DNA from: Pseudomonadota bacterium
GTDB taxonomy: Bacteria > Pseudomonadota > Gammaproteobacteria > Pseudomonadales > Moraxellaceae
Direction of reading: 5' to 3'
DNA: 54,576 nt
Assembly (NCBI GenBank): GCA_021781515.1
Contig: JAJXWR010000006.1
Span: 1-54,576 of the forward strand
Shown: piece by piece, positions 1 through 54,576 of the stretch
How positions within the stretch are numbered: position 1 is the first letter of the stretch
Layout of the letters: each line of letters starts with the position of its first letter
Position numbers and translations under genes: made by a program
Notes under the pieces: model-generated
The model's database searches: none
Told to the model about the DNA's origin: nothing
What the model saw: only the letters and a program-made list of their open reading frames with translations

Positions 1-821
1 TCCAGTTCACGTTTAAGGGCTTTGGTGTGAGCTTCCTCGGTTTTTTGTTCCTGCTCCAGGCGTGCCTCTTTTTGTTCCAGCCAACTGGAATAGTTGCCTT
101 GCCAGGGAATACCATGTCCCCGATCCAATTCGAGGATCCACTCGGCGACATTGTCCAGAAAGTAGCGGTCATGGGTAATGGCGACGATGGTGCCGGAGAA
201 TTCTTTAAGAAATTGTTCTAGCCAGGCAACGGATTCGGCATCCAGATGGTTGGTGGGTTCATCAAGAAGCAGCATGTCCGGGCGAGACAACAGCAATCGG
301 CACAAGGCGACCCGCCGACGTTCTCCGCCGGATAGCCGATTGACTTCAGCATCCCAGGGAGGAAGGCGCAGGGCATCGGCAGCCTGTTCCAGACGGTTAT
401 CCAGGTTGTGGGCATCCCAGGTCTGGATCACGGCTTCCAGGCGCTCTTGTTCCCGGGCGAGTTGATCAAAATCTGCGTCTGGCACAGCATAGGCTGCAAA
501 GACGGCATCCAGTTGCTGCAAGGCATCCAGGGCTTCCCTCACCCCCTCCTCAACGTTTCCCCGCACTGTTTTAAGCGGATCCAGTTGGGGTTCCTGCGGC
601 AGGTAGCCGATCTTGATCCCAGGTTGCGGGCGGGCTTCTCCCTGAATATCCTGATCAAGTCCAGCCATAATACGCAACAGGGTTGATTTGCCGGCACCAT
701 TGAGGCCCAGAACGCCAATTTTCGCACCGGGGAAAAACGACAGGGAAATGTCTTTTAAAATCTCCCGTTTGGGGGGAACAATTTTACTGATGCGGTTCAT
801 GGTATAAATATAGTGAGCCAT
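1..821 (-). CDS. ettA: Energy-dependent translational throttle protein EttA (ABC-F ATPase), 3' part cut off by window edge
   Basis: Minus-strand translation from ATG at 821: [54 protein letters not shown]...[40 protein letters not shown]; Walker A, ABC signature and Walker B are present. Confidence 0.92.
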
Positions 822-879
822 AACATTCCTTAACAGGCAAAAAGTGGAGGAAAGTGAAAGAAAAGTGGAGGGAAATCTG

Positions 880-2943
880 TCAGCGAGCCAGACGCTCCAG
901 CAGCCAGGTTTGTGCCGGCAACACATCATCCGTGGCCAGTTCCTGTAGCCAGCGGCCGTTGGATTGCAAGGTCCAGGCTTGCCGGTTATCCTGTAGATAA
1001 CTGAGCAGACCCTCCTGGATAACCCGTTGTTGTAACTGCAGGTCTTCCACCGGAAAACAGGTTTCAACTCGGGAAATGAGGTTTCTGTCCATCAAATCGG
1101 CACTGGAACAGTAGACTTTCTGATTGCCATCGTGCGAGAAATAATAAACCCGGGTATGTTCCAGAAAGCGCCCGATAATAGAGCGAACATGAATATTTTC
1201 TGTAACGCCTTTCAGTTCCGGTCGCAGACAGCAAATAGAGCGCACAATCAGATCCACGCGGACGCCGACGGTGGACGCACGCATCAGGGCGTGCATAATC
1301 TGTTTTTCGGTAAGGGCATTGCATTTTAGGATGATGTGTCCCGGTCGCCCCTGCTGGGCGAACTGGATTTCATCTTCAATCAGACTGAGCAACTGGGTTT
1401 GCAAGGTAAACGGGGCATGGAAGAGTTTTTTTAGTTTGGCGGCTCGTCCCATCCCGGTGAGTTCATGGAATATCTTTGCCACGTCCTCACACAGTTCTGC
1501 GTTGGCTGTGAGCAAGGAAAAATCGGTGTACAGTCGGGCATTTCCCGCATGGTAGTTTCCGGTGCCCAGATGCACATAACGGGTGAGGTGGGATTTTTCC
1601 CGGCGGACGACCAGGATCATCTTGGCATGGGTCTTGAATCCCACAATGCCGTAAACGACGATGGCACCGGCTTCTTGCAACACGTTGGCGACTTCAATGT
1701 TAGACGCCTCATCAAAGCGGGCACGCAGTTCGATCACGGCGGTGACTTCCTTGCCATTACGCGCCGCTTCTGCCAGTACCTGAACCACCTCTGAATCTGG
1801 GCCGGTACGGTACAAGGTCTGTTTGATGGCCAATACCTGCGGATCCTGGGCCGCCTGACGCAGTAATTCCACGACCGGGGTGAAGGCCTGGAAAGGGTGC
1901 ATCAGTAAGATGTCCCGGGTGCGCAATGCTTCAAAGTAATTTTCACTCTTTTGCAAGGCGTCCGGTATGGACGGGGTAAAAGGCGCATATTTTAGGCGCG
2001 GACGATCCATACTCAACCAGAGCCGGGCCAGGTTCACCGGACCGTTCACCTGATACAAATCCTGTTCTTCCAGTGAAAACTTACGCAGCAGGTATTCCCG
2101 GATGGGCTGCGGGCAATTATCCGCCACTTCAAGGCGCACTGCACTGCCATAGCGACGTGACAGCAGTTCACCTTTGAGGGCCGAGGCCAAATCTTCGACG
2201 TCGTCTTCATCCAGCGCCAGATCAGCATTGCGAGTAACGCGGAACTGGTAACATCCGGTGGCCAGCATGCCAGGGAATAGTTCACTGACATGCTCATGAA
2301 TAATCGACGACAGCAGGACATGCTGATCGCCGCCCTGGGTAATTTCGTTGGGCAGGCGCACCACCCGCGGTAAAGAGCGGGGTGCTGGCACCACGGCCAG
2401 TTCAATCTGCCGGCCAAATGCATCTTTGCCTTCAAGGGAAACAATAAAGTTCAGGCTTTTATTGACGAGCCGCGGGAAAGGATGCGCTGGATCCAGACCA
2501 ATGGGGGTGAGCACCGGCAGCACCTGGTTACGGAAGTAGTGTTTTACCCATTGTGCCTGCGCCTCAGTCAGTTCATCCCGGCGGAGAAAACGGATATTCT
2601 CTGCCGCCAGGGCCGGTAATAATGCTTCATTGAGCAGACGGTACTGTTCTTCAACGGCAACATGGCAGATTTCGCCAATCTGCTTGAGCAATTCTTGCGG
2701 TAACAACCCATCTGGACCCGGGCTGGCCCGATTAAGGCGAATCTGCTGTTTAAGGCCGGCGACGCGGATTTCAAAAAATTCATCAAGATTTCTGGAAAAA
2801 ATGATGAGAAAATTGAAACGATCCATCAGCGGGTGCACTGGATCACGTGCCTGTGCCAATACCCGCCGATTGAACTCTAGAATACTCAGTTCCCGGTTCA
2901 GATAATAATCAGCATTATTCAGGTCAACGGCAGCATCCACCAC
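880..2943 (-). CDS. ppk1: Polyphosphate kinase 1
   Basis: [21 protein letters not shown]...[16 protein letters not shown]...[23 protein letters not shown]; probable GTG start near 2940-2943 after GAGGAG, overlapping the hemB stop (ORF extends to 2985). Confidence 0.95.
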
Positions 2944-2950
2944 GATCTCC

Positions 2951-4228
<1,278 letters not shown>

Positions 4229-4242
<14 letters not shown>

Positions 4243-6142
4243 GTTGTTCCAGTTGCTCTGAGAGTTCCAGCCATTGTATTTCAAGTGCGGCAATGGACTG
4301 ACTCAGGGTGTCATTCAGGGCCATGGTTTGCAGCAGGCGGGGTTTATCTGCCGGCTGATACAGAGATTCATCAGCCAATTCAGCACTCACCTGTTTTAGG
4401 CGATACTGCAGTTCTTCTAGTTTTTTTTCAGTTTGTTGCAGTTGCAGCCGTAGCGGCCGGAGTTGCTGTCGCTGTTGCGCCTGCTGGCGTTTATCAGTTT
4501 TGCGCACACTGCCTGAGGACACGTCCGCAGTGGAGGCGTCTGTCGGGGAGTTCTGCTTTTGTTGCAGCCACACCGCATAGTCTTCCACATCCCCGTTGAA
4601 GAGCTGACAGCGGCCGGCATCCACTAACAGCAAGGTATCACAGCAGGACGCCAGCAAAGTACGGTCGTGGGAAATCAACACCAACGCCCCGGTGAAGGCC
4701 TGAAGGGCCAGGTTCAGCGCAAGGCGCATTTCGATATCAAGATGGTTGGTCGGTTCGTCGAGTAAGAGTACTTGCGGTTGTTGCCAGGCACACAGGGCCA
4801 GGGCCAGCCGAGCGCGCTCACCCCCAGAAAAATAGTGACAGGCTTCGCTGACCCGCTCCCCGGAAAACCCGAAACCTCCAAGAAACTGCCGCAGTTGCAG
4901 TTCTGGGGTTTGCGGAGCCAGGCGTTGCATACAGAGCAACGGGGTATCGTCGGCGGCGAAAGCATCCAGCTGATGCTGGTGAAAGTAGGCAATTTTTAAA
5001 GGTTGCGCCTGGTGCATCTTTCCCGCCAGCAACGGTAGTTCGCCGGCCAGCAGTTTCAGCAACGTGGATTTTCCTGCTCCATTGCGCCCCAGAATGCCAA
5101 TGCGGTCTCCGGGATTCAGCTGCAGTTCCAGTTGGCTGAGCGAGACGGGTGCGCCGGGATAACCGGTCTGTCCCTCTTGTAGACTCAGCAGTGGCCGAGG
5201 CATACGCTCTGGGGCGCGAAAGGCAAAACGAAAAGGAGAATCCACATGCAACGGTGCAATCAATTCCAGTTTTTCAAGGCGTTTGATGCGGCTTTGTGCC
5301 TGACGAGCCTTGGTGGCCTGGGCGCGGAACCGGTCAATGAATGAACGCAGATGTGCCCGTTCCAGTTCCTGTTTTTGGCGCATTTGTTGTAATTGAACCA
5401 GTTGTTCCGCCCGAGCCTGTTCCATACGGCTGTAATTACCCGGGTAATACCGCAGTTCTTCGTGGGCGAGCAACACAATATGGCCGCAGACTCCGTCGAG
5501 GAATTCCCGGTCGTGGCTGATGAGCAGCAATAACCCCGGATAACTCTGCAACCAGGATTCCAGCCACAGCAAGGCATCCAGATCCAGATGGTTCGTGGGT
5601 TCATCCAGCATCAGTACATCCGACCGGCACATCAGCGCCTGTGCCAGGCCAAGGCGCATCCGCCAGCCACCGGAAAAGGACTGGACTGGGTGTTGTTCCT
5701 CGGCATTACTAAAACCCAGTCCGTGCAGCAATGCGGAAGCACGGGAAGGGGTTTCGTAGCCACCCAATGCGGCAAAATCAGCGTGAGCCAGCGCCAGTTC
5801 ATGCAGATCAGCGTCCAGATTACTGTGGGCAGCGGCCTCGGCGCAATGTACCCGTCGCTGTATCTGCCGAAAGTGCGTATCTCCATCCAGCACGTATTCC
5901 AGAGCGCTCTGTTCGCTGCTCTCTACTTCCTGGGCCATGCTGGCGATTGTCCAGTGCGCTGGCAGTACCAGATCGCCGGCACTCAGGCCAAGATTGCCTT
6001 GCAACAAGGCAAAAAAGCTGGATTTACCTGCACCGTTTTCGCCACAGATGCCGACATGCCAACCGGGAAACAGGCGCAAACTGGCCTCAGAGAAAATGGC
6101 CTTGATACCACGAAACAATGTGGCCTGCTTGAGTTCGATCAT
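4229..6142 (-). CDS. ABC-F family ATP-binding protein (YheS-like)
   Basis: Two ABC cassettes (GICGENGAGKSS...[35 protein letters not shown]...FSGGERARLALALC) and C-terminal coiled coil; start MIELKQATLFRGIKAI. Confidence 0.92.
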
Positions 6143-6259
6143 GAGTAGTGGGGGAAGTGGCAAATCATGGGCAATAAAATACCACAAAATACACTGAAAT
6201 GTCCGAAAGTAGCTAAAGTATATCAGGTATAGTCGCACCCAGTACCGAGGAGTACTTTG

Positions 6260-6832
6260 ATGAGCCTGCCCGTGACCGCAACGACAGAATATGTACTGGA
6301 GAACCCTTTATGGGAGTACGTGTTGTCGCTCTGGCGTACGACCTGTTTTCGTGGGTGGTCAGAACGTTTGCAACAACATTTTGCACTGAATGGAAGTCTG
6401 ATTGCAGCCCTGGGCTTTGTTTCTTCGTATCACCGTCTCCTGGCCGCAGAAGACATGCAGGCCTTACTACGCTCCGTAGAACCCTTTCACAAAAAATATC
6501 AAAAAAAACTGACAGAAGTCCGGCAACGGGCAGAATCCTACCGCTCAATGGGGGAAACAATCTGGACGACCTGGGAGGAACTGTTACTTAAGGCAGAAAT
6601 GCAGGCGATGCAGGTGGAATTTGCTGCGATTTATCACCATGTACAGTATTTGCCGCTGCAGTTTATGCCAGCAGAACAGGCGTTATCGCAAAACCTGCAG
6701 GTCTATAGTGAAATGGCCATTGAAAAAACCGCAATGAACCAGATTAAAATCAGCGAATTACAACAGTGCTTGCAAGAAATAGCCGTTGAGATACGCAGAA
6801 ACCACAGCAGCGACACAAGGTCTGAGCAATGA
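6260..6832 (+). CDS. TIGR02444-like conserved hypothetical protein
   Basis: NPLWEYVLSLW...GLCF-type N-terminus; divergent from the yheS-like gene and beside an algP-like gene, an arrangement familiar from Pseudomonas. Confidence 0.6.
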   Translation: MSLPVTATTEYVLENPLWEYVLSLWRTTCFRGWSERLQQHFALNGSLIAALGFVSSYHRLLAAEDMQALLRSVEPFHKKYQKKLTEVRQRAESYRSMGETIWTTWEELLLKAEMQAMQVEFAAIYHHVQYLPLQFMPAEQALSQNLQVYSEMAIEKTAMNQIKISELQQCLQEIAVEIRRNHSSDTRSEQ

Positions 6833-6874
6833 CCCGGAAACTACTTGGGTTTCCGGGCACAAGACGGTCAGTGA

Positions 6875-7744
6875 TCAGGCGTTAGTGTCCTGGGGAGGCA
6901 AGCCAAGATCAGTTTGCGGATTGAGGATTTTACTGTCCGGTACAGGTTCAGAAATGCTTGCTGATGCACTTGTCCCTGTTGCGTCCGCAGGAGTGACAGC
7001 GGCCGGTACTGTTTTGCGTGAGCGGGGTACCGAGGGCTTGGGCGAAGCGGCTGCTTTCGGGGCTGCTGCCTTGCGGGTACGGGTAGCTGCTGGTTTTTCT
7101 GCAGGAGTTTCTGTCTTTTTTACCACGTCTTTGACGGCATCCTGGGCATCTTGAACGACGCCTTTGACGGCATCCTGGGCATCCTGAACCGCACCTTTGA
7201 CAGCGACCTGAGCGTCCTGAACGGCTTCTTTTACCGCTTCTTTCACCGATTCAGTGACTTCAACGGCTTTGCTGGCTACTTTGGATACGGCGGCACGCGC
7301 TTCTCCTTCGGATTTGATTGCTGCATTGCGGGTGTTTTTCAAGGCTTTTTTGAAATAGTTGCCAATTTTGCTTTTTTTCTGCAAATCCAGCAGTAATTTC
7401 TGTGCCTGCTGCAGATCTTCCCGAGCCAGATTGATGACCATCTTGATTTCCTTGATCGCTTCATCAGTGGCGTCTTTAATCTGTTGTCTGAGGTTCTGAT
7501 CCTTGATGGAATCCAACTGTTTTTTCAGCCGCTCCGTCAGCTTCTTTTCCAGCTTCGTCGCATGTTTTTGCAGACGATCCAGCAGTTTTTCGTATTCCTG
7601 TTGGGCTTTCTGACGGGTGTTTTCCAGTCGGGTCTGAATTCGGGAAATTTGTTGTTCGATATCCATAAGCGATTTCTCAGCAGATTTTGCACTTTTTTTG
7701 TCGGAACCGGCTTTGGTTTTGCCGGCAGGGTTTTCAGCAGACAT
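6875..7744 (-). CDS. AlgP/phasin-like coiled-coil protein with basic Ala/Lys/Pro-rich C-terminus
   Basis: Coiled-coil N-terminal half, EAVKEAVQDAQVAVKGAVQDAQDAVKGVVQDAQDAVKDVV repeats, then a KPAATRTRKAAAPKAAASPKP-type tail. Confidence 0.65.
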   Translation of the reverse strand: MSAENPAGKTKAGSDKKSAKSAEKSLMDIEQQISRIQTRLENTRQKAQQEYEKLLDRLQKHATKLEKKLTERLKKQLDSIKDQNLRQQIKDATDEAIKEIKMVINLAREDLQQAQKLLLDLQKKSKIGNYFKKALKNTRNAAIKSEGEARAAVSKVASKAVEVTESVKEAVKEAVQDAQVAVKGAVQDAQDAVKGVVQDAQDAVKDVVKKTETPAEKPAATRTRKAAAPKAAASPKPSVPRSRKTVPAAVTPADATGTSASASISEPVPDSKILNPQTDLGLPPQDTNA

Positions 7745-8170
7745 ATCACGTCCTCTTCACTGGTTGTGCCAAGGAGGAACATAGCTGAAACTGAGAAAAA
7801 AAGCGAGATTCAAGGTGGGTGTCTGAGCCTGTTCTGCATCAATTTTTTTGCATTTTTTTAAAAATAACCTATGTAGAGCGGATTTGGTGCAGATCTGGTG
7901 CAGATTTTAAGCAGGGTATGCACAGAATCTGATCGTGCATTTGCGGCAATCCATCGGCAAAAATAGCCTGGTAGCGGTTCAGTGTGGATAATGTTTCTGG
8001 TGGCAACCACAAGATATCCTAATACAGCGGTTGTTTAAACAATCTTTAATCCAGAGATAACGTTCCGGTCGTTCAGCGAACCAGCAATCACCATAGAGAA
8101 TTTGCTCAATTACAGCTATGCTACACGGCTTGTATAAGAGACTGTCAGAAAATATTCCGGAGAAGAATGA

Positions 8171-8881
8171 ATGAACCATAGCAGGAAAATTATCGGTATG
8201 ATGCTGGCGGGGATTTTTTCCTGGTCAGCCCACGCAGCGGCACCGACCACAGATGATCAACAAGTCGGGTATGCGTTGGGGTATTTAACCGGACAGGGGA
8301 ATTCTGAGCATATTCCTGATCTGAATGTGCCAATGTTTGAGCAGGGATTCCAGGATGCCTATTCCAAACAAGCACCGGCAATGAACGAAGATCAGATGAA
8401 GGATACCCTGGAAAAATTCCGTTCGCGCATGATGATGCAACTGGCAGAGAAAAAAAATCGCGAGGCGGCGGCCAATAAAGCGGCCGGGGATCGGTTTTTG
8501 TTAGACAATGCCAAGAAACCCGGCGTCAAGCACCTCGCCGATGGTCTGGAATATAAAGTGATCAAGCAGGGAATTGGCGCTCACCCTAAACCGACGGACA
8601 CGGTTAAAGTGCAGTATGAAGGCAAATTGCTCGATGGCCATATCTTTGATAGCTCCTATCAACGCAATGAACCGGCATCCTTTGAACTGGGTCAAGTGAT
8701 TTCGGGATGGACAGAAGGACTGCAACTGATGACCCCAGGCAGTATTTATGAGTTCTATATTCCTCCTGCCATGGCGTACGGAGAGAACGGAGCCGGTCCG
8801 ATTCCGCCCAATGCGACGCTGATTTTCAAGGTGGAACTGTTAAGTATTGGCAAAGAGGCAGCGACCAGCAAAACCAAGTAG
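8171..8881 (+). CDS. FKBP-type peptidyl-prolyl cis-trans isomerase (periplasmic, FkpA/Mip-like)
   Basis: Signal peptide; GYALGYLTGQGN; TVKVQYEGKLLDGHIFDSSYQRNEPASFELGQVISGWTEGLQLM; IPPNATLIFKVELLSI. Confidence 0.93.
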   Translation: MNHSRKIIGMMLAGIFSWSAHAAAPTTDDQQVGYALGYLTGQGNSEHIPDLNVPMFEQGFQDAYSKQAPAMNEDQMKDTLEKFRSRMMMQLAEKKNREAAANKAAGDRFLLDNAKKPGVKHLADGLEYKVIKQGIGAHPKPTDTVKVQYEGKLLDGHIFDSSYQRNEPASFELGQVISGWTEGLQLMTPGSIYEFYIPPAMAYGENGAGPIPPNATLIFKVELLSIGKEAATSKTK

Positions 8882-8924
8882 TGACTGTGGGTTTGCTTTT
8901 CGTATGTTCTGTTTAGAGGCTACG

Positions 8925-8949
8925 CCCGCAGGATGGTGAATCCTGTGGG
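8925..8949. terminator. Stem-loop between the convergent FKBP and tatC genes (possible bidirectional terminator)
   Basis: CCCGCAGGAT-ggtga-ATCCTGTGGG, 10-bp stem with one G-U; no clear T-tract. Confidence 0.45.
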
Positions 8950-9012
8950 TGTGCTGATGTGGAACGTAAATACAGTGCGTATTTTATGGGGCGTTACTGG
9001 ATAACAGAAAAT

Positions 9013-9768
9013 TCAACGGGCATGATCCTCACCGGGGTGGCGTTGAATCCAGCGACCTGCCCATAGCCCGGCCTCGAACATCAGACACATAGGGATAGCC
9101 AGCATGATCATGGAAAAGGCATCTGGCGGAGCGAGAAACATGGCCGCAAAAAAATTACCAACGATGATATAACGCCGTTTATTCGCTAGGCTTTCCGCAC
9201 TGACAAGACCGCTCCAGATGAGCAGAAACGTGGCAACGGGAATCTCAAAGGCCAGCCCAAAGACCATGAAAAACTTTAGGGTAAAATCGAGATAATGATT
9301 GATGTCTGTCATCAACTGTACATTATCAGGCCCTACATGGGTAAAAAAATGCAGCACTGAAGGAAGGATCAGTTCGTAGGCAAAGGCGACACCGGCGTAA
9401 AATAACAATACCGAACTGGTCAAGAGCGGAATGACGATGCGCTTTTCCTGCAGGTACAGTGCCGGAGCAATAAAACCCCAGAGTTCGAATAGCAGGTAGG
9501 GCATGGAAACGAACAGGGCTACCATGAAACTTAAGCGTATAGGAGCCATAAAGGGGGAAGTCAGGTCGGTGGCCACCAGGTGGGAACCGACAGGGAGCAG
9601 GGCGAGTAAAGGGGCGGACAGCGCGTGAAACAAGGTGTCTGCGTGCCATACCAGTAAGGCAAAAACCACCAGACAGGCAATAATGCTGCGCACCAGGCGC
9701 TTGCGCAATTCGTCAAGGTGGCTGAAAAAAGACTGTTCGCCACTGTCAGGCGGGAGGATGGGGGGCAT
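9013..9768 (-). CDS. tatC: Sec-independent protein translocase TatC
   Basis: SFFSHLDELRKRLVRSIIACLVVF...LLFELWGFIAPALYLQEKR. Confidence 0.96.
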   Translation of the reverse strand: MPPILPPDSGEQSFFSHLDELRKRLVRSIIACLVVFALLVWHADTLFHALSAPLLALLPVGSHLVATDLTSPFMAPIRLSFMVALFVSMPYLLFELWGFIAPALYLQEKRIVIPLLTSSVLLFYAGVAFAYELILPSVLHFFTHVGPDNVQLMTDINHYLDFTLKFFMVFGLAFEIPVATFLLIWSGLVSAESLANKRRYIIVGNFFAAMFLAPPDAFSMIMLAIPMCLMFEAGLWAGRWIQRHPGEDHAR

Positions 9769-10063
9769 CAGGATTCTCAGAGGTACTACGCTTCAGGCTA
9801 CTTTCAATTAACTGCAACTGCGCCTGCAACTGCGACTGAAGCTCTGGAGTGCTTGCACTTTGTAACTGTTTACGCAAATTATTGCACATTTCCTGTACAG
9901 CGACTTCCTGTTCCAGTTCAGACTGGATTTCTGACATGGTGCGTTTGATACGCCCCAGCCATGCGCCTGCCATGCGTGCGGCATGCGGCAGGCGTTCCGG
10001 TCCAAGCACGACAAGTGCCACAATGGCCAGAAGCAGTAATTCTCCGAAGCCAAAATCAAACAT
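9746..10063 (-). CDS. tatB: Sec-independent protein translocase TatB
   Basis: MFDFGFGELLLLAIVALVVLGPERLPHAARMAGAWLGRIKR. Confidence 0.94.
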   Translation of the reverse strand: MFDFGFGELLLLAIVALVVLGPERLPHAARMAGAWLGRIKRTMSEIQSELEQEVAVQEMCNNLRKQLQSASTPELQSQLQAQLQLIESSLKRSTSENPDAPHPPA

Positions 10064-10082
10064 GCCCCAAGTCCTGTCGTAT

Positions 10083-10331
10083 TCAGTTTCGCTGCTGATG
10101 CTCCGCCGCAGAGACCCTGCTGTCTGTAGGTGGCGTGGCGGGTGGCGTGTGGTTCAACGCTTCTGGCGGTTGTGCCTGAGAGTGCTGTTCCCCCTCACGC
10201 ATGGCCTCCTTGAATCCATTGATAGCGCTTCCCAGATCCTTGCCAAGATTTTTTAGACGGGAAGTTCCAAAAACCATGGCAATAATAATAAGAAGTAACA
10301 GGACATGCACGATACTGAGGTTGCCAAGCAT
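10083..10331 (-). CDS. tatA: Sec-independent protein translocase TatA
   Basis: Hydrophobic N-terminus followed by FGTSRLKNLGKDLGSAINGFKEAM; upstream of tatB. Confidence 0.92.
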   Translation of the reverse strand: MLGNLSIVHVLLLLIIIAMVFGTSRLKNLGKDLGSAINGFKEAMREGEQHSQAQPPEALNHTPPATPPTDSRVSAAEHQQRN

Positions 10332-10577
10332 AGTTTTCTGCTCCTGAAAATTGCGCAATATTGCGCTACATCATCACAACACCACCACACCACAGTAGGT
10401 GATCCGCTGGGCCACTGGTCATTCCCAGTATTCCCGTTGCCATGGCTGAGTTGCTCTACGGATGCCAAGAGAGTAAACCACAAAATACATTCGACGTCGA
10501 GACGGAACGGCACTGCCGGCGCATTTTTGCTCCGGAAAATAACAGAGGCAACAGGTAATGGCCTCATGTCGTGGTGT

Positions 10578-10901
10578 TTAACTGCGCTGCGCTTTTTCAA
10601 CCAGTCCAGAGAGGTCAAAACGCCGCGCCAGTTCCTTTAGCACCGCCTCGTGCCCCAAATGGAAATGAGCCAGTAATACTAAAGAATGAAACCACAGGTC
10701 GGCCATTTCATATACCAGATCCTGAGTATTACCGGAGTGTTCAGCTTCTTTGGCGGCAATCAGTGTTTCAGCACATTCTTCGCCCACTTTTTTCAGAATC
10801 TTGTTCAGACCTTGTTGATATAACTGCGCCACATAGGATTGGGTCGGGTCGGCAGAACGACGTTGTTCCAGAATGTCCCCAAGTTCGCTAAGAATGTCCA
10901 T
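10578..10901 (-). CDS. hisE: Phosphoribosyl-ATP pyrophosphatase
   Basis: [51 protein letters not shown]...[17 protein letters not shown]; overlaps hisI. Confidence 0.95.
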
Positions 10902-11289
10902 AAATTTGCTCGCTGGGTTGCAGAACGGGTAAAATTTCTTGCCATTGTTGTTGTTGCCAGGATCGGTAAAAACAACTGGCCCTGCCCGTGTGGCAGGCAA
11001 TGCCTCCTTGCTGTTCCACCAGCAGCAGCAGGCAATCCCCGTCACAATCCAGCTTTATTTCATGCAGGCGCTGGATGTGCCCGGATTCTTCACCTTTGCG
11101 CCAGAGACGATGGCGCGAGCGGGAAAAATAAACCGCACGGCCTTCCTGAAGGCTTAATTGCAATGAGTCGGCAGACATCCATGCCTGCATGAGCACTTGA
11201 TGGCTAAGATAATCTTGGGCAATAGCGCAGACCAACCCCTCTGGATTCCAGCGAATAGCGGCCAGCAAATTCAGCGTTTCGGCATTCAT
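10888..11289 (-). CDS. hisI: Phosphoribosyl-AMP cyclohydrolase
   Basis: [59 protein letters not shown]. Confidence 0.96.
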
Positions 11290-12911
11290 GCAAGAATTCC
11301 CAGCAACAGAAAGAGACTCAGGGGCGCAACAATCGCTGCCTCACCAAGGTGCAGACAGACCCCCAGAAGACACCATGTCAAGCCAGCCAGCATCAGTTTA
11401 CGCATTTTAGTCTGCCGTAGCAATCCGGTGGCTACCTGATGCAGGTGTTCATTTTGTGACGCTTGCAACTGTAGCAGGCTTTGGTTGAGCAGGAGATGAT
11501 CTTGCAGCCGGTAAGGGAGTTCAGGCAAAAACGTCAGCCATTGCGGTAAAGTGGTTTTAGCCTGATGCCAGAGCGCTTGCGGTCCCACCTGTTCAGCCAG
11601 CCATTGGCTTAGCAACGGACGACTGAGAGACCAGATGTCCAGGTCAGGATAGAGCCCGCGGCCGAGCCCTTCGACGTGAATCAGGGTTTTCAACAAGAGT
11701 ACAAATTGCGTGGGAATGGTCAGGCGATAGCGCCGGGACAGATCCAGCAACCCCAGCAAGGTCGGCGCAAAATTCAATGTGGCAATCGTCTGCTCCAGAA
11801 CCGGCTGTACCAGATCCTTGACTTCATCTTCCAGACGCTCCAGTTCAGTACCAGCAGGCACCCATCCTTGACTCCAGGCAACACGTACCAGTTCTGAAAA
11901 ATCACGCTGAATCAACGCCAGCCCCAGACGGGCCACGGCAATTTGATCTCTTTTGCGTAATGCGCCCATGATGGCACAGTCCAGTGCGACGTACCGGGGT
12001 TGTTCCGGGTTGTCCAGTTCAACCCAGACATTGCCAGGATGCATGTCTGCATGGAAAAAATTGTCCCGTAACAATTGGGTGAAAAATACACTCAAACCAG
12101 TTTCAGCGAGATTTTTACGATTGATCTGTGCACGTTGCAGTGCGCCATCCTGATTGACGGGCACCCCATAAATACGTTCAGCCACCATGATTTTTTTTGT
12201 GGTGTAGCGGTCTTCAATCCAGGGGACATAGAGGAGTGGTGAATCCAGAAAATTTTGCCGCAACTGCCGGGTGTTGGCGGCTTCCCGCAGTAGGTCACAT
12301 TCATTGAGTAGTGTCTGCCGGTAATCTTCAACCACATGGCGAATATGTAAACGACGCGCTTCAGAAAAATGCTGTTCAATCTGCCCGGACAACCAGATGA
12401 GCAGTTGCATGTCCTGTTCTACAGCCTGATGAATACCCGGGCGTAAAATTTTAACAATAACTTCGCGGCCATCATACAACTGAGCCGCATGCACCTGAGC
12501 AATAGAGGCAGCCGCCAGAGGTTCTCTGTCAAAGCGCATGAACAGTTCATCCAGAGGCCGTCCCAGTTCCTGTTCCACAATCGCTATCGCCTGTTGAACA
12601 GGAAAGGCACGGACACGATCTTGCAGTCCTGTAAGTTCATCCAGTACGGAGGGGGGTAAAAGATCACGGCGGGTGGCGATCAGTTGCCCCATTTTAATAA
12701 ACACCGGCCCCATACGTTCACAGGCAAGCCGCAGACGTTCCTGGGGTTGACCCCGGTGGGCAGGAAACCACCAGGCAGGGTGACAACGGAACAGCCATAG
12801 CACGGGGTGTCCCCATACCGGCAAGGAAGCAGGAAGCAGTGAGTCCAGGTGAAAAAACGCACTGATATGCCATAGTCTCAATAGGCGCAACAGGTTAATC
12901 CAGAAGTTCAT
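11286..12911 (-). CDS. ubiB: Ubiquinone biosynthesis protein UbiB (ABC1/ADCK-type kinase-like)
   Basis: LGPVFIKMGQL-type motif (MGPVFIKMGQLIATRRDLLPPSVLDELTGLQDRV), HADMHPGNVWVE. Confidence 0.95.
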   Translation of the reverse strand: MNFWINLLRLLRLWHISAFFHLDSLLPASLPVWGHPVLWLFRCHPAWWFPAHRGQPQERLRLACERMGPVFIKMGQLIATRRDLLPPSVLDELTGLQDRVRAFPVQQAIAIVEQELGRPLDELFMRFDREPLAAASIAQVHAAQLYDGREVIVKILRPGIHQAVEQDMQLLIWLSGQIEQHFSEARRLHIRHVVEDYRQTLLNECDLLREAANTRQLRQNFLDSPLLYVPWIEDRYTTKKIMVAERIYGVPVNQDGALQRAQINRKNLAETGLSVFFTQLLRDNFFHADMHPGNVWVELDNPEQPRYVALDCAIMGALRKRDQIAVARLGLALIQRDFSELVRVAWSQGWVPAGTELERLEDEVKDLVQPVLEQTIATLNFAPTLLGLLDLSRRYRLTIPTQFVLLLKTLIHVEGLGRGLYPDLDIWSLSRPLLSQWLAEQVGPQALWHQAKTTLPQWLTFLPELPYRLQDHLLLNQSLLQLQASQNEHLHQVATGLLRQTKMRKLMLAGLTWCLLGVCLHLGEAAIVAPLSLFLLLGILA

Positions 12912-13540
12912 TAAGGGTGATCCGGCGTATTCAGTCGTTGTTCGAGTCGAGCCAGCCGGTCAGTCAGCCGGTCAGTGTCAGAGCGAAGATCCTGTATGTC
13001 CTGAAAAAATTCGTCCTGTTCCCAACGCATGGGTACTTCACCAAGTTCTTCTTGCAAATACTCACGACTGTTTTGAAACATGATGCGCGCACTGTTACGG
13101 GTAAAGCGGGCCAGCTGGCGTAAGCTGCGGCCCAGTTGGTGGGCTCCCTGATCACCAATCAGTTGCGAAAGCGGTGCTTCCCAATCGATATCAATATGAT
13201 GCAGCAGATCATAGAGTTCTTGCACCAGTTCCATCTGGCCAGCGATACGTACGGGTCCATTCACCCACACGGGTTGAGAACGAAAAAATTCCCGCAGCAG
13301 ATCCAGTGAACGTGATTCTACCGTGGCATGTGCCGACTCTGTATGGTCGGCATGCAGAAAAATAGTGCCGCCTTGTATGGTGACCATGACACTGATCTCT
13401 GGCTGATGAATTTCCACAAAGAGGCGTTTGCCTTCCAGAGTCAGTAAATGCTGTTGGGTTCCAGGGTCGTAACGCAACGCCAGATGCAGCATTTTTTCCA
13501 GAGATTTCAAGAGAAATACGCTATAAACTGAGGGCATCAT
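12911..13540 (-). CDS. ubiJ: Ubiquinone biosynthesis accessory factor UbiJ (SCP2 domain)
   Basis: SCP2-like N-terminus, C-terminal RLARLEQRL coiled coil; sits between ubiE and ubiB. Confidence 0.85.
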
Positions 13541-14289
13541 GCTTTGAATCCCCGATGCAGTGCGACGATACCCCCGGTCATGTTCTGGAACTCGCAGCGG
13601 CTGAATTGCGCTGCTTCCATCATGCGTACTAACGTTGTCTGGTCTGGATGCATGCGGATAGATTCAGCGAGGTAGCGATAACTGGCTGAATCCCTGACGA
13701 TGAGTTCACCCAGTGCAGGCAGGATTGAAAAAGAGTACCCATCATAAATATGCGAAAGCAGCGGAGAAACCGGTTTAGAAAACTCCAGAATCAGCAAACG
13801 TCCGCCGGGTTTCAGGACTCGCCACATGGAATTCAATGCCGCATTCTTGTCAGTGACATTACGCAGACCAAAGGCAATACTAACCAGATCAAAGGTGTTG
13901 TCCGCAAAGGGCAAGCACTCTGCATTAGCCTGTACATAATCCAGTCGGGTTCCGTAACCGGAGTCCATCAATTTATCCCGGCCGACACGCAACATCGAGT
14001 CATTAATATCTGAAAGAACCACATGCCCCTGCATACCAAGGTGTTTACAGTAGGCCAATGAAAGGTCGCCTGTTCCACCGGCAATATCCAGTACCGTGTG
14101 ACCTAGGCGAAGCCCAGCCATTTCAACGGCATATTTTTTCCAGAAACGATGAATGCCCAATGACATCAAGTCATTCATCAGATCATAGGATTTGGCAACC
14201 GAATGAAAAACCTCAGCGACCTTATGGGTTTTTTCAGCAGGACTGACCGTCTGATAACCAAAATGTGTTTTATCCTGGGATTCATCCAT
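13537..14289 (-). CDS. ubiE: Demethylmenaquinone/2-polyprenyl-6-methoxy-1,4-benzoquinol methylase
   Basis: [52 protein letters not shown]...[12 protein letters not shown]. Confidence 0.96.
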
Positions 14290-14452
14290 GGCGCATGGTT
14301 GCCTCGTTGACTGCTGCAAGGATGCCAATCATAAGCCAAAGCCGCTTAAGGAACCAGTCCCATCGACAAGACTCAGAGTCGCAGGTGGCTGTAAACCGGC
14401 GGGCGGAAAGCTGAAATTTTACTAATCCGATGCAATCAATGTATGAGGCGGT

Positions 14453-14496
14453 CAACCAACCAACCAACCAACCAACCAACCAACCAACCAACCAAC
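14453..14496. repeat. (CAAC)11 tetranucleotide microsatellite about 165 bp upstream of ubiE
   Basis: Read directly: 44 nt of perfect CAAC units. Confidence 0.97.
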
Positions 14497-14697
14497 AGGT
14501 TTTCCCATCCACCCGGGCTCAATGTTGATCCTTTTTTGGAGCGACGTACCTGATACCTGTATTTTCGCTGTACAACATTTTTCGTGTTGTAACATGAGGT
14601 AACGGGGTGTTACTCGACGTAGCGAGAAATTCAGGTGATGAATCATGTGAGATTTAATAAATAGATATAATTCAATACGTTGCAAATATAAATGATA

Positions 14698-14713
14698 TTG
14701 GCACGGATCATGC
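14698..14713 (+). promoter_or_regulatory. Sigma54-like -24/-12 element in repeat copy 1
   Basis: TTGGCACGGATCATGC: GG-N10-GC spacing, TGGCACG -24 half matches the RpoN consensus. Confidence 0.5.
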
Positions 14714-14740
14714 TTTTTATGCTTCATGCAGGATGATAAA

Positions 14741-14829
14741 AACAATAAAGCAAAGCATAAAACAATAAAGCAAAGCATAAAACAATAAAGCAAAGCATAA
14801 AACAATAAAGCAAAGCATAAAACAATAAA
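14741..14829. repeat. 20-bp tandem repeat AACAATAAAGCAAAGCATAA, 4 full copies plus partial
   Basis: Perfect units at 14741, 14761, 14781, 14801; partial at 14821. Confidence 0.97.
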
Positions 14830-15472
14830 TATATAATAAAAAACAAGTAAAATTAATAATAAAAACAAGCAAAAACAAAAAATTCAAAATAACAAAAAAC
14901 CTAAACAGCCAGTAGTATAGATATGATGAGCACTGGGAGACGACGAAGTCTCCCGCTCCACAAACACCTCTGCAAGACACGATAACAGTCTCTTGCTCGA
15001 CTTTTTCTGTTGTCAGTAAAACGTCAGTAAAACGCATGCTATGATGCAAAACTCGGCAGTTCTAAATGTTGAGTGGTAAGCTTTATCATTCCATCTTCGT
15101 GTACTATCGAACCCTGTTGATTACCTTCTAGCAGTTTGATTTTGGCGTTGTGTAAGAGTGATTAAAGCCATACATGCTTGGGGTTTGCTTCATGACGTTC
15201 ATGATGGATATCCTGACGGCCGCTGCCAGTGGTTTGTCCGCATGAATCAATTGGCAGCATGATAATCATTAGGATGTTGAGTTCCTTTAACTATGAAATC
15301 CAATTTAGTTTTGTTCATTGAATACCCTCCATACGTTGCTGCACTTCGTTGTTGAATAAAGAGTGAGGGGTTCTGCTGTTAAATAGTGCCATCTGTCGGC
15401 TCATGAGTTGCCTTGGCCAGAAACATAATGGCCGCTGTACCTGTCGTACAAACAAATGCTTGATAAAATAGG

Positions 15473-15519
15473 GACATTCCTTGATGAGAGCTATCCAGAG
15501 ACGCTCATCAAGGAATGTC
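15473..15519. repeat. Perfect 16-bp inverted repeat (stem-loop)
   Basis: GACATTCCTTGATGAG - 15 nt loop - CTCATCAAGGAATGTC. Confidence 0.9.
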
Positions 15520-15561
15520 GATTGTAAACGATAGTGCTGGGTGTTTTGGCTATATACATTG

Positions 15562-15820
15562 ATCTGTGGTGTTTCTGCTCAGGACGACATGTATTTTTAG
15601 GTGATTGAAGAGCGCATGAACACCGAGGTGGTTATTGAATTCCTGAAAAAACTTTATCATGCAGCGGGTTATTCATTTTTTCATTGCTGAGAATGTATGC
15701 TATTATCAGCGTATAGAAGTACAGGAGTTTCTGAAAACGCAACTGGAGAAAATCATGATGGTTTTTTACCGGCGTATTCTCCGGAAATCACTTTGGGTGA
15801 GCAGATATGAAATCACGCCA
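15562..15820 (+). pseudogene. Degenerate IS630-family transposase C-terminal fragment
   Basis: Frame pieces: ICGVSAQDDMYF*VIEERMNTEVVIEFLKKLYHAAGYSFFHC* and GFLPAYSPEITLGEQI*NH (cf. LPxYSPELNPxEQxWNH); internal stops and a frameshift. Confidence 0.8.
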
Positions 15821-16107
15821 TATTAGATGTGAGTAAGACATCATTTAAGAGTAAATTCTAAATTTAATGCATTTTTCATTCATCGATATTATCTAGTCAA
15901 CAAGAAATAGAATTGGCGAGAATCTGCTTTTGCTGGATTGACATGTTGTATGCTGTAAAATGCGAATAATAGAAAACATGTGAAAATTTATGCAATGCAT
16001 AAGGCTTAATCAATGTCGGAATTTTCGGTTTATCAAAATGTTCAGTGATTCACGCAAATAATATCGTTGTTATTATTGATGAAATTTAAAATTTTTGTAA
16101 ATCAATC

Positions 16108-18015
16108 ATGTCTAAAAAACTGCTAAGCATCCCTGTAAAAATATCTCATTATCGTCCAGAAGTGGATGGTCTCCGAGCTATAGCTGTTATTGGAGTACTA
16201 ATTTATCATGCTGTTCCTGGTATCCTGCCGGGAGGATTTACAGGAGTTGATATTTTTTTTGTAATTTCAGGATATTTGATTTCAAAGTTGTTGATCCATG
16301 ATATTGATGCTGGGAAATTCAATGTCATTGATTTTTATAAAAGAAGAATACGTCGCTTGTTTCCAGCACTTATTCTTGTTATTTTAACTACATGGATCTT
16401 TGGATTATTGCTTTTCATGCCCAATGAGCTCAAATCATTGGGTGATGCCATGATCAATGCTTCTTATTTCTTTAGTAATTTTCAGCTAGTCAACGAAGCA
16501 GGTTATTTTGATGTAGATGCAAATTTAAAACCACTACAACATCTCTGGTCGCTTGCAGTCGAAGAGCAGTTTTATATTGTTTGGCCATGGTTTCTTGTTT
16601 TGGTGTGGCGATGGAAATTTATTAGAAATTATAGAAATTATATAGTGTTGACTATTATTTCAATCAGCCTGTATATCACATTGAATACTAAAATAGATAA
16701 TTCAGTAGCCAGATTTTTTTTGCCACAGTATAGGGCATGGCAGATCCTTTCAGGAGCCATGCTTGCCATGAATGAAAAGTGGATACGTGAAATTCTGCTA
16801 AGAAGATGTTGGGGAAAATATATAGCTTTATGCGGACTGATTATTATAATTTTTTCCTACATTCATATAAAAGGAGGAACATATTATCCTGAATTTATAG
16901 CAGTTCTGCCGGTTATGGGGGCTTTGTTTGTTATCGCTGCGCCCAGTTCTTTAGGAATGAGTAAAAAATTGTTAGCCACGCGCCCTTTCGTTGAATTTGG
17001 CATTATAAGCTATCCAATTTATCTTTGGCACTGGCCACTTTTTTCAATGGCTCGAATTCTTTTTGGCTCGCCATCATCTTATTTGCTGGTTTTTTTAGCC
17101 GTCCTGTCAATTGTATTGGCTTGGGCAACATTTTACTGGGTTGAATCCCCCATTAAATCAGGCCAGTCTGTCAACCTTGAATCGAACAAATTCTATTACT
17201 TGTGTTTGATTGGATTGTTGGCTTTGGGCGGAATAGGTGATTTTACAAGGAATCACAATGGGTTTCCAGCCCGTGTCGATGGTAATTTCTGGTCACAAAT
17301 TGCATGGCCAAGAGATATGGTTTACTCAAAGCAATGTCTTGGTGGTTTTAAGTTTCCCGGTTTGTTTTGTCAAATAAACTCATCGGCTCCAATAGATTCT
17401 GTGCTGATAGGAGATAGTCATGCCAATCATTTTTTTTTCGGATTGTCGAAAAAACTAATGACGAATCATGAAGGGCTTATAGAGATATCTGGCCCATTAT
17501 ATCTTAAGGATATCACGCAAAATAATGTAAAGTTTATCCTGCGAAACAATTTCATAAAAAATGTATTCATTGCCTACTATTTTGGAAGAATAAATCAGAG
17601 AGATAATCCATTTGGACAAGTCATGAATAGCATGATTTATAGTTTTATTAAATACAACAAAAATGTTATTGTCATCATTGATAGTCCAGGGTTTGATGTC
17701 GATCCGAGTTTATGTACTAATCGACCATGGCTAGCAAGGATGTTTGAATCAGGACAACGCACTAGAAGAAACTGCTCAGAATCCATTGCGTATATGAATA
17801 AAAAAAGACGGCTCTATACTGAATTTTTAAATAAAATTTCTGTAATGTATCCAAAAGTAAAATTCATAGATGCCTATACGCCATTTTGTAAAAATCAGCG
17901 ATGCGAACCTATGATGAATGGTAGTTTATTGTTTAGGGATCGTCACCATCTAACAACATTTGGGTCAGATTTCTCATTCAATAATGTGGATATTTCAAGG
18001 TTACTAACATTGTAG
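16108..18015 (+). CDS. OafA/YrhL-type membrane acyltransferase with C-terminal SGNH domain (probable O-antigen/surface glycan acetylation)
   Basis: YRPEVDGLRAIAVIGVLIYHAVPGILPGGFTGVDIFFVISGYLIS; SLAVEEQFYIVWP; SGNH motif IGDSHANHF and late DRHHLT. Confidence 0.93.
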   Translation: MSKKLLSIPVKISHYRPEVDGLRAIAVIGVLIYHAVPGILPGGFTGVDIFFVISGYLISKLLIHDIDAGKFNVIDFYKRRIRRLFPALILVILTTWIFGLLLFMPNELKSLGDAMINASYFFSNFQLVNEAGYFDVDANLKPLQHLWSLAVEEQFYIVWPWFLVLVWRWKFIRNYRNYIVLTIISISLYITLNTKIDNSVARFFLPQYRAWQILSGAMLAMNEKWIREILLRRCWGKYIALCGLIIIIFSYIHIKGGTYYPEFIAVLPVMGALFVIAAPSSLGMSKKLLATRPFVEFGIISYPIYLWHWPLFSMARILFGSPSSYLLVFLAVLSIVLAWATFYWVESPIKSGQSVNLESNKFYYLCLIGLLALGGIGDFTRNHNGFPARVDGNFWSQIAWPRDMVYSKQCLGGFKFPGLFCQINSSAPIDSVLIGDSHANHFFFGLSKKLMTNHEGLIEISGPLYLKDITQNNVKFILRNNFIKNVFIAYYFGRINQRDNPFGQVMNSMIYSFIKYNKNVIVIIDSPGFDVDPSLCTNRPWLARMFESGQRTRRNCSESIAYMNKKRRLYTEFLNKISVMYPKVKFIDAYTPFCKNQRCEPMMNGSLLFRDRHHLTTFGSDFSFNNVDISRLLTL

Positions 18016-18136
18016 GTAACAGTTAACCCGTTTGTTGGATAAGCATTGGGGAATATAGATGAACTCAAAAAATGCATGGTTTTTGAAGGCAGCGGCTATG
18101 CAACTATATACTGGATGACCAAAGTGTGAGCGCAAG

Positions 18137-18163
18137 CCCCTGGCTTTAGCTATGGGGAGTGTC
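18137..18163 (+). other. Possible orphan right end of an IS200/IS605-type element (omegaRNA-like hairpin)
   Basis: GCAAGCCCCTGGCTTTAGCTATGGGGAGTGTCAG: CCCC-TGGC-TTTA-GCTA-(T)-GGGG stem-loop followed by AGTGTCA, resembling IS605 RE ends; no TnpB ORF beside it. Confidence 0.4.
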
Positions 18164-18589
18164 AGGATATTAATTCTGGTATGTGTTTCCGGTCAACACG
18201 CCTATCCCGTCAGTGATCATTGCCATAGCGGCAAACAGATTCCGTTTTTACTGTATTGTACTGATTTTTTGGCGAGACTGCCCCGATCTTATCCTGAAAA
18301 ACGATTTCGCATCGGGTAACAGCAGCCCATTACTTAGCCACCGTTCCTAAGAACCGTGCAGACGATTCACCCCGCACAAGCATCACGGCAATTGTGGTGC
18401 AATTGGCTCAATCTTGATCCTGTTTTTGGAATAACGTCCCTGCTTTCTGAGTATTTGCACTGTCCAACATTTTACGTGTTGTAACATGAGGTAACGGGGT
18501 GTTACTCGACGTAGCGAAAAATTCAGGTGATGAATCATGTGTGATTTAATAAATCCATATAGTTCAATGTGTTGCAAATATAAGTAATA

Positions 18590-18605
18590 TTGGCACGGAT
18601 CATGC
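18590..18605 (+). promoter_or_regulatory. Sigma54-like -24/-12 element in repeat copy 2
   Basis: TTGGCACGGATCATGC, identical to copy 1. Confidence 0.5.
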
Positions 18606-18652
18606 TTTATATATTTCATGCAGGATGATAAAAACAATAAAGTAAAGTATAA

Positions 18653-18687
<35 letters not shown>

Positions 18688-19079
18688 TAAAAGCAGTAAT
18701 AAAAACGATAAATATATAATAAAAAACAAGTAAAATTAATAATAAAAACAAGCAAAAACAAAAAATTCAAAATAACAAAAAACCTAAACAGCCAGTAGTA
18801 TAGATGTGATGAGCACCGGGAGACGACGAAGTCTCCCGCTCCATTCCTGATACCAAGCCTTATCAAAAATTAGATCTCTTGTTTCGTTAGTTCCTTCGAA
18901 TTTTATTTGATAAATCAGTGTGTTTTTGCATGGTTAGCGTGATGTCCATGGGATATCGTGTAATCACGTAGATATACAACGGATAGAACATGCCTGTAAG
19001 GGGTACACTGGTTTTGTTCAGGCCGGTTCAGCGGCTGTGGTTACCTTGAACCGGTTTGGGTGCTGATGTTGACTTATAA

Positions 19080-19832
19080 TCACGAGGTTCCGAAGGGGTT
19101 CGGGTCTCCATTCATGATTTTTGCGGATATGGTACGTTCTACTTGAGCAAAGCTGTTGATAAATTCTACGGCTGAGCCCATGGGTTTCATTACGGCAAAC
19201 CCTTTTTCCAGAAAATCATAAAGGCCGCCGAATCCGGCCAGATGTGCTGGTCGGAACGCCAGTTTGAAGGTGGCATAGATAACCCGGGAACGGACGTAGC
19301 GATCTAGTCCCAGTCCAAGTGCGGCAAAGAGATCCAGTTGGCGGATCCGTGCTTCCTGATGGCTGGTGCGTCGGTAGGCTTCGCAGTAGGTTTCAGCGGT
19401 GACTTCTTCTATTTTCATGTCTTCAAAAAGAATTTCTGTCATGCGCTGATCGAGTTCTCCGGTGAGTGAATTCAGTTCCAGCGCAATCCCTGAGGTACGG
19501 AGTACGGAATCGGGGAGTAGACGTGAGGCAATAGGTAGTGCTCGTTCAACTTCATTCGCCAGTTCCGTTAAGTCGAGTCCGCCATACATATCTGACAGGA
19601 AAAATTCAGTAGCCGCCCGGTAACGTTCGTCTTTGAGCAAGTGCGCATGCGTGTTTTTTAGCCGATTGACTTGCCAGAGTTGTAATTTGACGAAGTGATT
19701 GCTAAAAGCCTCATCATGATGGCAACGCCAGGTCCGGAATTCGTTGAGTTCTGCGCGGAGCTGATCGGCAGTGCTGGTTGCAGGCCCGGAACGTTGGCTG
19801 ACCAGTTGTAAGTTGGGATGATCCATAGACAT
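19080..19832 (-). CDS. Conserved hypothetical protein (FFLSDMYGG motif)
   Basis: Long uninterrupted ORF with protein-like composition, downstream of hslU in the same orientation. Confidence 0.7.
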   Translation of the reverse strand: MSMDHPNLQLVSQRSGPATSTADQLRAELNEFRTWRCHHDEAFSNHFVKLQLWQVNRLKNTHAHLLKDERYRAATEFFLSDMYGGLDLTELANEVERALPIASRLLPDSVLRTSGIALELNSLTGELDQRMTEILFEDMKIEEVTAETYCEAYRRTSHQEARIRQLDLFAALGLGLDRYVRSRVIYATFKLAFRPAHLAGFGGLYDFLEKGFAVMKPMGSAVEFINSFAQVERTISAKIMNGDPNPFGTS

Positions 19833-19982
19833 GGTGCACTCCTTGAAGTCGATAGTTCATTTTACCAGTGTGCGGGCACTTTGCCTAATAGATACCGGGA
19901 GAATACGCACACTAGCTCAGCGATTGTCAGTGGAAATTGTCCTGACCCTACGTATTATCGACTGATGAAAGATCGATGGGGG

Positions 19983-21320
19983 TCAAAGAATGAATCGGCT
20001 CAGATCGTCATTTCCTGCCAAGGAGGCGAGTTTCTTCTCTACCTCAGCTTCGGTAAGCGTCAGTATACGTCCCTGGTATTCCAATGCCAGATCGGCTGCG
20101 GTAAATGAGATGTCCTCCAAGAGTTTTTCCAGTACGGTATGCAAACGACGGGCACCGATGTTCTCAGTACGTTCATTAACCAGCCAGGCGATTTTGGCGA
20201 GATGATGGATACATTCCTTGGTAAAATCAATCTGCAGACCTTCGGCATTTAAAAGCGCAATATATTGTTTAATAAGAGAAAAATGTGGTTCTGTCAGGAT
20301 TTGTTCAAAGTCTTCCGGTGTCAATGCACTAAGTTCAACGCGGATAGGCAGTCGTCCCTGCAGTTCAGGGATCAAGTCAGAGGGTTTGGCCAGATGAAAG
20401 GCACCGGAGGCAATAAATAAAATATGATCGGTACGTACCATGCCGTATTTGGTATTGACGGTATAACCCTCGATAAGGGGCAGCAGGTCGCGTTGTACCC
20501 CTTCGCGGGAGACGTCGGCACCGCTTACTTCACCACGGCGGCAGATTTTATCAATCTCATCAATAAAAACGATACCATTCTGTTCTACAGACTGTACCGC
20601 CAGCGCCTGCACTTGTTCGTCGTTAATCATTTGCGCGGCTTCGCTGTCTCGCAGACGCTTGCGGGCCTCGCTAACCTTCATTTTTCGGGTTTGGGTTCGG
20701 TGGCGGCCGATGCTTTTGAACAGGCCCTGCAACTGCGAAGCCATTTCTTCCATTCCCTGCGGGGACATGATTTCCACGCCGAAATTGACCGGAATTTCAA
20801 GTTCAATTTCCCGGTCATCCAGTTCACCCTGTCGCAGTTTCTTGCGAAATATTTGTCGGGTGCTACTGGCTGAAGCGGATTCAGGTTCATCCGCAATGTT
20901 TCTTGGGGGGCGCAGCAGTGCATCAAGAATTTTTTCTTCGGCTTTCTCTTCCGCCTGCAGGCCGACGATATTCATCTGTAGCTGGCGTTGTTCTTTGACG
21001 GCCAGTTCCACCAGATCGCGAATGATGGTTTCTACGTCTCTGCCGACGTAACCCACTTCAGTAAATTTGGTCGCTTCTACTTTAATAAACGGGGCATTGG
21101 CCAGTTTTGCCAAGCGTCGGGCAATTTCGGTTTTGCCGACACCCGTGGGGCCAATCATGAGAATATTTTTGGGCACAATCTCATTGCGTGATGCTTCATC
21201 CAGCTGCATTCTGCGCCAACGGTTGCGCAAGGCAATGGCCACTGCACGTTTAGCGGCAGCTTGCCCAATTATATGTCTATCCAGTTCGTGTACAATTTCA
21301 CGGGGTGTCATTTGGCTCAT
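19983..21320 (-). CDS. hslU: ATP-dependent protease ATPase subunit HslU
   Basis: [37 protein letters not shown]...[44 protein letters not shown]. Confidence 0.97.
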
Positions 21321-21522
21321 GGGTATTTTTCGAGAAATTTTCCGGTATCTGGAACAAGGCGACTTTTTATTAGAACCTTGGGTTTAAACCTGGGTCTAAA
21401 CGTGTGTCTAAAAAAGGGAGCCTGATTTCTCTAATCCTCCGCAAAGGTTGCTATCTTTCAGTCAATGTTTAATGACCCGCTGCAATGGAAATCAGCGGTT
21501 CTTCCTGTACCCCCTGACAAGT

Positions 21523-22059
21523 TCAGGTTTCGGTACGTAAACCAAGTTCTTCGATAGTTCGTTGATGGTTGGTGTAGACACAAATATCTGCTGCGATCGA
21601 TAAACTTTGCTCAACAATTGCTCGGGCATCCAGAGTACTGTGCATTAGCAGCGCCCGGCCAGCCGCCAGTGCAAAGGCACCCCCAGAGCCAATCGCTACG
21701 ATGTCATGTTCAGGTTCAATGACATCGCCATTGCCACCAATGACCAGCAGGGCTTCCTGGCAGGCGACCACCAGCATGGCTTCCAGCCGCCGTAACATGC
21801 GGTCTGTTCGCCAGTCTTTGGCGAGTTCAACCGCAGATCGTAGAACTTGCCCCTGATGTTTTTCCAGTTTGCCTTCAAAACGTTCGAACAACGTAAACGC
21901 ATCAGCGGTTCCGCCTGCGAAGCCGGCAATGACGCGGTCGTGGTACAGACGGCGTACTTTACGGGCATTGCCTTTCATGATGGTTTGGCCCAGTGACACC
22001 TGGCCATCTCCACCGAGAACAATACGACCGTCTCTGCGTACCGCTACAATGGTGGTCAT
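21523..22059 (-). CDS. hslV: ATP-dependent protease proteolytic subunit HslV
   Basis: [66 protein letters not shown]; Thr1 present. Confidence 0.97.
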
Positions 22060-22517
22060 GTACGCTGTCTCCTTTTTGATTGAGGCTATCAGAATCTTGA
22101 ATGTGGGGGATGCGATGGTAAATCTCAACCCGTCAGACAGTGAATCCTTTGCTTTATTTACCAGGTACGGTCTGGGATCGAAGCTGGTATCGAAGGGAGG
22201 CGCATGGATTTTGCCAGTCACAACGGCAGTTCGTTGTAGCGGATTGTAAATCTGATCATTTTAACCACATCATCGGCGGGCTTTAGCTTTTAATATTTTA
22301 CCAGAGGGCTATAATGATTACTCGCCAGAATAACCTTCGGATTGCATTTTATCAATGGGGTTGTTTCTTGAGGTTGGTGAAGAAATTCAGCGATGGGAGA
22401 GAGAGAGTATCTGGGCAGAGCGACTGGGTTGTTGACAGTGGAGCAGCCGATGGATCCCTGGCAACAGTCGCAGGGAAGTGTGATGAACTATAAAGCGATA
22501 CTATAATAACGCCCGGG

Positions 22518-23351
22518 ATGGAATCAAAGATGCAATCTATAAAAATTGAGAAGAGGTGGGCCGGGTGGTCGTTATTGATCTCGGGGAGGCTGGCTGGAAT
22601 AGTGGTGCTAATGCTCTGTGGTCTGGTGGGTTGTGCCAGTACGGTTAAACAGACGATGGGATTTTATCATGCACCGCAACGAGCATACAGTTTGCCCTTG
22701 GACAGTGTTTCATTTCGGGGGCAGGTGACTTTGACGGAAGGTTGTGACCACGTGGGAGGGTCGCTGAATATCTGGGATGCACAGAATCGTTTTTTTCGCA
22801 TTGATTATTTGCGGATTAACCAGGATCCGCTGGCCGTTGTGCCGCCGTTTGCGGCTGATCGTACCATTGCAGAGGTGGTATTGGCTAATTATGAACGTAA
22901 AGTGATTCCTACGTCGCCTAAAATAAAGATCGTCAAAAATATCGGTAAAGTCTATATAACAGTGCGCAAGGATCGGGAAGCGTTGTTTGCCATGGTGTCG
23001 CTGGTAATGCATCCGCATGCCGTGCCACAGTTAGAAGACGCCGACCGGATGTACTATTACGGGTTCCTGATTTTCAAAGACCGGGATCTGGCTTATGTAT
23101 TACAGCATCGGATGCAGGTCTTTCAGCCTGACCGGATGCGTGGTCAGTTGAATCAGTTGGCCAATGATCTCATTATCCCCGGAAAGCCGCCGGTTTTTTC
23201 TGCACCGCGTACGTTAATGCATTGGGGGCACAAGCTGGTGCATGGGGTGAGTAATTTGGCCGGCATGATTGTGGGGCATGATACGACGCCTCTGGTAGAA
23301 ACCTGTGAGTGGGATGATGTGATTGCCAAACAAAGGCCAGACATACAGTAA
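22518..23351 (+). CDS. Putative lipoprotein of unknown function
   Basis: N-terminal lipobox LCGLVGC in a signal-peptide-like context. Confidence 0.7.
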   Translation: MESKMQSIKIEKRWAGWSLLISGRLAGIVVLMLCGLVGCASTVKQTMGFYHAPQRAYSLPLDSVSFRGQVTLTEGCDHVGGSLNIWDAQNRFFRIDYLRINQDPLAVVPPFAADRTIAEVVLANYERKVIPTSPKIKIVKNIGKVYITVRKDREALFAMVSLVMHPHAVPQLEDADRMYYYGFLIFKDRDLAYVLQHRMQVFQPDRMRGQLNQLANDLIIPGKPPVFSAPRTLMHWGHKLVHGVSNLAGMIVGHDTTPLVETCEWDDVIAKQRPDIQ

Positions 23352-23353
23352 AG

Positions 23354-24592
23354 CTAGCGGGCATGGTTTTCCGGAGGGGTTCTTAATTCGGGGAACCAGT
23401 GCCACCATAACAGGGCGATTAGCAGGCTGCCAATTCCTCCCAGCACAACGGCACCAACGGGACCTAGCCAGGCAGCGGTGAGTCCGGATTCGAACTCACC
23501 GAGTTGGTTAGATGTGCCGATAAACAGAAAATTAATGGCATTGACGCGGCCGCGTACGACATCCGGCGTTTCTGTTTGTACCAGTGTCGAACGGACGACC
23601 ACACTGATCATGTCGCTGGCCCCTGCCCCGGCGAGTGCCAGACAGGAGAGCCAGAGGTGGGCTGATAGTCCGAAAATTATGGTAAATACCCCAAAACCCG
23701 CCACCGCCATAAACATCGTGTTGTTTTTTGTCAGTGGGGAGTGCTGCTGATGCAAAAAAATAGCCGTGCCAAGGGCACCAAAAGCAGGAGCGGCGCGCAG
23801 GAGTCCCATTCCCGCCGTTCCAGTGTGCAGGATGTCCTGTGCGTACATGGGCAGCAGGGCGGTGGCTCCACCGAGTAGTACGGCAAACAAATCAAGAGAC
23901 AAGGTTCCGAGAATGCGACGGTGCTGTCGGATGAAGTGTATCCCGGCCAGTAATTGTTGAGGGGCGTCGGGAACAGTCTGAGCAACGGTGATCTTATCGG
24001 GAAGATGGATTTGTTTTACGTTGAGCAGGGCCAGCAAATAGAGCAGGCTGGCCCCGACATACAACACCGGCGGTCCGGGCTGGTATAGCAGTCCACCGAG
24101 TACCGGGCCGATAATCACGGCGACTTGCATGGCTGCACTGGAACCACTGAGGGCTTGAGCCAATTGAGGCGCAGGAACGAGTCCTGGCAATAACGACGCT
24201 AAGGCCGGGGCTTCAAACGCTTTGGCGCATCCCAGAAAAAAGACCAGAATCAGGATATGGGCTCTGCCCAGCGTACCCTGCCAGGCCCACCAGGCCAGCA
24301 GGAGGGCAATAACACACGCCATTGCCTGACAGAGCATGGCCAGTCGTCTGCGATCAAAACGATCGGCGGCATGTCCGGACACCAGGACCAGCAACACGAG
24401 GGGCAGGTAGCTGATCAGGCCAAGCAAGGCCAGATCCAGTGCGCGGTGGTGCAGGCTGTAGAGTTGCCAGCTCAGACCCACCAGCAGCATTTGCAAGGCC
24501 ATGATCGTGGCTACCCGTGTCAGCCAGAACCGGCGATACGCCGGCAATGACCAGAGCGAGTGGAGGATTGGCATGGGGCGGTTATCCTGCAT
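23354..24592 (-). CDS. MFS transporter (EntS-like)
   Basis: 12-TM-like hydrophobicity; VSGHAADRFDRRRLAML motif; SSAAMQVAVIIGPVLGGLLY. Confidence 0.85.
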   Translation of the reverse strand: MQDNRPMPILHSLWSLPAYRRFWLTRVATIMALQMLLVGLSWQLYSLHHRALDLALLGLISYLPLVLLVLVSGHAADRFDRRRLAMLCQAMACVIALLLAWWAWQGTLGRAHILILVFFLGCAKAFEAPALASLLPGLVPAPQLAQALSGSSAAMQVAVIIGPVLGGLLYQPGPPVLYVGASLLYLLALLNVKQIHLPDKITVAQTVPDAPQQLLAGIHFIRQHRRILGTLSLDLFAVLLGGATALLPMYAQDILHTGTAGMGLLRAAPAFGALGTAIFLHQQHSPLTKNNTMFMAVAGFGVFTIIFGLSAHLWLSCLALAGAGASDMISVVVRSTLVQTETPDVVRGRVNAINFLFIGTSNQLGEFESGLTAAWLGPVGAVVLGGIGSLLIALLWWHWFPELRTPPENHAR

Positions 24593-24598
24593 AGTGGA

Positions 24599-25204
24599 TC
24601 AGAGCCAGTGCAGCCAGGCCCCAAAGACGATCAGTGCGGCGCTAACTCCCCCAGCCAGGGTCAGAACGACGTGTAGCTGTCGTTGGGTATTGTGCATATC
24701 GTGTACCCAGTAAGCGACCAGAAAGAAGGGCATATAGCCAATCAGCCAGATCAGGAGTGGGAAACTGCTGTTCCACCAGGGCCATGCCCAGGTGAGCAGG
24801 CCGATATGGTGTAAAAATAATTCAACCATAACGCACAACAGTGAATTGATACTGGCTAGCCAGAAGCGATTGTTAATATTCCAGAAGCTGAGTTGAGGGT
24901 TTTCCGGGAGGATGCGCACAGACAGCAAGCCCATGACAGCAAACATCAGGGTGATTTCAATGTTCAGGCCGCTTAGCAGGATCAACGATGAATTGCCGGG
25001 GGTGCCCCAGGCCGGGGCAGAGTGGCTGAAATGCGCTAGCAGGGCATTCCAGATTTCATTTATCCAGTCCATCAGCCAGAACGCCATACCCGCCAGTAAA
25101 ACGGACCAGCGTCTGGCTGCGATCTGGTCGGCATAGACATAAAGCACCAACAGGAAAATCGGAATTATATTCCACTGGAAATGGCTGGGATCACGCAATA
25201 GCAT
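24599..25204 (-). CDS. Hypothetical integral membrane protein
   Basis: Hydrophobic ORF of 201 aa preceded by GTAGGAGAG Shine-Dalgarno. Confidence 0.7.
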   Translation of the reverse strand: MLLRDPSHFQWNIIPIFLLVLYVYADQIAARRWSVLLAGMAFWLMDWINEIWNALLAHFSHSAPAWGTPGNSSLILLSGLNIEITLMFAVMGLLSVRILPENPQLSFWNINNRFWLASINSLLCVMVELFLHHIGLLTWAWPWWNSSFPLLIWLIGYMPFFLVAYWVHDMHNTQRQLHVVLTLAGGVSAALIVFGAWLHWL

Positions 25205-25263
25205 TGTAAAACTCTCCTACGGTCAGCGATTGCTGGTTCTCGGGCAAATGCGACTCTCAGTGT

Positions 25264-25317
25264 GGTTCCTGAAACCCCCTTGCGGCAAACTGCACAAGAG
25301 GGATGGGTTCGGGAACC
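25264..25317 (-). ncRNA. Long imperfect stem-loop, candidate structured 5' UTR or small RNA element
   Basis: GGTTCCTGAA.../...TTCGGGAACC outer helix (about 10 bp) with inner CCCTTG/CAAGAGGG helix; about 60 nt upstream of the 201-aa membrane-protein start. Strand assigned from that gene and uncertain. Confidence 0.4.
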
Positions 25318-25362
25318 GCCGGGTCGGGAAAAATAATGTTAAGCTTTCTTGATACCATGAGA

Positions 25363-25470
25363 TTGACATTCTCCCCGTCTTAAAGGACGGGGATTCCTTC
25401 TGCAAGACGCTCATGTCCGAGCGCGAGAATGTTGGTGGCCGCATTGATGTCGCGATTGTGGGTGATACCG
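25363..25470 (-). ncRNA. Predicted omegaRNA (reRNA) scaffold overlapping the 3' end of tnpB; 5' boundary approximate
   Basis: 3' end GAATCCCCGTCCTTTAAGACGGGGAGAATGTCAA followed by flank-derived guide TCTCATGGTATCAAGA; architecture known for ISDra2-type TnpB. Confidence 0.6.
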
Positions 25471-26405
25471 CACTCCACGCACCTCCATTCCCTTATTCGT
25501 AGATCTCCCTGACCCTTAGGGCCAGTGCGCTTTTTACAGACGCTACAGGTCACGGTGGTATAGGCTTCGTTGATAACTTCAAAGACCACGCCTGCGTGTG
25601 CGCATTTGTATTCCAGCATGGTCTTGAACATACCCCAGCCCGCATCCAAAACCGATTTTGCCTGGTTGGTTTTGATGAGGGCTTGAGATGATACGTTACC
25701 AACGAAAAATGCTGCATTGTCTCTGACGAGTGTGCAGCTCAGTTGATGTAATTCCTCTTCGCGTTTATTTCTGGCACGTTGGGCAATTCCTAGCTTTTGT
25801 TCCGGTGTGCGGTAATGACGCCCAGTAACCTGCCGGCCATCGGAGACCGTCACTGCCGTCTTACAGCCTAAGTCAATGCCGACTGAACCTGTGCCTTGGC
25901 TGGCCTCGGCGCTGGTTTCAACTACGACATTAAAGTACCAACGGCCTTGGGCATCTTCGTTAAAGCAACCCGCACGAAAGCGGTATTGGGACAGGCCATA
26001 GCTGTCCCAGACCTGGTAATGCTCGCCGTTGAAGTAGACCTGGCCATGCTTCCACTGCGCTGCACCCGTATTGAACGGCACCCAACCCAGCGAGCGGCGT
26101 ACGCCAGAGGACTTGCGCCATGACAACCTGGATTTCTTGAATTGTTGGCACCGTGTCACATATTCAGCCGCAACCACTTGGACGGTTTGTGAATGGAGTC
26201 CCAGTTCTTTAGAAGCGCCTGTGGTGTAGGCGTGCATATCGAAAGCTGAAAGAAACCGACCTTGTTCCCAAATCCTGCGTTCCCAAATGCTGCGACTGGA
26301 CAACTCATTCAAGTAATTCCAGACAAAGTTCACCGCCCTTGCTTGTGCTGCAAGAAGATTGGCGTGTTTATCACGCACTCGAACTTTTAATGTCTTGATT
26401 GCCAA
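25380..26405 (-). CDS. tnpB: RNA-guided endonuclease TnpB (OrfB of IS605 type)
   Basis: RuvC residues in GIDLGCKT, VFEVINEAYTT and HNRDINAATNI; CxxC zinc finger CSVCKKR...CVECG. Confidence 0.95.
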   Translation of the reverse strand: MAIKTLKVRVRDKHANLLAAQARAVNFVWNYLNELSSRSIWERRIWEQGRFLSAFDMHAYTTGASKELGLHSQTVQVVAAEYVTRCQQFKKSRLSWRKSSGVRRSLGWVPFNTGAAQWKHGQVYFNGEHYQVWDSYGLSQYRFRAGCFNEDAQGRWYFNVVVETSAEASQGTGSVGIDLGCKTAVTVSDGRQVTGRHYRTPEQKLGIAQRARNKREEELHQLSCTLVRDNAAFFVGNVSSQALIKTNQAKSVLDAGWGMFKTMLEYKCAHAGVVFEVINEAYTTVTCSVCKKRTGPKGQGDLRIREWRCVECGITHNRDINAATNILALGHERLAEGIPVL

Positions 26406-26529
26406 CGTATCAACCCTCTTGATGCTATCATTATAGACAGATCAAAACAAACGGTCAACTACATGCTTATATCCCCGTCATGAATGGCGGGGTTTTACGC
26501 ACAAACTGATAATACGGAGTGAACCTTTT

Positions 26530-27156
26530 ATGCAAATTGATCCTCAGCAACAGCCGGCAGCGACCAGTTATAAACTCTTGACCAATCTCATTGTACCCAG
26601 ACCCATTGCCTGGGTCACCAGTGTGGGGCCGGAAAACAACCTGAATCTGGCTCCATTCAGTTTTTTCAATGCGCTGAGTGCTGAACCGGTCATTCTGGGA
26701 TTTAGCGTCGGTCGTCATGAAGACGGCAGGCCCCGGGACACCGCCGTGAATATACGGCAGCGGGGTGAGTTTGTGGTGCATCTGGTGACGGAGGACTTTA
26801 TGCCAGCGATGAATATTTCGGCGGCGGATTTTCCGCCGGAGATGAGTGAGGCTGAAATCTGCGGGTTGCCGACACTGCCTTCTCAGCGGGTGGCAGTCCC
26901 GCGGTTGGCTGATGTACTGGTGAGTATGGAATGTCGGTTGCATAGCCATCAGGCACTGGGTCCCAATACCCTGATCCTTGGGGAGGTGTTGCTGTTCCAT
27001 GTGGCTGACGCCCTGTTGGGGGAAAGAATGCACATCAAAGACTGGAATCCAGTAGGTCGCATGGGGTCGCCTGCTACCTACTGTCATACTCAGGACCGTT
27101 TCGAATGGCCACGACTCAGCTATGCAGACTGGCTGGAGCAAAAAAACACAGACTGA
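26530..27156 (+). CDS. Flavin reductase-like, FMN-binding split-barrel protein
   Basis: YKLLTNLIVPRPIAWVTSVGPENNLNLAPFSFFNALSAEPVILGFSVG. Confidence 0.9.
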   Translation: MQIDPQQQPAATSYKLLTNLIVPRPIAWVTSVGPENNLNLAPFSFFNALSAEPVILGFSVGRHEDGRPRDTAVNIRQRGEFVVHLVTEDFMPAMNISAADFPPEMSEAEICGLPTLPSQRVAVPRLADVLVSMECRLHSHQALGPNTLILGEVLLFHVADALLGERMHIKDWNPVGRMGSPATYCHTQDRFEWPRLSYADWLEQKNTD

Positions 27157-27167
27157 TCCAGGGTTGT

Positions 27168-27802
27168 TTATTTTTTCTTGGCCATTTCTGCCATTTTCTT
27201 GTCATAAGCACTGGCTTCAATGGCTTCTACAGTGATATCGACTTTCAATTCATCGCTGACCATCGGAACGTAGGCGCTCATCCCAAAATCACTGCGTTTC
27301 AGTGTGGTGCTGGCATCAAAGCCAGCCGCCGGGGCGTTATTGTAAAAAGGGTGGGCCCCCACTTTGTTGGCATGTCCATGCAGTACCACGTCCTTGCTGA
27401 TGCCGTTGACTGTCAACGTCCCGTTTAAGTCAAATGTACGGGCCTCTTTGTCGATATGTGTCATGCCGGTACTGGTAAATGTAATATCGGGGTATTGTTT
27501 GGTCTTAAAGAAATCGCCACTGTCAACGAGGTGTTCGTTGAGTGCCGGAACAAAAGTGTCCAGTGATTTTACTGGAATAACCACTGATACCTTTGACAGT
27601 TCCGGGTGATCCTGGTTGCCCTCAATGGTACCCGTTACATCGGTAAAATCGGCACCGGGTGTTGAGAAACCGACATGTGCCCAAGTGAACCGTACCTGTG
27701 TATGCCAAGGATCCAGTTTATAGTGAATGATCTGATCGGCCAGAACACTGGTGGAAGCGGCAGTCAAGGCAGCACCCAGTAGTAAAATGCGTAACTTTTG
27801 CA
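27168..27802 (-). CDS. YceI family periplasmic protein
   Basis: Signal peptide; HYKLDPWHTQVRFTWAHVGFST...LNGTLTVNGISKDVVLHG. Confidence 0.92.
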
Positions 27803-28246
27803 TAATAAGCTCCAATTTCGGATATCGTGTAGTGAAATGTCGTTATCATGCACTTAATGATTAAATCAACGTGCATGTGCCTGTGCTCATCCTAGCAAAA
27901 ATTCACTATTTTGGAAGCGTGAATTATTTGAGACTTTTGTTCCTAAATTCAGTGAATTTTCAGGTGATTCATGGTTAATAGTATGAATAATATAAATAAA
28001 TAATAGTGTGCGAGGGTGCTTTTGCTTTGATTTCCTGGATTGCAAAAGATTGTTGCATATTTGGCAACAAAAAGAGGGGTGATGGAGGTTGCTGCGTTAA
28101 ATGCCGACGGCGCTGCTGAGATTATTTCAGAACGGAACTAATATATTGAGAGGCATTTGGGATGGTAAAAGGCGCAGCAACGGAAGTGCGGATCAATCAG
28201 GTGCTTAACGTGGGGTTGTTTTATGGAGCGATAGTGGCAGCGAAAG

Positions 28247-29032
28247 TTACTCCTTCGCCGGTTGATTCATGAGCACCTGAACATTCTGTCGCAGATGTTC
28301 AGGGTTCAAGGTGCCAATAATCAGCGAGCAGGCCGCAGGGTGTGCATAGGCATAGCGGATATGCGCGGCCTGGGCTTCTGGAGATTTTATATGACCAGAA
28401 TCCAGTACTTTCTTGATAAAGCAGCCTTTTTTTTGTTGTATGGCAAAATCCAGGGCAGGACGTTCTTCGGTATGCTCTGGATGAAAACTGAGCATAACGG
28501 TATCCGCCTGTTCAAGACAGGCTATCGCCCCTTCGGTGGTTTTCGTGGACATGCCGAAGCTGCGGATTTTTCCTTCATCCTTGAAACGTTGCAGTGTGTC
28601 CAAGCCGCCTTCGTTGATGATCTCCAGGTCACGGCCGTCTGAATGCAGCAGGAAAACATCAAGGTAGTCTGTTTTTAAGGTGGACAGGCTCTGTTCCAGA
28701 CTGCGTCTCAGTGCGGCGGCAGAGAAGTCGAAAGCAGAGTGGCCGTTGATGAATTGTTCACCGGCCTTGTTGACAATAATCCAGTCCTGTCGGTTGGTTA
28801 GCAATTGGCCAAGCCGGGCTTCGCTCAGTCCATAAGCCGGTGCTGTATCCAGGGTATTGATACCCATATCCCGGGCGAGAGCCAACAGATCGAGAATTTG
28901 TGCATCGCCGGGAAGGTCGAAGGGACGAGGGTATTTTACTCCCAGATTACGACCAAATTTGACCGTACCAAGGCCAATGGCACTGGTATAAATCCCACTG
29001 TGTCCCAACAGACGTTGCGGTAAAGCGGTCAC
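28247..29032 (-). CDS. Aldo/keto reductase
   Basis: LGLGTVKFG-like start, INTLDTAPAYGLSEARLGQLL, KTDYLDVFLLHS. Confidence 0.92.
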   Translation of the reverse strand: MTALPQRLLGHSGIYTSAIGLGTVKFGRNLGVKYPRPFDLPGDAQILDLLALARDMGINTLDTAPAYGLSEARLGQLLTNRQDWIIVNKAGEQFINGHSAFDFSAAALRRSLEQSLSTLKTDYLDVFLLHSDGRDLEIINEGGLDTLQRFKDEGKIRSFGMSTKTTEGAIACLEQADTVMLSFHPEHTEERPALDFAIQQKKGCFIKKVLDSGHIKSPEAQAAHIRYAYAHPAACSLIIGTLNPEHLRQNVQVLMNQPAKE

Positions 29033-30231
29033 AGGTTCCTCATCAACTGTTCTAGCGTGGGGCCGAAGGGTGGCAATGGCAGATCAAGTCGTTTAGTGAG
29101 TGGTGCAGCAACAGGTTTAGCACCTTGTGCCTGCAGAAGGGCAAGAATCTGTTGTGCCAGATTGGGCGCAAGGGCGAGTTTGGTGGGCCAGGCCACTACG
29201 GCATTGCCGCATAAACGGGCAAAGGCATGGTCCGGTTTCATAAACTGTTCCTGTTCTGGTTCGGCGCGATCAATGCGCAGGGTTTTCCAGCGGGCACCAC
29301 TGTGATCAACCCAGGGGAACAGGTGTCTGAGTTCCCGTTGGGCCTCTTCAATCTGCATCTGGGTATCTCTTTCAACGCCTTGTTCGGCCAGTTCTCCGCC
29401 AAAGTACCACAACAGGTCGCCATCGCTACAAGGATGACTGGTAATGGTCAGGCGTGGTTTGGAACTGGTTCCGATGCAGTGTGCATAAAATGGAGGGAGT
29501 CCTTTTTGTTTCATTAATACCATATGCAAGGGACGGATTTGCATTGCCGGCGATTGCAGGCCCAGATGCAGCATCAGTTCCTGATTGCCTTTACCTGCGG
29601 CCAGTACCAGCCACTTTGGCAGAATTTTTAATGGTTCTTTCTGATGGCGTGTGAGTACAATGGCCCGGGTGTGGTGGTGATCATCCACCTCTATCAGGCA
29701 ATTGGGTGAACTGATCTGGTAAATATGATCCAGATGCTGATTTGCCAAGGTAGTGATCAGCGAAGGAACATCCAGAACCACATCGTTCAGGCGATAGACG
29801 GTGCCTTTAAAAGAAGGTGATTGCAGCAGGCTGGGGCGTGCCTCTCCGGTGACTGCTTCAATTCGTCCCCGCAGCATTTTGCTGCCAAAAAAAGTGGTCA
29901 GCCGTGCGGCCAGAGAACTTTCTGACCACATGTAATGGTGTTCGCTGAGTACTTTTACCTTGCGAAGATCGACGGGGCCCTGACCATTCAGGCATTGACG
30001 CCAGAGTGCCGGCATGTCGGCAATGGCCTCGGCATCCGGGCTGAGTAAACCACTCAGTGCGTACTTCATGCCGCCGTGGATGATGCCCTGTGAACGTAAG
30101 GTCTGGCCTTCGCCCAAGGCCGTACTTTCCAGCAGTATGGCCTCAAAACCGGCCTGACGCAGCACATTCAGGGTCCACAGTCCGGCGATTCCTCCACCAA
30201 AAATCACAACATCAGTGTCGATTGTATGCAT
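29029..30231 (-). CDS. FAD-dependent oxidoreductase (DAO family)
   Basis: DVVIFGGGIAGLWTLNVLRQAGFEAILLES dinucleotide-binding motif; GQTLRSQGIIHGGMKY. Confidence 0.88.
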   Translation of the reverse strand: MHTIDTDVVIFGGGIAGLWTLNVLRQAGFEAILLESTALGEGQTLRSQGIIHGGMKYALSGLLSPDAEAIADMPALWRQCLNGQGPVDLRKVKVLSEHHYMWSESSLAARLTTFFGSKMLRGRIEAVTGEARPSLLQSPSFKGTVYRLNDVVLDVPSLITTLANQHLDHIYQISSPNCLIEVDDHHHTRAIVLTRHQKEPLKILPKWLVLAAGKGNQELMLHLGLQSPAMQIRPLHMVLMKQKGLPPFYAHCIGTSSKPRLTITSHPCSDGDLLWYFGGELAEQGVERDTQMQIEEAQRELRHLFPWVDHSGARWKTLRIDRAEPEQEQFMKPDHAFARLCGNAVVAWPTKLALAPNLAQQILALLQAQGAKPVAAPLTKRLDLPLPPFGPTLEQLMRNL

Positions 30232-30331
30232 AAGTAAAAAGCAAACTCGAAAGGAAACAAGGATAAGGTATAGTTAATGGACAAATCATAACACGTCTGG
30301 CTGGTTTAAGGATAAAGCCCGGGAGAATTTA

Positions 30332-31630
30332 GTGATCCGCTGGATATACAGGCAAATCTATAATGTTGCACTTAATCTGCTTTTGCCCGTGGCATTATTG
30401 CGGCTCTGGTGGCGCGGGCGTCACGCACCTGCCTACCGGCAACGGATCGGGGAACGTATGGGATGGTATGTCCCACCACATCCCTGTGCACTGTGGGTGC
30501 ATGCCGTTTCTGTCGGAGAAACCGTAGCGGCTGTGCCTTTGATTCAGGCGGTGCTGCAAAGTCAGCCGCACCTGACGGTCATGGTCACCAATACCACGCC
30601 GACTGGCGCTGAGCGGGTGCGCACCCTACTGGGGGCAACGGTAGCCCAGGCGTATTTGCCGTGGGATCGGCCTGCCGCTGTTAAACGCTGGATTCGTCAC
30701 TTAAAGCCGCAGGTACTGGTGATCATGGAAACTGAGCTATGGCCAAACCTGCTGGCTATTGCACAGGCAGAGGGCGTCTGGATCATTTTGGCCAATGCCC
30801 GGTTATCAGCCCGTTCGGCGCAAGGCTATGGGCGTTGGCCGGGGCTGGTTCGTCCCATGCTGCACTGTCTGCATCAAGTGGCTGCCCAGGATGCAGCCAC
30901 GGCGGAGCGGTTGCAGTGGCTTGGCGTGCCTGCAGAACGTATTGCAGTTACCGGCAGCCTGAAATTTGATGCACAACGACCGGCGTTTGATCGGCAACAA
31001 TTGCGGGAGCAACGTACGCCAGGGCGGTTTCCAGTGGTGGTGGCAGGAAGTACGCATGCCGGGGAAGAGTCGCTCATTTTGCAGGCATTTACGGATTTTC
31101 GTCGGCATTATCCGCAGGCTTTACTCATTCTGGTTCCCCGGCACCCGGAGCGATTTGCTGAAGTTACTCAACTCTTGCAGTCGGGTGGGTGGTCTATGCA
31201 GCGGCGTAGCGATGCTGAAACACTGCGTAGTGACACGGCGGTCTGGTTGGGTGACACGATGGGCGAGATGCTCTTGTGGTACGCCATGGCGGATATCGCA
31301 TTGGTGGCCGGTTCATTGCGCCAGGAGTTAGGCGGGCATAATATGCTGGAACCGGTTTTGTTGGGAGTACCGACGTTGTCGGGACACTATGTCCTTAATT
31401 TTCAGACAATTGCGGAAATATTGGTGCAGGCAGGAGCGTTGCGCCTGGTGGAAGCGGGGGACTTGTCCAGTGTCTGGCAAGAATTAATGCAGCGTCCTGC
31501 GCTGCGACAGGCGATGGTGCAGGCGGGAGAGCAGGTGTTGTCGGCAAACCGTGGGGCATTGCAGCGTCAGGTTGCGTTGGTGCTGCATGCGCTGGCCAGG
31601 ACTCAGCGAACGACAGCACTACCGACGTGA
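30332..31630 (+). CDS. waaA: 3-deoxy-D-manno-octulosonic acid transferase
   Basis: RIGERMGWYVPPHPCALWVHAVSVGETVAAVPLIQ...NTTPTGAERV...PRHPERFAEV. Confidence 0.95.
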   Translation: MIRWIYRQIYNVALNLLLPVALLRLWWRGRHAPAYRQRIGERMGWYVPPHPCALWVHAVSVGETVAAVPLIQAVLQSQPHLTVMVTNTTPTGAERVRTLLGATVAQAYLPWDRPAAVKRWIRHLKPQVLVIMETELWPNLLAIAQAEGVWIILANARLSARSAQGYGRWPGLVRPMLHCLHQVAAQDAATAERLQWLGVPAERIAVTGSLKFDAQRPAFDRQQLREQRTPGRFPVVVAGSTHAGEESLILQAFTDFRRHYPQALLILVPRHPERFAEVTQLLQSGGWSMQRRSDAETLRSDTAVWLGDTMGEMLLWYAMADIALVAGSLRQELGGHNMLEPVLLGVPTLSGHYVLNFQTIAEILVQAGALRLVEAGDLSSVWQELMQRPALRQAMVQAGEQVLSANRGALQRQVALVLHALARTQRTTALPT

Positions 31631-31696
31631 GCGCAGGCGCAGAATACATCTGCACCAGGAATCATTAAGCGGGCGTTTGGAGAAATTGTAGAGGGG

Positions 31697-33124
31697 TCAT
31701 TGGTGCCGTCTGCCAGGAGGCAGGTGGGGGGTGGGTGGTGCCGGTATGTTTTCCGGGGGTTGTTGTATCTCGGGGTTAAGGGTATCGACACTGATATGCG
31801 CCTGTGGATCCAGCCATTGGTTCAGGGCAACAATATCCATATTCCCGAGTTGGCCGGCACTGGATTTGAGTCGGAGTCCGTCGAGTACATAGTCATAGCG
31901 GGCATTCGCATAGGCAGATTTGGCGGCATAAAGGTCTTTTTGTGCCTGCATGACTTCAACGATATCCCGGGTGCCAACGTCATAACCGGCCTCGGTCGCC
32001 TGCAAGGCCGACTGACTGGAGGCTAGCGCTTGTTGTCTGGCGTTGACCTGGGCGGCATCGCGGTTGACCTGAAGGTAATGGATATGGATGTCCTGAGTGA
32101 CTTGACGGTGCTGAAAGTCCAATTGATCCTGGGCGGCATATTCATTGGCCAGGGATTGGCGGACTTGTGAGTGAGTCAGGCCGCCTGCGTAGAGTGGAAC
32201 GGAGAGTTGGAGTGCGATTGCACTGTTTTTCCCATCCTGGAGTGGAGAGGCTCCCCCAGTATTCATATCTTGCCAGTTACCCACCAGTTGTAAACTGGGA
32301 AGGTAGCCGGATTGCTTTTGTCGGGTGGTTTCCTGTGCTGCCTGATAGGCGAAACGGGCAGAGCGCAGGACCGGGTTCTGCTGCTGTGCTCGTTGTATCC
32401 ACACGCTTTCCGGATCTTTGGGCGTGTCTGTCACGGGAGCGTCAGGCCGGAGAATAGCCAGTTGGGTGATCTCGCCTCCGGTATGGATACCCAGTTCCGC
32501 TTCGGCAGAACTGACGGCGGTCTCTGCACTGATGCGTTCGGCGCTGCTGGTATCAGAGGCGGCCTGTGCTTCGTGCACTTCGGTGATAGAGGCCATGCCC
32601 ACTTCAAAACGTTTTTTTGTCTGGGCGAACTGACGTCCAATGGCCAGTTCTTCAGCCTGAGCATAAACCAGATTTTCCCGGGCACGTAATACATTGAAAT
32701 AGGCCGTTGCAATGTCTAGAATGAATTTTTGCTGTGCTTGCGCAAAATCTGCACTGGCGGCTGAAGTTAAAGCCCGAGCCTGCTGGTAGCCATGCCAGGC
32801 ATCGGCATTAAACAGAGACTGAATTCCTTGAATCCCATAACTTTTACTGGTGAAGGTCCGATTGTATAGTCCAATAAATGGAATGGGTTCGCTGGGGTTG
32901 ATATGATTACTGCCGAGCGAGGCGGAGGCCGAAAAGTTGGGCAATAACGCAGATCGTGCCTGATTGCGCAGTTCCAGGCTGGCCTGGTAGCGATTGATTG
33001 TGGCACTCCAGGAAGGATCGTGAATTAGCGCCTCCTGATAAGCCTGCTGCAGATCCAGTCCAAAGGCAAAGGGTTCTGCCAGCCCCATGCTGACCAACAG
33101 AAAAGTGGTACCATAAAATCGCAT
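31697..33124 (-). CDS. tolC: TolC family outer membrane protein
   Basis: Signal peptide; FGLDLQQAYQEALIHDPSWSA...QTKKRFEVGMASITEVHEAQA...AGYDVGTRDIVEVMQAQKDLYAAKSAYANARYDYVLDGLRLK. Confidence 0.93.
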   Translation of the reverse strand: MRFYGTTFLLVSMGLAEPFAFGLDLQQAYQEALIHDPSWSATINRYQASLELRNQARSALLPNFSASASLGSNHINPSEPIPFIGLYNRTFTSKSYGIQGIQSLFNADAWHGYQQARALTSAASADFAQAQQKFILDIATAYFNVLRARENLVYAQAEELAIGRQFAQTKKRFEVGMASITEVHEAQAASDTSSAERISAETAVSSAEAELGIHTGGEITQLAILRPDAPVTDTPKDPESVWIQRAQQQNPVLRSARFAYQAAQETTRQKQSGYLPSLQLVGNWQDMNTGGASPLQDGKNSAIALQLSVPLYAGGLTHSQVRQSLANEYAAQDQLDFQHRQVTQDIHIHYLQVNRDAAQVNARQQALASSQSALQATEAGYDVGTRDIVEVMQAQKDLYAAKSAYANARYDYVLDGLRLKSSAGQLGNMDIVALNQWLDPQAHISVDTLNPEIQQPPENIPAPPTPHLPPGRRHQ

Positions 33125-33282
33125 GAATACGGCCTCCAATATAGTGGGGGGGGTATATAAGAGTAACTTGAAGCTGTATATTCTGCAAGTTGATTCTGCA
33201 GGTTCAGGTGGTTAAGCTGCCTCTGTAGAGGCCTTAGGTCTGGACTGTTGTTATTGTCGGGCTGGATTCAGTTCGCTATAGT

Positions 33283-35163
<1,881 letters not shown>

Positions 35164-35191
35164 CCGGGTAAACGGATCAGGTGATGCAAAC

Positions 35192-35797
35192 GTGCAAAAA
35201 AAACGTAGCGTAGAAGTCGTGAAACGGGAGCCGCTTTATCAGGGATTTTTTAGTGCGGAGCGCCTGCAGTTGCGTCATGAGTTGTTTCAGGGGGGCATGA
35301 GTCCGGTTATCAGCCGGGAAGTCATGTTTAAGCGGGCCGCCGCCGGGGTATTGCCTTATGATCCGAATACGGAAGAGGTGTGTCTGATCGAACAGTTCCG
35401 TATTGGTGCCTATGCAGCAGGGCAGGAGGGGTGGTTGCTGGAAATCATTGCCGGCTATCTGGAAAATGATGAAAATGGCGAAATGATGGTACGGCGTGAG
35501 GCCATGGAAGAAGCCGGACTGGTCTTGGGGCGTGTGGAACATGTGGTCGATGTGCTCCTCAGTCCTGCCTCCTGTTCAGAGCAGTTTTCCTTGTATCTGG
35601 CGGAGGCGGATTTGCGAACGGCCGGTGGAATACATGGGTTGGCCAGTGAAGGAGAGAATATCCGGGTGGAGGTGATGAGCCTGGATCAGGCATGGCAAGC
35701 CGCCTGTAATCAGCGAATTGGCAACGCACCAGCATTGCTGGCGTTGCAGTCGTTGATGCTGCAACGGGACAGGTTACGGCAACGGTGGCGGCGTTGA
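35192..35797 (+). CDS. nudF: ADP-ribose pyrophosphatase (Nudix)
   Basis: Nudix box: G(12)-type AGYLENDENGEMMVRREAMEEAGL; FKRAAAGVLPYDP; EQFRIGAY. Confidence 0.92.
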   Translation: MQKKRSVEVVKREPLYQGFFSAERLQLRHELFQGGMSPVISREVMFKRAAAGVLPYDPNTEEVCLIEQFRIGAYAAGQEGWLLEIIAGYLENDENGEMMVRREAMEEAGLVLGRVEHVVDVLLSPASCSEQFSLYLAEADLRTAGGIHGLASEGENIRVEVMSLDQAWQAACNQRIGNAPALLALQSLMLQRDRLRQRWRR

Positions 35798-36216
35798 GCA
35801 GATACCGGGTGGATTTACTGCGACTGCAGGAAGTGTGTGCCACGAATTATCAGCAGGTGCTGCGGCTTATTGAAGAGGGGGTGCCTGAGGTACCTGCTGG
35901 TTCTGAAGTCGTCATTCTGTCCTGGACATTGCGCCCTTATTCTCTGCATACCTGGGTCGCTGAGTTACACTGGCAGGTGGCACCGTTGACGTTGCACTAT
36001 GCGGGGATTCATCTTCGGATACATATTTACCATGATGCCAGAATGGCTGAGGTGGTTCGGGTGCAGCGCCGACAGCAACAGATTCCGGCGCTACAGAAAT
36101 ACCCCAATCCACGGGGACAGGCCGCTGACGAAAAACTTCAGTTAAATATTTTTCTTGGGGAATTGCTGGCATTCGTTCTGCGGCAGCGCCAGAATAGTCT
36201 GAGTTACAATGTGTGA
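35785..36216 (+). CDS. DUF1249 family protein (YqiB-like)
   Basis: Downstream of and overlapping nudF as in E. coli; RYRVDLLRLQEVCATNYQQVLRLI. Confidence 0.85.
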   Translation: MAALSRYRVDLLRLQEVCATNYQQVLRLIEEGVPEVPAGSEVVILSWTLRPYSLHTWVAELHWQVAPLTLHYAGIHLRIHIYHDARMAEVVRVQRRQQQIPALQKYPNPRGQAADEKLQLNIFLGELLAFVLRQRQNSLSYNV

Positions 36217-36259
36217 AATTGACCAAAATGGGGAAATCAGGGGGCATGGTGTCCGGTAG

Positions 36260-38446
36260 TTATAACAGATCCTGGGGATCGACATCTAGCCACCAGCGGA
36301 TCTGGTGGCGGCTTTTTTCCTTGCACAGTTGCGGGAGGTGCTGCAAGTCGATATGTAGCTGCTTACGGGAAATGGATTGAAGCAACAGGTGAGCCCGGTA
36401 CTGTCCTGCTTTTTTTTCAATGGGGGCGGTGACCGGACCGAAGGGGCTGATCTGGGGCAGCATGACATGCAGGCTGTTGAGAAATTCCATAATCCATTCC
36501 GGATGGCTGGCCTGGGCATGCAATAACGCCAGATGACGATAGGGGGGGAGTTGCAGGGCATCACGTTCAGTCAACAGGTGCATGGCCAGTGCGTGGTAGC
36601 CTTCTTTTAAGAGAATTTCCAGCAACGGATGCTCTGGGTCGTGTGTCTGCAAGATGACCTCTCCCTGAATGCCTGCTCGCCCTGCCCGGCCTGCCACTTG
36701 GATTACTTGTTGTAGACAGCGTTCCGCTCCACGAAAATCAGCACTGAATAAACCGGCATCGGTATCGACAATAATGACCAGGCTAACGGCGGCAAAATGA
36801 TGGCCTTTGACCAGCATTTGCGTGCCGAGGATTATTCCCGGGAGATTTTTGTGAATTTCCTGCAAGGTATGGTGTAAGCGTTTCTGATTGGGTACCGAGT
36901 CCCGGTCAAGACGCCAGAGAGGGTATTCCGGGAAATGCATACTTAAGTAACCTTGCAGACGTTCTGTACCGGAACCCAGAGGAATCAGGTGTGCCCCTTT
37001 GCATTTGGGGCAATGCCCGGGTACGGGTTGTTTCCATCCACAATGGTGACAGAGAAGAACGCCAGCAGACTGGTGCAACGTCGGAAAGACCGAACAGTGC
37101 GGACAGGCGGCGCGCCAGTTACAGTCATGACAGAGCAACACGGGAGCAAAGCCACGACGGTTGATGAATACCAGTACCTGTTGACCGCGTTTGAGATGGA
37201 GGCGCAGGTGTTTCAGGCTGTCCTGGCTTAATCCGGCTTCGAGGGTATGTTGACGAATGTCCTGCAAATAAAGATGCGGCAGGGTGGCATTATTGTTGCG
37301 CAGTTTGAGTTCAAGCGCATGATATCGGCCCGCCAGGGCATTGTGCAGACTTTCGAGGGACGGGGTAGCGCTGCCCAGAACAATGCAGATTCCGTGTAGT
37401 CGGGCACGCACAATGGCCAGATCCCGGGCATGGTAGCGAAAGCCATCCTGTTGTTTGAATGAAATATCATGTTCTTCATCAATAATAAGGATACCGGGAT
37501 TTTTTAAAGGCGTGAAAAGGGCCGAGCGAGTACCGATAATAATGCCTGCCTGACCGTTGCGCGCCAGATGCCAGGCGTTGAGTCGTTCCCGGTCGCTGAG
37601 GTCGGAATGCAGGCACACGACCTGACAACGAAAGCGATGTTGAAAACGTTGTACCGTCTGAGGTGTCAGATTGATTTCAGGCACCAGCAATAATGCCTGT
37701 TGCTGTCGCTCCAGCACCTGGGCAATCACCTGTAAGTAGACTTCGGTTTTGCCGCTGCCGGTGACCCCTTCCAGTAAAAAACAGCCAAAACCGCTAGAGG
37801 CGTTGATACGATCGATAGCCTGTTGTTGTTCTGAACTGGCACTCAGAGGCACTTCAGCCAGTAAAGGGAAGGCGGTTGTCGTTCGCTGATCTTGTGCAAG
37901 GGCAACACAATTCACTAGTTCCCGACGTTCCAGGGTTTTTAATTCCGTGAGTTTGATACCCCAGACTTGTGCGAGTTCACGACTTAATCCTTCGGGGGCT
38001 TCACGTAAGATTTGAATAATTGCCCATTGGCGTGGCGCACGTTTGAGTGCAGATTCCTGAATATGGCGGCCCAGCGCAGAAAGCCTCCAGTGCAACAGCG
38101 GTTCAGGCTCACTGGCAGCACCCTGACGCAAGGCCACAGGCAACATATGCAACAGGATTTCCCCTAAAGGGTGCAGATAATAATCCCGGGCAAACAATGC
38201 CAGCTGCAATAGCGCTGTATCCAGGACTGGGCGTGGATCCAGGACGGTCTCCAGCAACTTCAGGGGGGAGTCCAGATGCGCTTTAGTTTCAATCTGTACA
38301 ATAATGCCAATAACGAGGCGCTTGCCCAGGCTCACCTGAACACGCATTCCCGCTGCGGCCTGTGTCTGCATGGCGACGGGTACCAGATAACTAAAGGTGT
38401 GGTGCAGCGGAACCGGCAGGGCGACCTGAGCAACGACGTGAGACAC
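36260..38446 (-). CDS. priA: Primosomal protein N' (replication restart helicase)
   Basis: LLEGVTGSGKTEVYLQ, IIDEEHDISFKQQDG, CHDCNWRAACPHCS...CHHCGWKQPVPGHCPKC zinc motifs. Confidence 0.97.
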   Translation of the reverse strand: MSHVVAQVALPVPLHHTFSYLVPVAMQTQAAAGMRVQVSLGKRLVIGIIVQIETKAHLDSPLKLLETVLDPRPVLDTALLQLALFARDYYLHPLGEILLHMLPVALRQGAASEPEPLLHWRLSALGRHIQESALKRAPRQWAIIQILREAPEGLSRELAQVWGIKLTELKTLERRELVNCVALAQDQRTTTAFPLLAEVPLSASSEQQQAIDRINASSGFGCFLLEGVTGSGKTEVYLQVIAQVLERQQQALLLVPEINLTPQTVQRFQHRFRCQVVCLHSDLSDRERLNAWHLARNGQAGIIIGTRSALFTPLKNPGILIIDEEHDISFKQQDGFRYHARDLAIVRARLHGICIVLGSATPSLESLHNALAGRYHALELKLRNNNATLPHLYLQDIRQHTLEAGLSQDSLKHLRLHLKRGQQVLVFINRRGFAPVLLCHDCNWRAACPHCSVFPTLHQSAGVLLCHHCGWKQPVPGHCPKCKGAHLIPLGSGTERLQGYLSMHFPEYPLWRLDRDSVPNQKRLHHTLQEIHKNLPGIILGTQMLVKGHHFAAVSLVIIVDTDAGLFSADFRGAERCLQQVIQVAGRAGRAGIQGEVILQTHDPEHPLLEILLKEGYHALAMHLLTERDALQLPPYRHLALLHAQASHPEWIMEFLNSLHVMLPQISPFGPVTAPIEKKAGQYRAHLLLQSISRKQLHIDLQHLPQLCKEKSRHQIRWWLDVDPQDLL

Positions 38447-38626
38447 AACGGAATACCTGATCAGTAGTATGGTGCAGACGATCCTAGCCTAGCATACCTG
38501 CCTTGATCGCATCAAACGCCAGCAGCGTGGTCGAACGTCAGGTATTTATTGTCTCTTAATCAGGCAAAAATGGCGCACATTCAGGGTATTTCCACAGGAA
38601 GTAAAATACCGGGTACTCGGACAGGG

Positions 38627-38977
38627 TTAGCCAAAACGTCTACGGAATTCACCAAGCATTTCAGCATCAATGCGTTCAATATGTTGGGTGAACCAGTGTT
38701 TCAGAAAAAATGAAAAACCTGCAATATTTTTTAAATCAGTATCTTGTTCAATGAGGTAAAAAAAATTACGATGCTGTCTTATTAGTTCTGAACGGCCTTT
38801 CCAGTCATAAAGCCAGTGCTCAGCGAGCGATTCTTTGTTCATGAAGTGAATGCAGGCACAATGCAGTAGTTTTTTTTTCCAGTAGAGTGTGTTTACTGGA
38901 ACACAGATAGAATTCAACCTGTTCGTCCGGGCAAGCACGGAAAAAAAATAATTATTTTCCTGTTCAATAGTTCGCAA
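38627..38977 (-). CDS. Degenerate bacteriohemerythrin-like protein; possible ATG start at 39057 lies across a heptanucleotide repeat and is out of frame
   Basis: CIHFMNKESLAEHWL...ELIRQHRNFFYLI...FFLKHWFTQHIERIDAEML aligns by eye with [29 protein letters not shown]...[17 protein letters not shown] of the neighbouring chemoreceptor. Confidence 0.6.
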   Translation of the reverse strand: MRTIEQENNYFFSVLARTNRLNSICVPVNTLYWKKKLLHCACIHFMNKESLAEHWLYDWKGRSELIRQHRNFFYLIEQDTDLKNIAGFSFFLKHWFTQHIERIDAEMLGEFRRRFG

Positions 38978-38993
38978 GAATGAGGTGTATAGT

Positions 38994-39049
38994 CTGCTGT
39001 CTGCTGTCTGCTGTCTGCTGTCTGCTGTCTGCTGTCTGCTGTCTGCTGT
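38994..39049. repeat. Heptanucleotide tandem repeat (CTGCTGT)8
   Basis: Eight perfect units read directly; ACAGCAG on the minus strand, open in all three frames. Confidence 0.98.
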
Positions 39050-39355
39050 CTCATCATGATTGTCTCATTATGATTCTTTTGGTGAGCATTTTGAATTATC
39101 AATCAGCGGCACCGTAACAACGCCGTTATCTAGCCAAGAGTCTAGCCAAGGTGGATAAAAGTTCCAGTTTATGCTTGAATAAACCCATTCTGGAGGGCAT
39201 AACCCGATTGGGTGAGGTCGGTGTTTGGTTCGTTGGACTGTTTTTGTTGGGGTATGCCGTGGTTGGTTGTGTGAATCAGGGTGGAGTCTTTGGAAGAGTA
39301 CTCTACGATTAGTAGTGTGCTTAATAGTTATGCGATAGTTACAAGGGGAAGGGGT

Positions 39356-40999
39356 ATGGAGTCTAAGAACTCGAATTCAGAGTTCAGGTTGTTGTTGTGG
39401 GGTGTGGTTGGCTGCGTTGCTCTGGTGCTGCTGCTGCCTTTGGTGGTTATGGCGTTCATGCAACCTGCTGAGTTGGAACAATGGGCTTTTTGGGTGTCGT
39501 GGTGCGGCGTTTTTTCACTGCTTGGAACAGGGATCTGGTGGCTTGCCGGTTTTTTGCGTCGGCATGAGCGGCAGTGGATTGGGGTTATGCAGCAGATGGC
39601 GGCCGGTGAGTTGGCGCAGGTGCGGCGTCTGATGACGCTTTTTGCAGAGCATCGGGGAAATATGCCCACGGCGCAGGCATTAACAGCGGTGGTCAATGAA
39701 CTGAATTCTGTATTATTGAATGTTCGGGATGCGGGAGAGTATTTCGATACGCTTGGGGCCAAACTGATAGAGGCCAGTGAACAGATTGCAGCGTCGTTAA
39801 AAGAGCAAAGTGGGCAGATTGACGAAGTAGCGACTTCTATTTCGCAGATGACGGTTGCGGTGGATGAGGTGGCGCAGAACACGCATACGACTGCGGAGCG
39901 GGCGTCCCGTCTGGTGCAACTGGCGCAGGACAGTGAGCGGATGACGGTCGAAGCGGAAGATTCTGTGGAACAGTTGTCGACTGGTATTACGGAGGCATCG
40001 GCGCATTTACGTGATCTGGAATCACAATCAGAAAATATCAGTGCAATTCTCGATACTATTCGGGGGATTGCGGATCAGACGAATCTGTTGGCGCTGAATG
40101 CGGCGATTGAATCGGCGCGTGCCGGTGAACATGGGCGCGGATTTGCGGTGGTGGCGGATGAAGTGCGTAAACTGGCGCAGAATACCCAGACCTCTACCGT
40201 GCGCATTAACACCATGATTGATCAGTTGCATGTCGAGACCCGTGAAATTGGCAAGGCGATGCAGATCTGTGTGGAACAGGCAGAAACAGGGCGGCAAAAG
40301 ATCCGTAGTATGGCGCACTCGCTGAAGCAGATGACTCAGGATGTTGAGGTCATCGGGGGCAATAATCTGAGTATTGCGACGGCGGCGGAAGAGCAGGCGG
40401 CGGTGTCGGCCTCCATTAATCAGCGCACAACGAATCTGGTTTCCATGCGGGAACATTGTGATCAGGTGGTGGCCGATGGATTACAGGTGGCTTCCGTGGC
40501 CTCAACGTTGGGGGGGGAAATCAAGTCGTTGGTGTCGAGATTTGATTTGATCTCCCGCAGAGAGGCAGATGCGAAAAACGACTATTTTACATGGGATAGA
40601 AATTTTGAGTTGGAGGACGCTGAGATTAATCGGCAGCATTATCGCCTGGTGGAACTGGCCAATGAAATTTACCGCTTAAGTCAGCAGAAAATTGGAGGCA
40701 AGGCGGCAATGCGTATCATCAATGCGCTGGCGGCCTATACGGTGACTCATTTTGCCTATGAAGAACGTTCATTGGCACGTACCAGCTACCCGGATCTGGA
40801 GAAGCATAAAGAAGAGCACCGGCGTCTGGTGGAGCGGGTGCTGACATTCAAACAACGGATTGAACGAGGTGAAGATGTGGGTGCTGAAATGCTGGAGTTT
40901 GTCAAAAACTGGCTGACGCATCATATTCAGGGGTCAGATCGGGCCTATGCCGCCTGGATGCCCAAAGTGGTGGTGGCGGGAATAAACCGGAACCGTTAA
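39356..40999 (+). CDS. Methyl-accepting chemotaxis protein with C-terminal hemerythrin domain
   Basis: MCP hairpin core [44 protein letters not shown]-terminal [11 protein letters not shown]...HFAYEERSL...HKEEH...HHIQGSD. Confidence 0.95.
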
Positions 41000-41013
41000 T
41001 TGGTGTGGGATTA

Positions 41014-41853
41014 TCAGATGAAACGCATCGACAGATCAATGGACTGTAAATGCTTGGTGAGGCTGCCCATAGAGATGTAATCTACCCCGGTGGCCGCCAC
41101 CTGGTGCAAGGTCGTAAGATCCAGTCCCCCGGAGGCTTCCAGTTTACAGCGGCCATTGGTGTAGGTTACGGCGGTACGCATATTGTCAATGGTGAAATTA
41201 TCCAGCATGATAATGTCAGTGCCTGCAGAGATGGCGGCTTCTAGTTCCTGCATGTTTTCTACTTCCACCTCCACAGGTTTGCCTGGGGCGGTGCGGCGGG
41301 CCATGGCAACGGCATGGTGAATACTGCCGGCGGCCATAATATGGTTTTCCTTGATCAGAAATGCGTCGTAAAGTCCCAGGCGATGGTTGTGGCCGCCGCC
41401 ACAACGGACCGCATATTTTTGGGCAAGGCGGAGGCCGGGGATTGTTTTGCGGGTGTCGAACAGGCGTGCCGAGGTTCCTTTCAGGCAGGGGAGGGCGGCA
41501 TGTACTGTGGTGGCTGTACCGGATAACAGTTGCAGAAAATTCAGGGCGGTACGTTCGCCAGTCAATAAGGAGCGGGCAGGTCCCTTGACGGTAAACAAGG
41601 TCGCATTGGCTGTTATTTCGCTGCCATCGGTATGTAGAAATTCAACCTGTACGGACGGATCCAGTTGGCGAAAACATTCTTGTACCCACGCCTGACCACA
41701 CAGAATCATTGGTTCACGGGTAATGATTCGGGCAGTACCTTGCTGCTCCAGAGCCACCAGTTGCGCACTTAAATCTCCACTGCCGATGTCTTCTGCCAGT
41801 GCGTGTGCAACGTTTAGGACAATCGCCTGTTGCAGACTGAACGGTTCAGGCAT
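41014..41853 (-). CDS. nadC: Nicotinate-nucleotide pyrophosphorylase (carboxylating)
   Basis: [16 protein letters not shown]...[14 protein letters not shown]...[40 protein letters not shown]. Confidence 0.97.
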
Positions 41854-41992
41854 AATCTGATTCCTCTGATGTCGTGGGTGAAGTCATCGCTGAAAACCGG
41901 AGTGTATCGCTCCATGATAGCTAAAATAATGATACATTAAAATCATGTCGTAGGTGTTTATCTGAACTGGTGTGGTAAGGAGCCTTTTGAAT

Positions 41993-44899
41993 ATGACTGC
42001 TTTTGCTGATGATGGAATTCCATTGCCGCTTCAACCGATGATTACTGTCTGGAATGGCATTTTAGCCAAGGCATTAGGTCGGTTGATGGATGAGTTATTG
42101 GCGCAGTTGACGGCTCTGGATGGCGGTCAGGAAGAAGATGAATCCCTGTGGGAACGAATGTCGCCACTCGGCTCGCAATTAACGACGGACTGGGATTACG
42201 AGCTTGAACGGATGTGGAAAAATATCCGGTTGCGGCCAGCCACACGCAACGCCGCCATGGACTTGAATGCGGATATGCTGCAGTTGGTAGACACGGCCGA
42301 AATGGAAGAAGAAGTACGGGTCAAGTCGATGGCCTTGCGTATTCGCCATCAGTTGACGGAGTTGTTGACTCCCTGGCGCGAGGGATTACTGCGGGTTTAT
42401 GGCTGGAAGCAATGGCCCGATCTGCCGCTGCCCTATGATCCTGAATACCTGATCTTGCTGATGCGTCGGTTGTTGGTTCGCTCTGCGCCATTATCGAGTG
42501 CAGAACGTATCCGCTGGTTGCAGGCATTTGTGGCGGGTGTGCTGGAAGGACTGCCTGACTTGTTGACCCAGGCCTGTGACCGCTTGCAGGAAGAAGGATT
42601 TGGTGGAGAGGAAATCCTCGCACCGGCCAACGCAGCGCCGAAAACGGCCATACAGTTACCAGAGGTGCTTGAACGTTTGCAAACGGTGACGCTGGTGCCA
42701 TTGAGCGGTTTGTTTGAGGCATTTTTGCAGGCATTGCCTGCTGTATTTTATGAATATATCCGTACGGTGGATGAAGCGGAACAGGAACGGGTGATGGCTT
42801 TGTTACCGGAGATTCAGCGCTCATCGGCAACGGTTAAGCAACTGTATATAGGGAACTATCAGCAACTCTACATGACGATGCGTACCTCAGCGGGCCGATC
42901 GTCGCTGGATGCACTGGGGTTAATGGATGAGTCTGCCATTCAGTGGGGATTGAAGACCCAGGTGGTTGCTCAGCGTAACAGAAAATTGCAGAGCAAGGCA
43001 TTGCAGGCGCTGCAGCAGCGCTTCGCTCAGGTGCTTAAAAAAGTGGAGATCAATGAACGTAATCTGCCGCTTGATCCGGCGCAATTATTGAAAATCCTTG
43101 ACCCGGTGCTGGCGGTCTGGGCGTTGACTGAGGCCGATCGGCAACGCTGCCTGGACACCTATGAAAAACTGTTGTTGAGCGATGTCGCCTTGGTACTGGA
43201 GACGGCCAATCAATTTCTGGCTGAGCAGGGTGTGCTCCCGGATTTGCCGCGGGCTAGAATTATCAAGGCGCAAGAAACGGCCACTACAGCCAAAGCCCAG
43301 GGTGTGGAAAAATCGGTGGCAGAAACGGGTAAAAAAAATTCAAGCGCTGCGGGTGCATCGGGTGCCGCCGCAGGGGGGGGGATGAACGAGGAAGAACTGT
43401 CCTGGCTGCGGGGGTTGATCCGCTCGCAAAATGGTCAGTTTCAGAGTTTTGTGGTTGGCGACCGGACGATCGGGGCATCGGTGCAGGCGGTATCCATCAA
43501 TCCACAGGACATACCGGCCGGGGCGCAGGTCACGACGTTGCCGACCCGTGATTTGCTGGCTATTCTCGACCAGTTGCAACAAAAAACTTCGGTAGTCTCT
43601 GTAGTCGACGATGCGCATACCCTATCGGTGCAGGAAGTACGCGGCTCTTTGAAGGCAGAATTGCAAAGTAATAACAGTGCGGATGAAGTACAGACGGTGC
43701 GGCATGGTGATGAGGATGTGATCAACCTGATTTCCATGATTTTTGATTTTATTCTGGACGATGAGGCATTGCCTACGCCAATGAAAGCCTTGTTGGGACG
43801 TTTACAGATCCCCTTGCTGAAAGTGGCCATGCTGGATAAAACCTTTTTTGATCAGCAGGAGCATCCCGCCAGAAGTTTATTGAATCTCCTGACCAAGGCC
43901 GGCATGGGCTGGAGCCAGCGGGCAGAAGGTGCTGAAGATCTCTATAGTCGTATTGAGTCTATTGTGTTTCGGATTGTGCGTGAGTTCAATGATGATTTGT
44001 CCATTTTTTCTGAGTTGTTAGCTGCATTCAGCGACTACTTCACCCGGTTCAGTCAGCGTCAGGATTTGCTGGAAAAGCGCACTCGTGAAGCTGAAGAAGG
44101 GAAGGCCCGTTCGGAGGTGGCGCGGGCGATGACATCGCAAACGATCAATCGACGATTACAGGGAACACAAGTGCCTCAAGTGCTGGTGGATTTAATTCGG
44201 GACGGTTGGCAACAGGTGCTTTTTCTGACCTGTTTACGTCATGGGGTGGATTCGGATGTATGGAAGCAGGCCGTTAAAGTCATGGATGCACTGATCTGGA
44301 GTGTTCTGGTGCGCGATGAGGCCACATGGCGGCAGCAGTTGCAGAGTTTAAGTCCAAAGATTCTCCTGAATGTGCGTAAGGGTTTAAAAGGAACCTCAGT
44401 GGAATCGGCACAGGCTGAGCGATGGTTGCAGGAACTGGCAGCGATTCATGAACGTCAGTTACGCGCCGATCCGGTAGAGCGTATTCATATTGTTGTGTCC
44501 GGATCAGAAACGGCGGCTGAGTCGCTAGCGCAACAGGCGAATGGGGTGGCTCGGGTGACGCTGGCTGCGGTTTCCCTGCCGGAACAGGCAGTGGAACCCG
44601 GTGTAGATGCCGATCATCTGACCCGACTGATTGCCACCTTACCGATTGGTGTCTGGGTGGAACGTCTGGATCATCAGCCTGTGGATCGTTGCAAGCTGGT
44701 GGCGCGTATTCGTATTGTGGATAAACTGGTGTTTACTAACCGGCGCGGCATCAAGGAGCTGGAGGTCAGTTCGGCGCAGCTGGAAACAAAAGTACGTTCG
44801 GGGCAGTGGCGGTTGCTGGATCGGGCGGAGCAGGTGTTTGACAAGGCACTAGAAACGGTGCTGAGCGGGCTACGTCAACGCAAGACAGAGGCGGCCTGA
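41993..44899 (+). CDS. DUF1631 family protein
   Basis: Large acidic ORF between nadC and ampD; ATG at 41993 preceded by AAGGAG; size and neighbourhood fit DUF1631. Confidence 0.75.
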   Translation: MTAFADDGIPLPLQPMITVWNGILAKALGRLMDELLAQLTALDGGQEEDESLWERMSPLGSQLTTDWDYELERMWKNIRLRPATRNAAMDLNADMLQLVDTAEMEEEVRVKSMALRIRHQLTELLTPWREGLLRVYGWKQWPDLPLPYDPEYLILLMRRLLVRSAPLSSAERIRWLQAFVAGVLEGLPDLLTQACDRLQEEGFGGEEILAPANAAPKTAIQLPEVLERLQTVTLVPLSGLFEAFLQALPAVFYEYIRTVDEAEQERVMALLPEIQRSSATVKQLYIGNYQQLYMTMRTSAGRSSLDALGLMDESAIQWGLKTQVVAQRNRKLQSKALQALQQRFAQVLKKVEINERNLPLDPAQLLKILDPVLAVWALTEADRQRCLDTYEKLLLSDVALVLETANQFLAEQGVLPDLPRARIIKAQETATTAKAQGVEKSVAETGKKNSSAAGASGAAAGGGMNEEELSWLRGLIRSQNGQFQSFVVGDRTIGASVQAVSINPQDIPAGAQVTTLPTRDLLAILDQLQQKTSVVSVVDDAHTLSVQEVRGSLKAELQSNNSADEVQTVRHGDEDVINLISMIFDFILDDEALPTPMKALLGRLQIPLLKVAMLDKTFFDQQEHPARSLLNLLTKAGMGWSQRAEGAEDLYSRIESIVFRIVREFNDDLSIFSELLAAFSDYFTRFSQRQDLLEKRTREAEEGKARSEVARAMTSQTINRRLQGTQVPQVLVDLIRDGWQQVLFLTCLRHGVDSDVWKQAVKVMDALIWSVLVRDEATWRQQLQSLSPKILLNVRKGLKGTSVESAQAERWLQELAAIHERQLRADPVERIHIVVSGSETAAESLAQQANGVARVTLAAVSLPEQAVEPGVDADHLTRLIATLPIGVWVERLDHQPVDRCKLVARIRIVDKLVFTNRRGIKELEVSSAQLETKVRSGQWRLLDRAEQVFDKALETVLSGLRQRKTEAA

Positions 44900-45480
44900 T
44901 GACGCAGGAACCGCATCGCCTGAAGCAGGCGTTATGGAGAAATTCCCCACATCAGGACGCCCGTCCTGAAGCGGTAGAATTATCATTGATCATCATTCAT
45001 GGGATCAGTCTGCCGCCTGGGGTGTGGGGTGGAGGTGCTGTGGATGCGCTGTTTATGGGTCAATTACTGGGGCGTAAGGATCTGGAGGCGCAAGGACTCG
45101 GTGGTTTGCAGCAGTTACGCGTCAGTGCGCATTTGTGGATCCGTCGCAGTGGGGCCGTATTGCAGTATGTGCCTTTCAATCGACGTGCCTGGCATGCCGG
45201 GGTTTCCCGATGGCGAGGGCGTGAAGCCTGTAATGATTTTTCCATAGGCATAGAAATGGAAGGTGGCGATCATATTCCCTATGATGAGCGGCAGTATAGG
45301 GTATTGTCACAGGTCCTTGCCGAATTGAAGCAGAGGTACCCGACACTGCTGGAGGTGGTGGGGCACAGTGATATCGCTCCTGGACGCAAGACCGATCCGG
45401 GGCCGTCCTGGGACTGGTCTAAACTGGTGTTGCCTGAGGCAATGTGGCTTTCGGGGCAACAAAAAGGAGATGGATTTTGA
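44899..45480 (+). CDS. ampD: 1,6-anhydro-N-acetylmuramyl-L-alanine amidase AmpD
   Basis: LSLIIIHGISLPPGVWGGGAVDALFMG...FNRRAWHAGVSRWRGREACNDFSIGIEMEG...VVGHSDIAPGRKTDPGPSWDW. Confidence 0.95.
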   Translation: MTQEPHRLKQALWRNSPHQDARPEAVELSLIIIHGISLPPGVWGGGAVDALFMGQLLGRKDLEAQGLGGLQQLRVSAHLWIRRSGAVLQYVPFNRRAWHAGVSRWRGREACNDFSIGIEMEGGDHIPYDERQYRVLSQVLAELKQRYPTLLEVVGHSDIAPGRKTDPGPSWDWSKLVLPEAMWLSGQQKGDGF

Positions 45481-46274
45481 AATTGTTGATTATTTTGTTG
45501 GCAGTATGGGCGCATCAGCAGTTTCCCCTGCCGATACGGGAGCTGCTGTTGCAGTGGATGGGGGGGCAATGGCAGCGATTGCTCTCGGGTAATTCTCCGG
45601 AACATTCCCGTCCCGGTCTGTCCTTGCTGCTTTGGTTAGTGTTGCCCATTATCTTTTATCTGTGGCTGTTGTACCGGGTATATGGCCTGACGTGGGGACT
45701 TTGGTTTGATGTGTTGAGCTGGTTAACGGTGATGTTCTGGGTCCGCACACTGGAAGCGTCTGACTGGCCGGCAGAAGTTCAGGTCACGGCAGAAGCGAAT
45801 GCGGAGCGGGATGTTCATCTTTTACGTTGGGCCAGGTTGTGGTTGCAGGGCATGGTGGCCCCACTGTTTTGGTATGTGGCTCTGGGGCCAGTGGCGATTA
45901 CTGTTTATGGGCTGCTGGTGCTGGTTGCTCGTTCTCAGGTACCGGTGGCGGTGAACGCTGAACCGTCGGGAATGACCGGGGTATTGCCGCTAGAGCGCCT
46001 GCTGTTGTGGCTCGACTGGTTGCCCGGACGCCTGTTGGTGCTGGGGATGGCGATGATGAGTGATTTTATGTCCGGTATGGAGTGGCTGCGATCCCGGTTG
46101 CTGTTGCCGGAAGACAGTTTGTTTTTGCTCCATGATCTGGTACAGAATACCTTGGCGTCCAGGGAGGCGGCTGCAGGGACCGAGGCGCAGCAGTTGTTCC
46201 TTAGTGCATGGGTGCGTCGGGTGCATCGTTTGGGCCTGGTGGTTCTGGCGCTTGCCACCGTGTATGCGCTGTAA
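45477..46274 (+). CDS. ampE: AmpE-like regulatory membrane protein
   Basis: Follows ampD with overlap; multi-TM; ARLWLQGMVAPLFWYVALGPVAITVYGLL. Confidence 0.8.
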   Translation: MKLLIILLAVWAHQQFPLPIRELLLQWMGGQWQRLLSGNSPEHSRPGLSLLLWLVLPIIFYLWLLYRVYGLTWGLWFDVLSWLTVMFWVRTLEASDWPAEVQVTAEANAERDVHLLRWARLWLQGMVAPLFWYVALGPVAITVYGLLVLVARSQVPVAVNAEPSGMTGVLPLERLLLWLDWLPGRLLVLGMAMMSDFMSGMEWLRSRLLLPEDSLFLLHDLVQNTLASREAAAGTEAQQLFLSAWVRRVHRLGLVVLALATVYAL

Positions 46275-47139
46275 GTGGATTGATTGTATTTATTCATGGC
46301 AACGAATCCGGAGTTTCTGGTGGAGGATCGGCATCGTCTGCAATGGCGTATTGCTGCTGTTGCTTTGTGGCACGAATGAGGCATGGGCACTGCGTCTGAT
46401 CAGCCTGAGCCCTGCGCTGACGGAGACCGTAGCGGCCTTGGGGGCGTGTTCTGCTTTGGTTGCTACGGTTGCGGGCGGAGTCGTCGGAGAAAACTCGCTG
46501 AACTTTTGCAAAGGAGTGCCACAATTGCCCCTGTCAGGAGGGCACTGGAGTGCGGAATCGTTGTTGGCATTACGTCCGCAGGCGGTGCTGGTCTGGCCAG
46601 AGGGACTGTCAGGCGATCAGTTGATGCTCATGCGCTCGGCAAAATTACCGTTGGTGCTGTTCTCTGTGCATCAAATGCAGGATGTTCAGCAGCAACTGCT
46701 GCGTTTAGGTGCTTTGACTGGAAAAAATGCCCAGGCACGTCTGTTGCTGCAACGTCAGCAGGTACAAATCAGTACATTGACGCAGAAATACCAGGGAAGC
46801 GCCTGGATACGGGGTTTTTATCAGGTATGGTCGCAACCATTGATGACGTTGACCACCGGTCATTATGTGGCTGAAGCATTGCGGCTTTGTCATATTGCTC
46901 TGGTGGCGCCAGTTGCGGCGGTTCAGGCACCGCAAGTGGCTGTGGAATGGGTGTTAATGCAGCATCCGGATCGGATTATCCTGCCAGAGGGAATGACTGC
47001 ACTGGCGGCCTGGAGCCGATGGGGATTGCCAGTACGACAGGTCGATGTGGCAGCGCTGGAACGTCCTGGCCCCTTTATGCTGGATCATCTGGAACAGGTG
47101 TGTGCAGAGGTGCGTAGGCAAGAGGTGCGTAGGAATTGA
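46264..47139 (+). CDS. btuF: Periplasmic cobalamin-binding protein (BtuF-like)
   Basis: Signal peptide then RLISLSPALTETVAALGACSALVATVAG...LLALRPQAVLVWPEG. Confidence 0.8.
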   Translation: MRCKWIDCIYSWQRIRSFWWRIGIVCNGVLLLLLCGTNEAWALRLISLSPALTETVAALGACSALVATVAGGVVGENSLNFCKGVPQLPLSGGHWSAESLLALRPQAVLVWPEGLSGDQLMLMRSAKLPLVLFSVHQMQDVQQQLLRLGALTGKNAQARLLLQRQQVQISTLTQKYQGSAWIRGFYQVWSQPLMTLTTGHYVAEALRLCHIALVAPVAAVQAPQVAVEWVLMQHPDRIILPEGMTALAAWSRWGLPVRQVDVAALERPGPFMLDHLEQVCAEVRRQEVRRN

Positions 47140-47191
47140 TCCCTGGTATTCACAAATGTTGGAAACCGGGCAAATGATTTGGGGCGAAGGT

Positions 47192-47812
47192 ATGAACGAT
47201 AACCAGAAGCACTGGGAACGGGTTTACCAGACCAAGGCCCCAGATGCGGTCAGCTGGTACAGGCCGCATCTGGAGACGTCACTGGCGCTGATCAAGAGTG
47301 CCATTAACGATGATCAGCAGTCGGCCATCATTGATGTTGGTGGTGGCGAGTCCACATTGGTTGATGATTTACTGGTGCAAGGTTATATGGATCTTACCGT
47401 ATTCGATATTTCCTCCACCGCACTGCAAGTGACCCAAAAACGTCTGGGTGAGTGGTCGAACAGGGTGAACTGGTGGGTCGGTGATATCACACAAGCCAAT
47501 CTGCCTCCTCGGCGTTTTGATCTATGGCATGATCGCGCTGTTTTTCACTTTCTCAAGCAGCCGGAACAGCGTACCGCCTATGTGCAACAGATTGCCAAGG
47601 TGCTCAGGCCGGGAGGGCACGTGATCGTGGCCACTTTCGCACAGGAGGGCCCTGAAAAATGCAGCGGTCTGGAGGTGGTCAGGTATGATGCGGCGACACT
47701 GCATAGGCAGTTTGGTGAGGGTTTTCAGCTGATGCAAAGCCGACGGGAAACGCATCACACGCCTTTTGGGACGACACAACAGTTTGTTTATTGTTATTGT
47801 AGGTTTTTGTAG
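47192..47812 (+). CDS. Class I SAM-dependent methyltransferase
   Basis: HWERVYQTKAPDAVSWYRPHLETSLALI...IIDVGGGESTLVDDLL...FDLWHDRAVFHFL. Confidence 0.9.
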   Translation: MNDNQKHWERVYQTKAPDAVSWYRPHLETSLALIKSAINDDQQSAIIDVGGGESTLVDDLLVQGYMDLTVFDISSTALQVTQKRLGEWSNRVNWWVGDITQANLPPRRFDLWHDRAVFHFLKQPEQRTAYVQQIAKVLRPGGHVIVATFAQEGPEKCSGLEVVRYDAATLHRQFGEGFQLMQSRRETHHTPFGTTQQFVYCYCRFL

Positions 47813-48061
47813 ATCAAGCAATAAATCGTTGTAAATGCCTCTATGGAATCCTTGAAGAAGCACGAAATCGATGGACAGAGGGACTGAACGAATTGTCGGT
47901 AGCAAATCGCCGGGGGGATTTTTTTGCCTGAGGGGCATGGCAAACCTTATCAATCAATTCAACAAAGGCCATGATAAGGAACGTAATGGCTGTTTTGCAC
48001 CCCTGCTATACTCTGTTCAAGGGGATTGATCCCACGGTGCAGCACTGATGAGGGGAGAGTG

Positions 48062-50707
48062 ATGATTGATCGGAGTGATGCAGACCCTGAGGAAACCCAG
48101 GAATGGCTGGATGCACTGGATTCGGTGTGGAAGGAGGAAGGGGTAGAACGGGCTCAGTATTTACTGGAGCGATTGCTGGAAGCAGGTCTGCTCAAAGGGT
48201 TGCGTCCACCGGGGCTGAATACGCCCTATGTCAATACCATTGCTCCGGTTGACGAGGCAAGACGGCCTGGGGATCCTTGGATGGAACGACGAATCCGTTC
48301 GCTGATCCGCTGGAATGCGCTGGCTATGGTGATGCGCGCCAATGATAAGGAGGAAGATCTGGGGGGGCATATTGCCACTTTTGCTTCAAGCGCCACTTTA
48401 TATGATGTTGGTTTTAACCATTTCTTTCGTGCGCCCACTGAATCATTTGGTGGGGACATGCTTTATATTCAGGGCCATTCGGCACCCGGAATTTATGCGC
48501 GGTCTTTTCTCGAAGGGCGAATCAGTGAGCGGCAATTAGAGAATTTTCGGCGCGAAATCGGGGGTAAAGGGCTGTCGTCTTATCCACATCCATGGTTGAT
48601 GCGTGACTACTGGCAGTTTCCCACGGTGTCCATGGGGCTTGGGCCAATCATGGCCATCTATCAGGCGCATATCCATAAATACCTGATTAACCGCGGATTG
48701 CTTCCGGATCAGGGGCGTCGGGTCTGGGGGTTTCTGGGTGATGGGGAAATGGATGAACCGGAGTCCCTGGGGGCATTGGCGTTGGCGGGTCGGGAACGTC
48801 TGGATAATCTTTGTTTTGTGATTAATTGTAATTTGCAGCGCCTGGATGGCCCTGTACGGGGAAATGGCAAGATTATCCAGGAACTGGAAGGCGTGTTCCG
48901 CGGGGCAGGCTGGAATGTCATCAAGGTCATTTGGGGTGGGGCCTGGGACGTTTTGCTGGAAAAAGACCAGACGGGTCTGCTGCGTCAGCGAATGCAGGAA
49001 TGCGTCGATGGTGAATATCAGGCCTATAGTATGCGCGGCGGCGCTTATACACGGGAACATTTTTTCGGTCGCTATCCAGAGTTGCTTGAGTTGGTGAAGC
49101 ATCTGAGTGATGAGGAAATTTATCAACTCAAACGTGGGGGGCATGATCCGCAAAAGGTATATGCGGCCTATCATGCGGCGGTTAACCATCGGGGGCAACC
49201 GACGGTGATTCTGGCCAAGACCGTGAAAGGTTATGGAACCGGACATGCAGAGTCGGTTAATAAAACGCACCAGATCAAACAACTGAATCTTGCTTCCCTG
49301 AAAATTTTCCGCGACCGGTTTGCAATGCCTTTTGATGATGAATTGCTGGCGCGGGTGCCGTTTTATCGGCCTGAGGAGGATAGTCCGGAATTGCGCTACA
49401 TGCGTGAGCGGCGGCAGTCACTGGGGGGGTATTTACCACAGCGGCGCAGTCGGGGGGCGGCATTGGCAATTCCTGCATTGGAAGAATTTTCCAGTTTGCT
49501 GGAAGGTTCGGAACGGCCTGCGTCAACCACCATGATGTTTGTGCGTATGTTGAATATTTTATTGAAACACCCGGTCGTTGGTGAACGGATTTTACCGATC
49601 GTTCCAGATGAAGCCAGAACTTTTGGAATGGAAGGGCTGTTTCGTCAGTACGGCATTTACTCCAATGTGGGTCAGTTGTATGAACCGGAGGATCGCAGAC
49701 AACTGATGTATTATCGGGAAGATGTGCGTGGTCAAATCTTGCAGGAGGGCATCAATGAAGCGGGGGCCATGAGTGCCTGGATTGCGGCGGCGACCTCGTG
49801 GAGTGTGCATGATCTTCCGTTGATTCCCTTCTATATTTATTATTCCATGTTTGGTTTTCAGCGTATCGGTGATCTGGCCTGGGCAGCGGGTGACTGTCAG
49901 GCCCGCGGGTTTTTACTGGGAGCGACCAGTGGTCGGACTACATTGAATGGAGAAGGTTTGCAGCATCAGGATGGCCATTCGCCCATACTCGCCAGTACCA
50001 TCCCGGACTGCGTTGCCTATGATCCGGCTTATGCGTATGAAGTGGCGGTCATTGTGCGTGATGGATTGCGGCGGATGTATCAGGAACAGGAATCGGTGTT
50101 CTATTATCTGACGCTGACGAATGAAAATATTGTGCATCCGGCGATGCCTGAAGGAGCAGAGGAGGGCATCCTGCGGGGAATGTACCGCCTGCGGGGGGCC
50201 GAGAATTCCCAGCGGCGGGTGCAGTTACTGGCTGCAGGTATTTTGTTGCCAGAAACACTGCTGGCGGCTGATATACTCAAGGATGTTTTTGCTGTGCAGG
50301 CTGAAGTCTACAGTGTGACCAGTTTTAATGAACTGCGCCGGGATGGGTTAGAGGTGGAACGTTATAATCGATTACATCCGACGGATCCGCCGCGTATTGC
50401 CTGGGTGACGCAGCAGTTGCGTAGTTTTCGGGCGGCGGTAGTGGGTGTTTCCGATTTCATGCGTATTCACGCAGATCAGATTCGTGCCTGGGTACCGGAG
50501 GTGTATCATGTTCTGGGCACGGATGGATTTGGTCGTTCTGACACTCGGGAACAGTTGCGGGCGCATTTTGAAATCAATCGTTATTATATTGTGGTGGCGG
50601 CGCTGGCTGGACTGGCAGAACGGGGTGATGTTGGCAAACGCATGGTGGCAGAAGCAGTACAGCGTTTTGGATTGCCGACTGAGACGATATTTCCGGGCAA
50701 AGCATAG
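48062..50707 (+). CDS. aceE: Pyruvate dehydrogenase E1 component, homodimeric type
   Basis: DADPEETQEWLDALDSV...YVNTIAPVDEARRPGDPWMERRIRSLIRWNALAMVMRAN...GDGEMDEPESLGAL; ATG at 48062 with AGGGGAGAG SD. Confidence 0.97.
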   Translation: MIDRSDADPEETQEWLDALDSVWKEEGVERAQYLLERLLEAGLLKGLRPPGLNTPYVNTIAPVDEARRPGDPWMERRIRSLIRWNALAMVMRANDKEEDLGGHIATFASSATLYDVGFNHFFRAPTESFGGDMLYIQGHSAPGIYARSFLEGRISERQLENFRREIGGKGLSSYPHPWLMRDYWQFPTVSMGLGPIMAIYQAHIHKYLINRGLLPDQGRRVWGFLGDGEMDEPESLGALALAGRERLDNLCFVINCNLQRLDGPVRGNGKIIQELEGVFRGAGWNVIKVIWGGAWDVLLEKDQTGLLRQRMQECVDGEYQAYSMRGGAYTREHFFGRYPELLELVKHLSDEEIYQLKRGGHDPQKVYAAYHAAVNHRGQPTVILAKTVKGYGTGHAESVNKTHQIKQLNLASLKIFRDRFAMPFDDELLARVPFYRPEEDSPELRYMRERRQSLGGYLPQRRSRGAALAIPALEEFSSLLEGSERPASTTMMFVRMLNILLKHPVVGERILPIVPDEARTFGMEGLFRQYGIYSNVGQLYEPEDRRQLMYYREDVRGQILQEGINEAGAMSAWIAAATSWSVHDLPLIPFYIYYSMFGFQRIGDLAWAAGDCQARGFLLGATSGRTTLNGEGLQHQDGHSPILASTIPDCVAYDPAYAYEVAVIVRDGLRRMYQEQESVFYYLTLTNENIVHPAMPEGAEEGILRGMYRLRGAENSQRRVQLLAAGILLPETLLAADILKDVFAVQAEVYSVTSFNELRRDGLEVERYNRLHPTDPPRIAWVTQQLRSFRAAVVGVSDFMRIHADQIRAWVPEVYHVLGTDGFGRSDTREQLRAHFEINRYYIVVAALAGLAERGDVGKRMVAEAVQRFGLPTETIFPGKA

Positions 50708-50755
50708 CGGTCAGTGCGGTTGATCCCGCCGCAGGGGAACAGGAACTTAAGTACT

Positions 50756-52393
50756 ATGAACGTCAGAACGCTTTATTTTCCGGATCTGGGGACGGATGAT
50801 GCCGCTGTAGTGGATATCTTGGTGCAACCTGGACAAACTGTGGTCGTCGATCAACCGTTGGTGGTACTGGAATCCGCCAAAGCCTCTATGGAAATTCCCT
50901 GCACTGCCAGTGGCTTGATTCAGGAGATTCTGGTCTTGCCGGGGCAATCGGTACAAAGTGGTGATCCGTTGCTGGTGTTGGGCAGTGTGGAGGCGGCTGA
51001 ATCCGCTTCAGCATCGCACTCACGGACGTTGATGGCGGCTTTGCAGGAAGTGTCTGCGGCGCTGACTCCGGTAGTAGTGCCAGTTGCACCTGAATTATCG
51101 GTGCCTCAGGCGGAGGTGGCTGAGGCACAACAAGGGACAGTGGGTGTGCAGACGCTGTTGTTGCCAGATTTGGGTATTGAAGAAGCCACTGTGGTCGCCT
51201 GGTTGCTCAAGCCGGGGGATTGGGTGTCTGCCGGTCAGGCGGTATTGCTCCTGGAATCGGCTAAAGCCACCGTAGAAGTTCCTTGCCCGGTGGCGGGACA
51301 GTTGCTGGAAACCTTATTAACGCTAGCGCAGGTAGTGCATTCGGGTGAACCTATGTTGCGCCTGCGCCCGGAGGTGCTTGGCGGACAACTGCCAGTTATT
51401 GCAGGAATTGAGACGCAAGAAGCGCAGCAAGCGGAGGCTTCGGCGGCTATGGTGGTCGCTGCCGTCTCGGTGGGTGGGGCACATGCCGGTCCGGCTGTCC
51501 GGCGGTTGGCGCGGGAGCTGGGTGTCGATCTGCTGACAGTAACAGGCAGTGGACCGCATCAGCGTATCCTGAAAAAAGATGTACAGGCCTATGTACGTCA
51601 ACGTCTGCAAAATGCAGCGGTCGGGAGTGCTGTTGAGAGAACAGCGATGCCAGAGGCAGCGGCTGAATGGGCAGAACAGGAAAAATTGATGCAGGAAGCT
51701 GGCGCTGTTTATCAGCCATTTACCCGGATTCAGCGACTCAGTGCCCGACACTTGGCGCAGGCGCATGCCCAGGTGGTGCCAGTGACCCAGTTTGAACAGG
51801 TGGATATTACGGAACTGGAAAAATTCCGTCAGTCGCAGAAGGCGTTGGCCAGTGCACAGGGAGTTTCATTAACGCTGTTGCCTTTTCTGGTCAAGGCACT
51901 GGCACTGATGTTGGAGAAATACCCGCGGTTTAATAGCGAGTTACGTCTGGATGGAGCGGGGATCTATCAGAAAAATGCAGTGAACATTGCTTTTGCTGTC
52001 GATACGCCGACTGGATTGTTTGTCCCGGTGCTGAAAAACTGTGCGTCCTTAGGGATGTTTGCCTTGGCTCGCCGTATTGATGAACTGACGCAATTGGCGC
52101 GCCAACAAAAATTGCGGCCTGAACACCTGAGCCAGGGCAGTATCAGTATTTCTTCCTTAGGCAGCATTGGTGGCACCGGGTTTACCCCGGTTGTCAACTG
52201 GCCGCAAGTGGCCATCGTCGGTGTCTCGCAGGCCAGGGTTCAGCCGGTATGGCAGGGACAGGGGGTGCAACCACGCCTGCTCTTGCCACTGGCGCTGACC
52301 TATGACCACCGGGTGATTGACGGTGCGTTGGCGGTACGTTTTCTGGTGGATTATGCGGCGTTGCTGGAAGACATACGCCAGTTACTGTTGTGA
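50756..52393 (+). CDS. aceF: Pyruvate dehydrogenase E2 (dihydrolipoamide acetyltransferase), two lipoyl domains
   Basis: Two lipoyl domains, peripheral-subunit binding domain (AVRRLARELGVDLLTVTGSGPHQRILKKDV), catalytic LALTYDHRVIDGALAVRFL. Confidence 0.96.
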   Translation: MNVRTLYFPDLGTDDAAVVDILVQPGQTVVVDQPLVVLESAKASMEIPCTASGLIQEILVLPGQSVQSGDPLLVLGSVEAAESASASHSRTLMAALQEVSAALTPVVVPVAPELSVPQAEVAEAQQGTVGVQTLLLPDLGIEEATVVAWLLKPGDWVSAGQAVLLLESAKATVEVPCPVAGQLLETLLTLAQVVHSGEPMLRLRPEVLGGQLPVIAGIETQEAQQAEASAAMVVAAVSVGGAHAGPAVRRLARELGVDLLTVTGSGPHQRILKKDVQAYVRQRLQNAAVGSAVERTAMPEAAAEWAEQEKLMQEAGAVYQPFTRIQRLSARHLAQAHAQVVPVTQFEQVDITELEKFRQSQKALASAQGVSLTLLPFLVKALALMLEKYPRFNSELRLDGAGIYQKNAVNIAFAVDTPTGLFVPVLKNCASLGMFALARRIDELTQLARQQKLRPEHLSQGSISISSLGSIGGTGFTPVVNWPQVAIVGVSQARVQPVWQGQGVQPRLLLPLALTYDHRVIDGALAVRFLVDYAALLEDIRQLLL

Positions 52394-52939
52394 GGAGCGG
52401 CGATCCCAGAGAATTTCCGGGCTTCCTGCGGAATGCGCCAGGTAGCGCGCCACGACAAACAGCCAGTCCGACAGGCGGTTGAGAAAGCGCAGCAGACGTT
52501 CCGGCTGAGGGTGCTGGCGGTGCAACTGTACCAGATGACGTTCGGCCCGCCGGGTAATGGCGCGAGCCAGATGACAGGTGGCGGCTGCCCGGTTGCCTCC
52601 CGGGAGAATAAATTCTTTGAGTGGCCCAAGCACGTCGTTCATCTGATCCATTTGTAATTCCATTTCAGCAGGCAGTGACTCAGGTAACAGATTCATGCCA
52701 GGCATGGCGATATCTCCGCCCATATTCAGCAGTTGCTGTTGTACCTGTTGCAACTGTGCTTCCAGCGCCGAGCCGGTAGTCAGTTCACAACGCAGCAGCC
52801 CCAGGCTGGCACTCAGTTCGTCGAGGTCACCGAGGAGCACCATTCGCACATCATCTTTGCTGACCCGGCTGCCGTCAGCGAGTCCAGTATTGCCATCATC
52901 GCCGGTTCGGGTGTAGATTTTGCTTAAACGGTGTCCCAT
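52382..52939 (-). CDS. Cob(I)alamin adenosyltransferase, PduO type
   Basis: KIYTRTGDDGNTGLADGSRVSKDDVRMVLLGDLDELSASLGLLR...FILPGG...CHLARAITRRAER. Confidence 0.95.
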   Translation of the reverse strand: MGHRLSKIYTRTGDDGNTGLADGSRVSKDDVRMVLLGDLDELSASLGLLRCELTTGSALEAQLQQVQQQLLNMGGDIAMPGMNLLPESLPAEMELQMDQMNDVLGPLKEFILPGGNRAAATCHLARAITRRAERHLVQLHRQHPQPERLLRFLNRLSDWLFVVARYLAHSAGSPEILWDRRSSQQ

Positions 52940-52987
52940 GGTTATTCTCGCTTGGGTGTTGGGTTGATCCTGATGTAATTATGGATG

Positions 52988-54576
52988 TTACATTTTTGCC
53001 GTAAATCCAACCGTATAAAGTCTGGGTTGCGCCAGATAATATTGTGTGGTGGAATTGGCCGTCTGTGCGTAGATCCGGTTACCCACGTTGTCTATCCCCC
53101 ACTGCAAGGTAAGCCAGGGTTGTGCTTTCCAGGAACTGCTCAGATCGACCACTCCATAACCACCCAGGGGGATCGGTCCATAGGCTATACTGGAACTGGC
53201 GGTATGCCAGTTAATCTGGCCAGTCCATTGACCTTGCGAATAACTGAGGTTGTTGGACCAGCGTCGGCGCGGACGTTGTAACAGATCCTGGTCGGTTTGC
53301 AGATCGGTAGCACGCTGAATATCCAGTTCGGAGTTGAAGTTCCATGGCCCCTGCAGATAACCGATCGTCGTCTCTACGCCGCGTAAATACGCCTGATTGA
53401 TATTTTCCAGGGTATAGTTGGCTCCGGTGGGAACAATAAGGTGATTAACCCGTTGGTGATAGACCGATAGATTCAGGGTACAGGGACCCCATTGATTTTT
53501 ACTGCCTATTTCGTAGTTGGTAGAGGTTTCAGGTTTCAAGGCGGCATTGCCTCCCCAACTCGCCGGCGCATACAGTTCTTCACTGGTGGGTGCACGAAAA
53601 GCGGTATCACGGGTCAGGTACAGTCGGTGTTCGGGGAGGAGTTGATAACCCAGTGTCGCTTCCTGGGTGACGTGGTCGCCCCATACATCGCTGGCTTCGT
53701 AACGCCCAGACCAGAGCAGACTGAGGTCATTCCAGTTCAACTGATCTTGCAGGTAGCCGGCCAGGGTGTTAAAGGTGTTAGCGGTCAGTGTGTTCGCCAT
53801 AAACTGATTATGCTGGTCGGTATACGTCGATCCGGCCGTCAGTTGTTGATGACCTGGAAGTGTCAGGTCATTTTGCCAGTCAATGCGATTTTGCCCGGTG
53901 TAAAAGGGGCTGAAACTTTGCCGTTGGTTGATACTGTCAATGTTGCGTGAAGCGTTCAGTGTAGAAGTCCAGAAATCCACGGGTTGAATTTTTAGGGTCA
54001 ATCGGCCCAGGCTCTGGTTAAAATCCTGATCCAGCGGTGTCGGAGGCGAATTAAATGTATTCAGGTATTGCGTGTGTCCCATCTGCTCTTGCCAGGCGGC
54101 GTCTACCTGCCAGTGTTGACCACTCCATCCGGCACTGGTGCTGGCGTGTCTGGAAAAATTACCGCTCGGGGTCGTCGAATTATCCTGAACCGGGTAGAGC
54201 AAGGGGTAGCCTTGGGTATTGTTATTACCGACACTGGCTGCGGCATGAAAACTGCCCGAGCGAATCTCTTGACGCAGGTTGGATTCGTAGGTTTTTTCGT
54301 TGCCCCAGGTGCCTTGTAGTTCGGTATGGGTAGACTGGCTGCTGCGGGTGATGATATTGATTACCCCACCGACTGCACCGGAACCGTACAGGGTAGAACG
54401 AGGACCCCGGACGATTTCAATATGGTCAATGTCTGAAGGGCTTAACAGGTACTGAAAATCCACACCACCGAGCAGCCCATTATTCACGGGCACCCCATCA
54501 ATCATCACCAGCGTCTGGTTTGAATTGGCCCCGCGCATGAACACGGAGGTGGCTTGTCCGGGGCCACCGGAACGTA
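52988..54576 (-). CDS. btuB: TonB-dependent receptor, probable vitamin B12 receptor BtuB (N-terminus beyond window)
   Basis: TSVFMRGANSNQTLVMIDGVPVNNGLLGGVDFQYLLSPSDIDHIEIVRGPRSTLYGSGAVGGVINIITR; beside the cobalamin adenosyltransferase. Confidence 0.85.
   Translation of the reverse strand, partial: RSGGPGQATSVFMRGANSNQTLVMIDGVPVNNGLLGGVDFQYLLSPSDIDHIEIVRGPRSTLYGSGAVGGVINIITRSSQSTHTELQGTWGNEKTYESNLRQEIRSGSFHAAASVGNNNTQGYPLLYPVQDNSTTPSGNFSRHASTSAGWSGQHWQVDAAWQEQMGHTQYLNTFNSPPTPLDQDFNQSLGRLTLKIQPVDFWTSTLNASRNIDSINQRQSFSPFYTGQNRIDWQNDLTLPGHQQLTAGSTYTDQHNQFMANTLTANTFNTLAGYLQDQLNWNDLSLLWSGRYEASDVWGDHVTQEATLGYQLLPEHRLYLTRDTAFRAPTSEELYAPASWGGNAALKPETSTNYEIGSKNQWGPCTLNLSVYHQRVNHLIVPTGANYTLENINQAYLRGVETTIGYLQGPWNFNSELDIQRATDLQTDQDLLQRPRRRWSNNLSYSQGQWTGQINWHTASSSIAYGPIPLGGYGVVDLSSSWKAQPWLTLQWGIDNVGNRIYAQTANSTTQYYLAQPRLYTVGFTAKM

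Follow-up and report, generated by a model that had tools for sequence, protein, structure and literature searches.

The window (the whole 54,576-nucleotide stretch of DNA that was analyzed) carries two forward-strand copies of an intergenic element, designated A and B, that can be aligned over positions 14516-14960 and 18405-18843 with 87-89% identity. Each copy carries an upstream block, GTAACATGAGGTAACGGGGTGTTAC (14589-14613 in copy A and 18481-18505 in copy B), a predicted CbrB binding site with half-sites GTAACA / GTAACG / TGTTAC whose first base lies ∼110 bp upstream of the TGGCAC of the promoter. The window contains exactly two instances of the promoter string itself, TTGGCACGGATCATGCTT, at 14698-14715 and 18590-18607 (0.02 expected by chance), and the one in copy A has the exact GG-N10-GC spacing of sigma54 promoters (GG at 14700-14701 and GC at 14712-14713). 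Between block and promoter, copy A has an integration host factor (IHF)-like site, ATTCAATACGTTG (14670-14682), with 1 mismatch to WATCAANNNNTTR and at the same offset in most copies of the genus; the corresponding site of copy B, GTTCAATGTGTTG (18562-18574), is weak, with 2 mismatches. An A-rich tract follows the promoter, and the copies close with the hairpin string GGGAGACGACGAAGTCTCCC, which also occurs exactly twice (14935-14954 and 18818-18837; chance expectation 0). The original prediction had described this layout of GG-N10-GC promoter, upstream palindromic block, A-rich tract, and terminal GGGAGAC-GACGAA-GTCTCCC, and we found every part of it in both copies. It had also proposed that the promoter, upstream, and hairpin parts are conserved with divergence between them, as the alignment bears out: the differences are concentrated in the A-rich tract, where copy A has four tandem 20-mers, AAAACAATAAAGCAAAGCAT (14739-14818), and copy B has an AAT run. 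Just before copy A, at 14451-14497, the tetranucleotide CCAA is repeated ∼11 times, a run that is likely to be slippage-prone, and the region between the two copies encodes a fusion of an acyltransferase-3 protein with an SGNH domain (16108-18015).

Placing the start of transcription 12 nt after the GC, the predicted RNA of copy A spans 14725-14960 (∼235 nt) and that of copy B spans 18617-18843 (∼226 nt), both on the forward strand and both 57% A. They contain 15 and 23 AAnAAnAA motifs, respectively, compared to a mean of 7.5 for shuffled sequences in each case, and the RNA of copy B includes an A-R-N run of 18 units. The RNA of copy A is predicted to be unstructured (overall z -2.2) apart from its 3' end, where the hairpin GAGC-acu-GGGAGAC-gacgaa-GTCTCCC-GCTC (14928-14958; -18.1 kcal/mol, z -4.0) is located; the hairpin of copy B (18811-18841) is identical in sequence. 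No U-run follows the hairpin at either window copy, so this structure is not a textbook intrinsic terminator.

A search of the genome (2.79 Mb in 142 contigs, 96% complete) revealed four further copies, on contigs C53, C142, and C41 (two copies), for a total of six including the two in the window (E ≤ 1e-23). When the copies were aligned in register, the activator block, the GG-N10-GC promoter, and the hairpin were retained in 6/6 and nearly invariant, with no change in the core stem of the hairpin; the preservation of promoter spacing and hairpin in other copies, on which the original prediction had depended, is thus seen at the sequence level. Variation in the A-rich tract takes the form of substitutions, insertions or deletions, and short tandem repeats. 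As a control, the reversed promoter pattern gave 0 matches genome-wide. The six predicted RNAs are 214-263 nt long and 55-59% A, with 12-23 AAnAAnAA motifs versus shuffled means of 6.6-11.9, and their longest ATG open reading frames (0-40 amino acids) are of low complexity and not conserved. All six copies are intergenic and lie in unrelated neighborhoods. Homology among the diverged copies extends from ∼20 nt before the activator block to just past the hairpin, limits that define the unit as promoter plus RNA; the copies on C53 and C142 have longer flanks in common. A search for the element in plasmids gave no match, and the 29 matches from an exact 18-mer scan of contigs from other genomes were scattered taxonomically and were judged to be due to chance.

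In Pseudomonas, the CrcZ and CrcY RNAs sequester the RNA-binding protein Hfq once good carbon sources are exhausted. The promoters of crcZ and crcY combine CbrB half-sites, an IHF site, and a sigma54 promoter (PMC6296734), and the promoters described here are homologous to those of this family. The TGTTAC/GTAACA half-sites of the upstream block are the same as the CbrB subsites of P. putida (PMC6296734), but they are spaced by 9-12 bp rather than the 20-25 bp reported for that species (PMC6296734), and their order also differs. The IHF-like sites located between block and promoter have 0-2 mismatches to a consensus that is short and weak when considered alone. The original prediction knew of no family with this layout; that statement must be revised, because the CrcZ/CrcY/CrcX RNAs of Pseudomonas share it. 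An Rfam search, as had been suggested along with that prediction, yielded nothing useful in the window at gathering or relaxed thresholds: RF01675 (CrcZ) gave no match in the window region either at the gathering threshold (95 bits) or at E ≤ 10, and its best score genome-wide was 15.4 bits, away from the six loci. Given this result and the detachment of the copies from cbrB (see below), we refer to the elements as CrcZ-type and not as members of RF01675.

We searched the genome for candidate regulators by using PF00158, which identified six sigma54 activators along with one weak, Clp-like match. NtrC and NorR passed curated cut-offs, and three more activators can be read from their sequences and neighbors as FleQ-, PilR-, and FleR-like. 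The sixth is CbrB, with 51-64% identity to CbrB proteins from other genomes in which cbrB is next to pcnB or to the RNA; the other five activators are far below it in identity to those proteins. The cbrB gene overlaps the 3' end of the preceding gene, which encodes a 986-residue CbrA-like kinase whose N-terminus is long and hydrophobic and whose domains include PAS, HisKA, and HATPase. An SSS symporter domain is a known feature of CbrA; in this kinase the domain was below Pfam significance, so the name CbrA rests on its position, C-terminal domains, and length. No copy of the element adjoins cbrB in this genome, where the gap between cbrB and smpB is only ∼40 bp. Hfq is also encoded. The sole Crc/ExoIII homologue found with a Pseudomonas Crc query (L089:1498-2271, on contig C117 of this genome, G000; 36% identity) adjoins pyrE, as does crc in Pseudomonas, and it keeps the nuclease motifs LQE, GDFNIAH, and SDHAP that are changed in Pseudomonas Crc. 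This protein could be a Crc of ancestral type or one that is bifunctional.

The identity of the activators bears on an improbable alternative to CrcZ-type RNAs, namely a sigma54-controlled family of base-pairing small RNAs whose conserved 5' end or hairpin would pair with mRNAs without titrating Hfq. Precedents exist in the Qrr RNAs of Vibrio (LuxO/sigma54), which are multicopy, sigma54-driven, structured, and base-pairing, and in GlmY and GlmZ of enterobacteria (GlrR/sigma54), of which GlmY is a decoy; furthermore, the 5' end and the flank of the hairpin are better conserved than the tract. Neither LuxO nor GlrR was found among the six activators, however, none of which reaches the LuxO cut-off, and the half-sites are of the CbrB type. 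The resemblance to Qrr lies in multiple copies and sigma54 control, and that to GlmY/GlmZ in sigma54 control and the decoy role of GlmY; GlmY and GlmZ have other activator sites, are structured, and lack an A-rich tract. The RNAs in question are mostly of low complexity, A-rich, and filled with Hfq motifs, and their tract diverges and grows by tandem units, as expected under selection on composition and not on a seed.

Relatives of the element were sought in other genomes. In a BLAST search of 58 related genomes the matches were weak and A-rich, and upon inspection those in G001 and G002 (same genus) and in G045, G047, and G049 (other families) displayed the same promoter plan. In G001, the apical C-G pair of the hairpin is replaced by G-C and the lower stem GAGC/GCTC by a TGG/CCA-like pairing, changes that are consistent with selection on pairing in a comparison of few sequences made by eye. 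We take pcnB to be the gene that follows crcZ in Pseudomonas. The crcZ gene lies downstream of cbrAB in that genus (review). The copy in G047 is between cbrB (59% identity over 298 residues) and pcnB, and that in G045 is upstream of pcnB; this placement is the crcZ position of Pseudomonas.

A sequence-only model, R1, was built from 12 training sequences that included those from G045, G047, and G049 and none from Pseudomonas. R1 had matches in 266/392 genomes of the order (E ≤ 0.01), some of the weak ones being bound to be other sigma54 promoters. The order is that of Pseudomonas, as genomes with Rfam CrcZ loci belong to it, and the family of the own genome is a different one from theirs. Among 29 loci fetched from other genomes, 24 had cbrB and/or pcnB beside the match, and two of the remaining five (L108 and L109) are Rfam CrcZ loci, with scores of 233 and 325 bits. 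Because G045, G047, and G049 had been used to train R1, a second model, R2, was built from sequences of the own genus alone and run on 30 whole genomes. Its best match in the entire genome was the Rfam CrcZ locus in both Pseudomonas genomes tested (G242 and G282) and the cbrB-pcnB locus in G117, G178, G177, G126, G104, G058, and G387; in some others of the 30, the cbrB-pcnB locus ranked second or was missed. The arrangement cbrB - RNA - pcnB is therefore found in many families of the order, and the Rfam model misses nearly all of these loci.

Within the same family, CbrB (51-75% identity) is present in 18 of 37 genomes, including the own genome. Strong RNA matches (E < 2e-4) were observed in 10/17 of the other genomes with CbrB and 0/19 of those without it (Fisher test, 8e-5, using a cut-off that was picked after the table had been seen and treating genomes that are not independent). 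In seven genomes of the family (G003, G004, G013, G018, G019, G029, and G031), the RNA immediately follows the 3' end of cbrB. In two of these, G004 and G019, a T-rich stretch comes after the hairpin, GGGAGACC-CAG-GGTCTCCC, and it is plausible that a hairpin of this form was the ancestor of that in the window copies. Several families have two promoter-plus-RNA units in tandem beside cbrB, spaced by ∼290-570 nt (L095, L098, L101, L106, L111, L113, and L190); the decoy RNA has been duplicated there repeatedly. Four loci of genus g8 (L069-L072), in the same family and lacking CbrB, have a conserved GTAAC-N6or7-GTTAC block and a TGGCAC-containing stretch upstream of a gene, with promoter-like spacing that is not canonical for sigma54.

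The original prediction had left a choice between a regulated noncoding RNA and a mobile regulatory cassette. The six copies, the orthologues in many genomes, and the co-occurring activator strongly favor a sigma54-regulated noncoding RNA with an activator site, as judged by sequence comparison, and the second possibility fared poorly. A mobile or repetitive element (MITE- or REP-like) that carries promoter-like motifs passively would account for six dispersed copies, the longer flanks common to C53 and C142, and the transposase-like remnants near two copies, but this explanation is very improbable. Diverged copies lose their homology at the activator block on one side and just past the hairpin on the other, leaving promoter plus RNA as the only common unit; no terminal inverted repeats join the ends of that unit, inspection by eye showed no target duplications, and the orthologues are fixed between cbrB and pcnB in many families. 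The remnants themselves, IS630-like by eye and similar to one another, are located near copy A (15600-15980) and near the C53 copy (L003:1232-2424); duplication of the RNA gene could possibly have been assisted by the insertion sequence. Finally, a leader or attenuator that acts under sigma54 control on a protein gene farther downstream would share the order of promoter followed by hairpin, but it can be practically dismissed because copy A is >1.1 kb away from the next codirectional gene (16108), the gene that copy B faces (19080-19832) is on the opposite strand, and the remaining copies are in unrelated neighborhoods.

We conclude, with a probability of roughly 0.85, that the two elements in the window and the four elsewhere are genes for CrcZ/CrcY-type decoy RNAs. 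For their transcription, the binding of CbrB and IHF, the titration of Hfq, and the carbon signal, we infer the following sequence of events. When preferred carbon becomes scarce, the sensor kinase CbrA would activate CbrB, which would bind the TGTTAC/GTAACA block while IHF bends the DNA between this block and the promoter. Sigma54 RNA polymerase would then start ∼12 nt after the GC, yielding an unstructured, A-rich RNA of ∼215-265 nt with a stable hairpin at its end. The AAnAAnAA motifs and A-R-N runs of this product would occupy Hfq at its distal face, whether or not Crc takes part, and would thereby free mRNAs of catabolic genes from repression.

Such a system is of a known kind but a clear variant, being amplified, relocated, and outside the Pseudomonadaceae. 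Like CrcZ/CrcY/CrcX (Pseudomonas and Azotobacter; RF01675), it combines CbrB half-sites, an IHF-like site, and a sigma54 promoter, in that order, with A-rich RNAs that contain AAnAAnAA motifs and close with a hairpin; the RNA is present in redundant copies, and CbrA-CbrB and Hfq are encoded as well. In contrast to those RNAs, there are six dispersed copies with none beside cbrB, the half-site block is compact, and the bacterial family is different; moreover, the RNAs are shorter (∼215-265 versus ∼400 nt) and richer in A (55-59% versus 36% in one Pseudomonas CrcZ-family copy), and the Crc homologue is nuclease-like. A tentative scenario, to which we assign somewhat less than even odds, is that the common ancestor of the order already had CbrAB and a CrcZ-type RNA, a pairing not confined to the Pseudomonadaceae, and that in this lineage the decoy left cbrB, came to occupy six loci, and is tuned by dosage without a dedicated, noncatalytic Crc. 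The last element of this scenario is suggested by the nuclease-like sequence of the single Crc homologue that was found.

In the open-access literature, descriptions of CbrAB/CrcZ-type control of Hfq are limited to Pseudomonas and Azotobacter, and earlier reports from elsewhere may exist. With the loci described here, the question of how carbon catabolite repression by Crc/Hfq originated can be tested outside Pseudomonas, and a lineage with a sixfold amplified decoy becomes available. These loci also raise the question of whether Hfq decoys are older than the loss of the nuclease motifs of Crc. An extreme case of tandem expansion was noted in G002 (L121 / L041), where the RNA tract, near a contig end, consists of an AAAAAAC unit repeated >10 times.
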